64,000 nt of DNA from Reichenbachiella faecimaris (GTDB lineage: Bacteria; Bacteroidota; Bacteroidia; Cytophagales; Cyclobacteriaceae): positions 186,001 through 250,000 of the forward strand of contig NZ_FWYF01000005.1 of NCBI RefSeq assembly GCF_900176375.1, written 5' to 3'. Positions 1 to 64,000 of this stretch are shown here, in pieces; position 1 is the stretch's first letter, and each line of letters starts with the position of its first letter. The notes under the pieces are model-generated. The model was given only the letters and a program-made list of their open reading frames with translations. It had not been told where the DNA came from and ran no database searches. The position numbers were made by a program, and so were the translations under genes.

Positions 1-415
1 CTTCTAATGGCTGACCACTATAGGAAAGCATCAGACTATAAATACTCCCAATCTTTTGTCTATCTCTGAGTGTGATGAAGTGTGCTGGACCTTCTTTGAT
101 GAATTCAAGGGTTTGACCGTTTTGCGTAGCACTGTTGAGCACCATGGGTTCTTGCAGGTCAATTTGGATGACTTGATTTTCAGTCAAAACTTTATAATCC
201 ACTCTGTTCGTTCCAGAGATTGTTTTAGTTGCAGGGTCTACACCAATATCTAAATGATAATAAGTCAAATCCCACCATTCACGTTCGGGTGTGATGGATC
301 CTCTCAAGCTGTCCAGTCTTGTGTATTTAGGGTCATGAGATATATCTTCTTTCGAAGAATGTAAAATCACGAATGATGACAACGTGGTGAAGAGAATGAT
401 AGCCGCTCGTTTCAT
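1..415 (-). CDS. M1 family metallopeptidase, N-terminal part (cut by window edge)
   Basis: The reading frame starts at ATG 415-413 and runs off the left end without a stop, giving 138 residues. It opens with a hydrophobic signal-like stretch (KRAAIILFTTLSSFVIL). The next part has the look of the N-terminal beta-sandwich of aminopeptidase-N-like enzymes, with REWWDLTYYHLDIGVDP followed by TISGTNRVDYKVL and IQIDLQEPM. In this family that domain precedes the HEXXH zinc catalytic domain, which lies outside the window, so activity cannot be judged. The protein is probably exported and trims peptides in the periplasm or at the surface. The family call rests on recognition of this N-terminal pattern only. 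Confidence 0.8.
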   Translation of the reverse strand, partial: MKRAAIILFTTLSSFVILHSSKEDISHDPKYTRLDSLRGSITPEREWWDLTYYHLDIGVDPATKTISGTNRVDYKVLTENQVIQIDLQEPMVLNSATQNGQTLEFIKEGPAHFITLRDRQKIGSIYSLMLSYSGQPLE

Positions 416-572
416 AAAGTAATTCTTATTTCGAAAGTAAAACTAGATAGAATTGTTTGGGGGAAAGTCATATATATGATGAATGATTTCAATGAACATT
501 TTTTCTGTTTAGGTGGAACAATGAATGGATAATTGGTTTGAAAAAACATCGTTTCTCATTCGTAAATTTTGA

Positions 573-580
573 TAACTTTG
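573..580 (+). promoter_or_regulatory. Bacteroidota-type -7 element (TAACTTTG)
   Basis: This is a perfect match to the Bacteroidota -7 consensus TAnnTTTG, 54 bases before the ATG of the alpha/beta hydrolase gene. No clear TTG -33 element is visible at the expected 17-23 base spacing, only a T-rich GTTTC at 551-555. Confidence 0.45.
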
Positions 581-634
581 GATTCAATTATATCTAATAA
601 AATCAAGCCTAACATTATAAAGTAACCAGATCAC

Positions 635-1429
635 ATGCCAGCTATTAAAATCAATGGTGCAGAAATTTACTACGAAATTTATGGAATAGGTCCAGAGACC
701 ATTGTCTTCAGTCATGGCCTGCTCATGAGTGGTAAGATGTTCAAGGCACAAGTGGATTATTTTAAAGCGCGCTATCGTTGTGTGATTTATGATCATAGAG
801 GGCAAGGCAGGAGCGAGGTGACTGAGGACGGCTATGACATAGAGGGTCTGACCTCAGATGCGATTGGACTGATCAAAGAACTTAACCTTGGGCCTTGTCA
901 TATGGTTGGACTTTCAATGGGCGGATTTGTGACTATGCGATTGGCGGCTCGTCATCGTGAGCTGCTCAAATCCATTATTTTGATCGAGACTTCTGCTGAA
1001 GTAGAGCCCAACAAGTTTAAGTATAACGTACTCAATACAATTGTCAAATTGTTTGGCGTAAAGGCTGTTATCAACAAAGTCATGCCGATTATGTTTGGTC
1101 AAACTTTCTTGAACGATCCCAATCGTCAGGACGAAGTGAACTATTGGAGAGGGGAGATTCTGAACAATCAAAAGACCATTACTAAATCGGTCACTGGAGT
1201 AATCCAAAGAGACGCCGTAAGTAAGGAATTAGGAAAAGTTTCAGTGCCAACATTAGTAATAGCAGGAGATGAAGATGTAGCCACTACTTTAGAGAAAGCT
1301 AGAAATATCAAACTCAAAATTCCCCAAGCACATCTAGCTGTCATCAAACGAGCGGGTCATTCATCCACCATAGAAGAGCCCCGTCAAGTCATTGAAGCCA
1401 TAGAGGTATTCTTGAATGGTGTGCATTGA
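635..1429 (+). CDS. alpha/beta hydrolase
   Basis: A 264-residue protein with the complete alpha/beta-hydrolase signature. It has an oxyanion-side HG motif (FSHGLLMSG, about residues 25-33) and the nucleophile elbow G-L-S-M-G-G near residue 95. The acid is in VIAGDEDVATT near residue 212, and the catalytic His is in RAGHSSTIEEP near residue 243. This arrangement is typical of cytoplasmic esterases, lactonases and haloperoxidase-like members; the substrate cannot be inferred. There is no signal peptide. It is a single gene, divergent from the M1 peptidase, and the ATG at 635 is the first in frame. Confidence 0.9.
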   Translation: MPAIKINGAEIYYEIYGIGPETIVFSHGLLMSGKMFKAQVDYFKARYRCVIYDHRGQGRSEVTEDGYDIEGLTSDAIGLIKELNLGPCHMVGLSMGGFVTMRLAARHRELLKSIILIETSAEVEPNKFKYNVLNTIVKLFGVKAVINKVMPIMFGQTFLNDPNRQDEVNYWRGEILNNQKTITKSVTGVIQRDAVSKELGKVSVPTLVIAGDEDVATTLEKARNIKLKIPQAHLAVIKRAGHSSTIEEPRQVIEAIEVFLNGVH

Positions 1430-1544
1430 TCGTTTACCATAAATATTTGTCCTTTCAAACGTATGTGAGAAATCTTGTTATCCACAGGAAGAAAAGTTTA
1501 GATTTCTCCACGTGTAGAAATTGACCAAAAAGGACGATTGTTCT

Positions 1545-2129
1545 CTACTTCCCTGGTGGCGTAATCATAATATGTGCGGCATGTGTCCCTGGAAACATCA
1601 ACCAGGGTCCACCTGGTACCATGGGTTTCAAAGGTAAGCCACTAGTCTCCTGAGTGGCCCATGGCGTATAAACCACATATCTGAGATTGGCATTTTCGAC
1701 TAGGCCTGTTTCTGTATTGTAGACGGCTTCTTTTCCGTACAATACATGTAGTGTTGCTGGCTTCTTTGGCATTAGGAGTGTACCAGCTTTGGCTTCAGCC
1801 TCGCGGATGTCAGATATTTCTTGTCTGGACTTACCTTCCGCCTTCAAAGCTCTTCCTCTGGCCATAAAGTCTGCCAGGCTCGAATGATAGCAGGCAGCGT
1901 TAAAACCAGCTTTGTTGGGATCGTCAGCCAGACATATCAATTGATTGGTGCCTTTTCTAAGCTCAACCAATTGTCCGCCCATGTTGTAGCCAAGAACTGT
2001 GGCTTCTGCTCTTTGTTCTTCTGGGCCAGCTTGTACTGCAGCTGCGATTTGATCTTCTGCTGAAGGAACTTGAGCAAAACCTGGGAGCGCAAGAAATAGA
2101 AGGAGTGAAAGTGGAGATAGAGTTTTCAT
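1545..2129 (-). CDS. secreted protein of unknown function
   Basis: A 194-residue protein with a clear signal peptide (MKTLSPLSLLLFLALPGFAQ), so probably periplasmic. I do not recognise the family. The mature part has LGYNMGGQLVELRKGTNQLICLADDP and a two-cysteine stretch (C85 and C98 approximately) that could form a disulfide. A basic helical segment follows (RALKAEGKSRQEISDIREAEAKAG), and the protein ends with a Gly/Pro-rich tail around PGGPWLMFPGTHAAHIMI. No catalytic motif stands out. It is a single gene reading away from the cold-shock gene, and the signal sequence supports the start. Confidence 0.75.
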   Translation of the reverse strand: MKTLSPLSLLLFLALPGFAQVPSAEDQIAAAVQAGPEEQRAEATVLGYNMGGQLVELRKGTNQLICLADDPNKAGFNAACYHSSLADFMARGRALKAEGKSRQEISDIREAEAKAGTLLMPKKPATLHVLYGKEAVYNTETGLVENANLRYVVYTPWATQETSGLPLKPMVPGGPWLMFPGTHAAHIMITPPGK

Positions 2130-2240
2130 GATTAGAATCGTTGTTTAATTACAGGAAATGTAGATAAAAATAATTTGTCATATTTTGTATTATCATAGAA
2201 CCTACATACTTTACAGTATAATTTATTCTAATATAGTACA

Positions 2241-2432
2241 ATGAAACAAGGTAAAATTAAGTTCTTCAACGAGTCCAAAGGATATGGGTTTGTCGTTGAC
2301 GATGAAGATTCAAAAGAGTATTTCTTACACATTTCTGGTTTAGTAGACCAAGTGAAAGAGGGAGATGCGGTGACGTTTGATTTAAAAGAAGGTAAAAAAG
2401 GCTTGAATGCGGTTGACGTAAAACAAGCTTAA
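2241..2432 (+). CDS. cold-shock domain protein (CspA family)
   Basis: A 63-residue single cold-shock domain, an OB-fold that binds single-stranded RNA or DNA and melts RNA structure. RNP1 is recognisable as KGYGFV (residues 14-19) and RNP2 as YFLHIS (about 30-35). It opens with the typical GKIKFFNESKG. It is slightly shorter than the usual 66-70 residues, mostly at the C-terminus. It is monocistronic, with an AT-rich 5' region and its own terminator just downstream. Confidence 0.93.
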   Translation: MKQGKIKFFNESKGYGFVVDDEDSKEYFLHISGLVDQVKEGDAVTFDLKEGKKGLNAVDVKQA

Positions 2433-2463
2433 ATTATATCTCATTTTTATTAAAGGTATTGAG

Positions 2464-2496
2464 TCCCGTCCTGATACAATCAGGCGGGATTTTTTG
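2464..2496 (+). terminator. rho-independent terminator after the cold-shock gene
   Basis: An inverted repeat pairs TCCCGTCCTGAT (2464-2475) with ATCAGGCGGGAT (2479-2490) around a three-base loop, and is followed by TTTTTTG. It ends the cold-shock transcript and sits 12 bases before the 3' end of the convergent ferritin-like gene. Confidence 0.8.
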
Positions 2497-2508
2497 TTAA
2501 TCACTATT

Positions 2509-3270
2509 CTATATTGGTTGATAATCAGCAGGTTTTGAAAGAATTCTATTTCTATTTATCGCGTGACTAAACTTCATTGAATTAAAGAATTTGTAATACA
2601 TCATGCGCATGAATTCCTTTTTATCTACTCCTCCAGCCCTAAAGGCTCTTCCATGACCCAGCCAAATGGCATGAATTGTCCCAAAGAACAGTATACTATA
2701 GCCTGCAATGCTAAAGGCCCTGCTGTAAAAAGACTTTTTTTCAAAAATTTGGTGTAACCTTTCATTTTGAAACTTAATATGGTGGGCTTCATCAATAAGT
2801 ATATCTCTACAAATGGATTTAAGTAATTTGCAATTGGTTGCGTCATGAAGTGCCTGGTAAAAAATTTGAGCTGCGCTTTCAACAATTATTACTGAAATTG
2901 TCCAAAGCTCCATGCTCGTGTTGAAATATCTTATTTTTCGAAATAGCGTATCGCCCCAATCCTTTTTCAGTTTCTTTTCTCCTATCAACTCGATGTAATT
3001 CCCCAAGTTTCGACCATGTTTTTGCTCTTCCTTAATGAAGAGCTTCACTGCGTAAGGATAGTCTTTGTCCTTAATGTTTTTTGAGTATTTATTTGCCGCT
3101 GCCAGTAAATGTTTGCCATCACTTGTTTCACCTAATTGCCAGGCTTTCAACGAATAAATGATTTTGTCTTTTTCTTGACTACTCAGTGTAGGGTTTTGAC
3201 TCCAATCTACTCGATTCAAGGTGAGGTTATGCTTGAAATGGTTTCGCCAGAATTTTGAGCTATGTATCAT
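2509..3270 (-). CDS. ferritin-like diiron domain protein
   Basis: A 253-residue largely helical protein with the spaced E-x-x-H pairs of ferritin-like four-helix bundles: KEEQKHGRN near residue 85 and IDEAHHIKFQN near residue 160. Such residues ligate a diiron centre in rubrerythrin and related oxidases. A hydrophobic stretch (IAGYSILFFGTIHAIWLGHG, about residues 190-210) suggests membrane association or a buried helix. I cannot assign a substrate. It could be a diiron oxygenase or a ferritin-like stress protein. It is monocistronic and convergent with the cold-shock gene. Confidence 0.6.
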   Translation of the reverse strand: MIHSSKFWRNHFKHNLTLNRVDWSQNPTLSSQEKDKIIYSLKAWQLGETSDGKHLLAAANKYSKNIKDKDYPYAVKLFIKEEQKHGRNLGNYIELIGEKKLKKDWGDTLFRKIRYFNTSMELWTISVIIVESAAQIFYQALHDATNCKLLKSICRDILIDEAHHIKFQNERLHQIFEKKSFYSRAFSIAGYSILFFGTIHAIWLGHGRAFRAGGVDKKEFMRMMYYKFFNSMKFSHAINRNRILSKPADYQPI

Positions 3271-3482
3271 AATTAATTAAAGAGTTGATTTGGAATTGCG
3301 AACGGAATGAAAATCATTGAGATGGGTTTGTTAACAAAAATTAAGAACAAACTTTGACGTTCCTTTTATGCAGTCTTGTTAGATAATATCTGCTTTAATG
3401 GAGTTTAATATATTTATCACTAGTTTAGCCACACTGAAAGTTAAATGAGAATATACATCTCCATACCTTCTTCTAATCAAAT

Positions 3483-3612
3483 GCCCTGGGTGCTCATTCC
3501 AGGGTTGTAGCTATTTATATCCGTCATTCGCCGATTTGTCCGGCGAATCTGTAGGCCAAGGCCTCAGTTGCTAATCGAAAGGATGCTCTGGATACACCAG
3601 AGCATGACGATT
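3483..3612. repeat. intergenic cluster of four hairpins
   Basis: The 371-base gap before the saccharopine-dehydrogenase-like gene contains four inverted repeats in a row. CCCTGG (3484-3489) pairs with CCAGGG (3499-3504). ATTCGCCG (3526-3533) pairs with CGGCGAAT (3541-3548). AGGCC (3553-3557) pairs with GGCCT (3560-3564). ATGCTCTGG (3583-3591) pairs with CCAGAGCAT (3597-3605). An outer CGTCAT (3522-3527) matches ATGACG (3604-3609). The segment is richer in G and C than the flanking DNA. It could be a miniature repeat element or a structured 5' leader RNA. No second copy was noticed in this window. Confidence 0.5.
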
Positions 3613-3641
3613 CCTATTATTTTAAATAAAAACATCAAAGA

Positions 3642-4781
3642 ATGAATAATATCATCGTATTAGGTGGTGGCATGGTGGGAAGCGCCATGGCCATTGACCT
3701 GGCTAAAAACCATAAAGTCACTGTTGCAGATTTCAACCCATCAGCATTGGACAAACTTAAAACCAAAGCACTCAAGATCGAAGTCACTCAGCTGGACGTT
3801 ACCAAGGAAAACGAACTCAAAAACCTGCTCTCACCATTTGATTTGGTAGTCTGTGCTGTGCCTGGTTTTCTGGGTTATCAAACGCTCAAATGGATCATTG
3901 AAACTAAAAAGGATGTAGTAGATATCTCTTTCTTTCCCGAAGATGCACTGGCACTCAAAGAATTGGCGCAAGCCATGGGTGTAACGGCTATTGTAGACTG
4001 TGGAGTGGCACCTGGTATGAGCAATCTCGTGTTGGGTTATCACAATGAGACCATGAAAATCGAAAACTTCGAATGCCTGGTAGGTGGATTGCCCAAGGTG
4101 AAAAAGTGGCCGTTTGCCTACAAAGCACCCTTCTCACCCATAGACGTCATAGAAGAATACACACGTCCAGCAAGATATGTAGAGAACAGTCATATCCTAA
4201 CAAAGCCAGCTTTGTCAGATGTAGCGCAGGAAGAATTTGAGGGAGTAGGCACGTTAGAGTCTTTCAATTCTGATGGTCTTCGTTCTTTACTTTTCACCAT
4301 GGGGCATATTCCCAATATGATTGAAAAGACCTTGCGGTATCCGGGACACGTGGAGTATATACAAGTCCTGAAGTCGAGTGGCTTTTTTGATGAGCAACCA
4401 ATTGACATAAAAGGCACTGCTGTGAGTCCTTTGGATTTTACCTGCAAGGTGTTGTTTGACGAATGGAAACTTGGGGAAACTGAAGAGGAGATCACAGTGA
4501 TGCGGATAACTGTGTCTGGTAAAAATGAGTCAGGTGATCAGGAAACAATTATTTATCACTTGCATGATGCCTATGATCCTGCAACACAAACTTCGTCTAT
4601 GGCCAGAACCACAGGCTATACAGCTACAGCTGCAGTGAATCTATTGTTAGAAAATAGATTCAGTGAAAAGGGAGTCTTTCCACCAGAGTTGGTGAGTAAT
4701 CATGAAGGCTGCTTCGATTTTGTTTTACAATACTTGAGTGAACGAGGAGTGGTCTATCGAAAGGAGACTATATTGGGATAA
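3642..4781 (+). CDS. saccharopine dehydrogenase family protein
   Basis: A 379-residue NAD(P)-dependent oxidoreductase. The N-terminal Rossmann fold is marked by IIVLGGGMVGSAMAIDLAK, with an acidic residue after strand 2 (VADFNPSAL). The C-terminal part has the saccharopine-dehydrogenase C-domain character (VGGLPKVKKWPFAYKAPFSP). Family members include lysine 6-dehydrogenase and saccharopine reductase, so a role in lysine or related amino-acid oxidation is plausible. The sequence alone does not fix the substrate. The protein is cytoplasmic. The ATG is preceded by an AT-rich stretch and the hairpin cluster described at 3483-3612. Confidence 0.8.
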   Translation: MNNIIVLGGGMVGSAMAIDLAKNHKVTVADFNPSALDKLKTKALKIEVTQLDVTKENELKNLLSPFDLVVCAVPGFLGYQTLKWIIETKKDVVDISFFPEDALALKELAQAMGVTAIVDCGVAPGMSNLVLGYHNETMKIENFECLVGGLPKVKKWPFAYKAPFSPIDVIEEYTRPARYVENSHILTKPALSDVAQEEFEGVGTLESFNSDGLRSLLFTMGHIPNMIEKTLRYPGHVEYIQVLKSSGFFDEQPIDIKGTAVSPLDFTCKVLFDEWKLGETEEEITVMRITVSGKNESGDQETIIYHLHDAYDPATQTSSMARTTGYTATAAVNLLLENRFSEKGVFPPELVSNHEGCFDFVLQYLSERGVVYRKETILG

Positions 4782-4837
4782 TTTTCTTGAATGTGAGAAT
4801 CTTATAGGCAATTGATAGCGCAGGGCTATTTATTGCC

Positions 4838-4845
4838 TACCTTTG
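4838..4845 (+). promoter_or_regulatory. Bacteroidota-type -7 element (TACCTTTG) for the helicase gene
   Basis: This is a perfect TAnnTTTG match, with a TTG at 4812-4814 lying 23 bases upstream as a possible -33 element. Transcription from here would begin near 4850. The longest open frame starts at that same TTG 4812, so it would begin upstream of the transcript. The site therefore supports translation from TTG 4869. Confidence 0.55.
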
Positions 4846-4868
4846 CGTCTTATCATAAGATTTTCAGA

Positions 4869-6602
4869 TTGAATACTTTTTCAGAACTCGGGCTCGAACC
4901 ACGTTTGGTAGACGCGCTCACCGATTTAGGCATTGTTAAACCCACACAGATTCAGCAAGAAGCCATTCCTATTTTACTAGAATCTATGCAGGATTTTATT
5001 GGTTTGGCACAAACGGGAACTGGAAAGACCGCGGCCTTTGGATTGCCATTGCTGCAAGCAGTAAATGAAGATTCCAATACTTGTCAGGCAGTTGTACTTG
5101 CACCTACAAGAGAATTGGCTCAGCAGATTGCAGAGCAACTCAAGAATTTTTCTAAAAACAAGCCCAAACTTAAAGTAGAGGTTGTTTTTGGAGGAGCAGC
5201 TATTACCAATCAGATAAAGGCCTTGAAAGCGAAACCACAAGTGGTGGTGGCTACACCTGGTCGATTGGTAGATTTGATTAACCGAAAGGTGATTAGTATG
5301 AAGGCACTTGATTATGTGGTGCTGGATGAGGCAGATGAGATGCTAAACATGGGGTTCAAAGAAGAGCTCAATAAGATATTGGCAGACACTCCAGCAGAAA
5401 AAACAACTTGGTTGTTTTCAGCTACCATGCCATCGGCAATCAAAAGTATTGTTAATGCCTATATGAACAATCCGAAAGAAGTTTCGGTAAAGAGTGGGGT
5501 AGAGGTAAATAAGGACATTTCTCACCAATATTTAGTGGTGAAAATGAGTGACAAACTTGAAGCCATCAAGAGAGTATTGGATGTGAATCCAAATTTTTAT
5601 GGTGTTATGTTTTGTAGAACCAAGATTGATACGCAGAACTTGGCGGATGACATCAGTAGAGCGGGTTATAGAGCAGAAGCCTTACATGGTGATCTAACAC
5701 AGAAACAACGAGATTCTGTGATGAAAAAATTCAAGGACGGTACGTTATCAATGCTTGTGGCTACGGACGTGGCAGCTCGTGGTATTGATGTCAATGACGT
5801 CACCCATGTGATTCATCACAGATTGCCAGACGAATTAGAATTCTACACGCACAGAAGTGGTAGAACAGCTAGAGCGGGCAAAAAAGGAATTTCTATTGCT
5901 TTGGTGAGCAAAGGAGAAGTTCGTCGAATTGGTGAAATCGAAAGAAGGCTCAAAATCAAATTTGAAAAGGAATTGATACCTACAGCTGATGAAGTGATGT
6001 CTTCTCGTATGGACAATTCACTGAAGTTGATTGCTGATTACGAAATCAAGAAGGAATTGCCAGCTGATCTAAAACAGCAGGCACAAGAAATGTTTGCCAC
6101 TTTATCCAAAGAGGAATTGGTTGACAAATTATTAGCACTGGAGCTATCCAAAGTAAGCATTTCTAATAGTGGCGACTTGAATCAAACCGAAAACAGTCGA
6201 TCCAAAGAGGGAAGGGATCGCGAACGTAGTTCGGGTTCTCATGAACGGCTTTTCATCAATATTGGTAAAATCGATGACATCTCAAATGCTGAATTGTTGC
6301 ACATGATATGTGACATATCAGGCGCTAAAAAGGAGCAGGTAGGCAAAATAGAACTTCAACAGAAGAGAGCCTATTTCGAAGTAGTAAAAGATATCGCCAG
6401 TGACGTGATGGGCAAATTCAAAGGTTTTGAGTTTGAAGGACGAGAGCTCAGGGTGAATATTGATGATAGTGAACCAAAATCTGGACGATCAAGTCAAAGA
6501 GGCTACCAAGATAGAAAGCGTCGTAGTGGCCGGAAGCCTTCCAGTTCGGGTAGGTCAGGTAGTGGACGACAGGGTAGATCAGGTGGTGGTCGCAGACGAT
6601 AG
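4869..6602 (+). CDS. DEAD-box RNA helicase with DbpA-type RNA-binding domain
   Basis: An ATP-dependent RNA helicase of about 577 residues. All core motifs are present in order: AQTGTGKT (motif I), PTRELAQ (Ia), TPGR (Ib), VLDEADEML (II), SATMP (III), ARGIDV (V) and HRSGRTARAGKKG (VI). After the helicase core comes a DbpA-like RNA-binding domain (ERLFINIGKIDD to ELRVNIDD). The protein ends in an Arg/Gly/Ser-rich tail typical of RNA-annealing helicases acting in ribosome assembly or cold adaptation. I chose TTG 4869 (giving MNTFSELGLEP) over the upstream TTG 4812 because a promoter -7 box lies between them. Confidence 0.92.
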   Translation: MNTFSELGLEPRLVDALTDLGIVKPTQIQQEAIPILLESMQDFIGLAQTGTGKTAAFGLPLLQAVNEDSNTCQAVVLAPTRELAQQIAEQLKNFSKNKPKLKVEVVFGGAAITNQIKALKAKPQVVVATPGRLVDLINRKVISMKALDYVVLDEADEMLNMGFKEELNKILADTPAEKTTWLFSATMPSAIKSIVNAYMNNPKEVSVKSGVEVNKDISHQYLVVKMSDKLEAIKRVLDVNPNFYGVMFCRTKIDTQNLADDISRAGYRAEALHGDLTQKQRDSVMKKFKDGTLSMLVATDVAARGIDVNDVTHVIHHRLPDELEFYTHRSGRTARAGKKGISIALVSKGEVRRIGEIERRLKIKFEKELIPTADEVMSSRMDNSLKLIADYEIKKELPADLKQQAQEMFATLSKEELVDKLLALELSKVSISNSGDLNQTENSRSKEGRDRERSSGSHERLFINIGKIDDISNAELLHMICDISGAKKEQVGKIELQQKRAYFEVVKDIASDVMGKFKGFEFEGRELRVNIDDSEPKSGRSSQRGYQDRKRRSGRKPSSSGRSGSGRQGRSGGGRRR

Positions 6603-6808
6603 CTCCAATATTCAGGTCAGAATTTGCTAACTTGTTGCATGCAACGGTTTAATTAGTCGTTAATTGAACAATTAGGACATTGACTTGAAATATTTCAATA
6701 TTTATTTCAGTTTCTGTTTGATAGGACGGGTTTTAACATGTATATTTAAAGTCCATCTGTATTATTTTATTATAACGTGTTGAAGATTATCTTCAAAATT
6801 TTAAAATA

Positions 6809-8617
6809 ATGCAACCCAACATCCAAAAAGAGCCATCCCTCGACCATGAGGCTCAATTAAAAAGTGTGGATTCCATGCTCAAATATGCTATGGACTCACG
6901 CGTGAGCAGTGTCAAAGATTCTATTGATTTGACCATCCAGGCTCAAGCGAAGTGTCAAGCTTTGGATTACTCAGAAGGTTTGGCACAATGCGCTTGCCAG
7001 TTGGGGCTTTTTTATATGATTATGGGAGATCATATAGCTGCACTTGAGTATTCTGAAGAAGCACTTACCGCATACACTGAGCAGGGAGATAAGCAGGGAA
7101 TGGCAGATGCACTGTACAACATTGGCAGCATTGAGTACAAATCCACACAATATCATAAAGGACTTGAGCACTTATACGAGTGCCTGCGATTACAAAATGA
7201 AATTGACGATATCATTGGTCAATCTAAGTCTCTAAAGGCGATAGGTTACATCTATGAGGCTTTCAATGAATATGAAAAGGCACTGGAGACTTATGTGAAA
7301 TGCAGGGAGCTGAGTCACCTCATAGATGACAAAAACGGAGAGTCTAATGCATGTAATCCTCTTTCTGGCCTTTATTTGAAAGTTGGTGATTATAAAAATG
7401 CACTTGAAGCCATCAACACAAGTATCAATTTAAAAAAAGAAACTGGGGATAAAAGAGGTTTGGCATTTGCCTGGTATGGAAAAGGTAAAATTCATTTGCA
7501 TTTAAAGGAGTATGAGGAATCCAAAGAGCTATTTAGCAAGAGCTTGAAGATTCATACTGAAGTTGGTGAGAAAATGGGTTGTGGAATGAGCTTGAGCAAG
7601 CTAGGCCACGTGTGTTTAGCAAATAATAATTATAAAGAAGCCAAGGACTATTTTAATCAAGCAATAGCTGTAGGGGAAGAAATTGATAATAAGCAGATTA
7701 TGTATAAAGCTTATTTCGAGCTTTTTAATATGGCTATGATTGAAAATAACGAATCCGAAGCATTAGCCTATCATATTAAATACCACAATTACAAAGAACA
7801 AGTCATTAACTCTGAGACCAAGAGTAAAATAAAAAGCCTTGAGTCTATGTGGAAAATGGAGTCTCTTGAATCTGAAGCCAGAATCCAGAGAGAAAACAAT
7901 TTGATAGTAGAAAAAAAGAATGAAGAACTTGATAAATTTTCATCAAGAGTTTCTCACGATCTTCGGGGACCTATTTCTTCCTTGATGGGATTGTATGACG
8001 TGGTTAAGTCTGAAATTGAGGATGAGGCAGCGCTGAAATACTTTGAGCTTTACCATCACAGAATCACACGAATTAATCAGACCATTATCGACCTGTTGGA
8101 GCTATCTAAAGTCAAAGATTGGCAACTGTCCAAAACAAATATTGATTTTGATGAAATGGTGGCTGACTGTATAGAGTCATTCAGCTATTTGCCAGGTTTT
8201 GATAAAATAGTCTTTGAAATAGAGATTGAAAAAGAGCTGAAAATCGAATCTGACAGAAGCTTGATGAATACAATTATTCAAAATTTAATTGAAAATAGTA
8301 TTAAGTATTCTCGTCAGGATATAGATAATCCGTTTGTGAAAATATATATCAAGCAAACAGCTGAGGATTACATGTGTGTAATTGTTGAAGACAATGGGAT
8401 TGGAATTGATTCAAAATATCAAGAAAAAGTATTTGACATGTTCTACAGAGCCAATGATGAAGTGCAGGGCTCTGGTCTGGGCATGTTTATTTTAAAATCA
8501 GCAGTTGAAAAACTGGATGGAGAAGTAAGTCTGGTCAGTGAGGTGAATAAGGGGACTAAATTTGTTATCTTACTACCTATCATAGAAAACATGAAAAAGG
8601 AATATCTCGGTATTTAG
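6809..8617 (+). CDS. cytoplasmic TPR-sensor histidine kinase
   Basis: A 602-residue kinase without signal peptide or membrane segment. Residues about 55-335 are tetratricopeptide repeats, seen as repeated GDY/NEYEKALE-type helices. A coiled coil follows (about 340-375), then a HisKA dimerisation domain with the phospho-accepting His383 in RVSHDLRGP. The HATPase domain has an N box (IQNLIENSIKYS), a G1 box (DNGIGID) and a G2 box (GSGLGMFI). No receiver is fused and no response regulator is adjacent, so the partner is unknown. It is followed 43 bases later by the 57-residue ORF and a second TPR kinase. Confidence 0.92.
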   Translation: MQPNIQKEPSLDHEAQLKSVDSMLKYAMDSRVSSVKDSIDLTIQAQAKCQALDYSEGLAQCACQLGLFYMIMGDHIAALEYSEEALTAYTEQGDKQGMADALYNIGSIEYKSTQYHKGLEHLYECLRLQNEIDDIIGQSKSLKAIGYIYEAFNEYEKALETYVKCRELSHLIDDKNGESNACNPLSGLYLKVGDYKNALEAINTSINLKKETGDKRGLAFAWYGKGKIHLHLKEYEESKELFSKSLKIHTEVGEKMGCGMSLSKLGHVCLANNNYKEAKDYFNQAIAVGEEIDNKQIMYKAYFELFNMAMIENNESEALAYHIKYHNYKEQVINSETKSKIKSLESMWKMESLESEARIQRENNLIVEKKNEELDKFSSRVSHDLRGPISSLMGLYDVVKSEIEDEAALKYFELYHHRITRINQTIIDLLELSKVKDWQLSKTNIDFDEMVADCIESFSYLPGFDKIVFEIEIEKELKIESDRSLMNTIIQNLIENSIKYSRQDIDNPFVKIYIKQTAEDYMCVIVEDNGIGIDSKYQEKVFDMFYRANDEVQGSGLGMFILKSAVEKLDGEVSLVSEVNKGTKFVILLPIIENMKKEYLGI

Positions 8618-8660
8618 ATATGAGATATTCAAGTTAGCATTTTGGATAAAAATTATTATC

Positions 8661-8834
8661 ATGAGCAAAAAAGTAGATAAAATAGACAATCCGCTCGAAA
8701 ACCTAGATGATAACAACATCACCAATGTAGACCCGACCAAAATTGGTGGGCTCGACAGAAATGTGGCTGAGGAGTTTGATGAAGGGGCACTTGAATGGAC
8801 CAAAAGTAGAGGCAAGAAGAAAGATAAAAAATAG
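8661..8834 (+). CDS. small hydrophilic protein, 57 residues
   Basis: An ATG-started ORF of 58 codons lying between two TPR histidine kinases and in line with them. It encodes a charged, probably disordered peptide beginning MSKKVDKIDNPLENL, with LDRNVAEEFDEGALEW in the middle and a Lys-rich end (KSRGKKKDKK). The composition and the fit between neighbours suggest a real gene, although no family is recognised. No membrane segment or signal peptide is seen. Function is unknown. Confidence 0.6.
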   Translation: MSKKVDKIDNPLENLDDNNITNVDPTKIGGLDRNVAEEFDEGALEWTKSRGKKKDKK

Positions 8835-8873
8835 CTTTTGATTGTTTCCGCGTTAGAAACCAATATTGAGTAA

Positions 8874-11123
8874 ATGACAACAGCGAATCGACCAGTGAGT
8901 TTTTTTGTGCTTTTTTGGGCACTCTTTAGTTTTTCGGGTATTTGCCAGACAAAAGTAGATAGCCTGCTTGTTGAATTGAATGAAGCAAGCGAGCGTGAAG
9001 GTAGAATAGAAATTTATCTGAGATTATCTTTGGAGGTGGAAGAGGCTGAAGAGTCACTCCAATATGCTAAATCAGCTTTCAGTTTGCTTCAAGATAGCGA
9101 TGAGACGCTTTTGAAAGGTAAGACTTATCAATGCCTGGGGCGCGGTTATGTTAATCAACAGCAGCCAGATTCGGCAAACTATTACCTCAATCAATCACTT
9201 GCTATTTTCGATAATTTAGAAGAGGCTCAGTATAAGGCAAAATCTCTTTATTATCAGGCCATTCTATTTGAACAAAAGCACCACTTTGATTCGGCACGCT
9301 ATTCCTATGTTCAGGCCATTTTACTTTCTGATTCTATCAATGACCATTCAAAATCTGCGCTATACAACCTGTATTTGGGAGGTTTGCTAAATACAAAAGG
9401 GGATAATGTAGCGGCATTAAGACATCTAAAATCTGCACATGAATATTACATTGCACCACAGAGAGTTGATAGTGCATGGATTTCCTATAACAGTTTAGCC
9501 ATTGTATATGATGAAATGGGTTTGTACCCAGAAGCGCTCGGATATTACCTAAAGGCTTATGAACTCATTGAAAAAACAGATGATAAAGAGGCAAAATTGA
9601 TTCTAACTAATAATCTGGGTACCATATATCATGAACTTGGAAAAATGGAAGAATCAAAAGATTTTTTCGCTCAGGCCATGGAAATGGCCAGGGCCAGCAG
9701 TCAGGGGTTAGATGAAGCCATGATACTTAATAATTTGTCAATATTATATACAGAAGAGAGAGACACACTCGGCGCATTGAAACTTATTAGAAGGGCACAT
9801 TCTATTCTGATGCGAGAAGAATCGAATTGTGATTTGGCCTACTCTTACGAAGGATTGGGAGAGGTGATGACTTGGCAAAAAAAATATGATTCGGCTGATT
9901 ACTATTACAATCAAGCCATGAATTGGGCCACTACTTGTGAGATGACTGGTTGCCAAACTAGTATTTATCGGAACATGGGTCTTCTGGCTCTACAGCAAAA
10001 GAATTTATCAATGGGTGTGACACTTCTGAATAAATCACTAAATCTGGGAAGAAAGGCTGGTTATTTGTCTGAAATGCAGGAAACTACCAGGGAACTTTAT
10101 GAATTTTACAATTCAATTAATGATCACAAAAATGCCCTTAAATATCATTTACTGTATAGTAATTTGAAAGACTCACTGTTCAATGCTCAGTCTACTGAGA
10201 AAATTGCGAGAATGACGGCCGAGTATGACTTCAGAAGAGAGGTGGAATCTTTAGAGTATGAGAAAATGGCTGATGAGATGCGACTAAATGATGAGCTTAG
10301 GCAAAAGGAAAGTTATCAAAACAGCATTTTGATTGTGTTGGTGTTGACACTCTTACTGGCGGCTACGCTAGGGCGTTCTTATTATTTAGTTCAAAACCAC
10401 AACAAAAAATTGACCGCACTCAATGAGGAGAAAAACACCCTTATGGGCGTAGTAGCCCATGATTTACGCAGTCCACTGAATAACATAAAAGGATTGATGT
10501 CATTGGTTAAAATGGAAAAATCCAGCCTTACACCAGAGCAAAGCCATTATTTTCAGCTGGTGGATGATACCATGGAGCGCATGCGCGATATGATTGATCG
10601 TGTTCTGGATGTAAGCGTAGTAGAAGACATGAAGGTCAATCTTAACCTTAAAAAAGTAGATTTAGGGCAAACAATGAATTTCGTTGCAGGTAATTTTGAA
10701 CTGCTAGCTAGTAAAAAATCAATCAATATTCATAGTAGTTTGGATATTGAAACACATTTCGTTTTTGCGGACTACAATTACCTCCTGCAGGTAATCGAAA
10801 ATCTTGTTTCTAATGCGATCAAATTCTCTAAGCCTCAAAAAAACATTTTTATGAACGTCTTTCAAGAAGAAGGAAATGAAACTATGATCATCAGAGATGA
10901 AGGGCCAGGTATTAGTGAGGAGGATCAGAAAAAATTGTTTACTAAGTTTCAGAAGTTGAGTGCAAAGCCCACAGACAACGAACAGTCGACTGGACTTGGA
11001 CTCTCAATCGTTAAGAAATTTGTAGATGCAATGGATGCAGAGATAAGATGCGAGAGTGAAGTTGGGAAGGGAACCAGCTTCATTATTAGGTTTAAGACTG
11101 CAGTTGAGCAGGAGTTGGTTTAA
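8874..11123 (+). CDS. membrane-bound TPR-sensor histidine kinase
   Basis: A 749-residue kinase. A signal peptide (RPVSFFVLFWALFSFSGICQ) leads into a periplasmic array of TPR repeats (about residues 40-440). A short coiled coil and one transmembrane helix follow (SILIVLVLTLLLAATLG, about 482-498). The cytoplasmic kinase core has a HisKA His529 in VVAHDLRSP, N box VIENLVSNAIKFS, G1 DEGPGIS and G2 GLGLSIVKKF. The sensor is thus outside the inner membrane and the kinase inside. No response regulator is next to it. It converges with the TPR protein gene, leaving a 4-base gap at the 3' ends. Confidence 0.93.
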   Translation: MTTANRPVSFFVLFWALFSFSGICQTKVDSLLVELNEASEREGRIEIYLRLSLEVEEAEESLQYAKSAFSLLQDSDETLLKGKTYQCLGRGYVNQQQPDSANYYLNQSLAIFDNLEEAQYKAKSLYYQAILFEQKHHFDSARYSYVQAILLSDSINDHSKSALYNLYLGGLLNTKGDNVAALRHLKSAHEYYIAPQRVDSAWISYNSLAIVYDEMGLYPEALGYYLKAYELIEKTDDKEAKLILTNNLGTIYHELGKMEESKDFFAQAMEMARASSQGLDEAMILNNLSILYTEERDTLGALKLIRRAHSILMREESNCDLAYSYEGLGEVMTWQKKYDSADYYYNQAMNWATTCEMTGCQTSIYRNMGLLALQQKNLSMGVTLLNKSLNLGRKAGYLSEMQETTRELYEFYNSINDHKNALKYHLLYSNLKDSLFNAQSTEKIARMTAEYDFRREVESLEYEKMADEMRLNDELRQKESYQNSILIVLVLTLLLAATLGRSYYLVQNHNKKLTALNEEKNTLMGVVAHDLRSPLNNIKGLMSLVKMEKSSLTPEQSHYFQLVDDTMERMRDMIDRVLDVSVVEDMKVNLNLKKVDLGQTMNFVAGNFELLASKKSINIHSSLDIETHFVFADYNYLLQVIENLVSNAIKFSKPQKNIFMNVFQEEGNETMIIRDEGPGISEEDQKKLFTKFQKLSAKPTDNEQSTGLGLSIVKKFVDAMDAEIRCESEVGKGTSFIIRFKTAVEQELV

Positions 11124-11127
11124 TCAA

Positions 11128-11961
11128 CTATTCCTTCAGTAATTTGATTTGAAACTCAAGTGCTTCCAGTTTGGCATCTAAAGCACTTGCTTCTTCATTG
11201 CCATCAAAATGATCACTGACAAATTTTCGGGCTTTTTTTACGTCTACCAACGCTTGATCAAAGTCGTGTAATTTCGAATAATTGATCAGTACACTATAAT
11301 AGTAGTTGTACACATGATTGTAATCTGCAGAGGCTGGCGGGCTTTGTTGGTATATTTTCTCTGATTCTTTGAAGTAGGTGGTAGCTTCCTCAATATTGCC
11401 ATGCTTAAACTGTAATAAACCCAGTAGGTCATTGATTTCATAAGATGCTCCTATTAAATCTTTCAAAATGAGTAGTTCATCAATAACCAAAACCACCAAA
11501 CTGTCAGTTTTTGGGTCGTTGGATCCTCGATCTACTCTTAATGAATCAGCTATGGTTTTTCCGAATTGAAAAGTTACATTCAATAAGTCTCCCTTAGTTT
11601 CAGCAATCAAATCTGAGCATTTCCCATCATCAAATCTGATCGCCTGATCCAGATCCTCAAACGCATTAACCAAAATGTTTGGGTTGTTGGAGATGAATTC
11701 TGAATTGTTGTTGCTGAGCATCACACCAAAATATTCTGCAACAGTTTTAGCTCTATAGTTGTATGCGCGCGGGACATCTTTACCCTTCATCAAATATTTG
11801 TTGTCCAAGGCTTGGGTGAAGCTTAATAATGCCGTTTCGTAATCTTTTTTATTATAAGCAGCCATTCCATTTTCATAGGATTGATCTTGAGCGTGAAGCG
11901 TTTGCATAGAGTAGATGCCAATAAATGAAATTAAAAAGTACAGTTTGTTGAGAATTTTCAT
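11128..11961 (-). CDS. secreted TPR-like protein
   Basis: A protein of about 277 residues. The signal peptide MKILNKLYFLISFIGIYSM (cleavage after HAQ) fixes the start at ATG 11961, 26 codons inside the longest open frame. The mature part carries helical repeats resembling TPRs (AAYNKKDYETALLSFTQAL, then GNIEEATTYFKESEKIYQ and DFDQALVDVKKARK). It is periplasmic. It resembles its upstream neighbour (12023-12880) in layout, suggesting duplication. Spacing of 61 bases to that gene suggests one operon. No enzymatic motif is seen; it probably provides a protein-protein scaffold. Confidence 0.8.
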   Translation of the reverse strand: MKILNKLYFLISFIGIYSMQTLHAQDQSYENGMAAYNKKDYETALLSFTQALDNKYLMKGKDVPRAYNYRAKTVAEYFGVMLSNNNSEFISNNPNILVNAFEDLDQAIRFDDGKCSDLIAETKGDLLNVTFQFGKTIADSLRVDRGSNDPKTDSLVVLVIDELLILKDLIGASYEINDLLGLLQFKHGNIEEATTYFKESEKIYQQSPPASADYNHVYNYYYSVLINYSKLHDFDQALVDVKKARKFVSDHFDGNEEASALDAKLEALEFQIKLLKE

Positions 11962-12022
11962 CCTAGAATGATACGATTTGAGTTTTAAATAAGTTGTTTT
12001 GGGAAATGATGAAAGCCAGCAC

Positions 12023-12880
12023 TTATTTGCCCGAGTCATCTATACGGGACATGTATTGTCGGAAGCGGTTTTCTATTTTATTGAGACGAAGAATCTCTTT
12101 CATCTGATCATCTCCTAATCCATTGATGAGGATGGATGTATACGCGCTACCATCCTTTGATACTTTATACGCTTCCTTAGATTTCGTTTCTTCAGTGAAA
12201 TAGTATTGGCCACTCAAGATGTAATTTTTTAGATGTAATTGGCTGGTGGGCTGATCTCCAAGTGCTGAAAACTGTGCCCGCCCCTGATCAAATTCAGCCA
12301 TGGCTTTATTCTTATCACCAAGGTAATAGTGTGCAAGACCTAATATGTCGTGTATTTGCCAATTGTCGACCGCAATGTTTTCTAACTCCCCAAACTGCCC
12401 AATGGCAAAATTAGCCAGATAGGTAGTAGTAGAATTAGGCTGAGTTTCATCATAAGTAAGTAATGAATCACCAATGACTTGCAGCGCGCTGGTAGATAAC
12501 TCTATCAGAGTTTCTTTTGGGCCTGTAATCATTGATTTAGAGCTATTGGTTTGAAATTGTACTGCACGAACCATTTCGTGAATAGTCGTTTGAATATGTC
12601 CTTGTTTGGTAATGATATTATTAAAATCGCTATCCTCTAAATCCTTTTTTAGATAGGCTGTGCGCATCATTGCCAAATATGCATAAGCGATGGATAAATC
12701 TTTGCCAGAAACCTCATATTTTTCACCCTCCACCACTTTGGTGAAGCAAATCATGGCTTCGTGAAGGCGGTTGGCCTCAATAGCTTCAAGGCCTTTTTCA
12801 AAATTGGCAGTTTGAGCAAAACTCAGAGCGAACTGAAATAAAAGGAACAAAGTCAAAATAGCAGAGGTGGTCTTTTTCAT
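12023..12880 (-). CDS. secreted TPR-like protein, paralogue of the downstream gene
   Basis: A 285-residue protein with signal peptide KTTSAILTLFLLFQFALSFAQ. The mature N-terminus (TANFEKGLEAIEANRLHEAMICFTKVVEGEKYEVSGKDL) runs parallel to the downstream gene (MAAYNKKDYETALLSFTQAL...MKGKDV), and both have a later DNWQIHDILGLAHYYLGD-type repeat. It is therefore probably one half of a tandem duplication. It is the first gene of a two-gene operon. A near-consensus -7 box (GAACTTTG on the minus strand, 12945-12938) lies about 60 bases before the ATG. Function is unknown. Confidence 0.8.
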   Translation of the reverse strand: MKKTTSAILTLFLLFQFALSFAQTANFEKGLEAIEANRLHEAMICFTKVVEGEKYEVSGKDLSIAYAYLAMMRTAYLKKDLEDSDFNNIITKQGHIQTTIHEMVRAVQFQTNSSKSMITGPKETLIELSTSALQVIGDSLLTYDETQPNSTTTYLANFAIGQFGELENIAVDNWQIHDILGLAHYYLGDKNKAMAEFDQGRAQFSALGDQPTSQLHLKNYILSGQYYFTEETKSKEAYKVSKDGSAYTSILINGLGDDQMKEILRLNKIENRFRQYMSRIDDSGK

Positions 12881-13036
12881 AGCCGAAGTTGTTTTATTGA
12901 GAGGCGGCCATAGCCGATAGCTCTAATATTACAGCCGCAAAGTTCCAAATTTTATATTCCTATAGCAATGTATATTCGGATAAATGGCTGAAAATTACGG
13001 ATTTACACGGATGCGGAGTAGGGGAAATTCCTATGA

Positions 13037-13174
13037 TTATGGTGCAAAAGGAAGTTTTTTAATGTGTTCTTCGCCATAATCCGTTTCGACTGTCAATACC
13101 CCATTTTCCATTACTTTAATTTCACTTATGAGTATCTGATCATTTTTCATGAAAATAGTGTCCTGATTCTGGCC
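13037..13174 (-). pseudogene. remnant of a DUF481-like gene start
   Basis: A minus-strand frame ending at TAA 13039-13037 reads GQNQDTIFMKND (GQN starts at 13174), then ILISEIKVMENGVLTVETDY and finally GEEHIKKLPFAP. This resembles the mature N-terminus of DUF481-type outer-membrane proteins, where a DTI-LKNGD-L-GEIK---NGVLT--TDY pattern follows the signal peptide. Here the signal peptide is missing: the frame closes about 15 bases upstream of GQN, just inside the DUF5916 gene end. The remainder of a DUF481 protein is also missing. I call it a truncated remnant. A 37-residue ORF from ATG 13150 is an alternative. Confidence 0.4.
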
Positions 13175-13181
13175 ATGCCGT

Positions 13182-15437
13182 TTACAAGTTTAACCAGTAG
13201 GTCAGCTTTACCACAAGTGCCCGATTCTTCTCTTGAAGAACAAAGTCCTGATTGTCATCCATGGTGGCGTAGTTGTCTGTATAAACAATGAATAGATCAG
13301 ACACTGGTTTGAAACGCCATTGCAACCTGGTATTGATATTGAAGTTTTCTGCCTGTGTATTGTATTGTAAAAAGGAAGTGAGAAATAGCTTCTTGGTCAT
13401 AGTCAAATCAATCCTGGATCCGATCAGTACAAGATCGGCACTGTTGTAGGGTTCGGGCATGACAAGTTTGTTGTAATTGAAATTGACATTGAAAGCAGCA
13501 AAAGGTTGTAATCTATAATTCAGGCCTCCTCCCAGTCGATATCTATTTCCGTTGAAATACTCACCTGCTTGACCCACCAGACTATAGGATAGCGTACGCC
13601 TTTGGTCGGACGTGTATTCAGTCCAAATAAATCTGTAGGAATATTCACTGTCTGCTAAGAGTTGTTGGCCGTCCGTATTTGTAGGGTCGAAAGGAATGAA
13701 TAAGTAAGTGTACCGTTTTCCCACTGAAACGCTGAGCTGAGATGTATTCTGAAACTGCAAATATTCATCTATAGACATTACCTGATCAGATTTTACAGTT
13801 TCACCAGAAGATGCTGTATCACCCCAGAGTGTTTCCAGGTAAAGTTGTGTTTGATGAAAATTGACAATCCCTTTTTTGGGGTAAAAGTTACGAGCAAGGA
13901 TGTTTTCTATTCTGAAAAGTCCATTTCTAGGAACAAATCCAACCTCCGCATTGAAATTTTCACCAACTATTGTATGTGCCCATTCCACGCGCCATTTTCT
14001 ACCCTGGTAGGCAAGCCAAAAAGCATGAGCATATTCTTCTGAATCCAGGCTGTCACTGTCCCAAGATTGCTGGTACATGGTCTTGCCAATCCATTTATTG
14101 TCAGCAGAGGCCAGGTTATAGTCAAATCCAAGCACACGATTGTAATGATCAGGATCAAAGTCAGGGTTGCCATTTGGTTCATCAAAGCTTTGCTTGTTTA
14201 CAAAAATGGCACCTACGTTAGAGCGGGCGAATACCTTTCTCTGAAGGGCAGCTACAGAGTAGTTGAATCCGGGTAAATTAATATCCTCTATGGATTCTGT
14301 CTGCATGTTGAGTAGCCCAAGCCGCCAGTTGTTGTCAAGCTTTCCACTCAGTCTGGCCCCATAAAGTATTTTGTTTGGTCTCAAAACACGGTTAATTGTA
14401 TCATTTACAATCCCGATTCTTCTAGAAAAGAATGTTTTGGCATAATAGGGATGGCCGAAGTCGGCAAAGAGGTCTGCGTTCTCTAAAAAGAACTGCCGTT
14501 TTTCTGGAAAGAAAAGCTCAAACCTGTCAAGATTGGTTACTTGTTGATCTACTTCTACCTGAGAGAAATCTGGATTTACAGTCAAGTCCAGGTTTAGACC
14601 TGAGCCTATAGCCACCTTTGCGTCTCCTCCAAAATTGATTTTGGAGTCAGGCTCACTTTGTTCATTGTTTTGATAATCTCTACTGACTTCTGCGGCAGTA
14701 TATGGGATAATGGAAATGTTGGAGCCAGGTTTTTTAAGTGGCTGATCCCATTGCAAAATTCCTGTGAAGGCAAGAGAGTTGATGCTATAGTTTCTGGGGA
14801 TCTTGTTCCAGGTTGATTGCTCACCTGCCTCACTGTCTTGTCGATAGAAATTAATATTCCATTGATCCTTGCCTTCCTTGAAGCGCAGCGACTTGAAAGG
14901 TATGGCACCTTCTGCTATCCAAAATCCAGGATACTGTTTGGCTTCTGCATACCATTTGTTATCCCATGACCAGGACGTACCCCCAAATCCACCAGCCATT
15001 AGACCTTCACGCTGAGCGCCATAGGAGTTTACTCCAAACTGAAAGGCATTTGTTTTATCTTGGAAAGTGTCAAACAGAAATGATATACCATCTATTTGAT
15101 CGCCTTCATAGTCTCTGCGAAGTGAAGAAACCACATAGTTCCTATCTTCAGACTGATTATACATTTTGGCAGAAAAGTATAGAAACTGATCGTCGTAAGT
15201 GAGCCTGATTTCAGTCTTAGAATCAGCCATTGAGCTATCATTGGGGAAGTATTGATTGAAATTTTGAGCGATCTCTAATTCGTCCCAAATGGGTTCGTCT
15301 AATATTCCATCTATCCTAACTGGTGAAGATGTTTTTTGAATATGATAGATCAAATGCTGTCCATAACTCGTCAGAACAGCTGATCCCATCAGCAGTGTGA
15401 ATAGTAGTTTTTTGGTCAATGTTTTGCGTTTATTCAA
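13182..15437 (-). CDS. DUF5916 family protein with CBM9-like N-terminal domain
   Basis: A 751-residue protein with an N-terminal signal sequence (KKLLFTLLMGSAVLTSYGQ). The first 200 residues form a carbohydrate-binding-family-9-like domain (VRIDGILDEPIWDELEIAQ, then TEIRLTYDDQFLYFSAKMY). The larger C-terminal part is a DUF5916 outer-membrane beta-barrel, with many alternating aromatic strands and motifs such as VNPDFSQVEVDQQVTNLDRF and FFPEKRQFFLENADLF. The protein ends ALVVKLTYWLNL in barrel style. Its role is unknown; such proteins are widespread in marine Bacteroidota. It is monocistronic. Confidence 0.9.
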   Translation of the reverse strand: MNKRKTLTKKLLFTLLMGSAVLTSYGQHLIYHIQKTSSPVRIDGILDEPIWDELEIAQNFNQYFPNDSSMADSKTEIRLTYDDQFLYFSAKMYNQSEDRNYVVSSLRRDYEGDQIDGISFLFDTFQDKTNAFQFGVNSYGAQREGLMAGGFGGTSWSWDNKWYAEAKQYPGFWIAEGAIPFKSLRFKEGKDQWNINFYRQDSEAGEQSTWNKIPRNYSINSLAFTGILQWDQPLKKPGSNISIIPYTAAEVSRDYQNNEQSEPDSKINFGGDAKVAIGSGLNLDLTVNPDFSQVEVDQQVTNLDRFELFFPEKRQFFLENADLFADFGHPYYAKTFFSRRIGIVNDTINRVLRPNKILYGARLSGKLDNNWRLGLLNMQTESIEDINLPGFNYSVAALQRKVFARSNVGAIFVNKQSFDEPNGNPDFDPDHYNRVLGFDYNLASADNKWIGKTMYQQSWDSDSLDSEEYAHAFWLAYQGRKWRVEWAHTIVGENFNAEVGFVPRNGLFRIENILARNFYPKKGIVNFHQTQLYLETLWGDTASSGETVKSDQVMSIDEYLQFQNTSQLSVSVGKRYTYLFIPFDPTNTDGQQLLADSEYSYRFIWTEYTSDQRRTLSYSLVGQAGEYFNGNRYRLGGGLNYRLQPFAAFNVNFNYNKLVMPEPYNSADLVLIGSRIDLTMTKKLFLTSFLQYNTQAENFNINTRLQWRFKPVSDLFIVYTDNYATMDDNQDFVLQEKNRALVVKLTYWLNL

Positions 15438-15532
15438 TCTTAATGCAAAGAAAACCTACTTAGCGGCTTTTGATGCGACAATCTGGTAAACGGCAGTTTA
15501 CGGGTTTTAGTCAGCTAAATTGATGATAAATA

Positions 15533-17158
<1,626 letters not shown>

Positions 17159-17228
17159 TTGCTTTTAATGGGCAAAAGAAAAATTAGTTCTAATATTGGC
17201 TTTACACCAAAATAGATACGTTCAGATT

Positions 17229-18446
17229 ATGAAAGTAGCGGTAATAGGAGGAGGCGCAGCAGGATACTTTGCGGCTATATCATGTAAGACTCATCATCCT
17301 GAGGCCCATGTTTCAATTTTTGAAAAGTCATCAAAGACACTGGCAAAAGTGAAAGTATCTGGAGGTGGGAGATGCAATGTCACAAATGTTTGCGAGCCGC
17401 AATCCGACTTCTTGCGTCACTATCCAAGAGGACAAAAGCAGCTCAAGAAGACGTTTAATTATTTCAATAAAAAAAATACGCTCGAATGGTTTGAAAGTAG
17501 AGGTGTGAAGATCAAAGCTGAAGCTGACGGGCGGATGTTCCCAGTGACGGACGATTCACAAACCATCATTGACTGTTTGAGAAACGAAGTGGAACGTTTA
17601 GGCATTTCAGCTTTAAACAAAAAAGGTATTATTGGTTTGAACCCTCAGGCTACTGGAGGATTTAAGATAAAATATGATACAGAAGAAACGGACTATTTTG
17701 ATTGTATCATTGTAGCTACTGGTGGTAGCCCTAAGAGTGCTAGTTATGATTGGTTGAGGTCGTTAGGGCATACGATCATAGCGCCTGTACCTTCACTATT
17801 TACATTCAATATCCCAGAAGAAAGGAAATTAAAATCCCTAATGGGACTAGCTGTGCCAAACGCAGTGGTGAAAATTCAGGGAACCAAAATGGTTCAGAAT
17901 GGGCCTGTGCTAGTGACACACTGGGGGCTTAGTGGGCCAGCCGTGCTAAAGCTTTCTGCTTGGGGAGCTCGCCAGTTATTTGATATGAATTACAACTTCA
18001 AATCTCAAGTCAACTGGACAGGAGGAATGAATGAGGAGGATTTGAGACAGCAGGTGACCAAGATTTCTGAAACAGAATCCAAAAAGAAAATCTCGAATGC
18101 CAAACCTATTAACATACCTAATCGACTATGGGAATATATACTGGATAGGATTGATTTGGATGGAAATACGATTTGGGTAGAATTGAAGAAAAAAGACAAG
18201 AATCGCCTGATCAATATTTTGCTAAACGACGAATATGCAGTGGTAGGCAAGACTACATTCAAAGAGGAATTTGTTACCTGTGGTGGTGTGGATTTGTCTG
18301 AAGTCGATTTTAATACCATGCAAAGCAAAAAACTGTCAGGATTGTTTTTTGCTGGAGAGGTATTAGATATTGACGGAATTACAGGAGGGTTCAATTTTCA
18401 GGCCGCCTGGTCAACTGGTTTTGTAGCTGGTAAATTGGCTCAATAG
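17229..18446 (+). CDS. NAD(P)/FAD-dependent oxidoreductase, BaiN/HI0933-like
   Basis: A 405-residue flavoprotein. The FAD-binding motif is MKVAVIGGGAAGYFAA at the extreme N-terminus, which is why I start at ATG 17229 and not at the upstream TTG 17196. It has the family signature KVKVSGGGRCNVTN, the motif IIVATGGSPKSASYD, and the closing GLFFAGEVLDIDGITGGFNFQAAW. Members are cytoplasmic HI0933/YhiN-type flavoproteins whose physiological substrate is mostly unknown. The last 36 bases overlap the 3' end of the convergent truC gene. Confidence 0.9.
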   Translation: MKVAVIGGGAAGYFAAISCKTHHPEAHVSIFEKSSKTLAKVKVSGGGRCNVTNVCEPQSDFLRHYPRGQKQLKKTFNYFNKKNTLEWFESRGVKIKAEADGRMFPVTDDSQTIIDCLRNEVERLGISALNKKGIIGLNPQATGGFKIKYDTEETDYFDCIIVATGGSPKSASYDWLRSLGHTIIAPVPSLFTFNIPEERKLKSLMGLAVPNAVVKIQGTKMVQNGPVLVTHWGLSGPAVLKLSAWGARQLFDMNYNFKSQVNWTGGMNEEDLRQQVTKISETESKKKISNAKPINIPNRLWEYILDRIDLDGNTIWVELKKKDKNRLINILLNDEYAVVGKTTFKEEFVTCGGVDLSEVDFNTMQSKKLSGLFFAGEVLDIDGITGGFNFQAAWSTGFVAGKLAQ

Positions 18447-19190
18447 TTTTTTGTCAAAATTCAAAGTATCTATCATTCTAATAAATTCTGCCTGCGGACT
18501 GGCCTTGATGGTGATCTGCTGATTTGTAATTGGGTGAACAAAACCCAACTCAACAGCATGAAGGAGCATGGTTCCCATTTTCCATTTTTCAAGAAAAAGT
18601 TTATTCTGTTTGTTGCAGCCATGTGGACGGTCGCCAATGATGGGATGAAAAATATGCGCAAAATGTTTTCTTAACTGATGCATGCGACCCGTTTTTGGCT
18701 TAGCTTCTACCCATGAATATCTGGAAGTTGGATGTTTTCCAAAAGGAATTTTGACTTCAGATTGATCTAGCCTGGTGTAGGCAGTTTGAGCTTCCTGAGA
18801 TTTCCCCTTGTCATTAGTAAGTGGATAGTCGATAAATCCTGCTGGGTCTGTAAAACCTCTTAGAATTGCCCAATAAGTTTTGTCCATCTCTTCATTTTCA
18901 AATACCTCTCGTATGGCAGATAATGCAGGTTTGTTTAATGAAAAAAGCAAAATTCCGCTCGTCTTACGGTCTAGTCGATGCGCTGGATATACATATTGCT
19001 CTAGTTGATTTCGAAGTTGTTGAACTGCAAATTGATCCGTATTAGTAGCGATTTTGGAACGGTGGACTAGTAGTCCATGAGGCTTGTTGATGGCCACATA
19101 GTGCTCATCATGAAATAGTATTTCTAAGTCTTGAGGTTCGTTTTCTGTCTCGCACCACGGTTCATCCATTTGCAAAAATAAAGTTTTCAT
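18411..19190 (-). CDS. truC: tRNA pseudouridine(65) synthase-like, RluA family
   Basis: A 259-residue RluA-family pseudouridine synthase. The catalytic Asp lies in PAHRLDRKTSGILLF (near residue 77). The N-terminal VAINKPHGLLVHRS and the C-terminal KTGRMHQLRKHFAHIFHPI, then IGDRPHGCNKQNKLF, match TruC more than RluC or RluD, and there is no S4 domain. TruC isomerises U65 in tRNA. Length equals the E. coli protein (260). It converges on and overlaps the flavoprotein gene by 36 bases. Confidence 0.85.
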   Translation of the reverse strand: MKTLFLQMDEPWCETENEPQDLEILFHDEHYVAINKPHGLLVHRSKIATNTDQFAVQQLRNQLEQYVYPAHRLDRKTSGILLFSLNKPALSAIREVFENEEMDKTYWAILRGFTDPAGFIDYPLTNDKGKSQEAQTAYTRLDQSEVKIPFGKHPTSRYSWVEAKPKTGRMHQLRKHFAHIFHPIIGDRPHGCNKQNKLFLEKWKMGTMLLHAVELGFVHPITNQQITIKASPQAEFIRMIDTLNFDKKLLSQFTSYKTS

Positions 19191-19439
19191 GAGCTATTAC
19201 ATTAATTTTTTGTGGGGTTCGTCTCTCAGTTTTTAATTTCAATTAGTTTGGAATACCTCAACCCAGTTCGCATTCATTATTGAAGGGAGTATTCACTGTG
19301 AAAATATGTCAGTGATCTGGATCAATAACTCTATATATCCCTTGCAAAATGGATTGAAGTATCATTCTGACGTTGCCTTGCAACCCTTTTATATTTATAG
19401 GGTCTTTCTACTATATTTTTAAACTCAAAGTATACACAA

Positions 19440-20129
19440 ATGAAAAAAATAATCATGCTCATGGCATTTCTGTCAATCACAATGGTGGGAATGGCTCAGG
19501 AAAAGGAAACAAGGAAACTCGAAAATTTCAATTCAATTGAAGTCGCAGAGGCAATAGAACTCATTATCACGCAGGGAGATAAAAATGAGGTAGTAATTGA
19601 AGTAGACGATATTGATCTAGATGAGGTAATTACTGAAATAAGAGGATCTGAATTGAATATTGAAAGAGATTCAAGAGGTCGGAATAACAACAATAGCAGA
19701 GGTGAAGTAGTGGTCAGATTGACCTATAAAAGTATAGATGAAATTTCCGTAAACTCGGCAGCATCTGTCTTCTCCAAATCCAAAATCAAGGCCAGTGACT
19801 TTGAAGTGAATGCAAGCAGTGCTGGACGGATAGAATTGGAACTGGATGTAACTGATTTGGAAGTAAATGTTAGTAGCGCAGGAAGTATTGAGCTTTCTGG
19901 TACTTGTGCTTCTATGGATTTGGATGCCAGCTCTGCTGGTAAATTTGAAGGATATGATTTGATCTGTGGTGCCATCAAAGCAGATGTGAGCTCTGGAGGA
20001 TCAGGGGAAGTGTCAGTGAGTGATAGGTTAGAGGTTGATGCTGGAACTGGTGGATCATTATACTATAAGGGAGATCCTGATAAAGTATTAGCAGACAGTA
20101 ATCTAGGAGGAAGAATCCAAAAGAGATAG
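19440..20129 (+). CDS. secreted GIN-domain (DUF2807) protein
   Basis: A 229-residue exported protein: signal peptide KKIIMLMAFLSITMVGMAQ, then ENFNSIEVAEAIELIITQGDK, the opening of GIN/head-GIN domains. The rest is a right-handed beta-helix-like run of Ser/Ala/Gly-rich repeats, seen as SVNSAASVFSKS, EVNASSAGRIELE, EVNVSSAGSIELSG and DLDASSAGKFEG. No catalytic motif is seen. It is probably an envelope adhesin or auto-aggregation factor. It is monocistronic, with its own terminator downstream. Confidence 0.85.
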   Translation: MKKIIMLMAFLSITMVGMAQEKETRKLENFNSIEVAEAIELIITQGDKNEVVIEVDDIDLDEVITEIRGSELNIERDSRGRNNNNSRGEVVVRLTYKSIDEISVNSAASVFSKSKIKASDFEVNASSAGRIELELDVTDLEVNVSSAGSIELSGTCASMDLDASSAGKFEGYDLICGAIKADVSSGGSGEVSVSDRLEVDAGTGGSLYYKGDPDKVLADSNLGGRIQKR

Positions 20130-20153
20130 AAACAAATTAATGTTTAATGTTGG

Positions 20154-20186
20154 AAGGGGGTAGTTCTAAAGAATTACCCCCTTTTT
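20154..20186 (+). terminator. rho-independent terminator after the GIN gene
   Basis: GGGGGTAGTTCT (20156-20167) pairs with AGAATTACCCCC (20170-20181) with one G.T wobble and a minimal loop, followed by TTTTT. It lies inside the longest possible frame of the downstream glucosidase, which is one reason to place that gene's start at 20252. Confidence 0.85.
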
Positions 20187-20251
20187 ATGTTATAAATCTC
20201 ATGGTCTATTTGATGTTAAAAGTTGGAGTTTTGATTAAACAAATTATGATT

Positions 20252-22495
20252 ATGAGAATTCCTCTTTTATTATTTCTAGCGGCTAGTCTTTCTTATTGTA
20301 CTTCTGAGCAACAATCAATAGACCCAATAGAACAAAAGGTTGACGAACTGATGTCCAAAATGACCTTGGTTGAAAAAATTGGACAAACTGCTCAGCGTGG
20401 CACATCCAGTCGGGTAAAAGGGGAGCTTTCTGAGGATTTAAAAAATGCAGTAAGAGAAGGCAGAATAGGTTCTTTGATCAATGTAATGAACAAAGAATTT
20501 GTAGACGAACTTCAGCGAATTGCTGTTGAAGAAAGCCCCAATGGTATTCCTTTGATTTTCGCCAGAGATGTCATTCACGGGTTCAAAACTATATTCCCTA
20601 TCCCTCTGGGACAGGCAGCCACTTGGAACCCTGCCCTTGTGGAAGAGGGTGCTAGGATAGCGGCTGTGGAAGCAAGTACTTATGGTGTGCGCTGGACTTT
20701 TGCTCCCATGTTGGATATTGCCCGTGATCCGAGATGGGGTAGAATAGCAGAGTCACCTGGGGAGGATCCTTATTTGGCGTCTGAACTGTCAGCTGCGTAT
20801 GTCAGAGGGTTTCAGGGCAATAATTTGACAGATCCTACTAGTATGATTGCTTGCGCCAAACACTTTGTAGGTTATGGTGCAGCAGAAGGAGGGCGCGATT
20901 ATAATACGGCAGTTATCCACGAATCTCTTTTGAGAAATATTTATTTACCACCATTTGAAAAAGCAGTTGATGCTGGTGTCCAAACTTTTATGTCTGGCTT
21001 CAATGAGTTGAATGGTGTGCCAGTTTCAGGAAATCAATTTTTGCTTGATCAAGTGTTAAGACAAGAATGGGGATTTGATGGTTTTGTGGTGAGTGACTGG
21101 AATTCTGTCACTGAGATGATCGCGCATGGCTATTGCGTAGATGAGAAAGATGCAGCCTTCAAAGCTGCACGTGCTGGAGTAGATATGGAGATGACCAGTC
21201 AATCTTATGACAATTACCTTCAGGAATTGATAGATGAAGGCCAATTGGATATTCAGCAACTGGATAGAATGGTGCGAGCTATTCTTAGGGTGAAACTTAG
21301 AATGGGCTTGTTTGATCAGCCTTATCGAGTCGATAATGAAGAACTGATACTTTCAGAAAGTCATTTGAAAAAGGCAAAAACTGCAGCTGCCCAAAGCATG
21401 GTTTTACTTAAAAATGAGAAGAAGCTATTGCCTTTGAAACCCAAACAAAAAATAGCTGTAATCGGGCCAATGGCCAACGCACCCCTGGATCAATTGGGGA
21501 CTTGGATTTTTGACGGAGATAAGGATGATTCAATGACACCAATAGCATCACTTCAAGAACGACTGGGTGCTAATATTCAATATGTTCAAGGACTTACATA
21601 TAGCAGAGATCAATCCAAGGCTCAATTTGCAAGAGCAATCAAAGCCGCCCAACAAAGTGATTTAGTTCTGTTTTTTGGGGGAGAAGAAGCCATATTATCA
21701 GGGGAGGCACATAGTCGCGCACATATCAATTTGCCAGGTGCCCAAGAAGAATTGATCAAGGAAATCAAAAAGAAAACAGGAAAGCCAATTGTGTTGATCA
21801 TTCAGGCAGGTAGACCAATTGTGTTAGAAAATATTATTGGTGATGTGGATGCCATACTCATGGCTTGGCATCTTGGAACTATGGCTGGCCCAGCTATCAC
21901 AGAAGTGCTAGTTGGTGATATCAATCCTTCAGGAAGATTGCCGATTTCCTGGCCAAAATCTGTAGGACAGATTCCTATTTATTATAATCATAAAAATACT
22001 GGACGTCCAGCAAGAGCAGAATCATTTGTTGGGATAGAAGATATTCCAATTGGTGCATGGCAAAGCTCCTTGGGCAATGATTCACACTATTTGGATGATG
22101 GTTTTGAGCCATTATATCCATTTGGTTATGGATTGTCCTATACCCGTTTTGAATATGCTGGCTTGACGATTTCAGCTGACACCCTAAACGAACGAGAAGA
22201 ATTGAAAGTGAATTTTGAATTGAGTAATACGGGTGAGACAGACGGAGTGGAAGTAGTACAATTATATATCCGTGACTATTTTGGCTCCATTACGCGACCC
22301 ATCAAAGAATTAAAGAAGTTTGAGCGAATTAGCCTAAAAGCTAAGGAGAAGAAAACCCTGGAATTTACCATAGACAAATCAGACCTGCAATTCTACAATG
22401 CTAACAATGAACTTGTACTCGAATCTGGACTGTTTTCTGTATTTGTAGGTGGAGATGCCCAGACAACTATGAAGCAGGATTTTTGGATTGAATAA
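20252..22495 (+). CDS. bglX: glycoside hydrolase family 3 beta-glucosidase (BglX-like) lipoprotein
   Basis: A 747-residue enzyme starting MRIPLLLFLAASLSYC, a lipoprotein signal with Cys near residue 16. The earlier frame start at 20147 lies within a terminator and is rejected. The GH3 N-domain has the KHFVGYGAAEGGRDYN motif and the nucleophile Asp282 in GFVVSDW. The GH3 C-domain follows, and the protein ends in a fibronectin-III-like domain (ELSNTGETDGVEVVQLYIRD). It should hydrolyse terminal beta-glucosides from oligosaccharides in the periplasm or at the outer membrane. Full length for BglX. Confidence 0.93.
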   Translation: MRIPLLLFLAASLSYCTSEQQSIDPIEQKVDELMSKMTLVEKIGQTAQRGTSSRVKGELSEDLKNAVREGRIGSLINVMNKEFVDELQRIAVEESPNGIPLIFARDVIHGFKTIFPIPLGQAATWNPALVEEGARIAAVEASTYGVRWTFAPMLDIARDPRWGRIAESPGEDPYLASELSAAYVRGFQGNNLTDPTSMIACAKHFVGYGAAEGGRDYNTAVIHESLLRNIYLPPFEKAVDAGVQTFMSGFNELNGVPVSGNQFLLDQVLRQEWGFDGFVVSDWNSVTEMIAHGYCVDEKDAAFKAARAGVDMEMTSQSYDNYLQELIDEGQLDIQQLDRMVRAILRVKLRMGLFDQPYRVDNEELILSESHLKKAKTAAAQSMVLLKNEKKLLPLKPKQKIAVIGPMANAPLDQLGTWIFDGDKDDSMTPIASLQERLGANIQYVQGLTYSRDQSKAQFARAIKAAQQSDLVLFFGGEEAILSGEAHSRAHINLPGAQEELIKEIKKKTGKPIVLIIQAGRPIVLENIIGDVDAILMAWHLGTMAGPAITEVLVGDINPSGRLPISWPKSVGQIPIYYNHKNTGRPARAESFVGIEDIPIGAWQSSLGNDSHYLDDGFEPLYPFGYGLSYTRFEYAGLTISADTLNEREELKVNFELSNTGETDGVEVVQLYIRDYFGSITRPIKELKKFERISLKAKEKKTLEFTIDKSDLQFYNANNELVLESGLFSVFVGGDAQTTMKQDFWIE

Positions 22496-22523
22496 TGAGA
22501 GGATATAAATAGAAATGATGGAT

Positions 22524-22883
22524 TTAAGCCTCCATCACTTCTTTTACAATTTCTTCAAGTTGTTCAGGGCCTTCGAATGGCTTACGAACATACTTCTTGA
22601 CATCAATTTTCAACTCGTCAGTCTCGTACTCCAAATGAGAGGATACAATGACAATCTTTGGTTTTTCTTCAAGTGTTGAAATAGTCTCATATCCATCCAG
22701 ATATGGCATTTCAATATCAAGAAATAAAATTTGGGGTTTTAACTTGGATACGCCTACGGCTCCATCTATTGCGCTGCTAAACGTGCCAACTAAGTCTATG
22801 CATTCTACTTTTTCAGCCAATTTTTTAAATATCTCAAGATAGACCAAGTCATCATCTATCGCAACGCATCTATATTTCTCCAT
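22524..22883 (-). CDS. single-domain response regulator
   Basis: A 119-residue stand-alone receiver domain. The acidic pocket is in VAIDDDLVYLE (D10-D12) and the phospho-acceptor D56 in ILFLDIEMP. The switch residue is Ser in VIVSSHLEY, and the conserved Lys is in KKYVRKPF. The sequence style is that of LytTR-type receivers, but no output domain is attached. No kinase gene is adjacent. It could be the phosphorelay partner of one of the orphan TPR kinases in the window. It converges with the glucosidase gene. Confidence 0.9.
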   Translation of the reverse strand: MEKYRCVAIDDDLVYLEIFKKLAEKVECIDLVGTFSSAIDGAVGVSKLKPQILFLDIEMPYLDGYETISTLEEKPKIVIVSSHLEYETDELKIDVKKYVRKPFEGPEQLEEIVKEVMEA

Positions 22884-23127
22884 GAATTATTGTGGTGGTG
22901 TAGTGTTAATTAAAAACGCAATTCAATCTTAACCAATTTATTTAACTATTCGAAATTTACTTTCACAAATTAGTTGTACATCTTGAATATTTTCAATGTC
23001 ATCTTGATATGTTCAATATTTAACAAATTCAAATTATTTTATGAGCTCTTGCAATATTTCTTTAAATTGCAATAACATTTAACAACAATAAGCCCAATTT
23101 TATAGAATATTCATAATTTAATTGGGA

Positions 23128-25893
23128 ATGAATTCAATATTAGCAGAAGTAAAGGAGAGACTTGGAAAACCATACGAGGATTTTGAGTTCTTACTAGAGT
23201 GTTTGAAAGAAGTTTTGATAGAGAATGGCGAGGAGACCATTGCTAATGAAATTCCATTTATCAACAAATATCCCTTCGAAAATGGCGTGCAAATGTCTGA
23301 CAAGCATATACAGATGTATTCGCTTGTTTTTCAACTGGTCAATATGGCAGAGGTCAATGGTGCTGTTCAGCATCGTCGTGCTGTAGAAAATGAACAGGAA
23401 TTTTCCTCAGTCAGTGGTTTGTTTGCCAACAACATAAAAAATTTATTGGATGCAGGGGTTACGGAAGAGGTCATTTTAGACAAAATGCCTCAAATGCAGA
23501 TAGAGCCTGTGCTTACTGCACATCCTACAGAAGCCAAACGAGCTACAGTACTTGATCATCACAGGGATTTGTATTTATTGCTTGTCAGTTTGGAGAACAA
23601 GATGTATTCAGACAAGGAGTTGATGAATATTCGCCACAACATAAAATTGACTTTATACAGATTGTGGAAGACGGGGGAAATCTATATGGAGAAGCCCGAC
23701 CTGAGTTCTGAACTTCGAAACATCATCCATTATCTGGTAAACGTATTTCCAGAAGTAATTCCTGTCTTAGATAGAAGGTTAATACAGGCGTGGAAAGCTT
23801 GCGGTTTGTCCAAGCAAAATTTGCTAGACCATCACAGTTTTCCGAAAATCAGTTTCGGTAATTGGGTCGGAGGAGACAGGGACGGTCATCCTTTGGTTAC
23901 TGATTCAGTTACTGCTGAAACGTTACAAATGCTTCGTTTGAATGCCTTTGTTGTTATCAGAAGGAAGTTAACTGCCTTAGTAAAGCAATTAAGTTTCGCA
24001 TGCGAAATGCACGAGTGTAACCCAGAATTGAAAACCAGAATAGAAGAAATTGTAGTAGAACTAGGAGACTTGGGTACTGAGGCACTGGAGAGAAATAAAG
24101 GCGAGGTATTCAGACAATTTACTAATCTGATATTGGCCAAATTGCCAGTAGATACGCAACGCGGACATGCCACTCAACTATCAGAACATCAAGGTAGCTA
24201 TAGGTTTGCCTATCAGATGTTGGAGGATTTGGATTTGCTTAAGAAAAGTCTGTTAACTTATGGTGCAAAAGCCATTGCCTTTGATGATGTAAATATTACC
24301 ATCAGAAATGTGCAGACATTTGGCTTCCACTTGGCTAAGTTGGACATTCGTCAGAATAGTGCTTTTCATGATAAGGCGATTGAGCAATTGCTGCAAGCTG
24401 CTCAGTTTGAAGAGACCAATTTCTCCGAGTGGAGTGAGAAGAAAAGATTGGACTTCTTGAATAAGGAGTTGAAGTCCAATCGGCCATTTACACATCAAAG
24501 TGCTGAATTAGGAGAAAATGCCACAGCAGTTCTTTCATGCTATAGAGTAGTGGAATCCCATGTATCCAAATATGGAGGTGAGGGAATTGGTTCTTTCATA
24601 GTGAGTATGACTCGTTCGGTTTCTGATCTGCTGGCTGTCTATCTACTGGCCAGAGAAGCTGGTTTGACTAAACAAATCCCAGAAGGGTTAATTTGTGAAA
24701 TTCCTGTGGTTCCTTTATTGGAAACCATAGAAGATTTGGAAAATGGCCCCGAAATTTTAGAAGGTTTCTTGAATCATGACTTCACCAAAAGGAGCCTTGA
24801 GCATTTCAGAAAGGTGAGAAATTATAAAAACCTACGTCAACAAGTGATGGTTGGCTATAGTGATAGCAACAAAGATGGCGGTATTATAGCCAGTCAGTGG
24901 AACCTGTATAAAGCGCAATTTAAGCTGAGTGAGATTGGCGAAAAGCAGGGAGTGAAAATTACATTCTTCCACGGCAAAGGAGGCTCAATCAGCAGAGGAT
25001 CAGGCCCTACTCATTACTTCATCAAAGCCCTGCCATATCAGGCTATTCAAGGCAATGTTCGCTTGACAGAGCAAGGAGAAACCATAGCTCAGAAGTATGA
25101 AAATAAAGTAAATGCAGAATATAACCTAGAACTGCTAGTGGCCAACTCTTTGTCTAAAACAATTTTAGATGAAAGGAGTGAGCGGGTCTATCACCCATTG
25201 GCAGACGTGCTTGACCACTTGGCAAAACAAAGTAAGGAGCACTACGAAGCGCTTACTCACCACAACGGATTTATTCAGTTCTTTCGTCAGGCCACACCTA
25301 TTGATGCTATTGAAACCAGTAAGATAGGGTCTAGACCTGCCAAAAGAACAGGCGCAAATTCACTGGATGATCTAAGAGCTATTCCATGGGTGTTTTCATG
25401 GAGTCAGTCCAGGTATCACATGACGAGCTGGTATGGCGTAGGAACTTCTCTCAATAATTTAAAACGCTCAAATCCAGAGGACTACAAAAAATTCAAAGAG
25501 GCTACCAAAAAGGACTCCTTTATCAGATATGTACTCACCAATGTGGATACAAGTTTGGCAGCTACAGATGAAAGCATCATTATGGCGTATGCACAGTTGG
25601 TAGAGGATGATCATGTTAAAAAAGAATTTCTTGAATTGTTCCTTTCTGAATTACAACTGACGCGCGAGTTATTGCTAGACCTGTTGGGTGAGGAAATAGA
25701 AGTGAGAAGGGTAAATCATCACTATTCAAATCATCTTAGAGCTCCATTGATGGTTCATTTACACGAAAAGCAAATAGACCTACTCAAGCATTGGAGACAA
25801 GAAAAGGCGAATGGGGAAAACGTAGATGAATTGCAGAGAGAACTGATGCTGACCATCAATGCCATTGCAAGTGCCATGAGAAATACAGGTTGA
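23128..25893 (+). CDS. ppc: phosphoenolpyruvate carboxylase
   Basis: A 921-residue full-length PEP carboxylase, which adds bicarbonate to PEP to make oxaloacetate and so refills the TCA cycle. Signature regions are present: EPVLTAHPTEAKR (catalytic His near residue 135), FGNWVGGDRDGHP, VGYSDSNKDGGIIASQW and the Gly-rich FHGKGGSISRGSGP. The C-terminus keeps the typical NAIASAMRNTG end. I start at ATG 23128; the frame extends two codons upstream to a TTG. A 7-base inverted repeat (TTGCAAT, 23049-23072) lies in the 5' region. Its 3' region has the unusual hairpin arrangement described below. Confidence 0.96.
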   Translation: MNSILAEVKERLGKPYEDFEFLLECLKEVLIENGEETIANEIPFINKYPFENGVQMSDKHIQMYSLVFQLVNMAEVNGAVQHRRAVENEQEFSSVSGLFANNIKNLLDAGVTEEVILDKMPQMQIEPVLTAHPTEAKRATVLDHHRDLYLLLVSLENKMYSDKELMNIRHNIKLTLYRLWKTGEIYMEKPDLSSELRNIIHYLVNVFPEVIPVLDRRLIQAWKACGLSKQNLLDHHSFPKISFGNWVGGDRDGHPLVTDSVTAETLQMLRLNAFVVIRRKLTALVKQLSFACEMHECNPELKTRIEEIVVELGDLGTEALERNKGEVFRQFTNLILAKLPVDTQRGHATQLSEHQGSYRFAYQMLEDLDLLKKSLLTYGAKAIAFDDVNITIRNVQTFGFHLAKLDIRQNSAFHDKAIEQLLQAAQFEETNFSEWSEKKRLDFLNKELKSNRPFTHQSAELGENATAVLSCYRVVESHVSKYGGEGIGSFIVSMTRSVSDLLAVYLLAREAGLTKQIPEGLICEIPVVPLLETIEDLENGPEILEGFLNHDFTKRSLEHFRKVRNYKNLRQQVMVGYSDSNKDGGIIASQWNLYKAQFKLSEIGEKQGVKITFFHGKGGSISRGSGPTHYFIKALPYQAIQGNVRLTEQGETIAQKYENKVNAEYNLELLVANSLSKTILDERSERVYHPLADVLDHLAKQSKEHYEALTHHNGFIQFFRQATPIDAIETSKIGSRPAKRTGANSLDDLRAIPWVFSWSQSRYHMTSWYGVGTSLNNLKRSNPEDYKKFKEATKKDSFIRYVLTNVDTSLAATDESIIMAYAQLVEDDHVKKEFLELFLSELQLTRELLLDLLGEEIEVRRVNHHYSNHLRAPLMVHLHEKQIDLLKHWRQEKANGENVDELQRELMLTINAIASAMRNTG

Positions 25894-25905
25894 TTATTTG
25901 GATAT

Positions 25906-25932
25906 AAAAAAACACATTCAAATGAAATGTGT
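25906..25932 (-). terminator. minus-strand terminator for the 52-residue gene
   Basis: On the minus strand ACACATT (25932-25926) and AATGTGT (25918-25912) form a stem around a 7-base loop, followed by TTTTTTT (25912-25906). It lies only about 13 bases after the ppc stop codon, so a transcript of the minus-strand gene would end antisense to the ppc 3' UTR. Confidence 0.6.
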
Positions 25933-25968
25933 CTTAAGTCAGGTAATAGGATAGGTGGAGCAGGGGTA

Positions 25969-26003
25969 GTCTATTTTGAGCTAGTGAGCAACTCAAAATA
26001 GAC
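25969..26003. repeat. perfect 12-bp inverted repeat between two facing terminators
   Basis: GTCTATTTTGAG (25969-25980) and CTCAAAATAGAC (25992-26003) are perfect complements with an 11-base spacer. No T tract follows on either strand, so this is not itself a terminator. It lies in the segment that both convergent transcripts would contain. Confidence 0.7.
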
Positions 26004-26023
26004 AGTTTGAAGCAAATAATATC

Positions 26024-26047
26024 AAGGGATCATTTGATCCCTTTTTT
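26024..26047 (+). terminator. rho-independent terminator of ppc
   Basis: AAGGGATCA (26024-26032) pairs with TGATCCCTT (26035-26043), followed by a further run of T to 26048. It lies 130 bases after the ppc stop and about 10 bases before the stop of the minus-strand 52-residue gene. Confidence 0.8.
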
Positions 26048-26057
26048 TATGTCTTTC

Positions 26058-26216
26058 TTAGGAAAAATTATTCATGTAGGTCTTGCACTGATCTTCTCCA
26101 CCAATAAACATGATGCTGTGACCTTTTAGTACAACCCAAGATTTTTCTTCTTTGTTGAATTTCAATTTGAGCGTTTTGCCAGTGTCTTTAGTTCGAGAAA
26201 ATAGTGCTTGTAACAT
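26058..26216 (-). CDS. small conserved-looking protein, 52 residues
   Basis: A minus-strand ORF of 53 codons from ATG 26216, encoding MLQALFSRTKDTGKTLKLKF, then a charged turn and SWVVLKGHSIMFIGGEDQC before KTYMNNFS. The alternating polar and hydrophobic strands ending in a short helix look like a small folded domain, not random sequence. It has its own -7 promoter box at 26262-26269 and a terminator 126 bases past the stop. No family is recognised. It is cytoplasmic with a single Cys. Too short for a 60-residue cutoff. Confidence 0.65.
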   Translation of the reverse strand: MLQALFSRTKDTGKTLKLKFNKEEKSWVVLKGHSIMFIGGEDQCKTYMNNFS

Positions 26217-26261
26217 GGGTAATTGGTTTAAATATTTCGGTAACTATAAATTATTATAAAA

Positions 26262-26269
26262 CAAATGTA
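26262..26269 (-). promoter_or_regulatory. Bacteroidota-type -7 element (TACATTTG)
   Basis: A perfect TAnnTTTG on the minus strand, 45 bases before ATG 26216 of the 52-residue gene. No TTG is seen at the -33 position. Its orientation supports that gene being transcribed. Confidence 0.45.
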
Positions 26270-26677
26270 AATAATCATATTGAATAAAGAAAATAAAATG
26301 TTGAAAAAGTACAATAAGTGACAAAAATTGTCTGAATATTTCTCTTATTAATCGAAAAAGTACAATTACTGGTCTAAATAGAGGTTTTTCTGGTTTGATA
26401 TTTTTGAATCTCTGACCCCGTTGGTTTATTAATTGCCCATATTTATCTGATTTTTAGGTGTTGCGTAATACATTATTTATGTGAGTAACAACACAGTACA
26501 AAATTGGGGTTGGCATTCTATCATATAAGCTTACCTGAATATTATTTTTGGAATGCATTAGAGCTAACTCAATCATTGGGATATATTATTTAGGAGTTAT
26601 GTTTATTTAAAGGATGTGGCTTTAAGTACTTTTGGTTGCCAACTTTGATAGGCGAAAAACAGAATAAAGTAAGGTTT
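26270..26677. other. AT-rich 408-base gap with a 13-bp direct repeat
   Basis: No ORF of substance is seen here. GAAAAAGTACAAT occurs twice, at 26303-26315 and 26354-26366, exactly 51 bases apart, upstream of the 52-residue gene. On the minus strand each copy reads ATTGTACTTTTTC, one base short of a -7 consensus. These may be paired promoter or operator sites. The remainder holds the far 3' side of the lipoprotein gene and shows nothing recognisable. Confidence 0.35.
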
Positions 26678-27682
26678 TTAAAACGACCAGATAAACAACA
26701 CACCATTTTTACGAATAACTCTATCTCGAAAAAGAGTATCATTGTTCAAATCTATTTCAGTAACGATTTGACCATTTAAATCCAATAATTGAGTCTTGTT
26801 TTGGTTAAAGTCTGAGCGCAATTGCCGTACTTTTTGCCAATCCCATGTATAGGCAACAAAAAAATTTTTCCCTAATCGATAACCGAGGCCTATGGCTCCA
26901 TCCACACTTTCAAGAAATTCAAAAGAGCTTTCATCATCGGAGATACGAGCAACATCAATTGTGACTACAAAGCTCAGATTGCGCAACGCCTGATAACCTA
27001 TTGTTTTTAAAAAATTTTTGTTACGCCATTTTTCAATTCTATGATTAATCATGTCACTATGCAAAAATGGGGTAAAGGCAATATTTGTAGCAAAGTTCAA
27101 GGCTGTTTTTTCAAGTTCATCAGATATAAGTGTACTGTCAATTGGGTTGATAGCATAATCATATATTTGATCTTCCCACCACTTGGCACCAAAAGATACA
27201 CCAAAAGTGATAGTCTTCAGATCACTTTTTTCAAGTTCCTTGTTTAACTCAGAGACTTGTTCTATGTAAGACTTAATTGCTGCTTTTGCCTCTTTGGATA
27301 GATTGGTTGAAGTAGCGGTCGTATCCAGAGAAAACTGCTGCACAGTTTCTTCAAATGTTGTTTGCTGAAGTTCTTTTTCCTTCGCCTTTACAAGTTCTCC
27401 TGCATCGGTTTGGCGATAGTTTTTAGTGATTTTCTCGTTGTCCTTCTCAATTTCACTCTTCTCTATCTTATGAAGTTCCAACAATATCACTTTCTCACGA
27501 ATAAGTGAGACTAATGAATCTTGGTTAGATGTTAGTGAATCTGATTCAAATGAGTTTAGTCTATCAAGTATATCAAATAATTCGGATTCGGAATTCTTTG
27601 AGGTGGATTTAAATAGAGAGTTGGTTGATGCGCAGCCAGATAGAAGACAAATGGACAACGTCAAGAAGATTAGGTATTTCAT
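26678..27682 (-). CDS. lipoprotein with coiled-coil and membrane-protein-like C-terminus, unknown function
   Basis: A 334-residue protein with lipoprotein signal MKYLIFLTLSICLLSGC (Cys17). Residues about 30-165 are highly charged and helical (EKSEIEKDNEKITKNYRQ and following), probably coiled coil. The second half (FGVSFGAKWWEDQIYDYAINP, then GAIGLGYRLGKNFFVAYTWDW) looks like beta-strand-rich envelope sequence. The family is not recognised. It is probably anchored in the envelope. It is monocistronic and divergent from the MarR regulator gene. Confidence 0.75.
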   Translation of the reverse strand: MKYLIFLTLSICLLSGCASTNSLFKSTSKNSESELFDILDRLNSFESDSLTSNQDSLVSLIREKVILLELHKIEKSEIEKDNEKITKNYRQTDAGELVKAKEKELQQTTFEETVQQFSLDTTATSTNLSKEAKAAIKSYIEQVSELNKELEKSDLKTITFGVSFGAKWWEDQIYDYAINPIDSTLISDELEKTALNFATNIAFTPFLHSDMINHRIEKWRNKNFLKTIGYQALRNLSFVVTIDVARISDDESSFEFLESVDGAIGLGYRLGKNFFVAYTWDWQKVRQLRSDFNQNKTQLLDLNGQIVTEIDLNNDTLFRDRVIRKNGVLFIWSF

Positions 27683-27901
27683 GAGAATAGTTTATTATTA
27701 ATTATTTTCTAGTCTCAAGATGCTGCTACATTAAGTTAATTAATTGCGAATTGTTTCAAGACTCTTATTTGGAGGTTTTGATAGTGTGATAAAAATTTCT
27801 TTATTAAGGAATAGGAAAACTTTACTTAATGCAAAATACGCTCTTTGGGAATTACCATCTTGGAAAGAATCAGATGAGAAAAGAATCATTTTCAATTCTA
27901 T

Positions 27902-27909
27902 TATCTTTG
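27902..27909 (+). promoter_or_regulatory. Bacteroidota-type -7 element (TATCTTTG) for the MarR gene
   Basis: A perfect TAnnTTTG, 41 bases before the ATG of the MarR-family regulator. No TTG is seen at -33, only TTTTC. Confidence 0.5.
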
Positions 27910-27950
27910 TAAATTGTTAAGAGAAATTAGAATAGGAGTCCAAAGTAAAA

Positions 27951-28412
27951 ATGAAGGAAGAATTGATAGACGATAAGATTTGCAAATTTACAGATTGCCT
28001 AGAGGCATTAATGATGAAAATGCAAGAAGCAGACAATACTTGCGTCGAACTTTCTAAAGATATCAGTAAAAGAGACTTTGCTGTTTTGATTTTTGTAGGC
28101 AAAAATCATGATGTCATTATGCGCGATATTGCCATGTATTTAGGCATTCCCGTGAGTACTACTACAGGCGTAATTGACAAATTGGTGGAAAAGGGTTATC
28201 TCAAAAGGTATCATTCAAAAGAAGATAGGCGAACCATAAAGATTGGCTTAAGCAAATTTGGCTTGGATTCCTACAACTTATTACAAAGCACGCTACATCA
28301 TATGGGAGGGGCGATGTTAGCTGGTCTCTCGGAAAAAGAACAAACAGAACTCATTCACCTGATGGAGAGAGTAGCGGCCAACCTGGTAAACTACGTGCCC
28401 ACTGCAAAATAA
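27951..28412 (+). CDS. MarR family transcriptional regulator
   Basis: A 153-residue winged-helix repressor-type regulator. The recognition region is IPVSTTTGVIDKLVEKGYLKR and the wing carries YHSKEDRRTIKIGLS, the D-R-R signature of MarR proteins. N- and C-terminal helices would form the dimer. The gene precedes an RND transporter operon, separated by 134 bases that contain an 8-bp palindrome. This fits a repressor that senses a small hydrophobic ligand and controls the exporter. The ligand is not predictable. Confidence 0.92.
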   Translation: MKEELIDDKICKFTDCLEALMMKMQEADNTCVELSKDISKRDFAVLIFVGKNHDVIMRDIAMYLGIPVSTTTGVIDKLVEKGYLKRYHSKEDRRTIKIGLSKFGLDSYNLLQSTLHHMGGAMLAGLSEKEQTELIHLMERVAANLVNYVPTAK

Positions 28413-28427
28413 CATTTCCAAAAGTAT

Positions 28428-28478
28428 TATTACGAAAATCGTAATATATTGAAACCATAGTATTTGGTAGTCGTAATA
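28428..28478 (+). promoter_or_regulatory. candidate MarR operator with repeated half-site
   Basis: TATTACGA (28428-28435) and TCGTAATA (28439-28446) form a perfect 8-bp palindrome with a 3-base spacer. This is close to the 15-20 bp dyads bound by MarR dimers. The half-site TCGTAATA recurs at 28471-28478, 32 bases on (three helical turns). Both lie between the MarR gene and the transporter operon. Assignment to this regulator is inferred from position. Confidence 0.55.
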
Positions 28479-28546
28479 CTCATCCAAACAGGGTGATCTA
28501 CGACTTTTATTGATTAGACGCCCACTCATTCAATAACCAGATACTA

Positions 28547-30943
28547 ATGACAAAAGCAATCAATGAGTTCCAGCAGATGGGACAACAAAAAGTGATCAGC
28601 TTCGCTAAATGGATAATTAAGTGGAGATGGTTAGTGCTAGTAGTGAGTTTAGGAATCACTGCATTAATAGGAAGTGGAGGCCGCCATGTAGGCTTCAATA
28701 GCGATTATCATGTGTTCTTTAGTGATGATAATCCTCAGATGTTGGCGTTTGATGCGCTACAGAATAAGTACACCAAAGACGACAATGTTTTCATAGTAAT
28801 AGAACCTAAAGATGGGAAAGTCTTTACGAAAGAAACATTGGCAGCCGTAGAAAAACTCACGGCAGATTCTTGGCAGACACCTTACTCTACCAGAGTTGAT
28901 GCCATTACGAATTTTCAGTACACCAAGGCCGTGGCTGATGATTTGTATGTGGACGATTTGATCCAAAATTCAGCTGAGTATGCCCCAGATCAAATAGATG
29001 CTGTGAAGCAAATTGCTATTGATGAAATTTTGCTTAAGGATCGTTTGATCAATGAGGAGTCAGATTTAACTGCTGTGAATATCACTGTTCAACTGCCAGG
29101 TGAGAACATGACAGAAGGTTCTGAAATCATCGCACATGTTAGAGATCTTACAACAAAATTTGAGGAAGAAAATCCAAATCTGAAAACCTATCTGTCTGGT
29201 ATGATTATGCTGTCAGGTGCATTTGAGGAATCTGCATTCAATGATATGCAATCTTTGGTGCCATTGATGTTCTTGGTTGTTATTTTAACCATTTACCTAA
29301 CCACCAGAACGCTTAGTGGGACAATAGCTACACTTTTGGTGATTGTAATGTCCATTATGACAGGGATGGGATTTGCAGGTTGGTTTGGTATCATGCTAAC
29401 ACCCCCATCTTCTGCAGCCACAACTATTATTATGACGTTGGCTGTTGCAGATAGTATCCATTTGCTCATCACCTTCATGCAAGGCATGAGAAAGGGACTG
29501 GGTAAACATGAAGCACTGGTAGAAAGTATCAGAGTCAATTTTGTGCCTGTCATGATTACAAGTCTAACCACAGTTATAGGTTTTTTATCAATGAATTTTA
29601 GTGACTCTCCACCATTTCATGATTTGGGGAATATTACATCTGTAGGGATGTTGGGCGCCTTTGTTTATTCAATTTTCACCCTACCTGCTTTGATGGCTAT
29701 TTTACCTGTGAGAGTGAAGGTGAAAGAAACAAGTGGTACGGATGGTCAAATCAACTCTTTCTTTGGACGATTGGCTGAATTTGTCATTAGAAACGATAAG
29801 AAGGTATTGTGGGGGTCAGTAGCAGCTTCATTGCTGATCACTTTGTTGATTACTAAGAATGAATTCAATGAAGAGTTTATCAAATACTTTGATCAGGAGG
29901 TGCAGTTCAGACAGGATACAGATTTTATTTCAGAAAACTTGACTGGTATATACACCTTAGAATTTTCACTGGGCTCTGGCGAAGAAGGCGGAATAAACGA
30001 CCCTGATTACCTTAAAAAATTAGAAGAGTTTGAATATTGGCTGGAAGCCAAGCCAGAAGTAGTGCATGTAAGTGCTTTTTCTGAAATTGCCAGGCGTATC
30101 AATAAGAGTATGCATGGGGATAGTTTGAGCTATTATCGAGTGCCTGACAGCAGGGAAGAGGCTGCTCAGTTCTTATTACTGTATGAGATGTCTTTGCCAT
30201 TTGGTTTGGATCTGAATAATCAAATCAATGTAGATAAATCCGAAACCAGACTGATCGCCACGACTACGAATTTATCATCCAAGGAATTTATCGCACTGGG
30301 GGGTGAGGCAGAAGCCTGGCTCAAAGCCAATGCGCCAGCAACAATGTATTCTGATGCTACAAGCACAGCCACCATGTTTTCTCACTTAACTAAAAGGCAA
30401 GTAGATAGTATGATGAATGGTAGTATTGCTGCTTTGATTTTGATATCTGTTATCCTCATGTTTGTATTGAGAAGTTTCAGACATGGGCTCATCAGTTTGA
30501 TTCCTAATCTATTGCCAGTGGCAGTAGGGTTTGGCGTCTGGGGTGTTACCAATGGAATTATCAATGTAGGAATCTCTATTGTGTTTGGTATGACGCTGGG
30601 CATCATTGTGGATGATTCTGTACACTTTCTATCAAAGTATTTGCGCGCCAGACGTGAATTGAACAAGAGCAAAGAGGAAGCTGTTCGATTCGCTTTCGAC
30701 ACGGTAGGCAAGGCATTAGTGGTGACTACCATTGTGTTGGTAGCAGGTTTCGCGATTCTCGCTCAGTCTAGTTTTGGGATGAACAGTGGCATGGCTAAGG
30801 TGACAGTACTGATCATCACGTTTGCACTGGCTTTAGACTTCTTATTGCTACCTGCACTGCTGCTCAACGTGGGGAAAAGCACTAAAACCAAAACAGATGC
30901 ACAATCAACTTCTGTGGATACAGGACAATTGAGTCCTGCTTAA
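28547..30943 (+). CDS. RND superfamily (MMPL-type) transporter
   Basis: A 798-residue inner-membrane transporter with the two-fold RND layout. Each half starts with one transmembrane helix (LVLVVSLGITALIGSG; and VAASLLITLLITKN in the second half), followed by a large periplasmic loop and a cluster of five helices. The helix-4 region has the typical Asp (VADSIHLLITFMQG and GIIVDDSVHFLSKYLR). The size and the lack of large RND docking loops fit the MMPL/hopanoid-lipid transporter branch, not AcrB. Together with the downstream LolA-like and outer-membrane proteins it probably moves a lipid or hydrophobic compound across the envelope. Confidence 0.9.
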   Translation: MTKAINEFQQMGQQKVISFAKWIIKWRWLVLVVSLGITALIGSGGRHVGFNSDYHVFFSDDNPQMLAFDALQNKYTKDDNVFIVIEPKDGKVFTKETLAAVEKLTADSWQTPYSTRVDAITNFQYTKAVADDLYVDDLIQNSAEYAPDQIDAVKQIAIDEILLKDRLINEESDLTAVNITVQLPGENMTEGSEIIAHVRDLTTKFEEENPNLKTYLSGMIMLSGAFEESAFNDMQSLVPLMFLVVILTIYLTTRTLSGTIATLLVIVMSIMTGMGFAGWFGIMLTPPSSAATTIIMTLAVADSIHLLITFMQGMRKGLGKHEALVESIRVNFVPVMITSLTTVIGFLSMNFSDSPPFHDLGNITSVGMLGAFVYSIFTLPALMAILPVRVKVKETSGTDGQINSFFGRLAEFVIRNDKKVLWGSVAASLLITLLITKNEFNEEFIKYFDQEVQFRQDTDFISENLTGIYTLEFSLGSGEEGGINDPDYLKKLEEFEYWLEAKPEVVHVSAFSEIARRINKSMHGDSLSYYRVPDSREEAAQFLLLYEMSLPFGLDLNNQINVDKSETRLIATTTNLSSKEFIALGGEAEAWLKANAPATMYSDATSTATMFSHLTKRQVDSMMNGSIAALILISVILMFVLRSFRHGLISLIPNLLPVAVGFGVWGVTNGIINVGISIVFGMTLGIIVDDSVHFLSKYLRARRELNKSKEEAVRFAFDTVGKALVVTTIVLVAGFAILAQSSFGMNSGMAKVTVLIITFALALDFLLLPALLLNVGKSTKTKTDAQSTSVDTGQLSPA

Positions 30944-30964
30944 TTGTATCAATTTTTAAATCAT

Positions 30965-31041
30965 GAGGCTTTTTCAAAGTTGAATAAACGGTCAGACTCA
31001 ATACGACTGTTTTTAGCAGAATAGACTTTTGAAAAAGCTTC
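30965..31041 (+). other. intercistronic stem in the RND operon
   Basis: GAGGCTTTTTCAAAGT (30965-30980) can pair with ACTTTTGAAAAAGCTTC (31025-31041), including 8 perfect pairs (GCTTTTTC with GAAAAAGC). The loop is about 44 bases. It fills most of the 114-base gap between the transporter and the LolA-like gene. It is not followed by a T run, so it is more likely an RNA-stability or processing element than a terminator. Confidence 0.4.
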
Positions 31042-31057
31042 AAAAAATCACATAATT

Positions 31058-31843
31058 ATGAAAAGAACAATCAAAACAATAGCCCTGCTGCTGATAGGAG
31101 TATCTACGGCCTGGGCACAGACACCAGAACAAAAAGGATTGAAAATTGCAGAAGATGCCTCCAAATATGACGAGGGTTTCGAAAGCTCAGAAGTGAATCT
31201 GACCATGACCTTGAAAAACAAGCATGGCCAGGAAAGCACAAGATTTCTTTCAACCCAAACGCTAGAATTAATTGAAGATGGAGATAAATCACTGATAGTG
31301 TTCAACAGCCCAAGAGATGTAAAAGGGACAGCTACCCTGACTTATACGCATAAGGAAATATCAGATGATCAATGGCTGTATTTACCATCCATAAAGAGGG
31401 TGAAAAGAATATCCTCTGATAACAAGTCAGGACCATTTATGGGAAGTGAATTTGCCTATGAAGACTTGTCTTCTCAGGAAGTCGAAAAGTACACCTATAA
31501 GTATATCAAAGATGATAACGTAAATGGCGAGAATACTTATGTAATAGAAAGAGACCCAGTAGATCCAAAATCAGGCTACACGCGTCAGCTGGTTTGGTTG
31601 AACAAAACCAATTATAGACCAGAGAAAATTGAGTTTTATGATCGTAAAGATGACTTGCTCAAGACCTTGACTTATTCTAACTACAAAGTCTATATGGGCA
31701 AGCACTGGAGGGCAGGAGAGTTTTTGATGGTCAATCATCAGACAGGAAAAGAGACCACACTGAAGTTTGAGGATTATCAATTCAAAGTAGGGTTGGCGGA
31801 AGCAGACTTCTCACAAAACAGTCTGATTAGGGCTGGGAGATAG
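31058..31843 (+). CDS. outer membrane lipoprotein-sorting protein (LolA-like)
   Basis: A 261-residue periplasmic protein. The signal peptide is IKTIALLLIGVSTAWAQ. The mature part has the curved beta-sheet signature of the LolA/LppX-like superfamily: EVNLTMTLKNKHGQES, then SLIVFNSPRDVKGTATLTY, DQWLYLPSIKRVKRISS and SGPFMGSEFAYEDLSS. These motifs characterise the standalone outer-membrane lipoprotein-sorting proteins that accompany MMPL-type RND transporters. It probably carries a hydrophobic molecule through the periplasm. It is followed after 2 bases by the outer-membrane barrel gene. Confidence 0.9.
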   Translation: MKRTIKTIALLLIGVSTAWAQTPEQKGLKIAEDASKYDEGFESSEVNLTMTLKNKHGQESTRFLSTQTLELIEDGDKSLIVFNSPRDVKGTATLTYTHKEISDDQWLYLPSIKRVKRISSDNKSGPFMGSEFAYEDLSSQEVEKYTYKYIKDDNVNGENTYVIERDPVDPKSGYTRQLVWLNKTNYRPEKIEFYDRKDDLLKTLTYSNYKVYMGKHWRAGEFLMVNHQTGKETTLKFEDYQFKVGLAEADFSQNSLIRAGR

Positions 31844-31845
31844 CA

Positions 31846-33072
31846 ATGAAAAATACGAGTAGTTTGAGTTGGTTTTTTACTATACAGCGAGCGATTGTGC
31901 TCGCTGTATTAGTATTTGCAGTTGGTCGTGCAAGTGCGCAGTCAGAGGAAGTTTATACAGAGTTCTCAGGAAATCTTGGTTTTGAGTATAGGTACTTTAC
32001 GCAAGATGGATTGTATCCAGGCCAGAATGATCACTTTCCCGCCTTCAGTATTCAACCAGAATATTACGTGGAATGGCAGGGAGGAACGCATATTCTTAAT
32101 TTCACTGGCTTTGCAAGGGTTGATTTGACAGATTCTGAACGAAATCATTTGGACATACGAGAACTGTATTGGCAGATCGTGAATAACAATTGGGAATTTA
32201 GTGTTGGATTAAAGAAGATTTATTGGGGAGTTACAGAAGCAGCTCATTTGGTAGATATCATCAATCAGACTGATAATTTGGAGTCATTTGATGGAGAGCA
32301 GAAATTGGGACAATTCATGGCGCATTATTCCTATAATACCAATATTGGTACATTCGACTTATTTGCCATGTCCTTCTTTCGCAAGAGACAATTTCCTGGC
32401 GTGGATGGGAGACTGCGCACACCTGACCCCATCACTGAAAATCAGTTAGATTTTGAGAGTAGCATGGATGAAACCAGGCCTGAAGGAGCCATTCGCTGGT
32501 CGCATTATTTTGGGCCAGTTGATATAGGCTTGTCCTATTTTTATGGAAATGGCAGAGAGCCCATTGTTGGTATCAATAATGATGGCAGCCTATTTGGAAT
32601 TTATCCGGTGATCAAACAGACGGGTATTGATATTCAGACCACAACAGGCCCGGTTTTGTGGAAATTTGAATCTATTATCAGACGAAGTGATATTCAAGAT
32701 ATGAAGGCGCTGGATGTAGGTCTTGAATATACTTTTGGAAACATTGGCGGAAGTGGTATAGATCTAGGGCTCTTGGGAGAATACTTATATGATGATCGTG
32801 GGGACAGGGCATTAAGTAGTTTGCAGAGTGATGCATTCGTAGGTGGTCGATTGGCATTCAATGATGTACAAAGCACTGAATTCTTGTTCGGAACTATCCT
32901 TGACGTAAATAGAAGTACGCGTTTAATAAGCCTGGAAGGTAATCGCCGATTTGGGGAATCTCTGAAAGCCAGCGTAGAGATGAGACTTTTTCAGAACGTG
33001 AGTGAAGAAGAGTTCATCTATCTATTTAGGGATGATGACTTTCTGAAGTTTGAATTGGGATGGTATTTTTAA
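31846..33072 (+). CDS. outer-membrane beta-barrel protein of the RND/LolA operon
   Basis: A 408-residue protein with a signal sequence (TIQRAIVLAVLVFAVGRASAQ) and a series of alternating beta strands ending in the aromatic terminal strand FLKFELGWYF, typical of outer-membrane barrels. The motif KKIYWGVTEAAHLVDIINQTDN, shared with DUF1302-like porins, is the most informative stretch. It is co-transcribed with the LolA-like gene, with a 2-base spacing. It is the likely outer-membrane station of the exporter. Confidence 0.82.
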   Translation: MKNTSSLSWFFTIQRAIVLAVLVFAVGRASAQSEEVYTEFSGNLGFEYRYFTQDGLYPGQNDHFPAFSIQPEYYVEWQGGTHILNFTGFARVDLTDSERNHLDIRELYWQIVNNNWEFSVGLKKIYWGVTEAAHLVDIINQTDNLESFDGEQKLGQFMAHYSYNTNIGTFDLFAMSFFRKRQFPGVDGRLRTPDPITENQLDFESSMDETRPEGAIRWSHYFGPVDIGLSYFYGNGREPIVGINNDGSLFGIYPVIKQTGIDIQTTTGPVLWKFESIIRRSDIQDMKALDVGLEYTFGNIGGSGIDLGLLGEYLYDDRGDRALSSLQSDAFVGGRLAFNDVQSTEFLFGTILDVNRSTRLISLEGNRRFGESLKASVEMRLFQNVSEEEFIYLFRDDDFLKFELGWYF

Positions 33073-33125
33073 AAAAAAAGGAAACAAAATCTAATCCAAT
33101 AGATTAGATTTTGTTTCCTTTTTTT
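33071..33125. terminator. strong bidirectional terminator
   Basis: GGAAACAAAATCTAATC (33080-33096) and GATTAGATTTTGTTTCC (33102-33118) are 17-base perfect complements with a CAATA loop, flanked by A and T runs on both sides. It terminates the RND operon on the plus strand and the TPR gene on the minus strand. The stop codons of both genes lie at its edges. Confidence 0.92.
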
Positions 33126-33834
33126 ATTTCCCTGCCTTGCTCAGGTTGACCTGCGCTAATTCAAATCCTGGTGCAACTTTAAGTGCTTCCAGAAAAAGCT
33201 CTTTGGCTTTTTGTATATCTCCATTTGCTTGAGCCAATAAACCATTCAAATTGAAAATAGCAGCTCGCATAGTTACTTCTTGTTGCGTCTGATCCAGTTT
33301 TGAAAACACCATTTTTAATTCATCAATATCTGCTCGTTTGAGCAGCAGTTCAACAGAGGTTTTGGTTTCTGTATATCTTTTTAATTCAAACTGCATCTGG
33401 GCTATTTGATATAGCGTACGCGAGTCATTATTCTTTAAGAATAGACTTTCATAATTGCTTAAAGCCTGATCCTTAGCGCCAAGCTGAGTGAAGGCAATGG
33501 CTCCTAACTCAAGCGCCATTTGGTTGTCTGGATTGATTTTAAGGTTTTCTCTAGTTACTAAGGCCACTGACGGCATTTGATTCAGATCGTAATACATATA
33601 AGCCAGTGAATCTAAAACCGCAGATTGATTATTGCTATAAAACAATAAGTTATACAGAGCCATGCGTGCGACAGGGGGATCATTGAATTGTGTAGCTAAT
33701 TGATAAATTGCAATGTTTTTTTGAACATCTACATCAATGAAATTGAGTGAATCTGCTGACTGAGCAGTGGTGACGTTGCTTTGAAGAATTCCTCCCCATA
33801 CAACCAATACAAATAATATCTTCTTCATAATCAT
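33124..33834 (-). CDS. secreted TPR protein
   Basis: A 236-residue protein with signal peptide KKILFVLVVWGGILQSNVTTAQ. Helical repeats of TPR type fill the rest: LGAKDQALSNYESLFLKN, RTLYQIAQMQFELKRYTETK and ANGDIQKAKELFLEALKVAPG. It is periplasmic and probably a scaffold. It lies 32 bases downstream of cca on the same strand, so it may be co-transcribed with it. No enzymatic motif is present. Confidence 0.85.
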   Translation of the reverse strand: MIMKKILFVLVVWGGILQSNVTTAQSADSLNFIDVDVQKNIAIYQLATQFNDPPVARMALYNLLFYSNNQSAVLDSLAYMYYDLNQMPSVALVTRENLKINPDNQMALELGAIAFTQLGAKDQALSNYESLFLKNNDSRTLYQIAQMQFELKRYTETKTSVELLLKRADIDELKMVFSKLDQTQQEVTMRAAIFNLNGLLAQANGDIQKAKELFLEALKVAPGFELAQVNLSKAGK

Positions 33835-33866
33835 ATTTTGAAAGTGCGCAAGCTACAGGCTAATGC

Positions 33867-35276
33867 TTAATTATCCAATCCCTTGGCTTTGGCAATTTCG
33901 TGCATGAGGGTTTCTGCTTGTTCTCTGTTGTTGTCTATTTTTCCTTCTAGAATGGCTTCACGAATCTCATTTTTGATGTCCCCAACAATTTTTGAGGGCT
34001 CCAGATGGTAGCGTTCCATGATTTCTTCGCCCGAAATAGGCGGCTGGAAGTTGCGCAGCTTATCTCGTTCTTCAAGCTCTATAAGCTTCTTTTTTACCTT
34101 TTTGAAATTAGTCAGGTACCGTTTTACTTTTGTAGGGTTTTTGGTCGTGATATCAGCATTGCACAAGGTCATCAGATCATCTACGTCATCTCCTGCTTCG
34201 AAAAGCAATCTTCTGATGGCAGAGTCTGTGATTTCGTCTCTTACCAGCGCTATAGGTCTCAAGTGAAGTTTAACTAACTTCTGAACGTATTTCATTTTGT
34301 CGTTCATAGGAAGTTTCATTCTCTTGAAAATACCAGGAACCATTCTTGCTCCTTTGTCCTCGTGACCATGGAATGTCCAACCTGCTTTTTTGTGAAACCG
34401 CTTAGTAGGTGGTTTGGCAATATCGTGCAAGATCGCTGCCCATCGCAAGTATAAATAGTTGGTATTTTTAGAAATATTATCAAGCACTTGAAGCGTATGG
34501 TAGAAATTGTCCTTGTGAGATTTTCCTTCCTTAGTCTCTACGCCATACAGTGCGATCATTTCAGGAAAAATATGGTGTAGCAATCCACTTTGAAATAACA
34601 ATTTGAATCCGTAGCTCGGAGTAGGTGACAAGATGATTTTGTTCAGTTCATCTATGATTCTTTCTTTAGATACAATTTTTATCCTGTCCGCTTGTTTGAT
34701 GATCGAATCGAAAGTGTCGGCTTCTATATCAAAACTGAGCTGGCTGGCAAAGCGAATAGCCCGCATCATTCTTAGGGGATCATCTGAAAAAGTGATTGAT
34801 GGATCTAGTGGCGTCCGGATAATTTTCTTTTTTAGATCATTCACACCATCAAATGGGTCTACCAATTCTCCATATTCTTTATCATTGAGTTTGATGGCCA
34901 GGGCATTGATCGTGAAATCACGCCGGTTTTGATCATCTTCAAGGGAACCGTCCTCTACAATTGGTTTTCTGGAATCCCTTTGGTAAGACTCTTTTCTAGC
35001 GCCTACAAACTCAAGCTCATGGGCTCCATGTTTTACCATGGCGGTCCCAAAATTTTTGAAAACTGAAAGATTATTACTTTTTAATTCTTGTGCTACTCGT
35101 TTTGCCAATTGAATTCCGCTACCAACACAAACAAAATCTATATCTTTGGAGGGTCTATTGAGAATGATGTCTCGTACGAACCCACCTATTACATAGGCAT
35201 CAAGGTTGATTTTAGTGGCGCACTTGGCTACTGTGGAGAAGAGTTCTTCTGGTAAGAGGTGTGATTTTAAATTCAA
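33867..35276 (-). CDS. cca: CCA tRNA nucleotidyltransferase with HD domain
   Basis: A 469-residue enzyme that adds or repairs the 3'-CCA of tRNA. The class II polymerase-beta head has [20 protein letters not shown], with the catalytic D-x-D. Then come [13 protein letters not shown] and the RNA-binding neck. The C-terminal HD phosphohydrolase domain has [13 protein letters not shown] and [11 protein letters not shown]. The start is TTG 35276; no ATG is available and the protein aligns by eye from there. A -7 box (TAATTTTG on the minus strand) lies only 17 bases upstream, giving a very short leader. Confidence 0.95.
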
Positions 35277-35292
35277 TGGTAAAGCTTTGCTT

Positions 35293-35300
35293 CAAAATTA
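35293..35300 (-). promoter_or_regulatory. Bacteroidota-type -7 element (TAATTTTG) for cca
   Basis: A perfect TAnnTTTG on the minus strand, 17 bases from the TTG start of cca. Transcription would begin about 10 bases before the start codon. Confidence 0.4.
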
Positions 35301-35389
35301 ATTTTAATTTCTTAATAATGAGATAATACGATTTGTCATTGTTGAATTAATTTCGAGTCCACAAGGCAATACCTAAATAGATATACATA

Positions 35390-37024
35390 ATGAACAAATT
35401 TTTTCTCTCTATTCTACTGGCCCTATCTGCTTTTTTTGTTTCAGCTCAAAATATCAAAAAACCTAAGTTGGTGGTTGGGGTCATCGTAGATCAAATGCGA
35501 TATGAGTATCTCTATCGTTTTGAGAATCATTATGGTGATCATGGGTTCAAGCGGTTGCTGTCTGATGGCTTTTCGTTCAAAAACGCACATTACAATTACA
35601 TTCCTACTTATACTGGGCCAGGACATGCTTCAGTCTACACAGGTACCACGCCACGAGTGCATGGCATCATTGCCAATGATTGGTATGATAAATTTGAAAA
35701 AAGATCTAGATACTGCGTAGAGGATTCAGACGTCAAAGGAGTGGATGGAGATGGAAAGGTAGGGCAGCGCTCACCTAAGAATATGAAATCCACGACTGTT
35801 ACAGACGAATTACGACTGTTTTATCAGAACCGTTCGAAAGTCGTAGGTATAGCTTTAAAGGATAGAGGAGCTATTTTGCCTGCAGGACATCAGCCTAATG
35901 GTGCTTATTGGTTTGACGCACAGTCGGGTAATTTCATTACCAGCACGTTTTATAGGAATTCGTTGCCTAAGTGGTTGGTGAAATTCAACAAACGCAAATT
36001 AGCTGAAGCTTATATGAGCAAAGGTTGGGATACATACAAACCCATAGAAACGTACGTAGAAAGTGCACGTGATGACAGATCCTATGAAGGCAAAGAGTTA
36101 GGAGGTATTCCTCCAGTATTCCCTTATGATTTCAAACAACTGGATGCATCTATCAAGTTGTTTGAGCTACTGAAGGTCACCCCTCATGGGAATACCATTA
36201 CAACCGAAATGTCTTTGGCGGCTCTGGACGGAGAAGACTTGGGGAAAGATGAAGTAACTGATTTTTTGGCAATCAGCTATTCCAGTCCTGACTACGTTGG
36301 GCATGCATTTGGGCCATATTCTAAAGAAATCCAGGACGTATATATTAGATTGGATCTAGAGTTGGAAAGGCTCATGAAAGCATTAGATGAGAAGGTGGGG
36401 AAAGGAAATTGGACGATTTTCTTAACTGCTGATCACGCAGTGGCTGATATTCCTGCTTACTTAAAAGAGCTGGGGCACGGTACAGATTATATGAAGTCAG
36501 GTGAGCAGAAAAAAGCAATTTCACAAAAGCTTGAGGAGCGGTTTGGCACATCAGACCTTATAGAGAATATCAGCAATCATCAAATTTTCCTCAATAAGAA
36601 ATTGATTGCTGAAAGAGAACTAGACTTGAATGAGGTAAAGACATTTCTGATTGCAGAAATGAATCAACATGCAGGTATGAGTGCTGTGTTTGATGCTGCC
36701 ACCATTTCGAATTATGCTGGACATGACTTGGACGTCAAGTTGATCGCTGCAGGCCACAATGCCCGTATGTCTGGAGATATAGTTTACACTTATCAAGCAG
36801 GTTGGTTGGGACAGTGGCACTTGGAAAATGGAGGTACTACTCATGGTTCTGGCTATTCTTATGACACTCATGTGCCAATGCTATTTTATGGTTGGGGGAT
36901 AAAGCAAGGAAGTACTGTCAACTATCACCCAATTACGGATATTGCTCCAACGATTTCGACCTTGCTCAATATCAAATTACCTTCTGGCTGCACAGGTCAA
37001 CCTGCTGCAGAATTATTGGACTAG
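35390..37024 (+). CDS. alkaline phosphatase family protein (PafA-like)
   Basis: A 544-residue exported phosphatase; signal peptide KFFLSILLALSAFFVSAQ. It has the active-site pattern of the Bacteroidota PafA phosphomonoesterases. Metal ligand D34 lies in VIVDQMRYEY and the Thr75 nucleophile in YTGPGHASVYTG. N96 is in GIIANDWYD and the K/R pair in ALKDRGAI. Later come SYSSPDYVGHAFGP, LTADHAVADIP and GGTTHGSGY, which supply the remaining Zn ligands. It releases inorganic phosphate from organic phosphates in the periplasm. It converges with idi. Confidence 0.92.
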   Translation: MNKFFLSILLALSAFFVSAQNIKKPKLVVGVIVDQMRYEYLYRFENHYGDHGFKRLLSDGFSFKNAHYNYIPTYTGPGHASVYTGTTPRVHGIIANDWYDKFEKRSRYCVEDSDVKGVDGDGKVGQRSPKNMKSTTVTDELRLFYQNRSKVVGIALKDRGAILPAGHQPNGAYWFDAQSGNFITSTFYRNSLPKWLVKFNKRKLAEAYMSKGWDTYKPIETYVESARDDRSYEGKELGGIPPVFPYDFKQLDASIKLFELLKVTPHGNTITTEMSLAALDGEDLGKDEVTDFLAISYSSPDYVGHAFGPYSKEIQDVYIRLDLELERLMKALDEKVGKGNWTIFLTADHAVADIPAYLKELGHGTDYMKSGEQKKAISQKLEERFGTSDLIENISNHQIFLNKKLIAERELDLNEVKTFLIAEMNQHAGMSAVFDAATISNYAGHDLDVKLIAAGHNARMSGDIVYTYQAGWLGQWHLENGGTTHGSGYSYDTHVPMLFYGWGIKQGSTVNYHPITDIAPTISTLLNIKLPSGCTGQPAAELLD

Positions 37025-37054
37025 GGCTAATTTGGAAAAACTGTATCCGATCAA

Positions 37055-37567
37055 TCAATTGCCATATTTGTCTATGGCTTTCTGTACTATTTCTTTGAAC
37101 CAGAAAGTGTATTTGTCAGGATGTAAGTGAATGTCTTCGAGTATTTTTTTGGGTGAAATGTATTTGTAGTCTTTAGCCTCAGCAGGATTTAGTTTGGGTA
37201 GAACATCCGAAGTGCCGACAAATACATGGTCGAGTTCATGTTCAATCAATCCATTTTCAAAGTCCGTTTTATACTGAAACGTAAAAAGAAAAGAGAGGGT
37301 AGTAACCATGCCTAGTTCCTCTTTCAGTCTGCGGTTGGCCGCATCCAAAGTAGCCTCATCTGGTCTAGGGTGGCTGCAGCAGGCATTGGTCCATAGGCCA
37401 CCAGAATGATATTTATCCAGTGCACGTTGCTGAATCAGCATTTCTCCCTTTGAGTTAAATATAAAAATTGAAAAGGCGCGATGAAGCTCTCCAGACTGAT
37501 GTACTTTAAGCTTATCAGCTGTCCCAATTGCGTTGTCATGTTCATCAACCAGCACCACATGCTCCAT
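37055..37567 (-). CDS. idi: isopentenyl-diphosphate delta-isomerase, type I
   Basis: A 170-residue Nudix-fold isomerase interconverting IPP and DMAPP for isoprenoid synthesis. The catalytic Cys64 is in LWTNACCSHP; the Glu is in IEHELDHVFVG, and RRLKEELGM is the Nudix-like helix. The length is as expected for the bacterial type I enzyme (about 180). It is monocistronic and 31 bases from the convergent phosphatase gene. Confidence 0.95.
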   Translation of the reverse strand: MEHVVLVDEHDNAIGTADKLKVHQSGELHRAFSIFIFNSKGEMLIQQRALDKYHSGGLWTNACCSHPRPDEATLDAANRRLKEELGMVTTLSFLFTFQYKTDFENGLIEHELDHVFVGTSDVLPKLNPAEAKDYKYISPKKILEDIHLHPDKYTFWFKEIVQKAIDKYGN

Positions 37568-37731
37568 TTTCTATTGATTTAATGTGATATATACTGCAAG
37601 TTAATTGATAGGGCTGAGTCAGCATCAAATCATGCTCATTTTCATTTCACTAATTGTTTTTTGTTGCTTGCTTCTTCATTCTGTCCTATATTAGTCACTT
37701 TTTCAACCCAGCATTTTGGTATTTAGATAGC

Positions 37732-40155
37732 ATGAAACTGATCAGATTCATTTTTGCCTTAGGGCTCACACTTACTTTCTTTTTTTACCTCAATTTTAGC
37801 CAAGGAAAAATCCCTGCATTAGGGAGTTTCTTAAGTCCATTTACAGGTTTCTGGCAGAATGGAGAAGTAGACGGACTAAGCCTTCCTTCTACCTTGGAGT
37901 CAGATCAATTGGGCGCTCCAGTGATTATTAAATTCGATGATCACTTCGTTCCCCATATTTTTGCCGAGAACGATTATGACCTATATTTTGCTCAGGGTTT
38001 TGTCACGGCCTACCACAGATTATGGCAAATGGAATTTCAAGTCTTGGCTGCAGCTGGTCGTACAGCCGAAGTCATTGGAGAAAGTCAATTGAAATTCGAC
38101 AGGATTCAACGAAGAAAGGGGCTTGTTTATGGTGCCAAACGATCATTAGAAGTAGCCCAAAAAGACCCTGAAGTAAAACAAATGATTCAGGCATATACTG
38201 ATGGCATCAATTTTTGGATAGATCAACTAGACTATGCAGACTATCCAATTGAGTACAAGCTGCTGAATTATGCTCCCGAGCCCTGGACTAATTTAAAAGC
38301 TATGTTGTTATTGAAAAATATGGCAGATATGCTTTCAAGGGGAGAGAACGATTTAGAAAACACGAATGCATTGCAGGTATTTGGTTTAGAAAATTTCAAT
38401 AAGTTGTTTCCAGAAACTTATGACAATATTGATCCAGTTATTCCTTCTGGAACTGACTGGGACTTTCAGGCAAAAACCGTTGAACAACCCGAGGTCGAAT
38501 TTCCGCAAATATTCACCAATGATATAATTGAAAAACCTGATCCCAGGAATGGTTCAAACAATTTTGTAGTGTCTGCCGAACGAACTGCCAATGGCAAGGT
38601 ACTACTGGCTAATGAACCTGATTTGAGCTTAAATCTGCCTTCTATATGGTATGTGGTTCAACTCAATGCACCTGGGATTAATACTATGGGAGCTTCTCTT
38701 CCAGGCGCGCCAAATGTAATCATAGGATTCAATGATTCAATTGCCTGGGGATTAACCAACGCCAAGCGTGATGTTGTGGATTGGTATAATATTAAATTTC
38801 GCAATGAAAAAAGGGAGGAATACCAGTATGATGATAAATGGTTGAAAACAGAAAAAGTAGTAGAACATTTCCAAGTCAAAAATGGTGAAGATTTTGCTGA
38901 CACAATTGTGTATACGCACTATGGACCTGTGACTTATGACAAGAGCTTTCTTGGGGATAGCAACCAAGTGAATCTTGCAATGAAATGGACTGCTCATGAG
39001 GCCTCAAAAGAATTAAGAACGCTGTATGAGGTAAACAGAGCAAAGAACTATGATGAATTTATTCAGGCATTTCAATTTTATACTGGGCCACCACAGAATT
39101 TTGCTTTCGCCAGTGCCAGTGGAGATATCGCACTTACCATTCAAGGAAAATTCCCAGCAAAGTGGAGGGGGCAAGGTAAGTTTCTATTGGATGGCAGGGA
39201 TTCTCGAAATGAATGGGAGTCTATCATTCCTTACGAACAAAATGCTACCGTAAAAAACCCTGAAAGAGGATTCGTCAGTTCAGCAAATCAGCATCCTGTA
39301 GATTCAACCTATCCCTACTATGTATATGACTATAATTATGAATTTTACCGAAACAGAAGAATCAATGATCGACTAAAGCTTCTGAATCAAGTGACAGTAA
39401 AGGATATGATTCGTTTGCAAAACGATAACTATAACTATAGAGCCTCTGAAAGCTTGCCGCTTATGTTAGCAAGTTTGGATACGACTGGTTTCACTAACGA
39501 AAAAAGAAAAGCTTTTCATTTACTTAAGCAATGGGATTATTTTGCTGAAGCTGAATGGATCGCACCTACCATATATCAAGTTTGGTGGGATGAGCTATAT
39601 GGATTGATTTGGGATGAATTTGATAATCAACAGCTGGCTATGACGAAACCACATGTATTCAACACTATTTATTTAATGTCTAACGACTCATTAAGTAAGT
39701 ACTTTGACCTCCAGGCAACATCAAAGAAAGAGACACTTGAAGATCTCATCAATTTGTCGTTTGATTCATCTCTGGAGAAACTTGAAAATTGGAAAGACGC
39801 GAATGACTCTGAGTATATTTGGTACAAGTACAAAAACACACGAGTTAAGCATCTGCTAGGCTTGGATCCATTTTCATTTGAGCAGGTAAAAATAGGAGGG
39901 TACAAGAATATTGTAAATGCTGCAAGCGGCCGTCATGGCCCGAGTTGGCGTATGGTGGTTGAATTGGATGAGGCTGGGCCTAAAGCTTGGGGTGTCTATC
40001 CAGGTAGTCAAACAGGCAATCCAGGTAATCCTAACTACGGACATATGATTGAAGACTGGGCAAGTGGAAATTATGCTCCATTGCTGTTCTTGGGATCATC
40101 TAGAGAGAATAATGAAAGAGTAATTTTCACACAAACCCTTCAACAAGATAACTAA
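37732..40155 (+). CDS. penicillin acylase family protein (Ntn hydrolase)
   Basis: A protein of 807 residues starting MKLIRFIFALGLTLTFFFYL, with an uncleaved anchor or signal; the longer frame from 37654 is less likely. It has alpha-chain features (FAQGFVTAYHRLWQMEFQVLAAAGR). The precursor junction is followed by the autocatalytic nucleophile Ser275 in NGSNNFVVSAERT. The beta chain ends GNPNYGHMIEDWASGNYAPL. It cleaves amide bonds of N-acyl compounds, such as acyl-homoserine lactones or beta-lactam side chains; the substrate is not predictable. The TAATG overlap with the next gene shows co-transcription. Confidence 0.93.
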   Translation: MKLIRFIFALGLTLTFFFYLNFSQGKIPALGSFLSPFTGFWQNGEVDGLSLPSTLESDQLGAPVIIKFDDHFVPHIFAENDYDLYFAQGFVTAYHRLWQMEFQVLAAAGRTAEVIGESQLKFDRIQRRKGLVYGAKRSLEVAQKDPEVKQMIQAYTDGINFWIDQLDYADYPIEYKLLNYAPEPWTNLKAMLLLKNMADMLSRGENDLENTNALQVFGLENFNKLFPETYDNIDPVIPSGTDWDFQAKTVEQPEVEFPQIFTNDIIEKPDPRNGSNNFVVSAERTANGKVLLANEPDLSLNLPSIWYVVQLNAPGINTMGASLPGAPNVIIGFNDSIAWGLTNAKRDVVDWYNIKFRNEKREEYQYDDKWLKTEKVVEHFQVKNGEDFADTIVYTHYGPVTYDKSFLGDSNQVNLAMKWTAHEASKELRTLYEVNRAKNYDEFIQAFQFYTGPPQNFAFASASGDIALTIQGKFPAKWRGQGKFLLDGRDSRNEWESIIPYEQNATVKNPERGFVSSANQHPVDSTYPYYVYDYNYEFYRNRRINDRLKLLNQVTVKDMIRLQNDNYNYRASESLPLMLASLDTTGFTNEKRKAFHLLKQWDYFAEAEWIAPTIYQVWWDELYGLIWDEFDNQQLAMTKPHVFNTIYLMSNDSLSKYFDLQATSKKETLEDLINLSFDSSLEKLENWKDANDSEYIWYKYKNTRVKHLLGLDPFSFEQVKIGGYKNIVNAASGRHGPSWRMVVELDEAGPKAWGVYPGSQTGNPGNPNYGHMIEDWASGNYAPLLFLGSSRENNERVIFTQTLQQDN

Positions 40156-40526
40156 TGCTTTTTATTTTCAGACTTATACTCATAGCAGTATTGACCTACC
40201 TTATAGCCATGATGGCTCCTTGGTGGTCAGCAATTTTGTGTGCTGCAATTGTTGCGTTTTTCCTTCCTGGAAATAACTTCAATGCTTTTCTCAGTGGTTT
40301 TATGGGAGTAGGGTTGATTTGGATGGTTATGGCATGGAAGCTCGATGTTGAAACGAACTCAATAATGTCTCAGAAAATGGTAGAACTCTTCCCAGTTGAT
40401 GAGGTGAACATGCTGATAATCGCTTCTGCTATTATAGGAGGCTTGGCTGGAGCACTAGGCGCATTTAGCGGGAATAGCTTCCGCCAAATGTTCGTAAGAA
40501 AAAAAGAGAAAAGTTTCTACAACTGA
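40155..40526 (+). CDS. small integral membrane protein
   Basis: A 123-residue protein with three or four hydrophobic helices (FRLILIAVLTYLIAMMAPW, SAILCAAIVAFFLP, FMGVGLIWMVMAW and MLIIASAIIGGLAGALG). Its ATG overlaps the acylase stop by one base (TAATG), so both are made from one transcript. The family is not recognised. It may assist or anchor the acylase in the membrane; this is inferred from position only. Confidence 0.75.
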   Translation: MLFIFRLILIAVLTYLIAMMAPWWSAILCAAIVAFFLPGNNFNAFLSGFMGVGLIWMVMAWKLDVETNSIMSQKMVELFPVDEVNMLIIASAIIGGLAGALGAFSGNSFRQMFVRKKEKSFYN

Positions 40527-40528
40527 GC

Positions 40529-41053
40529 CTAAAGGTCTGATAGATGATGTACGTGTTCGTCTATGAGGTCAATTCTTTGTGTAATTACCTCAATATATTT
40601 TCCTGCTTCCTTTTCAAGTGACTCAGTTTCTTTGATGTATTTACTACCTCCTTTTTTGCCGTAATTTTTTTCAACGTCATTGAACTTGTTGCACTCTTTG
40701 TGTAGAAAATCAAGGAAGCTTTTAGTCGTATATTTTTCTTCCACATGCTCGATATCATCCAATGTTGCTTTGGCTTCCTGATCACTACTCTCGTCGTACT
40801 TTGCCTTTACAGTTTGGTATAGTACCGTGTCGTAGTGATGAATTTTATTGAGTAACCTTACCATTTCAACCCTATAAGTTCTATTTTGGCAATACTCAGA
40901 AAGCCCTTCGTATTTCCCCAAATTAACGGCTTCTCCATCCCATTTAGATGTCAGTTCGTCTATTATTTCCGTGATGTTTTCTGATTCACTCTGAGCCATA
41001 ATGACTGATGATATACTTAGCATGGTCAGGGTGAAAATTAGGAGACGTTTCAT
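40529..41053 (-). CDS. secreted helical protein, unknown function
   Basis: A 174-residue protein with signal peptide KRLLIFTLTMLSISSVIMAQ. The mature part is rich in charged helices (NKIHHYDTVLYQTVKAKYDES, KKGGSKYIKETESLEKEAGKYI), with a few Cys residues (ICRD absent; CQNR and HKECN seen). No family is recognised and no catalytic motif is seen. It is periplasmic and monocistronic, converging with the small membrane protein gene. Confidence 0.7.
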   Translation of the reverse strand: MKRLLIFTLTMLSISSVIMAQSESENITEIIDELTSKWDGEAVNLGKYEGLSEYCQNRTYRVEMVRLLNKIHHYDTVLYQTVKAKYDESSDQEAKATLDDIEHVEEKYTTKSFLDFLHKECNKFNDVEKNYGKKGGSKYIKETESLEKEAGKYIEVITQRIDLIDEHVHHLSDL

Positions 41054-41457
41054 AGTTTGTAGTTAGTTCTGAAAATTAAACATAGTTCGAATATGCAAGA
41101 AATCAAAAATGTTTAATCGTTGACTTGAACATCCCAATAATATCATATAGGCCATTTGGGGTTTTATTTTCTGAGCGACAGTGTGGCAGATATTGGAATA
41201 ATACAAGTTAATATATCTAAGTAAATATTTGCATAGTTCCTATCTTTCACGAATCCAATTTATTCGTAGAAGTTTTTGTTATGTTGGTCGAATATTGGTC
41301 ATATATTGTCTATAATCTTTTTGAAATGTCATTAAAAAGATCATACTTGTATAGTCAATGGAAACCTAACTAATATTAGAAAATTGATATTCAGTTAGAT
41401 TTTATTTGATCTATGAGGTTGGCTCACTATGAAAGGGTTTAGAAGCAAAATGAAGTT
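41054..41457. other. 404-base AT-rich regulatory gap, no gene seen
   Basis: No ORF with coding character is found on either strand. It separates the two divergent genes (a helical secreted protein and the TPR kinase). A near-consensus -7 sequence (TATCTTTC, 41241-41248) and a CTAACT/AGTTAG inverted repeat (about 41368-41398) are the only signals noticed. The length suggests a regulated kinase promoter. Confidence 0.4.
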
Positions 41458-44157
41458 ATGAGAATTTCAGCAGTCATTATTACGTTGCTGGTCATGTCTT
41501 TGAATATGACTGCAATAGCGCAGCAAGCCAGCTACAACGAGGCTGTGTCACTTCTTGAAAAGACAAAATACAACCAAAAAAGAGGAAATTTAGAAGGAGC
41601 AATTGGACATGCACTTTTAGGGCTAGATCAGGCCGAAACACTTGGGAATCAAGAATTGATCATTCAATTCAAAGAAGTTATTGGGGGAATATACCTTGCC
41701 AAGAAAGATTACAAAAATGCCGTCTCTTCTTACTTCGCTATAGTATTGGCTGCTGAGCGTCAAGATGATCAAGAAGGATTAGGTATGGGGAATTTGGCAT
41801 TGGCCAATACTTTTTCAGATATGGGAGCCTACGACAAGGCCAGTGATTACTATCAAAGAACCATTGATAATTTTGAAACTTTAGGAAAAAAGAGAGAAAA
41901 AGCCAATGCTATTCAAGCCTTGGGCTATAATTATAGTAACTCTAATCAATTTAGCAAGTCAATTTTAACCTTTGAGTCTCTTTTGAAATTAGCCATTTCT
42001 GAAAGTTTATACTCGTATATCAGTTCGGCTCAAAAACAATTATTTCTTGATAATATCAAAACCAACAATGCAACAGAAGCAGCCAAGTATGGTCTATCTT
42101 ATTATGAAAGAATAAAAGATAAAGGCAATAGCGCGACTCTTTCTGATGCTACAAGAAACTTGGCGCTTCAATTCATTAAAATTGGAGATAACAAGAACGC
42201 TTTGAAATTTGCCAATATCTCTGTCAACATAGATGGACAAAATACGATGTCGCTTGAAACTCTGGCCAAAGCGTATGCAGCGAATGAAAACTATAATAAA
42301 GCCATTGAAAATTTTGAAAAGGCGCTTGAGTCTAATGACAGAAAAAGAAATTCCGAAGGTATGGCTCGCAACTACAATCAGATGGCCGAATTGGCAATTG
42401 ATCGGGGAGACTTAAGAGTGGCTAGCAATAATTTGGGAAAAGCGGAAGAAATTGGAATAGAACGAAACACAAGAATCACCTTGCTTGATACCTACAGAAT
42501 GCTTGCCTTGGTCAATCAGGAGAAAGGAAATGAGGATCAGGAGGCAAAGTATAGATCCATGCACGAAGCTGTGAAACTGCAGATTGGAGATCCTGATAAA
42601 ATTGTGTCTAAGCTTTCTCGAGCCAAAGAGAATTTAGCCGAAAGTTATGAGCAAGAGGCCAGAGCAACAATATCTACTGTAGAGAACAAGAAATTAGCTC
42701 AGGAAAGGGAGAAACTAAGAGCGCAACAAAAACTTAAAGACATTGAAATCATTGAACAGCAGGCAAGATTACAGGCTCAAGAGTTGCAGAAAAAGAAACT
42801 AGAGGCCGAGCGAGCTAAGCAAGAACTTCTAATTACTGAAAAGACTAATGAAGCAAGTACGAGAGAAGCCGAGCTTGAGAGGCTTCAATTGGATGCCGAA
42901 TTGCAAAAACTGAGTGAAGAAGAACGAGATAAACGATTGGAGTTGATCGAAAAGGAGCGTGAAATCCTTAGGCAGCAAACTGAGCTTCAAGCTCAGAAAA
43001 TTGAAAGTGACCGTCAGGCGCGCATGCTTTATTTTATGGCAATTGGAGCAACTGTAATCATTCTAGCCATTTTAATGGTGGCCTTTTATCGAACCTATAA
43101 TAATAGCAAAACGATCAGAGAGCAAAATCAAAATCTAGCAGAACAGCAAAAAACAATTCTTAATAGAAACATACAACTAAAGAAAAGTTCGGAGGCCATG
43201 CTTGCCATGAACAACAAGTTGAAAAAGGCGCATGTCAACTTGAAAGTACTTCTTAAAAAGGAGCAAGCCACGAAAGAGCAATTGGAAAAAACCAATCTAG
43301 ACTTAAAAAACACTCAAGTACATTTGGTTCAAGCTGAAAAAATGTCTTCCCTTGGCCTGTTGACAGCAGGTATTGCTCATGAAATAAATAATCCCATCAA
43401 CTTCGTTTCAAGTGGGGTACAATCACTCACCAAAAATTTTGGTGAAATAGAAAGCTTTCTGGAAAATTATCAAAAAGTCTTGGCGTTAGACAATCTGGAG
43501 GAGATCAAAAAGTACGCAACAGTATTGCAAGAAGATGAAGATTTTTTGAACGAGCTTCAGGATTCTAGCAAGGAGTTACTTGAGGATGTGAGATATGGTA
43601 TTTTGAGAATTACAGAAATTGTGAATGGTTTAAGAAGCTTCTCAAGACACGATGAGGCAGAGGTGAAAGAAACAGATCTCAACGAAAGTTTTGATTCAGC
43701 ACTTTTGATTCTTAAAAACAAGTACAAAAACAAAACTGAAATCATCAAAGAAATGGATGAGACCTTACCACAAATTCAGTGCTTTCCAGGTCAATTGAAT
43801 CAGGTCTTTGTTAATTTGATAAATAATGCGATTGATGCCATTGATGAAAATGGTGAGATAAAAATCAGAACAATCAATTTAGACGACTCGTCAATTGAAA
43901 TAAGAATATCTGACAATGGAACAGGTATGCCAGAAGATGTTAAAGCCAAAATTTTTGACCCTTTCTTTACCACTAAGGAAATTGGAAAAGGCACGGGCTT
44001 AGGATTATCAATTTCTCATGGTATTATTGAGAAACATAGAGGAACTATCAGGGTAGAGAGTAAAATGGGTGTGGGAACCACTTTTATCATTAATCTACCC
44101 AAAAAGCTAGAATTAGACGATAAAATTTTAGAAGAACAAAACTTGAAATTAGGTTAG
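41458..44157 (+). CDS. TPR-sensor histidine kinase with long coiled coil
   Basis: An 899-residue kinase. A signal sequence ([20 protein letters not shown]) is followed by periplasmic TPR repeats (about residues 30-370). A long Glu/Lys/Gln-rich coiled coil (about 390-520) leads to one transmembrane helix ([21 protein letters not shown], about 522-545) and a second coiled coil. The HisKA domain has His641 in [16 protein letters not shown], the class of kinases often paired with stand-alone receivers. HATPase motifs are N box [11 protein letters not shown]1 DNGTGMP and G2 [10 protein letters not shown]. The partner receiver protein starts two bases after the stop. Confidence 0.94.
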
Positions 44158-44158
44158 T

Positions 44159-45295
44159 ATGGAATTAGTATTACAACGTCCGCAACGTAAAGAAAGCGTT
44201 AAAAAGTACAGTATACTGTATGTGGACGATGAGCCGGTAAATCTTAGAATTTTTCAGCATGCATTCAAACGAGACTACAACGTTTTTACAGCACTCAATG
44301 GCTTTGATGCCTTAGAAATTCTGAATGATAAAAAAGTTGATTTGATCATTACAGATCAGCAAATGCCTCGTATGTCTGGGGTAGATCTATTGGCTAAAAT
44401 AGTTCCTAAACATCCAAGTATTGTTAGAATGATAATGACTGGTTTCAGTGATATTGGAGCTATCATCAGAGCTGTAAACGAGTTTGGCTTGGATAAGTAT
44501 TTAGTTAAACCTTGGGACAGGGATCAACTAAAAGTAGAATTCGACAAAGCACTTGAAAAGAAACATTTAGAAAATAAATCTAAGGCTGGCAAAGAAGGAT
44601 TGGATGCAGCAGATTTGGCCTTTTCTTTTTTGCCCAATGAAAGCGACCTCAAAAAAATATTCACAGATGGTTTTGTGATCTATGATAAGAATAAAGCCAA
44701 TAAGCATGGCTATTGGTTTGGAAACTCTGGAGATAAGTCAATTGCTGCTTTTTACAATGGAGCTAATTGTCAAATGAACGCTATTGCACTCAATTCATAT
44801 ATTAATATGAGTTTGACAGAAATTGTCTATAAAGAAGGTTTGACAAAAAGTACAGATATTATCAAACAACTGGCTGAGAATATCAAGGCTCGCTTTGGAG
44901 CACATGGAGATATTGGTTCATTCGATATTGCAGTAGTAGTAGTAGATAAAAAATCTAATAGAGTATCTTATGCTGGCGCAAATCAAGATATATACTGTGC
45001 TCAGGGAGAGGGTGAACTCAAGTCTGTGAAAGGAGCAAGTGAAGCCATTGATTTGAATGATTTCGAAGGGAATATTGAGCAAAAGACCTTTGAGAAGGTG
45101 TCAACACTCTATATGGTTTCCAAAGATATGATCAATCAAATCATTCCATCTGATGATGCAAAAGTTGAAGGAAAAAATTTCCTTCAAGTGCTCAAGAGTC
45201 ATTCAACAAAACCATTGGAGGAACAGTCAACTCAAATCGGAGAGAAGCTAAGCGGAGACAATACCAAGTGTATGCTGGCCTTGAAGCTCTCATAG
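44159..45295 (+). CDS. response regulator with degenerate PP2C/SpoIIE-like output domain
   Basis: A 378-residue protein. The receiver is at residues 20-135 (YVDDEP pocket, phospho-acceptor D66 in LIITDQQMP, Lys in DKYLVKPWD). The C-terminal domain resembles SpoIIE/PP2C phosphatases: HGYWFGNSGD, IALNSYINMSLTEIVYKEGLT, SFDIAVVVVDKKSNRVSYAGAN and the final DNTKCMLALKL. However, the strand that should read GDCTGHG reads YNGANCQ, so the first metal-binding Asp is lost. It is probably an inactive or binding-only domain. Co-transcribed with the kinase at 41458. Confidence 0.72.
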   Translation: MELVLQRPQRKESVKKYSILYVDDEPVNLRIFQHAFKRDYNVFTALNGFDALEILNDKKVDLIITDQQMPRMSGVDLLAKIVPKHPSIVRMIMTGFSDIGAIIRAVNEFGLDKYLVKPWDRDQLKVEFDKALEKKHLENKSKAGKEGLDAADLAFSFLPNESDLKKIFTDGFVIYDKNKANKHGYWFGNSGDKSIAAFYNGANCQMNAIALNSYINMSLTEIVYKEGLTKSTDIIKQLAENIKARFGAHGDIGSFDIAVVVVDKKSNRVSYAGANQDIYCAQGEGELKSVKGASEAIDLNDFEGNIEQKTFEKVSTLYMVSKDMINQIIPSDDAKVEGKNFLQVLKSHSTKPLEEQSTQIGEKLSGDNTKCMLALKLS

Positions 45296-45458
45296 TTTAG
45301 TAGTCTAGATTTACTCATCGACCTATTATTAGTAGATATTCGTCTAAAGCTTTGGTCTTGAAGATGATTATTTGTGTAATTTCACGAAGTCAATTTCCAA
45401 AACTTAGGAATTCGATTTTCTGTTGTTGAATCGTGAATGAATGCAAATAATATGACCG

Positions 45459-46253
45459 ATGACCTATCAGTACATTAAAACTCTAATCATCTTATTAGTG
45501 GGTTGTGCCAGCGCTCAAGCACAGCACGCCTATGAAGAAGTGGGTGAGTCCATGGAGGCCTACATCAAGGAAAACCATCTTGAACAGGTTGAAAATATTG
45601 TTCACAAATTGGCTTATTCAAAAGAATTTCTAAATCAGTTTTTAGAAAAAGAAAGACACCTTCATGCAGAAGTAGAGGGATTGAAAAAAGGTGATATCAG
45701 CATAGGTGGTGATGTGGATATCTATGTTAAACATTTTACAGAGCATCAAAATTTTACTATGATTTTGGTGCCCATAAGTATCTACAGCTTAGCAGTTTAT
45801 GATACCATTTTGTTCTCAGTCTTGGAAGTAAGTGATATTTGGCTCGAGAGAGAATTCCCTTATGATAATTTCAAAAATGATTCTATCAAGTCAAGTTTAC
45901 TTTCAATTAAAAACCATGCGCTTTTAGCCGAACATATTTATGATCAGGCACTAAGTGAATCCAATACAACCATGGGTGAGGTGCAGCTGGAATTGGATGA
46001 AACATTTATTTCTACCAATACGATCCATGAAAATGTAGGAAAAATGACCCATAGAGAAAAGAATGAATTTAAGAGTCATTGGGGGCTGCTGAAAAAAGCA
46101 TTCACACATAATGTAGACCTCAATGTGGAAATGAATGTCTATGTCTTTGGATTTGATGATCTGGAAGTGAAGTGCAAAAACGTGCGTGGGATTTCGAGTT
46201 TTAGGGTCACTCCTGGTAATATTTTCAGAAGGCATCATTTTGTCGAAGAATAA
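45459..46253 (+). CDS. secreted helical protein, unknown function
   Basis: A 264-residue protein with signal peptide TYQYIKTLIILLVGCASAQAQ. A charged helical body follows (NIVHKLAYSKEFLNQFLEKERHLHAE, then a Lys/His-rich stretch), ending in a positively charged tail (VTPGNIFRRHHFVEE). The family is not recognised. It lies 163 bases after the receiver gene and 45 bases before a lipoprotein gene on the same strand, so it may share an operon with the latter. Confidence 0.68.
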   Translation: MTYQYIKTLIILLVGCASAQAQHAYEEVGESMEAYIKENHLEQVENIVHKLAYSKEFLNQFLEKERHLHAEVEGLKKGDISIGGDVDIYVKHFTEHQNFTMILVPISIYSLAVYDTILFSVLEVSDIWLEREFPYDNFKNDSIKSSLLSIKNHALLAEHIYDQALSESNTTMGEVQLELDETFISTNTIHENVGKMTHREKNEFKSHWGLLKKAFTHNVDLNVEMNVYVFGFDDLEVKCKNVRGISSFRVTPGNIFRRHHFVEE

Positions 46254-46298
46254 ACCACTAGCTAGGAACTTTTCAATTGGTATTTTGTTTCAATCGAT

Positions 46299-46979
46299 AT
46301 GAAAGTTAGTTTATATCTTATTGCGATTTTATATCTCGCTCAGGGATGTGTTGGGACAGATACCATTGATGATCTGGTTCCAGAGAAAATAGAAATTACT
46401 AATCCATTAATAAGCCTCAAGGTAGGGGAGTCTTATAATCTGATGTACAGGTACCTAAACAATGTGGCAGAACCAGAAACAAAAGAAGTGAGGTGGGAAA
46501 CCAACAATGCATCAGTATTGACCATAAATGAGCATGGGGAGCTTACAGCTCTGGATTATGGACAAGCCGAAATTTCAGTGATCCTAGAAGAAAACAATCA
46601 AGTAATGGAAGGAATTACTGTTGTAGCCTCAGACCAAACCGTTCTACTGGTTTCAGGAGGTAAATTTGGTACGATTGCTTCTACGAGTAGTTACGAGCTA
46701 AAAGGTGATTTTGAAATGAGCAATATAGACGGAGGCGTTGAAATTTCAATTGCCGACAATTATGTTGCCTCTGAAGCATTGCCTGGTTTGTATGTCTATC
46801 TATCAAATAACCCGACGACAGTCAGTGGAGCTCTTGAAATTGGAGAAGTAAAGGTTTTTTTAGGAACGCATTCCTACAATGTAACAGCAGATGATCTTAC
46901 CGTAGACACTTACGCTTATCTCTTGTATTTTTGTAAGCCATTCAATGTAAAAGTTGGTCATGGCGAAATCCTAGACTAA
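46299..46979 (+). CDS. lipoprotein with bacterial Ig-like (Big_2) domain
   Basis: A 226-residue lipoprotein: signal MKVSLYLIAILYLAQGC (Cys17). Residues about 30-110 are a Big_2 bacterial immunoglobulin-like domain (KIEITNPLISLKVGESYNL, then VRWETNNASVLTINEHGELTALDYGQAEISV). The C-terminal half is beta-rich (VLLVSGGKFGTIASTSSYELKGDFEMSNIDGGVE). The role is probably adhesion or binding at the cell surface. It is followed after 7 bases by an outer-membrane protein gene, so both are likely one operon. Confidence 0.78.
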   Translation: MKVSLYLIAILYLAQGCVGTDTIDDLVPEKIEITNPLISLKVGESYNLMYRYLNNVAEPETKEVRWETNNASVLTINEHGELTALDYGQAEISVILEENNQVMEGITVVASDQTVLLVSGGKFGTIASTSSYELKGDFEMSNIDGGVEISIADNYVASEALPGLYVYLSNNPTTVSGALEIGEVKVFLGTHSYNVTADDLTVDTYAYLLYFCKPFNVKVGHGEILD

Positions 46980-46986
46980 TCTTTTT

Positions 46987-47862
46987 ATGAAGTTTTTGAA
47001 TGTGTTATTGACATGCGCTTTGGTAGGTATATTTGCAAATTCTGTATTGGCAGGAGGCGGTTGGGTTCATGCCAAAGGAAAGGGCTACTTTAAGCTCAGC
47101 CAATGGTGGGTGATTGCTGATAAGCATTATACGGATACAGGTGAGACAGATCCCAATGTAACTATGGGAACGTTCAATACCAGTTTCTATGGAGAATATG
47201 GAATCACGGATCGCCTAAACGGTCAAATCTACTTCCCTTTCTTTAGCCGATCTTTTCACAATGAAGTAGTTTCTGGAACCACAGGATCCGTGAATATACC
47301 TGGGCGAGCAGTCAACTCCATTGGTGATACCAACATAGGACTGAAATATGGATTGATCGTAGGCAAACCTGTGGTGCTAAGTGCTCACCTTTGGCTTGGG
47401 CTTCCCTTAGGCAAAAGTGACTTTGACGCCAATGATACGAATACCGTGCCACTGCTTACTGGAGATGGTGAATTCAATCAGATTATAGGGTTAACAGCCA
47501 GTACATCCAAGTCTTTTGGCAATGTCAATGCTTTTACGAGTTTAGGCGCTGAATTCAATAACAGAACCAATGGGTTTTCTGATGAGACTCGGGTCAATTT
47601 CGAAGTAGGTGCTGTCATAAAGGAAAAGTTGATATTGGTGTACAAATTACGTTGGCTCAATTCCTTGCAAAATGGAGATTCAAATGTCGAGAATGGCGCC
47701 AGTATATTTTCAAACAATGCCGAGTATGTAGGCTATACTTATGAGGTAGCTTATAATATCACGAATAAAATTGGAGCTACAATTAATTATGGAGCAGTAT
47801 ATTCAGCCAAATTGATTTTTGCTAACCCTTCTTATGAAGTAGGTGTATATTTTAATTTATAA
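46987..47862 (+). CDS. outer-membrane beta-barrel protein
   Basis: A 291-residue protein with signal [23 protein letters not shown]. It is followed by amphipathic strands ([40 protein letters not shown]) and an aromatic last strand (YEVGVYFNL). The layout, with [29 protein letters not shown], resembles small transporter-type barrels. The substrate is unknown. It starts 7 bases after the Big_2 lipoprotein and ends 2 bases before msrB. Confidence 0.82.
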
Positions 47863-47864
47863 TC

Positions 47865-48248
47865 ATGGAAAAGTCAGACAAGGAATGGAAAAAAAGTCTT
47901 TCAGAAGAACAATACTACATTCTCAGGCAGAAAGGAACTGAAAGACCATTTACTGGCCAGTACAATGACCACAAAGAAGAAGGCAGGTATCTTTGTGCAG
48001 GTTGCCAGCAGGAGCTTTTCGAATCAGATGCTAAGTTTGATTCAGGCTGTGGGTGGCCAAGTTTTGACCAATCAATTGATAAAACTGCAGTAAAGGAATC
48101 TTTCGACAAATCTCATGGGATGATGCGTACAGAAATTACCTGCTCAAGCTGTGGTGGACACTTGGGACATGTATTCAATGATGGCCCCACAGAAACAGGT
48201 CAACGATATTGTATCAATTCTGTAGCCCTGAATTTCACCAAAAAATAG
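47865..48248 (+). CDS. msrB: peptide-methionine (R)-S-oxide reductase
   Basis: A 127-residue MsrB that reduces methionine-R-sulfoxide in proteins. The zinc site uses two Cys pairs, CAGC (in [11 protein letters not shown]) and CSSC (in [14 protein letters not shown]). The catalytic Cys116 is in [21 protein letters not shown] is the other strong signature. Full length for a single-domain MsrB, with no signal peptide. It is the last gene of a short operon and is spaced 2 bases after the outer-membrane barrel. Confidence 0.96.
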
Positions 48249-48307
48249 GCACCTACTAAGAATTCCATCTTTCATTAATTATTTTCGCCACTCACAAGCG
48301 AGCTACT

Positions 48308-49501
48308 ATGAAAGACGTCATTGTAATAGGAGGAGGGATTGTTGGATTGGCAACTGCTTGGCAAATCAAACAGCAATCTCCAGATCTTACCCTTACTATA
48401 CTAGAAAAAGAAGACGGTCCAGCACGGCACCAGACTGGAAACAACAGTGGTGTCATTCACTCCGGACTATATTATAAACCTGGCAGTCTCAAGGCCACCA
48501 ATTGTATCAAAGGGTATGATTTGATGCTGGATTTTTGCAGAAAAGAAGAGGTTGATTTTGATCTCTGTGGAAAAGTGGTGGTGGCCACAGATGATCATGA
48601 AATCCCGTATTTGGAAACTTTGTTTGCAAGAGGAGAGCAAAATGGATTGACCAATATGAAATGGTTGACGCCTGAAGAAATAAAAGAGCACGAACCTTAT
48701 GTGTCTGGAGTCAAAGGTATTTATGTGCCACAAACTGGAATTATAGATTACAAGGAGGTATGCAAGAAGCTAGAAAGCAAACTGCTCGAAGCAGGTGTAG
48801 CGATCTTCTACAATGAAAAAGTGACCAGAGTCAATCATCAGGGTTCGGCTAGTGAGGTAATAACTACCAACAACGAATACAAGGGCAAATTGATTGTAAA
48901 CTGTGCAGGTCTATACTCGGACAAAGTATCAAAAATGACCCCACTAAAGCCAGATCTTAAAATTGTTCCGTTTCGAGGAGAATATTATCAACTCAAAGAA
49001 TCAAGCAAGCATCTGGTCAAGAACTTAATATACCCAGTACCTGATCCTAATTTTCCATTCTTAGGTGTTCACTTTACCAGAATGATCAATGGTGGAGTAG
49101 AGGCAGGTCCAAATGCGGTATTGGCCTTTGCTCGTGAGGGCTATACCAAATCAGATATAAATATTCCCGAGCTATTCGAAACACTGACCTGGCCAGGCTT
49201 TCAGAAAGTAGCCATGAAATATTGGAAAACAGGATTTGGTGAGATGTACAGATCTTTTTCAAAAGCGGCATTTACAAAGGCATTACAAAAACTGATTCCA
49301 GATATTAGAGCATCTGATTTGGAAACTGGAGGGGCAGGAGTTCGTGCACAAGCGTGTGATCGATCAGGTGGATTACTTGATGACTTTCATATCCTGGAGA
49401 ATGATCATTTTGTGAATGTGTGCAATGCGCCATCACCAGCTGCTACGTCGTCATTGGCGATAGGCGAAGAGATTGCCAGTAGAGTAATAAAAAGATTCTG
49501 A
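48308..49501 (+). CDS. lhgO: L-2-hydroxyglutarate oxidase
   Basis: A 397-residue FAD-dependent oxidase oxidising L-2-hydroxyglutarate to 2-oxoglutarate. The FAD motif is VIGGGIVGLATAWQIK. LhgO/YgaF-type features include QTGNNSGVIHSGLYYKPGSL, KATNCIKGYDLM, VPFRGEYYQLKESSKHLV and the closing VCNAPSPAATSSLAIGEEI. It follows msrB by 60 bases and may be separately transcribed. Confidence 0.93.
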   Translation: MKDVIVIGGGIVGLATAWQIKQQSPDLTLTILEKEDGPARHQTGNNSGVIHSGLYYKPGSLKATNCIKGYDLMLDFCRKEEVDFDLCGKVVVATDDHEIPYLETLFARGEQNGLTNMKWLTPEEIKEHEPYVSGVKGIYVPQTGIIDYKEVCKKLESKLLEAGVAIFYNEKVTRVNHQGSASEVITTNNEYKGKLIVNCAGLYSDKVSKMTPLKPDLKIVPFRGEYYQLKESSKHLVKNLIYPVPDPNFPFLGVHFTRMINGGVEAGPNAVLAFAREGYTKSDINIPELFETLTWPGFQKVAMKYWKTGFGEMYRSFSKAAFTKALQKLIPDIRASDLETGGAGVRAQACDRSGGLLDDFHILENDHFVNVCNAPSPAATSSLAIGEEIASRVIKRF

Positions 49502-49672
49502 AATTGTTAATAACTGCAGCGTTTGATTACCAAAACGTTAAATAATTAGCAGTTGCATAATTTTTTTAATTAAAAATTATGAATTCATAAACTAATCTAA
49601 GAAACTTGCGTTGAAGAATTCAAAATTCAGACATTGAAAACAAAAAGTACCATAAACACAATTCAAAACGCG

Positions 49673-49735
49673 ATGATGGCATGTTGTTGCTGTTGTGCAC
49701 CTAATTGGTGTTTATGGGAAAGTTATAATTTATAG
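49673..49735 (+). CDS. polycysteine leader peptide
   Basis: A 20-codon ORF reading MMACCCCCAPNWC followed by LWESYNL and a TAG stop. Five consecutive Cys codons (TGT TGT TGC TGT TGT, 49682-49696) and a sixth (49709-49711) are far beyond chance for a Cys-poor proteome. It ends 23 bases before the terminator and 81 bases before the cysteine-synthase-like gene. Such runs act as ribosome-stalling sensors for the scarce aminoacyl-tRNA. The peptide itself is probably unused. Confidence 0.85.
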   Translation: MMACCCCCAPNWCLWESYNL

Positions 49736-49758
49736 AAATATCATACGATAAAAATATA

Positions 49759-49793
49759 AAAAGGGCCTTTCTCAAATCGAGTAAGGCCTTTTT
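49759..49793 (+). terminator. attenuator terminator before the cysteine operon
   Basis: Bases 49759-49773 pair with 49779-49793 around AAATC, with one U.U mismatch and one G.U wobble. The GGCC core and closing T run are typical of rho-independent terminators. It lies between the leader stop and the first operon ATG (23 bases downstream), which is unusual for a plain terminator and points to attenuation. Confidence 0.88.
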
Positions 49794-49816
49794 CGTTATA
49801 AAACTCAGTATCTACA

Positions 49817-50746
49817 ATGGTAATCAGTCAAGAATCAGAAATTATTGAAAGTGTATTAGCTCTCGGAAATCACATCGGCCATACGCCTCTGTATGAGCTA
49901 CAGCACATTTCGCCAAAGAAGTCGGTACGCATATTTGCCAAGCTGGAATGGATGCAGTTTGGAGGAAGCGTAAAGGCAAGGCCAGCTTATAACATTATCA
50001 AGCAGGCGGTATTAAATGGCGAGTTAGGCAACGGAAAAATACTCTTAGATGCGTCTAGTGGCAACACGGCTATTGCTTATGCCACCATTGGTGCAAGACT
50101 AGGTATCCCTGTTACTATTTGTTTGCCAGAGAATGCTTCATGGGAACGTAAAATGCTTTTGAAAGGACTTGGCGTATCAATTGTGTATACCTCCAAATTT
50201 GGATCAACAGACGAAGCGCAAGAGAAGGCTTTGGAGCTTTATCAAAATGAACCAGACAAATATTTTCTGGCAGATCAATATGGCAACGAAAATAATTGGA
50301 AGGCACACTACGATACTACGAGTGAAGAAATCATATCTAAGGTGAATGGAAGTTTGACCCACTTTGTTACAGGCCTGGGAACGACAGGATCTTTTACTGG
50401 AATAAGTAAAAGATTGAAAGAAGTGAATGAGGGAATTACCACCATTGCCCTTCAGCCAGATGGTGCTTTGCACGGATTAGAAGGATGGAAAGACATGGAA
50501 ACGGCTAAGGTACCAGGCATTTATGATCCGTCATTGGCTGATCGATTTATGAATGTAGATACGTTTGATGCCTACGAAACACTGAAGCTAGCGGCAAAGA
50601 AAGAAGGTTTGATGATCAGTCCATCTGCTGCGGCTAACCTGAAGGGGGCTTTGCAACTGGCTGAAGAAATAGATGAGGGAGTTATTGTAACACTCTTTCC
50701 TGATAATGCAGAAAAGTATAGTGAAGTGATTAAGTCTTTGTTTTAA
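49817..50746 (+). CDS. cysM: cysteine synthase-like PLP enzyme (CysM type)
   Basis: A 309-residue fold-type II PLP enzyme. PLP Lys53 sits in GGSVKARPAYNI, where classical CysK/CysM have SVKDR. The phosphate loop is SSGNTAIAYA (S81-T84), and there is the glycine loop TGLGTTGSFTG. It is shorter at the C-terminus than CysK. Mycobacterial CysM transfers sulfur from thiocarboxylated CysO onto O-phosphoserine. The segment EGWKDMETAKVPGIYD resembles the CysM region ALRNMDEGFVPELYD that binds the phosphate. Its operon partners support this route, not the sulfide-dependent one. Preceded by the attenuator. Confidence 0.85.
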   Translation: MVISQESEIIESVLALGNHIGHTPLYELQHISPKKSVRIFAKLEWMQFGGSVKARPAYNIIKQAVLNGELGNGKILLDASSGNTAIAYATIGARLGIPVTICLPENASWERKMLLKGLGVSIVYTSKFGSTDEAQEKALELYQNEPDKYFLADQYGNENNWKAHYDTTSEEIISKVNGSLTHFVTGLGTTGSFTGISKRLKEVNEGITTIALQPDGALHGLEGWKDMETAKVPGIYDPSLADRFMNVDTFDAYETLKLAAKKEGLMISPSAAANLKGALQLAEEIDEGVIVTLFPDNAEKYSEVIKSLF

Positions 50747-50747
50747 A

Positions 50748-51173
50748 ATGAAGAAACAAATTCAAGTATCAGGAGACATTCTAGAAGAAATGCATCGTCA
50801 TGCGTTGTCAGATTTTCCTAACGAATGCGTGGGATTTTTCTATGGGAAATCTGAAGGAGATATTAAAACAGTCACTGAGTATGGCCCGTTAGAAAACAGT
50901 AAAGAAGGAGATCAACGCAGACGTTTTGAAGTCAATCCATTGGATTATATGAAGGCGGAGAAATATGCGTTGTCCAATCAGTTGGAACTTTTAGGAATTT
51001 ATCATTCTCATCCTTTGCATCCAGCTATCCCTTCAGAACACGACTTGAAGCAGGCAGTACCTTTTTTTTCGTACATTATTGCTTCAGTAAACGATACCAA
51101 AGTTGACAAGACCACGTCTTGGCAACTGAATGAAGAAAATCAATTTGAAGAAGAATTATTAAAGAGCAATTAA
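50748..51173 (+). CDS. JAMM/MPN+ metalloprotease (Mec-like)
   Basis: A 141-residue Zn-dependent peptidase with an intact JAMM motif: E26 in PNECVGFF, then HSHPLHPAIPSEHD (H86, H88, S96, D99). Bacterial relatives hydrolyse the isopeptide or peptide bond after the Gly-Gly of sulfur-carrier proteins. In mycobacteria Mec releases cysteine from CysO-Cys. Here it may also trim the two residues beyond the carrier's Gly-Gly. It starts one base after the CysM-like gene's stop (TAAAATG), so they are translationally close. Confidence 0.9.
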   Translation: MKKQIQVSGDILEEMHRHALSDFPNECVGFFYGKSEGDIKTVTEYGPLENSKEGDQRRRFEVNPLDYMKAEKYALSNQLELLGIYHSHPLHPAIPSEHDLKQAVPFFSYIIASVNDTKVDKTTSWQLNEENQFEEELLKSN

Positions 51174-51180
51174 TAGCATC

Positions 51181-51459
51181 ATGGCAAATATTATTATACC
51201 TACACCACTAAGAAAATTCACTAACAATCAAGCTTCAGTAGAATCTAATGGGGCTACTGTTCAGCAATCAGTTGAGGACTTGGCTAAACAATTTCCAGAT
51301 TTGAACAAACACATTTTTGATGCTGAGGGTAAGATTCGTCAGTTCATCAGAATCTATGTGGGAGACGAGGATATCAATGCCTTGGAAAATGAAAACACAA
51401 AGGTAGATGGTAGTTCAGTGATTAGCATCATACCTGCAATAGCAGGAGGCATCCAATAA
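51181..51459 (+). CDS. ThiS/MoaD-type sulfur carrier with C-terminal extension
   Basis: A 92-residue beta-grasp protein (MANIIIPTPLRKFTNNQ, then ATVQQSVEDLAKQFPDL, and RQFIRIYVGDEDI). The C-terminus reads SIIPAIAGG followed by Ile-Gln. Classical carriers end in Gly-Gly so that the E1 enzyme can adenylate the last Gly. The two added residues (91-92) would block this until removed. It follows the JAMM gene by 7 bases and precedes the E1-like gene by 11 bases. This is the CysO position in the mycobacterial-like set. Confidence 0.88.
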   Translation: MANIIIPTPLRKFTNNQASVESNGATVQQSVEDLAKQFPDLNKHIFDAEGKIRQFIRIYVGDEDINALENENTKVDGSSVISIIPAIAGGIQ

Positions 51460-51470
51460 AAAAAGGAACC

Positions 51471-52610
51471 ATGTCAGAAGTAAATTTTTCAAAAGAAGAG
51501 CTCGAACGATATAGTCGTCATTTGATTATTCCAGAGTTCAATATAGAAGGTCAAAGAAGACTTAAAGAAGCCAAAGTACTCGTGGTTGGCACAGGTGGTT
51601 TGGGAAGCCCACTACTCCTATATCTAACAGCCGCTGGTGTGGGCAATATTGGCATCCTTGATTTTGACGTGGTAGATGATAGCAATTTGCAGCGTCAGGT
51701 GTTGTTTACAGTAGATGATGTAGGAAAACCAAAATCTGTGGCGGCAAAAGCTCGATTGGAAAAATTGAATCCACATGTGAATTTCACTGTTCACAACACG
51801 ATGCTGACCTCTGAGAATGCATTGGATATAGTGAAGGACTACGACGTAGTAGCTGATGGTACAGACAATTTCCCGACAAGGTATCTGGTAAATGATGCCT
51901 GTGTAATTCTTGATAAAGTAAATGTATACGCGTCCATTTTTAGATTTGAAGGACAGGTTTCGGTATTTAACTATAAAAATCAAGAGGGAGAATATGGACC
52001 ACATTATCGTGACCTATTTCCTACACCACCACCTCCAGGGTTAGTACCTAGTTGTGCTGAAGGAGGGGTAATTGGTGTGCTTCCTGGAATCATTGGATCC
52101 TTGCAGGCCAATGAAGTACTCAAGGTGGTAAGTGGAGTTGGAGACCCATTGGCTGGTAGATTGTTTTTGTTTGACGCTTTGTCTTTCGAGACTCGTGTGA
52201 TGAAAATTCACAAAAACAAAAATACTCCTGCTGTAACTGAATTAATAGATTATGAAATATTCTGTGGATTAGGCGAAAAGGAAGAGGAGCAAGTAGTCAA
52301 TGAGATTACAGTAGATGAATTGAGTCAATGGAAGGCCACTAAGAAAGATTTTCAACTCATTGATGTACGTGAAGCCTATGAATATGAAATCGCTAATCTA
52401 GAAGGAGAGCTGATTTCTTTAGGGGAAATAGCGGATCATGTAAATGACATTCGTTCTGATGTAGATGTGGTTGTGCATTGCCGAAGTGGCAAACGAAGTG
52501 CAGACGCGATCGTTCAATTGGAAAAGCTGGGTTTTAAAAACCTATACAATCTAAAAGGTGGAATTCTAGCCTGGGCAGATGAGTTAGACCCTGAAATGGC
52601 AAAATACTAA
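51471..52610 (+). CDS. moeZ: MoeZ-like E1 adenylyl/sulfurtransferase with rhodanese domain
   Basis: A 379-residue two-domain enzyme. The MoeB/ThiF E1 domain has GTGGLGSPLLLYLTAAGVG, the Arg of NLQRQVLF, DGTDNFPTRYLVND and C195 in VPSCAEGG. The C-terminal rhodanese domain (about residues 280-379) has catalytic C337 in HCRSGKRSA. The PTPPPPGLVPSCAEGGVIGV stretch and the FCG junction are nearly as in mycobacterial MoeZ. It adenylates the carrier C-terminus and delivers sulfur to form the thiocarboxylate. No Zn-binding CxxC pairs like those of E. coli MoeB are present. Confidence 0.92.
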   Translation: MSEVNFSKEELERYSRHLIIPEFNIEGQRRLKEAKVLVVGTGGLGSPLLLYLTAAGVGNIGILDFDVVDDSNLQRQVLFTVDDVGKPKSVAAKARLEKLNPHVNFTVHNTMLTSENALDIVKDYDVVADGTDNFPTRYLVNDACVILDKVNVYASIFRFEGQVSVFNYKNQEGEYGPHYRDLFPTPPPPGLVPSCAEGGVIGVLPGIIGSLQANEVLKVVSGVGDPLAGRLFLFDALSFETRVMKIHKNKNTPAVTELIDYEIFCGLGEKEEEQVVNEITVDELSQWKATKKDFQLIDVREAYEYEIANLEGELISLGEIADHVNDIRSDVDVVVHCRSGKRSADAIVQLEKLGFKNLYNLKGGILAWADELDPEMAKY

Positions 52611-52638
52611 GATATTCCTGGTAAATATTAAACAAGTG

Positions 52639-52666
52639 AAACCCTGACATCTGTCAGGGTTTTTTC
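52639..52666. terminator. terminator ending the cysteine operon, overlapping hrpB
   Basis: AAACCCTGACA (52639-52649) pairs with TGTCAGGGTTT (52652-52662) followed by TTTTC, a good plus-strand terminator. The last codons and stop of hrpB are encoded within it (52654 onward). Confidence 0.85.
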
Positions 52667-55152
52667 TTTTTAGAGCGATCCACACCTCTAATGGCTTGCG
52701 CTTCCAATGGGTCTTCGGGCCAAGCATGTTTAGGGTATCGTCGTTTCAATTCTTTGCGAACCTCAAAATAGGCATCCGACCAAAAGCTCTTCAAATCAGA
52801 GGTCACCTGAACAGGCTTAAATCCAGGTGATAACAAATGCATTAATAATGAAGTGGCTCCGTTATTTATTTTTGGGGTTTCAAGCAGACCAAACAACTCC
52901 TGTAGTCGAACTGCCAGTACAGGTGGCGCCCCATCATAGAAGTATTGGATTTTAATGTTTGATCCACTGGGTACTTCTATTTTTTCTGGAGCTAATTGAT
53001 CCAATTGACTTTGTTGGTCAATAGGTAGGTGATAGTGAAGCACCTCTCTGAGGTTGATTTTTTTTAAGTCCTCTGGCTTTTTGATATTGTTTAGGTAAGG
53101 TTTCAGCCAATCTTCATTAGAACTTAATAAGTAAGCTTGACTTACATCTGGCCAGTTTTCTTTCGGATTCCAGCGCCCAAGGCTTAGTATTCTATTTTGC
53201 CATTGTATCACTTCTTCATCCCAATTGAGCAAATGCTGACCTTCGGATTTTACGGCATCACATATAGCCTGTTCCAAATGCTCCGTGTCAGGATCAGGCA
53301 GTGGTACTGATTGAAGCACAATACTGCCAATTCTTAATTCTTTGTTGGCGATTAGGCCACCATACTTGGTGTCCCACTTGATGACCTCTAGGCTTTTGAC
53401 CATAGGAGCCAAATCTTTGGGGTTTAGGGGAGAGGCCATAAAAATTTTACCCATGTCATCTCTTGCATCCATGTGGGCAATGGCCAACCAAGATTCATGT
53501 GCCAGGTCATCTCTATGTCCAGCCATTGCGATTTTCCCATTAGATAATTTGAATTGGGCATTGTTGCCAGGTCGAGCAAAAGCTATGCGTTCAGGATAGG
53601 CTTGAGCAAGCAAGAGCCCGGTTTCATAAGGATCAACTGGTGAATTATCCACTTCTTCCAGTTGAAACATTTTCCGATAGGACTCAGCAATTTTTTCTAT
53701 GCGACTGAACTTTCTACTCAGTCTATTTTCACTTCTTAATCTACGCAGTACTATTATGCGCTCGTTGATGTCAATCCCAGACTCTGGGCCTAGTGGGTCT
53801 CGTTCTTCTATCAGGGCAGCTACGTCTGAGGCTAAAGGTAAAAGTTCCTGATCTTCTGCCTCAATAAGCATGTGGGCTATTCTGGGATGACACGGAAGTG
53901 CGTGCATACGTTCCCCATGAGGTGTGATTCTACCATTATTTAAGGCATGCAATTCGTGAAGAGCAGCCAAGGCCCTCTGCATGGTGCTTGATGGAGGAGG
54001 AGTCAACCAGGTCAATTGGTTGGCGTCTAATATTCCCCATTTGGCCAGATCCAAAGCCAAGGTTGAAAGATCTACCTCTAAAATTTCAGGTGAAGCGTGA
54101 AGCTCAAGTCTATCTTGTGTTGCTTTTGACCACATGCGATAGCATGCCCCTGCACTTAACCGTCCTGCCCTTCCAGCACGTTGGTCAGCAGAATCTTTTG
54201 ATATTTGAATGGTGTGTAATCTTGAGAGGCCTGATTTTGGGTCGAACTTAGAGGTTCTGCCATATCCTGTATCCACGACAATTTTGATGCCTTCAATGGT
54301 CAAACTGGTTTCTGCAATTGATGTAGCCAGCACTACTTTTCGTTTACCTTTTTTGTCTGGCATGATGGCAGCCATTTGTTTGCCGTGTGGCAATTGCCCG
54401 TAGAGGGGATGGATGGCAAAGCCTTTCAGTCTTGTTCTTAGGATTTCTTCACATTTTTTGATTTCCCCTTGTCCAGGAAAAAATGCAAGTACATCACCTT
54501 CATTTTCTTTGACTGCTTGAGTGATGATTCTAGCTGTCAATTCGGGAAGTAAGGTTATATCTGTATCACCTGTGTATTTGATATCTACTGGGTACTGTCG
54601 GCCTTCACTTTTCACCACAGGACATTGAAGCATACTGCTCAGTTGTGGCATATCCAGTGTCGCAGACATGATGAGTATTTTGAGGTCTGGCCGAAGCACT
54701 TGTTGAGCTTCTCTACACAATGCTAGTGCTACATCCGCATGAATACTGCGTTCGTGAAATTCATCAAATATTACCACGCCAACACCCTTCAGCGAGTTGT
54801 CACTGTGAATCATTCTTGTGAGTATACCCTCTGTTAGCACTTCTATCTGAGTGTGCTCAGAAACCTTGTTTTCAAATCTTATTCTATATCCTACGCTGTG
54901 CCCTACTTTTTCGTCAAGTAATTCAGCCATTCTGATAGCCACTGTTCTTGCGGCTAGTCGTCTGGGTTCGAGCATAAGTATTTTTTGGCCTTTGAGCCAA
55001 TCTTGCTCCAGAAAAGTCAGAGGTAGAAGTGTACTCTTACCTGCACCAGGTGGTGCATTTACAATTTGAGTATTATGTTCTGAAAAATTGTAGCGAATCT
55101 CTTCTACAGATTCGATGATTGGTAAGTCTATGTTTTTATATACGAATGACAA
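52654..55152 (-). CDS. hrpB: ATP-dependent helicase HrpB
   Basis: An 832-residue DExH-box helicase. Walker A is PPGAGKSTLLP, the DEFHERS box replaces DEAH as usual for HrpB, and SATLD is motif III. The C-terminal HrpB-specific domain ends in KSFWSDAYFEVRKELKRRYPKHAWPED. Helicase motif VI (QRAGRAGR) is visible. It probably acts on RNA in translation or decay; in many bacteria it is non-essential. The start is TTG 55152, with no ATG upstream. Confidence 0.94.
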   Translation of the reverse strand: MSFVYKNIDLPIIESVEEIRYNFSEHNTQIVNAPPGAGKSTLLPLTFLEQDWLKGQKILMLEPRRLAARTVAIRMAELLDEKVGHSVGYRIRFENKVSEHTQIEVLTEGILTRMIHSDNSLKGVGVVIFDEFHERSIHADVALALCREAQQVLRPDLKILIMSATLDMPQLSSMLQCPVVKSEGRQYPVDIKYTGDTDITLLPELTARIITQAVKENEGDVLAFFPGQGEIKKCEEILRTRLKGFAIHPLYGQLPHGKQMAAIMPDKKGKRKVVLATSIAETSLTIEGIKIVVDTGYGRTSKFDPKSGLSRLHTIQISKDSADQRAGRAGRLSAGACYRMWSKATQDRLELHASPEILEVDLSTLALDLAKWGILDANQLTWLTPPPSSTMQRALAALHELHALNNGRITPHGERMHALPCHPRIAHMLIEAEDQELLPLASDVAALIEERDPLGPESGIDINERIIVLRRLRSENRLSRKFSRIEKIAESYRKMFQLEEVDNSPVDPYETGLLLAQAYPERIAFARPGNNAQFKLSNGKIAMAGHRDDLAHESWLAIAHMDARDDMGKIFMASPLNPKDLAPMVKSLEVIKWDTKYGGLIANKELRIGSIVLQSVPLPDPDTEHLEQAICDAVKSEGQHLLNWDEEVIQWQNRILSLGRWNPKENWPDVSQAYLLSSNEDWLKPYLNNIKKPEDLKKINLREVLHYHLPIDQQSQLDQLAPEKIEVPSGSNIKIQYFYDGAPPVLAVRLQELFGLLETPKINNGATSLLMHLLSPGFKPVQVTSDLKSFWSDAYFEVRKELKRRYPKHAWPEDPLEAQAIRGVDRSKKKKP

Positions 55153-55413
55153 ACTTTGTAATTTTATGAATCACTGCGAAATTAGAAGAATCAGGATTGA
55201 TTCTATAGCATTTTTAAAAACTAAAGCGGTAAGGAAGAGGAAATAAATACTGATGATAAGTGAAATAATATTTTTGTTTTTGCTAATTTCTGCTCCAAAA
55301 CCAGAATCACACATTCAACCAGAATGACCAGCTTACAATCATTTCATACTTATTGTCACTTCCAAAATTCTAGCATTTCTAATCATGCGATTGTTTCTGT
55401 AAACTAAGGTAAA

Positions 55414-56838
55414 GTGAGCGGTAGCATAGATTTGATATACGACAAAACGCTAAAAATCATCATGGATTTACTCCATGTGAAGAGTGCGGCTATTTTGAGT
55501 GTGGGAGACTCAGGATTACAAATTGAACGTTTTTTGTTGAAAGGAAAAGTGAAGTCTAGGGACGGAGTTGGTCAATTAATACATACCTCTTTTGAAATGA
55601 AAGAACCTTCCCTTATTGCATCCAGTGTTTTTGAGGGAACGGATGTCACTGCTGTTGTAGATGGGGCCAACTATTATGCTTTTCCCTGTTTGGATAGCCA
55701 TGCCAGAATGATTGCTCTAATCTTATTGCCCGTGATAGACCTAAAGGAATTTAAGGCTGAAAATTATTCATTGGTGCATGTAGTAGGGCAAAGGTTATCC
55801 GTGGAGTTGGAAAAAAGCAGAGTGATCAAGGAGCGCGAAAGTTTAAGCGAATTCAATGCTTCTATTTTGGAATCTCTGGATGAAGTGACTTGGGATTATT
55901 CGATCACAAAAAAGAAAATACAATGGTTTGGGGCCATTTATAAGGTTTTTGGTTTTCAGAAAGAAGAACTGGGCAATACAATCGATTTTTTCCTGAGCAA
56001 AGTTCATCCATCAGACAGGGTCATTCTTGAGGATAAATTGATCATGAATAAACAGTCAGATGAGAAATTTCTTGTTGATTTTCAGTTTGAAAATTTAAAA
56101 GGGGGATTCAACTGGTTGCGCATAGAAGGAGTGATGCACTTAGATAAGAGCGGAAATGCGGAAAGAGTAATAGGAGTGGTGAAAAATGTCCACAATGAAA
56201 AAATGGCTGAGATGCTAAGAATAAGGGCCATGATAAAGGCTAAGGACTCGGAGAGAAAAAGGATAGCTTCTGAAATTCATGATAGTCTAGGACAAACACT
56301 TTCAGTTGCTCGCTTGGAACTGGATTCTTTATCAGAAATTTACAAAGACAACGTTTTTCTGGAAAAAGTAAAAAGCGTATCAGGGCTCATTGCAGGTGCT
56401 ATACAAGAAAGCAGAGCAATTTCTCATGATTTAATGCCACCTGCATTGGTAGATTATGGACTTATTCCAGCATTAGAAACCATGATTAGTCAGTTAGATA
56501 GATCTTCGTCAGTCAATTTTTCTTTCTTTCACAATGAAATTGAAGAGAGGTTCGAAGAGGATTTTGAAACCAACGTATATAGAATATGCCAAGAAGGAGT
56601 AAACAATATATTGAAGCATGCCCAAGCAAAAAATGCGACAGTACAAGTCATCAGACACCCAAATTATGTTTACGTTAGTATAGAAGATGATGGATTAGGG
56701 TTTGCGCAAAAGGGAGATAGCGAAAATGCATCAGGTTTGGGTTTAAAGAACATGGCAAACAGAGTGGCTTATCTGGGAGGGAAAATAGACTTTGAAACAA
56801 ATAACGGATCAATCATAACCATAGAAATATCAATTTAA
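55414..56838 (+). CDS. PAS-containing sensor histidine kinase (NarX/DesK type)
   Basis: A 474-residue cytoplasmic kinase starting with GTG 55414. Residues about 1-140 look like a GAF-type sensor and about 150-270 like a PAS fold (TWDYSITKKKIQWFGAIYKVFGF). The HisKA_3 box has His289 in RIASEIHDSLGQTLS, and the HATPase has EDDGLGF and GLGLKNMANRVAYLGG. No transmembrane segments, so the signal is cytoplasmic or PAS-bound. The partner regulator begins two bases after its stop. Confidence 0.9.
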   Translation: MSGSIDLIYDKTLKIIMDLLHVKSAAILSVGDSGLQIERFLLKGKVKSRDGVGQLIHTSFEMKEPSLIASSVFEGTDVTAVVDGANYYAFPCLDSHARMIALILLPVIDLKEFKAENYSLVHVVGQRLSVELEKSRVIKERESLSEFNASILESLDEVTWDYSITKKKIQWFGAIYKVFGFQKEELGNTIDFFLSKVHPSDRVILEDKLIMNKQSDEKFLVDFQFENLKGGFNWLRIEGVMHLDKSGNAERVIGVVKNVHNEKMAEMLRIRAMIKAKDSERKRIASEIHDSLGQTLSVARLELDSLSEIYKDNVFLEKVKSVSGLIAGAIQESRAISHDLMPPALVDYGLIPALETMISQLDRSSSVNFSFFHNEIEERFEEDFETNVYRICQEGVNNILKHAQAKNATVQVIRHPNYVYVSIEDDGLGFAQKGDSENASGLGLKNMANRVAYLGGKIDFETNNGSIITIEISI

Positions 56839-56840
56839 TC

Positions 56841-57482
56841 ATGAGTGTTAAAATTTTACTTGTAGATGATCATAAGATCATGAGAGATGGTATTAAAGCA
56901 ATTATTACCGAATCTCCAGAATATAGTGTAGTGGCAGAGGCTTCAGACGGGGTAGAGGCCTTGGACTATTTGGCTGATCATGAAGTGGATATTGTGGTCA
57001 TTGATATCAATATGCCAAATCTGGATGGAGTAGAATGTACAAAAGCCATCAAAAACAAAAATGCAAATACCAAAGTGTTGGCCATGAGCATGTATGTGGA
57101 CGAACAGCACATTGTAAATATGCTAAAAGCTGGAGCCAATGGATATATCTCTAAGGACGCTGGGAGACTGGTACTCCTTGAGGCATTGGATACCATCAGA
57201 AAAGGAGAGGCCTATCATGGTAAGGAAATCACCACGGTCATCATGTCAGAATTCTCCAAGACAAAAGAAGAGAAAATGAGAGAGAACCCATTAAGTTTTT
57301 TAACGAGTCGAGAAATTGACGTTTTGAAGCTTATAGTGGAAGAAAGATCCAACTACGAAATCGCAGAGACATTGCATATAAGTATCCGCACTGTAGACGC
57401 ACATCGCCGAAATCTACTTCAAAAGACCGGAGTTAAAAATGCAGTAGGCTTGACCAAGTTTGCTCTAAAAAATGGGATATAG
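56841..57482 (+). CDS. NarL/FixJ-family response regulator
   Basis: A 213-residue regulator. The receiver has the acidic pocket in LLVDDHKI and phospho-acceptor D55 in IVVIDINMP, with the Lys in GYISKDA. The C-terminal LuxR-type HTH (about residues 150-213) has LTSREIDVLKLIVEERSNYEIAETL, split around the recognition helix TVDAHRRNLLQKTGV. Paired with the kinase at 55414, with a 2-base spacing. Targets are unknown; the SiaC-like gene 150 bases downstream has its own promoter and is a candidate. Confidence 0.95.
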   Translation: MSVKILLVDDHKIMRDGIKAIITESPEYSVVAEASDGVEALDYLADHEVDIVVIDINMPNLDGVECTKAIKNKNANTKVLAMSMYVDEQHIVNMLKAGANGYISKDAGRLVLLEALDTIRKGEAYHGKEITTVIMSEFSKTKEEKMRENPLSFLTSREIDVLKLIVEERSNYEIAETLHISIRTVDAHRRNLLQKTGVKNAVGLTKFALKNGI

Positions 57483-57552
57483 GTATATGGAGGCACTTTT
57501 TGTGTGTCTGGCTAAGTGAATTGCCTAGAATAAATTTGGGTATCAGTACCTA

Positions 57553-57583
57553 TTGCAACCATTCTCGCATCATTCTACTTTTG
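57553..57583 (+). promoter_or_regulatory. complete Bacteroidota promoter for the SiaC-like gene
   Basis: TTG (57553-57555) is followed after 20 bases by TACTTTTG (57576-57583), a full -33/-7 match with the expected spacing. It lies 47 bases before the ATG of the SiaC-like gene. Confidence 0.65.
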
Positions 57584-57630
57584 GGATGTAATAAACTTAA
57601 AAAGTTATAAATACTTAACTAGTAGAATTT

Positions 57631-58095
57631 ATGAGTTTAGCTATGGATGGTATAATTGCAATTCCAAGAAATGAGAACCTGAATACTTCGATTGACCAAA
57701 GAAGGTTTAGGAATTATATCATCAAAGCTACTGCATCTACACCTTTTGTTGCCTTAGAAATGGCCAACCGTTCATTGCTTATCAAAGGAAATTCTAGTCC
57801 TGAAAATCCAGTTGAGTTTTACGAAAAGGTAGATAAACTTTTAGCTTATTATATGGCTGAAGGTCGAAATTCACTGACGGTCAATTTTAGTTTGGATTAT
57901 TTCAACACTGGTTCGGCTCGCAGCCTGTACGTTCTGATGACTCAATTAAAAGAGCATGGAGAGAACGGGATGGAAGTAAGTGTGAATTGGTACTATAAAA
58001 TAAATGATGAGGATATGTTGTTGTCAGGCAAGAATTTTAGCAGCTATACGCAGCTAGATTTGAAACTGATCCCAACATCACCTATGAAATATTGA
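57631..58095 (+). CDS. SiaC family (DUF1987) regulatory phosphoprotein
   Basis: A 154-residue DUF1987 protein. The core motif has the GNSSPENPVEFYEKVDKLL turn and NFSLDYFNTGSARS. Thr93 (in YFNTGS) aligns with the Thr of Pseudomonas SiaC that is phosphorylated by SiaB and dephosphorylated by the PP2C-type SiaA. About 40 residues precede the usual start of the domain, an N-terminal extension. No SiaA, SiaB or SiaD is next to it. The nearest phosphatase-like domain in the window is the degenerate one at 44159. Has its own promoter. Confidence 0.82.
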   Translation: MSLAMDGIIAIPRNENLNTSIDQRRFRNYIIKATASTPFVALEMANRSLLIKGNSSPENPVEFYEKVDKLLAYYMAEGRNSLTVNFSLDYFNTGSARSLYVLMTQLKEHGENGMEVSVNWYYKINDEDMLLSGKNFSSYTQLDLKLIPTSPMKY

Positions 58096-58285
58096 AAAAA
58101 AAAGAATATGAGAAAATAACCAAAGTCAAGACGAAATATTGAAAGAAGAAATTCAAGATAAACCAACCTAACCTTATTTCTAACCTACCTATCAGGATTT
58201 TTTCAACCACTATTTCAATTATTTCAGATTGGCTTTGGCTTATAATCGAATCGCAAATAAATCAGTTGTACCAAAAATCACAGTC

Positions 58286-58444
58286 ATGAGAAAGTTAGTT
58301 TCACTTTTATTAGTTGTTTTGTTTTTAAGTTCTATAGCTACAAGTTGTGTAGATGCCCAAGCGGATGAAGTATACGACAACGTAGTGCCAGAAAAATCTC
58401 AAGATGGAGATGCAACGAATCATGAAACTTCGGGGCCATTGTAG
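58286..58444 (+). CDS. small lipoprotein
   Basis: A 52-residue protein beginning MRKLVSLLLVVLFLSSIATSC, a lipoprotein-type signal, with an acidic tail (DEVYDNVVPEKSQDGDATNHE). I start at ATG 58286; the frame can extend to TTG 58229, but that segment lacks a signal and looks non-coding. After Cys21 only about 31 residues remain, so the mature peptide is short and hydrophilic. It is 58 bases upstream of the TPR lipoprotein and may be co-transcribed. Function is unknown. Confidence 0.65.
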   Translation: MRKLVSLLLVVLFLSSIATSCVDAQADEVYDNVVPEKSQDGDATNHETSGPL

Positions 58445-58502
58445 AAAATAAATATTTTCCTGAACCCCTAAACCAAACTAACCCATTGTATATTTTTGAC
58501 TT

Positions 58503-59819
58503 ATGAACTTGAAAAGTCTAATATATTTCATTCTAGGTATCCTAATCTCTTCTTGTAGTGACGTATATGTATTAGAGACCCAAAATCTCTACGATCAAGC
58601 ATCAAATCTGTATCGAACTCAAGAGTATGACAAGGCTAAAAGTAAATTGGACCTTTTATTAAGTAAAGAAGATAAGGGTAATCCTGACCTGGTTGCGAAA
58701 GCGTATTATTTGAGAGGATTTATTGCTTATTTAGATAATGAGTCTAAAAATGCCTATTCAGATTACTTAGATGCTTTAGAGATCGCCAAGGAAATTGGTG
58801 ATGGTAAAACAGAATCTAGATTATTTAATGAAATAGGTCAAATATTCTACGAAAGAGAATTGTACACTCAGGCATTGCAAAATTTTAAAGCGGCCTTGTC
58901 ATTAGCAGATCAGGCAACATATCAGGATAAGGCTTATTATCATTTTGGAGTCGGAAAAACTTTGTTGTGTCTGGGAGAGTTTGATTCTGCCATGGAACAT
59001 CTACTGGATGCTGTGGATATCAATAAAAAATTAAGAAATGATAATTCTCTTGCAGTTGATTTGCTTGAATTGGGAAAGCTACAGTCTAGAGCTGGTAACC
59101 TCGATTTAGCATATAAGCATTATAACGAAGTTGTAGATTTAGCACCACTCACAAATAATCCAAATAAGTATTTGTGGATGGCGTATACCAACTTAGGGAA
59201 TTTGGCTCAAAAATCTGATGAATTAGACAAAGCGGAAAATTTTCTAACTCAAGCTCTCAAATATAAGGGGAGTGAAAATCAACTTTGGATTACCTACAAT
59301 AATTTAGGAAAAATCTACAATTCGAAAGGCGAATACGAAAAAGCCTGGAATTGTTTCAAACGGAGCTTGGCGTACAATAGTGAAAAGGGAGAAATGAATG
59401 AATTGGCCATTACCAATACTGCGCTAAAGAAAACTTTCGAAAAACTCAATCAGCCTGATAGTTTATTGCATTACACCATGCTCATCAATGATATGGCTTT
59501 ACCCATGATGCAAGAGAAATCTTGGTTAAAGGACGAGGAAGAAAAAATAGCTTTGTTGACCAAATATCAGGATTATGAGAGAGAAAAGGCTGAAAAGGAA
59601 CAGTATGCCAAGACCTCGTGGTTGATGGCTTTTATTATGACTTTCATTTTTGTATCAGGTGTGCTTTCTATGCGCCTCTGGAAAATTTACAATTACAAGT
59701 CAGCACAAAAAGGTCATGCACTGATCAAAAATTCCAACGAAATGGTTTATCTCCTTGATATGTTTAAGAAAGAAAAAGAGGAGATGAAGAAGGTCATGGA
59801 TCAAAAAATAGGTGCTTAA
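58503..59819 (+). CDS. TPR lipoprotein with C-terminal transmembrane helix
   Basis: A 438-residue protein. Lipoprotein signal MNLKSLIYFILGILISSC. Then come about nine TPR repeats (for example QEYDKAKSKLDLLLSKED, ELYTQALQNFKAALSLAD and ELDKAENFLTQALKYKG). The last part holds one transmembrane helix (AKTSWLMAFIMTFIFVSGVLSMRLW, about 365-390) and a short cytoplasmic coiled coil. The layout equals the sensory half of the TPR histidine kinases in the window, but the kinase domain is absent. It may act as a co-sensor. Overlap of its C-terminus with signal transduction is inferred only. Confidence 0.85.
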   Translation: MNLKSLIYFILGILISSCSDVYVLETQNLYDQASNLYRTQEYDKAKSKLDLLLSKEDKGNPDLVAKAYYLRGFIAYLDNESKNAYSDYLDALEIAKEIGDGKTESRLFNEIGQIFYERELYTQALQNFKAALSLADQATYQDKAYYHFGVGKTLLCLGEFDSAMEHLLDAVDINKKLRNDNSLAVDLLELGKLQSRAGNLDLAYKHYNEVVDLAPLTNNPNKYLWMAYTNLGNLAQKSDELDKAENFLTQALKYKGSENQLWITYNNLGKIYNSKGEYEKAWNCFKRSLAYNSEKGEMNELAITNTALKKTFEKLNQPDSLLHYTMLINDMALPMMQEKSWLKDEEEKIALLTKYQDYEREKAEKEQYAKTSWLMAFIMTFIFVSGVLSMRLWKIYNYKSAQKGHALIKNSNEMVYLLDMFKKEKEEMKKVMDQKIGA

Positions 59820-59828
59820 TTAATTCAA

Positions 59829-60215
59829 TTAAGCGTTCTTATATTCTTCAATCAATTTATTTTTCACCCTTATCAATTCATTGAGACCCTCTATATGCTC
59901 TTTTAGGAGTTGTATTTCAATATCCTTTCCTGCGATTACATTATAGATGCCATCTTGAGATTCTACATTTTCAATGGCTTTGCCAACCTCGTGATAATCA
60001 TCAATGAGCATTTCTCCTTTTCCAGTGATGAGCCAGATGGGGTTGAGTTGAGGGTAGCGTGCACAAATTTTTTCCAATACATCAGTACTTACAGATCCAT
60101 CATTAGCTACTTCTAGCTGAAGGTCTTCCCGTCCAACCCCAATAGCGTGATCTAGTTGGGCAGAACTAATAGACTCTTTCTGAATAAATTTTAATATTCT
60201 ATGGATGATTTTCAT
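59829..60215 (-). CDS. XRE-like helix-turn-helix regulator
   Basis: A 128-residue protein from ATG 60215 (longest frame starts at TTG 60254). The N-terminal half has a helix-turn-helix-like arrangement (KIIHRILKFIQKESISSAQLDHAIGVGREDL). It has the NPIWLITGKGEML motif that ends the DNA-binding domain in Bacteroidota phage-repressor-like regulators. A coiled-coil tail follows (KEHIEGLNELIRVKNKLIEEYK). It probably binds DNA as a dimer; targets are unknown. It converges with the TPR lipoprotein gene. Confidence 0.78.
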   Translation of the reverse strand: MKIIHRILKFIQKESISSAQLDHAIGVGREDLQLEVANDGSVSTDVLEKICARYPQLNPIWLITGKGEMLIDDYHEVGKAIENVESQDGIYNVIAGKDIEIQLLKEHIEGLNELIRVKNKLIEEYKNA

Positions 60216-60364
60216 TTTCTCATAGGCTGTAGTTGGAAGAGTGAAATTACCCAAAAACCTTAGATAAACGTCCTTATGCTAGTAAAATATTGATTTTTAA
60301 AACTTCAAAAATCAACATCTTGGCATCAGGTTTTGTTTATAGGTATTTCACCCAATTTTCTTAA

Positions 60365-60547
60365 TTAAGAAAAAAATCCACAAGAAATGCACTTCAGTGG
60401 TTTAATCAGATAGACGCTGAGGAGGAGTTAATCCAAATAGACAAGCCGTCAGAATGATTAGCATTGATGATAGATACCAAAGGCGATAATTTGAGCAAAA
60501 ATGAGTTATCTGTGGTGAGAGAAATGTGGAAGTCTGATATACTTTAA
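60365..60547 (+). pseudogene. decayed gene fragment with one in-frame stop
   Basis: A plus-strand frame of 60 codons reads LRKKSTRNALQWFNQIDAEE, then ELIQIDKPSE, a TGA (60455-60457), then LALMIDTKGDNLSKNELSVV and REMWKSDIL before TAA. Both sides of the stop have protein-like composition, with acidic and hydrophobic alternation. I do not recognise a family. It fits the remnant of a larger gene; no start codon fits well. The surrounding 319-base gap holds nothing else recognisable. Confidence 0.4.
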
Positions 60548-60573
60548 CTTCCCGTTTCGAGAAAAGTGAGGAG

Positions 60574-62646
60574 TTAGAATTTATACCTAATTTGGAATTT
60601 TACATCACTTCTTGTATGCCCTTCTATTTCATTCAGTCCAGAACCTACACTGTTGCGATTTCTTAAATCATATCTTCCATACCTAGCCCAGAGCGTTAGT
60701 TTTTTAGTTGGTTTATATTGGAGCATAACGTAATTCCTAGTGCCTTGATGGGCGTAGGCATGTATTGAAAAGACGTACAGGAGGTCTTTTTCAAATACAT
60801 ATTGACGATTTTCATAATCTTCAGTATCAAATAATGCAAAACGTGTACTAATAGAGAATTTATTGATTTTGATATTGAAATCTTGTACTACAGCTACACC
60901 CTTTGTTTGTTCATTAGCCAAGTCATAAGTACTGAATTGTACTCTTGATTTAATAAGAAAGATATCATTAGCCGTAAAATCAACATTCCCTACATAATTG
61001 CGTTTGACGCCATTTTCAAGTATGTGCAAGTTGCCACCTTCTGTAGATACAGATACTTCCTTGGCTTGTTCTCGCAGCTGTGCATAGAGTTTAATTTTTT
61101 TCGTAGGCTTGTATTCAGCTCTCAGCAAATATTCATAACCTTGAGATGGAGAATTAACGCCAAATCGAAGCCATGGAAACTTAAACCTGTCATAATAAGC
61201 AGAAAAGGATGTTTTCTTGCTAGGCGTTACTTTGAGTCCCCAGTACAAACCTTCTTCATTGATGTTTCTTGACCCTTCACCAAAGGAATTGCCATAAAAA
61301 GAGTGATAATCCTTTGCATAGTTTCTGTAGAGAAAACTCATGGAAACAATAGGAGAAAGGCTGCCCATGAAGCCGCCTACTATTGCCATACCACCAGATT
61401 TGGATCTGGCTACTTCAGAAAAAAGAAGGAAATTGTGCCAGTTGTAATTAGCAAAAAAACTTGCGTTATAGTTGTTGTCACCCTTGAATTCGAACTGGTT
61501 GTAGTTATTAGGTGTCTTTTGTATAGGTACAGAAAAACTATTGTGCAAGAATGTGGTGCCGAATTGTAGATTGCTATTGTTAAGGTCGTTATAGGTAATA
61601 TTGATACCTGCAGATTCTTCCTGAATACCTTTACGAGAGGAAAGTTCATTGTAAGTTCTGTGCATACCAACGTCCTGAATTCCAGTGATGTATTCTTCAT
61701 AGTTACCATCATAATTTTCTGACCGAATAATGCCATCTTGTTTTAATCGTGAGTAGAATGGTGTGATTTCAACGTTCTGGATCGTATATGTAAAGGCTGC
61801 TCCTCGCATGAAACTAGTTTCTAGTGCAGAGGTATAAGGTCTTAATCCAGAGTTTCCACGTTTCACAGTGGTAATGGTCTCAGCTCCTTTACCAGGATTG
61901 AATCCAGAACCAAGTACAAGTCCCTGACCGAACTGCATTTGAAAATCACCCAAGGCAATGCTTTTGAAAGCTCCTTTGTTGTAAAGAAAAAGATGAAACG
62001 AGTAGTAATCAAAGCCGTATTGTTTGGCATCATGATCAAACAGAAACTGCTCGCCAGGGTCTTTTTCAAAAGTGAGACCCACACTGAAGTCTTTTGAGTG
62101 ACTAGAACGGAATCGTCCATAGATTTTGTGAGGAGAACCCAAATATCTTGACGAATCTGATCTGGTATAGCCTTCTTGATCCTCCAACACTCTTTCTGTT
62201 CTCAGAATCAGATAGTTGTTTTTTTCTGAGGCAATTCGTTTGAGTAAGTGTCCTCTGGTAGAATGGTCTCCAGGCGAACGAACTTCTACGAATGGCATGA
62301 GGTTGTTAATGGTCGTACGATCAAAGCCATCAATCACCTGAAGTTCATATATGGATAATAACGGACCATTGGAGTGAAGATAATCCATCAAGTTATTGAT
62401 CTGAGTAATATTAAGCTGATAGAGACTGTTCAGTTCGTTTGTGGTGGTTTCGTTTAGATTGATCGGATTTGAATATAATTGGTACAAAGTCTCGTAGAGA
62501 TCGTCATAGTTGATGTCCTCATCTGGTACTTGAAACAAATCCTCAATAAAATCTTGGATATCTATATCATGTCGATCGTAGCGTTGAGCTAAAAGATCAA
62601 AAGAATGCAAGCAAACTAGTAGCGCTATGGTGATTAATTTTTTCAA
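60574..62646 (-). CDS. helix-hairpin-helix / outer-membrane beta-barrel protein
   Basis: A 690-residue secreted protein. Signal KKLITIALLVCLHSFDLLAQ. Residues about 55-125 hold two helix-hairpin-helix-like repeats (INLNETTTNELNSLYQLNITQI; GPLLSIYELQVIDGFDRTTIN), related to ComEA-type modules. From about residue 150 on the protein is a long series of amphipathic strands ending in FQIRYKF, typical of an outer-membrane barrel. The combination is seen in Bacteroidota but its function is unknown. Its first codons overlap the last codons of the upstream gene by 4 bases, so they form an operon. Confidence 0.82.
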   Translation of the reverse strand: MKKLITIALLVCLHSFDLLAQRYDRHDIDIQDFIEDLFQVPDEDINYDDLYETLYQLYSNPINLNETTTNELNSLYQLNITQINNLMDYLHSNGPLLSIYELQVIDGFDRTTINNLMPFVEVRSPGDHSTRGHLLKRIASEKNNYLILRTERVLEDQEGYTRSDSSRYLGSPHKIYGRFRSSHSKDFSVGLTFEKDPGEQFLFDHDAKQYGFDYYSFHLFLYNKGAFKSIALGDFQMQFGQGLVLGSGFNPGKGAETITTVKRGNSGLRPYTSALETSFMRGAAFTYTIQNVEITPFYSRLKQDGIIRSENYDGNYEEYITGIQDVGMHRTYNELSSRKGIQEESAGINITYNDLNNSNLQFGTTFLHNSFSVPIQKTPNNYNQFEFKGDNNYNASFFANYNWHNFLLFSEVARSKSGGMAIVGGFMGSLSPIVSMSFLYRNYAKDYHSFYGNSFGEGSRNINEEGLYWGLKVTPSKKTSFSAYYDRFKFPWLRFGVNSPSQGYEYLLRAEYKPTKKIKLYAQLREQAKEVSVSTEGGNLHILENGVKRNYVGNVDFTANDIFLIKSRVQFSTYDLANEQTKGVAVVQDFNIKINKFSISTRFALFDTEDYENRQYVFEKDLLYVFSIHAYAHQGTRNYVMLQYKPTKKLTLWARYGRYDLRNRNSVGSGLNEIEGHTRSDVKFQIRYKF

Positions 62647-63458
62647 TCACTGAATATATAACCAATTGAAATTTCGTGTATTCCTCCAAGATCTGGATTG
62701 TTGTTGTAGCTGTAATCTGCTTTGAGTTTGCCAGGATAAAAACCAATACCAAAGCTGCTTTCAAAAGGTTTGGTTTTGAAGCCAGTTCTGAGACTTAGAT
62801 TTTCAAGTATTTTGTACTCAAGGCCCAGCCTGACTACAGCATCTTGATCCACTTCTTTTTCCACTTCAGCATTGAGCATCAGGTCTCGACTAGGTCTATA
62901 GCTCAGGCCTGTTTTCATTATGGTTGGGATTCGCTCGTCAGTAAGAGTAGACAGTTTGGCTTGATTGAGATTAGAAACATGTGCACCAAAATAGAGCTGT
63001 TCAGTCAGTTCTGCTCTACCTCCAAAGTCAATCATTATTGTTTTTCTACTGCCCGCACCCTCTATGTTCAATTGGTAATAACTTACATTCAAGCCCAGAC
63101 TCACAATACCTAATTGGTTGCTAAACCCAAGGTTCAAGCGTTGTTCATTGTACAAATCATCACCAAATCTGAACATGCCCATGCCTGCTGTGCCACCTAA
63201 AATTGGATAGGTGCCACCAAGTGCCAAACTGGTAAACTCTGATATGCCGTATTTGTTTTTGAAGGAAGTGAAAATGGCCTTCTCTTGAAAATGTGCTAAC
63301 CCACCTACATTGTTGAACAGCGCCCATTCATCTCCAAGCGTGATGGAAGTGCCACCAATGGCTGCAGATCTAGCACCCATGGCATAGTTGCCGTTTTGAG
63401 CTTGAGTACTCACATTCACGGTCAGCCAAATAAGTCCAGTCAGGAAGTATTTTTTCAT
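62643..63458 (-). CDS. PorV/PorQ-like outer-membrane protein
   Basis: A 271-residue protein. Signal peptide KKYFLTGLIWLTVNVSTQAQ is followed by NYAMGARSAAIGGTSITLGDEWALFNNVGGLA. This is the N-terminal signature of the PorV/PorQ/FadL-like barrels that serve type IX secretion or surface transport in Bacteroidota. A regular beta-strand pattern follows. Terminal 4 bases overlap the start of the HHH/barrel gene. A role in export of the HHH/barrel partner is possible but not shown. Confidence 0.82.
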   Translation of the reverse strand: MKKYFLTGLIWLTVNVSTQAQNGNYAMGARSAAIGGTSITLGDEWALFNNVGGLAHFQEKAIFTSFKNKYGISEFTSLALGGTYPILGGTAGMGMFRFGDDLYNEQRLNLGFSNQLGIVSLGLNVSYYQLNIEGAGSRKTIMIDFGGRAELTEQLYFGAHVSNLNQAKLSTLTDERIPTIMKTGLSYRPSRDLMLNAEVEKEVDQDAVVRLGLEYKILENLSLRTGFKTKPFESSFGIGFYPGKLKADYSYNNNPDLGGIHEISIGYIFSD

Positions 63459-63535
63459 CTATTGCAAACTAATAATTCTTATTTTCAATTCATCCCATTT
63501 AACAAAATTGTAATATTGTCTTCAGAAATTCACGC

Positions 63536-63736
63536 ATGAGCATTGCCCTAGATAATATCCGAACCAATAAGAAGTATGTGCTAACCAACTATGGAGAGCA
63601 ATTTGAGTTTACTGTCGTAGAAATTAAATCAGACCAGGAATTTCTACTCAAAGATTTAAACACTCTTGAATTTTACAATATGTCTGAATTGATAGGTAGA
63701 GGAAGAGGGAAAGACTTCAGTATTTGGGAAAAGTAA
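63536..63736 (+). CDS. small conserved-looking protein, 66 residues
   Basis: A 66-residue cytoplasmic protein starting MSIALDNIRTNKKYVLTNYG. It has a strand-rich SH3-like look (EQFEFTVVEIKSDQEFLLKDLNTLEFY) and a C-terminal basic stretch (GRGRGKDFSIWEK). No signal peptide. No family is recognised. It is divergent from the PorV-like gene and 77 bases from it. Confidence 0.72.
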   Translation: MSIALDNIRTNKKYVLTNYGEQFEFTVVEIKSDQEFLLKDLNTLEFYNMSELIGRGRGKDFSIWEK

Positions 63737-63823
63737 CCTTTGACCTACCTATTTGTGATAAATGCCCGTCTCAGATAAAGCGAGAATTAATCAATTTAGC
63801 TTTAAGAAAATAAAATAAAACCA

Positions 63824-64000
63824 ATGAAAGTATTGAATGTCTTGAGCATGGTTGGCTTAGGCTGTGCACTTTTAGCATGCCAGGCGAAAAGCGAATCTGC
63901 TGATTCAACAATTCCAGTAGAGTCCATTCAGGAATGGGATGCAACTTTGTATGTTGAAATGCAAAATCAATTAGGAGAAGGTGCCATTTGGAACCATGAG
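63824..64000 (+). CDS. SMP-30/gluconolactonase-like lipoprotein, N-terminal part (cut by window edge)
   Basis: An ATG-started frame running off the right end (59 residues seen). Lipoprotein signal MKVLNVLSMVGLGCALLAC, then a spacer and the motif ATLYVEMQNQLGEGAIWNHE. LGEG-x-W is the first metal-binding motif of SMP-30/gluconolactonase beta-propellers. A near-consensus -7 sequence (TAGCTTTA, 63797-63804) lies upstream. Family assignment rests on this single motif. Confidence 0.7.
   Translation, partial: MKVLNVLSMVGLGCALLACQAKSESADSTIPVESIQEWDATLYVEMQNQLGEGAIWNHE

Follow-up and report, generated by a model that had tools for sequence, protein, structure and literature searches.

A putative trp-type attenuator with polycysteine leader before the cysM-like operon of Reichenbachiella faecimaris, and related leaders before sulfur genes in Bacteroidota

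Introduction

Attenuators of the trp, his, and leu type consist of a leader ORF with codons for the end product, alternative stems, and a biosynthetic operon. Bacteroidota make little use of Shine–Dalgarno sequences. For Actinobacteria, the available part of one study describes polycysteine ORFs before cys operons without conserved terminator hairpins (Seliverstov 2005, PMC1262725), and the polycysteine leader of M. smegmatis (Canestrari 2020) is called translation attenuation in the section concerned of PMC13236596. The uORFC-8-2 motif, located before cysS in Rhodobacterales, is described as having Cys codons and a terminator (PMC8632094, motif description). In Flavobacterium psychrophilum, leader-peptide attenuation of amino-acid operons was suggested in general terms (PMC9723704, section on these operons), and in Bacteroides thetaiotaomicron, leader-peptide-like sORFs were suggested in a text whose accessible section does not name cysteine leaders (PMC7366714). 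The accessible portion of PMC4833913 does not mention cysteine. A 2010 survey stated, in the part available, that before its own find in Firmicutes no leader-peptide system was known beyond Proteobacteria and Actinobacteria (PMC2965389).

In this study, we analyzed a 64-kb stretch of R. faecimaris DNA (the window, whose own positions are used as coordinates), in which a polycysteine leader ORF stands before a cysM-like operon, together with corresponding regions of other genomes. The elements found here resemble the trp/his/leu type in the end-product codons of the leader ORF, the stems 1:2, 2:3, and 3:4, and the biosynthetic operon on the 3' side, whereas they differ from it in that they are proposed to sense Cys, belong to a phylum with few Shine–Dalgarno sequences, and are sometimes tandem. 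As far as the available descriptions go, the actinobacterial and mycobacterial leaders are similar in that a small ORF with a Cys run stands ahead of sulfur genes; however, the mycobacterial leaders are described there as leaderless and as translation attenuators, while the present elements combine a terminator with an antiterminator strand that matches it, and the actinobacterial lack of conserved terminators does not extend to them. Compared by description, uORFC-8-2 is similar in the Cys codons of the uORF, the stem containing them, and the terminal stem with a U run, but it has two tandem Cys codons, belongs to alphaproteobacteria, and precedes a cysteinyl-tRNA synthetase gene instead of a CysM-like gene. 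The F. psychrophilum suggestion concerns the same phylum and amino-acid operons, and its section names no cysteine case. An initial annotation of the window had known of no established case in Bacteroidota. For cysteine, our searches of open-access papers, judged by titles and abstracts, likewise turned up no such attenuator in this phylum; leader-peptide attenuation in general has been suggested there, in the section of PMC9723704 on F. psychrophilum. The mechanism is already known; what is unusual here is the amino acid, the phylum, the tandem copies, and the recurrence before sulfur-assimilation genes.

Results

Leader ORF, stems, and operon in the window

The features of the locus are as follows.

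49650–49663, + strand: segment 1, the 5' half of protector stem 1:2 (centroid fold, duplex energy)
49673–49735, + strand: leader ORF of 20 codons, MMACCCCCAPNWCLWESYNL (translation of the window)
49703–49717, + strand: portion of segment 2 pairing with segment 1 (centroid fold, duplex energy)
49715–49722, + strand: antiterminator strand of segment 2, UGGGAAAG, starting 18 nt past the fifth Cys codon
49759–49793, + strand: intrinsic terminator hairpin (3:4) with a short U tract (folding, hairpin search, shuffles)
49767–49774, + strand: segment 3, the portion of the terminator 5' side pairing with segment 2, CUUUCUCA
49817–50746, + strand: first operon gene, CysM-like PLP enzyme of 309 aa (PF00291)
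50748–51173, + strand: JAB/MPN metallopeptidase, Mec-like (PF14464)
51181–51459, + strand: ThiS/MoaD-like sulfur carrier, CysO-like (PF02597)
51471–52610, + strand: ThiF adenylyltransferase with rhodanese, MoeZ-like (domain and family matches)

When both strands of the window were scanned for TGY runs, a run of at least four codons was found only once, in the leader ORF at 49673–49735. Translation bore out the 20-codon leader of the initial annotation, with five Cys codons in a row (starting at 49682, 49685, 49688, 49691, and 49694) and a sixth at 49709–49711. The frame continues open on the 5' side to a TTG at 49634, and the leader frames of congeners are likewise open upstream, with TTG or GTG starts. 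Therefore, the true start may lie upstream of 49673. The stretch 49634–49672 encodes a peptide S-T-I/M-N/D-T common to the congeners, in which the Ser codon is AGT or TCT.

The best NCBIfam match of the CysM-like enzyme was cysM TIGR01138 with 265.9 bits; because this score is under the curated cut-off of 394.2, the name CysM rests on similarity. Its identity was 74% and 73% in the nearest named relatives, Reichenbachiella agariperforans and R. versicolor, respectively, and 98 and 94% in two further genomes of the same genus. We take the cysM-JAB-ThiS-ThiF operon to resemble CysM, Mec, CysO, and MoeZ of mycobacteria. Just 5' of the operon are an MsrB methionine sulfoxide reductase gene (47865–48248) and an L-2-hydroxyglutarate oxidase gene (48308–49501).

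The three stems claimed for this region, 1:2, 2:3, and 3:4, all exist according to the centroid fold and the duplex energies. Stem 1:2 (49650–49663/49703–49717) has 14 pairs and one bulge in the centroid structure, and the duplex energy of its 10-pair core is −13.4 kcal/mol. Stem 2:3 (49716–49722/49767–49773) is GGGAAAG/CUUUCUC, with 7 pairs including one G-U and −5.8 kcal/mol, and it grows to 8 pairs with U49715–A49774. The terminator stem 3:4 (49759–49773/49779–49793) has −17.1 kcal/mol. The 161-nt stretch folded at −43.2 kcal/mol (z −4.1), which was equaled by 0 of 200 shuffles. This z comes largely from the terminator, because the portion 5' of the terminator folded no better than its shuffles (z −0.61). 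A simple terminator scanner (0 found) did not flag this terminator; a permissive hairpin search detected it, and none of 40 shuffled versions of the stretch gave one as good.

Taken alone, pairing 2:3 of the window did not rise above chance (z −0.68), being equaled in 23% of 1000 shuffles and in 25% in a separate run, and pairing 1:2 was borderline (z −1.71; 7% of shuffles as good). Stem 2:3 is weak, with −5.8 to −9.2 kcal/mol against −17.1 kcal/mol for the terminator, and stem 1:2 competes weakly. The window copy is among the weaker ones of the family. Nevertheless, chance is excluded for the window element, because its leader and stems recur in relatives.

Conservation of the element before cysM

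The cysM ortholog set (identity at least 55%, close congeners included) contained 27 distinct upstream regions. The initial annotation had proposed a search upstream of orthologous cysM operons, and Cys-rich leaders and terminators recur there: a run of at least three Cys codons was present in 23 of the 27 regions, and a hairpin with a T run lay 3' of the run in 23 of these 23, giving 27 run-plus-terminator elements altogether. Far from being absent in relatives, the leaders, the terminators, and both alternative stems recur and covary. Two tandem elements precede cysM in four loci (L041, L044, L070, and L092), and tandem copies were also seen at L138 and L216. No leader was found in 4 of the 27 regions (L038, L046, L069, and L072). 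In R. versicolor (L038, L062), cysM has no polycysteine leader, and the sulfite reductase (L227) has a short three-Cys leader.

The hairpin search is permissive and was therefore run on shuffles too. With 40 shuffles for each of 22 elements, none of the 880 matched the element's own hairpin, and a hairpin of −10 kcal/mol or lower was obtained in 25/880 shuffles versus 22/22 own terminators. The first set used for the swap, shuffle, and terminator tests held 22 of the 27 elements, the close relatives L032–L036 being dropped, and four of its terminator arms were placed by hand. For footprint and codon counts, 24 elements were used (L032, L033, and L035 dropped), and another set of 23 also lacked the second L044 copy.

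The specificity of the leader was counted over 33 loci and the window, as a short in-frame polycysteine ORF no more than 300 bases before a gene. Leaders with at least three Cys codons preceded 13/16 cysM genes (identity at least 50%), 1/12 more distant homologs (L081), and 2/210 other ORFs; with at least four, the counts were 10/16, 1/12, and 0/210, respectively. A chance TGY run is ruled out by this specificity for cysM and by the sole run in the window. The runs contained 92 TGT and 30 TGC codons, and 3/24 runs were of a single codon type; this mixture rules out a simple repeat as the source of the run. The peptide around the run is not conserved among cysM leaders, and leader length varies too. 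Relative to L031, an insertion past the run in L032 shifts the frame, and the leader still stops at a nearby stop codon.

At two loci, L182 and L183 (both on the minus strand, at about 1310), a polycysteine ORF precedes cysM with no recognizable intrinsic terminator, and these ORFs may work by another mechanism. Across an even phylum sample, CysM was found at E 1e-85 or better in 11/247 genomes, and a polycysteine run was present in 8 of the 11, own genome included and L182 and L183 among them. The Zixibacteriota record L081 (1298–1530) has a Cys4 leader, a terminator, and CGGAGAG/CTCTCCG strands (by eye), followed by a PLP-enzyme gene. Judged by this record, the putative attenuator design is not confined to Bacteroidota.

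Alternative pairings 2:3 and 1:2

A GGAAAGG-like strand that follows the run copies the 3' side of the terminator in most loci, which gives the CCTTTCC side two possible partners. The 2:3 pairing stretch starts 7–22 nt past the Cys run in the 27 elements. In the swap tests of the first set (n = 22), the native and swapped energies were −13.9 and −11.0 kcal/mol for 2:3 and −16.7 and −12.7 kcal/mol for 1:2, respectively (permutation p 5e-5 for each). The element's own 2:3 pairing exceeded the swap mean in 17/22 and its own 1:2 pairing was the stronger in 18/22, and the spacer control of the 1:2 test showed little effect (−6.5 vs −6.1). It had been regarded as a weak point that stems 1:2 and 2:3 share two bases. 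For the genus this is right, with an overlap of 2–3 bases in the window; across elements, however, the two stretches, unpaired flanks included, overlap in 21/22, and by at least 9 positions in 18/22.

The second set (n = 22) shared no element with the first. It comprised loci of sulfite reductase, cysK, sulfhydrylase, and further cysM genes plus a single rhodanese leader, hand-picked from polycysteine loci, several of which were found via a covariance model, R1, built on the first set. The close relatives L188, L210, and L214 were dropped, as were L191 (plus strand) and L182 (minus strand), which hold no proper element; the polycysteine loci left out include L187, L189, L207, L208, L241, L250, and L255. 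The swap tests gave −14.7 vs −10.6 for 2:3 and −20.2 vs −15.0 for 1:2 (both p 5e-5, n = 24 including two artefact rows). The up:spacer control was also significant in the swap test here (p 0.0003, n = 22), which we tentatively put down to the mixing of genomes of differing G+C, and for this reason we relied on the shuffle test instead.

In the dinucleotide-shuffle test, the mean z of 2:3 was −2.19 in the first set and −2.20 in the second, and 12/22 elements of each set reached p < 0.05 singly, while 10/22 per set failed at this threshold. For 1:2, the mean z values were −1.64 and −1.35, with 7/22 and 9/22 elements, respectively, at p < 0.05 singly. The four spacer controls (n 19–21) lay between −0.25 and +0.26. 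Among single elements, native 2:3 pairing was equaled or bettered by a share of shuffles amounting to 0.25 in the window, 0.68 in L042, 0.885 in the second L044 copy, and 0.235 in L073.

The leader strand covaries with an altered terminator at L040, L041, L044, and L086 and also at L017, L098, L110, and L200. For example, GGAAAGG/CCUUUCC is replaced by UAUCGG/CCGAUA in L044, AUGCGG/CCGCAU in L086, GUGUGAGAA/UUCUCACAC in L110, and CGGGAGA/UCUCCCG in L017.

Ribosome footprint model

The ribosome was modeled as a 30-nt mask on the transcript folded up to the 5' side of the terminator, so the values given are of equilibrium pairing only. In the first set (n = 24), the mean 2:3 probability was 0.42 in the free transcript; a ribosome stalled on the first Cys codon raised it to 0.76, and one at the stop codon lowered it to 0.15. 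The stalled value was above the stop value in 20/24 and above the free value in 19/24. In the second set (n = 22), the three means were 0.52, 0.63, and 0.17, respectively, and the stalled value was the higher in 18/22 and 16/22. The stall site and stop codon of the window fit the model. Its probabilities were 0.61 (free), 0.77 (stalled), and 0.00 (at the stop codon), which indicates that switching there depends mostly on the ribosome that has reached the stop codon.

Some leaders did not fit. In the congeners L034, L036, and L037, whose leaders end 9 nt past the run, a ribosome at the stop codon masks 0, 56, and 0% of segment 2, and the 2:3 probability remains 0.99, 0.68, and 0.82, respectively. 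In L017, the sulfite reductase leader of the same genome, 0% of segment 2 is covered at the stop codon and 2:3 is 0.80. The 2:3 probabilities at the stop codon of L186, L191, and L182 (plus strand) were 0.68, 0.80, and 0.83, respectively.

Leaders before other sulfur genes

The genome of the window has a second leader, MNKTTLNNISIMNICWMCCCCMLSYSGRYTFNELLKDRS (L017), with a terminator and the antiterminator pair CGGGAGA/UCUCCCG given above, before a gene of the sulfite/nitrite reductase family. Its best NCBIfam match was the NirA family, below the cut-off, and the two genes after it look like siroheme genes by eye; we read it as a sulfite reductase gene. Among relatives, the reductase gene was present in 35/59 genomes, and 20/30 upstream regions of these 35 relatives contained a short ORF with at least three Cys codons (Cys ORFs only, the doubtful L252 excluded). 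The reductase leader L243 had no terminator by eye. In the even phylum sample, the reductase was found in 42/247 genomes, with at least three consecutive TGY codons upstream in 7/42 and no such run in the other 35 (0/21 in family f25).

Before cysK, a run of at least three Cys codons was found in 6/26 genes and was absent from 20/26. Single leaders preceded an O-acetylhomoserine sulfhydrylase gene (L110) and a peroxiredoxin-cysM pair (L216, by eye). On the plus strand of L182, at about 2970–3200, a Met/Cys leader ending in MCCCMCMPRGSGTDMSK and a terminator precede a rhodanese gene (by eye); the cysM operon on the other side, from which this leader diverges, has a polycysteine ORF and no clear terminator.

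In the reductase leaders L233, L235, L236, and L243, a recurring R-x-A-C-W-F-W-C-C replaces the pure run, with synonymous codon changes; L233 and L235 read R-A-C-W-F-W-C-C, and L234 has AACWCC. The peptide itself may matter at these loci, possibly as an arrest peptide. On the minus strand of L101 (near base 1500 of the reverse complement), a branched-chain aminotransferase gene is preceded by a terminator and a short ORF rich in Ile and Val, IIVISIIIAVVI (by eye), in a frame that differs from the Cys one. This is likely to be an Ile/Val attenuator.

Other searches

Rfam gave 0 matches at the gathering score in the window (T-box, SAM riboswitch, and amino-acid leaders), and a riboswitch or known Rfam leader was rejected on this ground. 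Six sulfite reductase loci gave no match at E 0.1 either, and the best match of a further search, Thr_leader with 22.1 bits, was below the cut-off of 55. Covariance model R1 was used to find loci; its tallies of 210/395 and 76/98 genomes were not used as counts because many of its 59 loci (L093–L151) show no polycysteine ORF. A TTGCG/TTTGCG element lies 53–94 nt before the run in 9/24 elements, and we do not claim it as a shared promoter. The sigma-70 scan gave 1 site versus 2.1 expected.

Discussion

In this study, we believe, with a probability of roughly 0.85, that the window element is a ribosome-mediated (trp-type) transcription attenuator that reads charged Cys-tRNA. The basis for this reading is its sequence parts, their conservation, the matched alternative pairings, the geometry of the footprint model, which suits most but not all leaders, and the gene context; from these we infer translation of the leader, stalling, close coupling of ribosome and polymerase, and a response to cysteine. 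What speaks against it is the weak 2:3 stem of the window, the elements that singly fail the 2:3 shuffle test, the leaders whose stop codon does not suit the model (that of the genome's own sulfite reductase included), the cysM regions with no leader or no clear terminator, and the lack of a run before most reductase and cysK genes. When Cys-tRNA is scarce, the ribosome would stall on the Cys codons and keep stem 1:2 open, leaving segment 2 (UGGGAAAG) free. Free segment 2 would then pair with the terminator 5' side (2:3), no terminator would form, and the polymerase would enter cysM-JAB-ThiS-ThiF. With ample Cys-tRNA, translation would proceed to the leader stop codon, where the ribosome would cover segment 2, and terminator 3:4 would form. 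In many relatives, stem 1:2 would have the same outcome without a ribosome. The three-way logic of the trp type, as proposed in the initial annotation, gains its support from the family, in conservation, covariation, and the swap and shuffle tests: a Cys-rich leader, an intrinsic terminator, a covarying antiterminator, and a competing 1:2 stem are all found at this level.

Other explanations of the polycysteine ORF were considered. It might govern translation or Rho-dependent termination, as was proposed for mycobacteria, with the hairpins being incidental. Polycysteine leaders without conserved terminators are described in Actinobacteria (PMC1262725, available part), and the two distant cysM operons at L182 (minus strand) and L183 are of a similar kind, having polycysteine and no clear terminator. 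We consider this unlikely for the present element, since a hairpin with a T run follows in all 23 run-bearing cysM regions and is unmatched in 880 shuffles, and the 5' side of the terminator matches the leader strand. A different question is what stalls the ribosome. The nascent Cys-rich chain could do so, through oxidation, metal, sulfane sulfur, or action as an arrest peptide, and the RNA switch would be alike. The R-x-A-C-W-F-W-C-C-like peptide that recurs instead of a pure run in some sulfite reductase leaders would suit such a cause. In the cysM leaders, however, the Cys run recurs alone, the surrounding peptide does not, and the L032 insertion after the run shifts the frame relative to L031, and we think this cause quite improbable. 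That the product of the ORF is a small Cys-rich protein with a function of its own, binding metal or acting in redox, is in keeping with its shortness and six cysteines, but leader length and the sequence beyond the run vary while the RNA pairings are kept, which makes a functional protein very hard to accept.

Beyond the window, we are slightly inclined to believe that attenuators sensing Cys-tRNA make up a regulon widespread in Bacteroidota and extending to at least one Zixibacteriota record (L081), in which the same three-segment logic would govern sulfite reductase, cysteine synthase, and sulfur-carrier genes. These attenuators would be of separate origin from the actinobacterial polycysteine leaders that govern similar genes, and they would require ribosomes close behind RNA polymerase in a phylum that seldom uses Shine–Dalgarno sequences.

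If the element is a conserved attenuator, it would be a genetic readout of Cys-tRNA charging. Such an attenuator would also allow a test of whether the ribosomes of Bacteroidota keep close behind RNA polymerase, a requirement of trp-type attenuation. If a common origin is excluded, the likeness to the actinobacterial polycysteine ORFs would represent convergent regulation.
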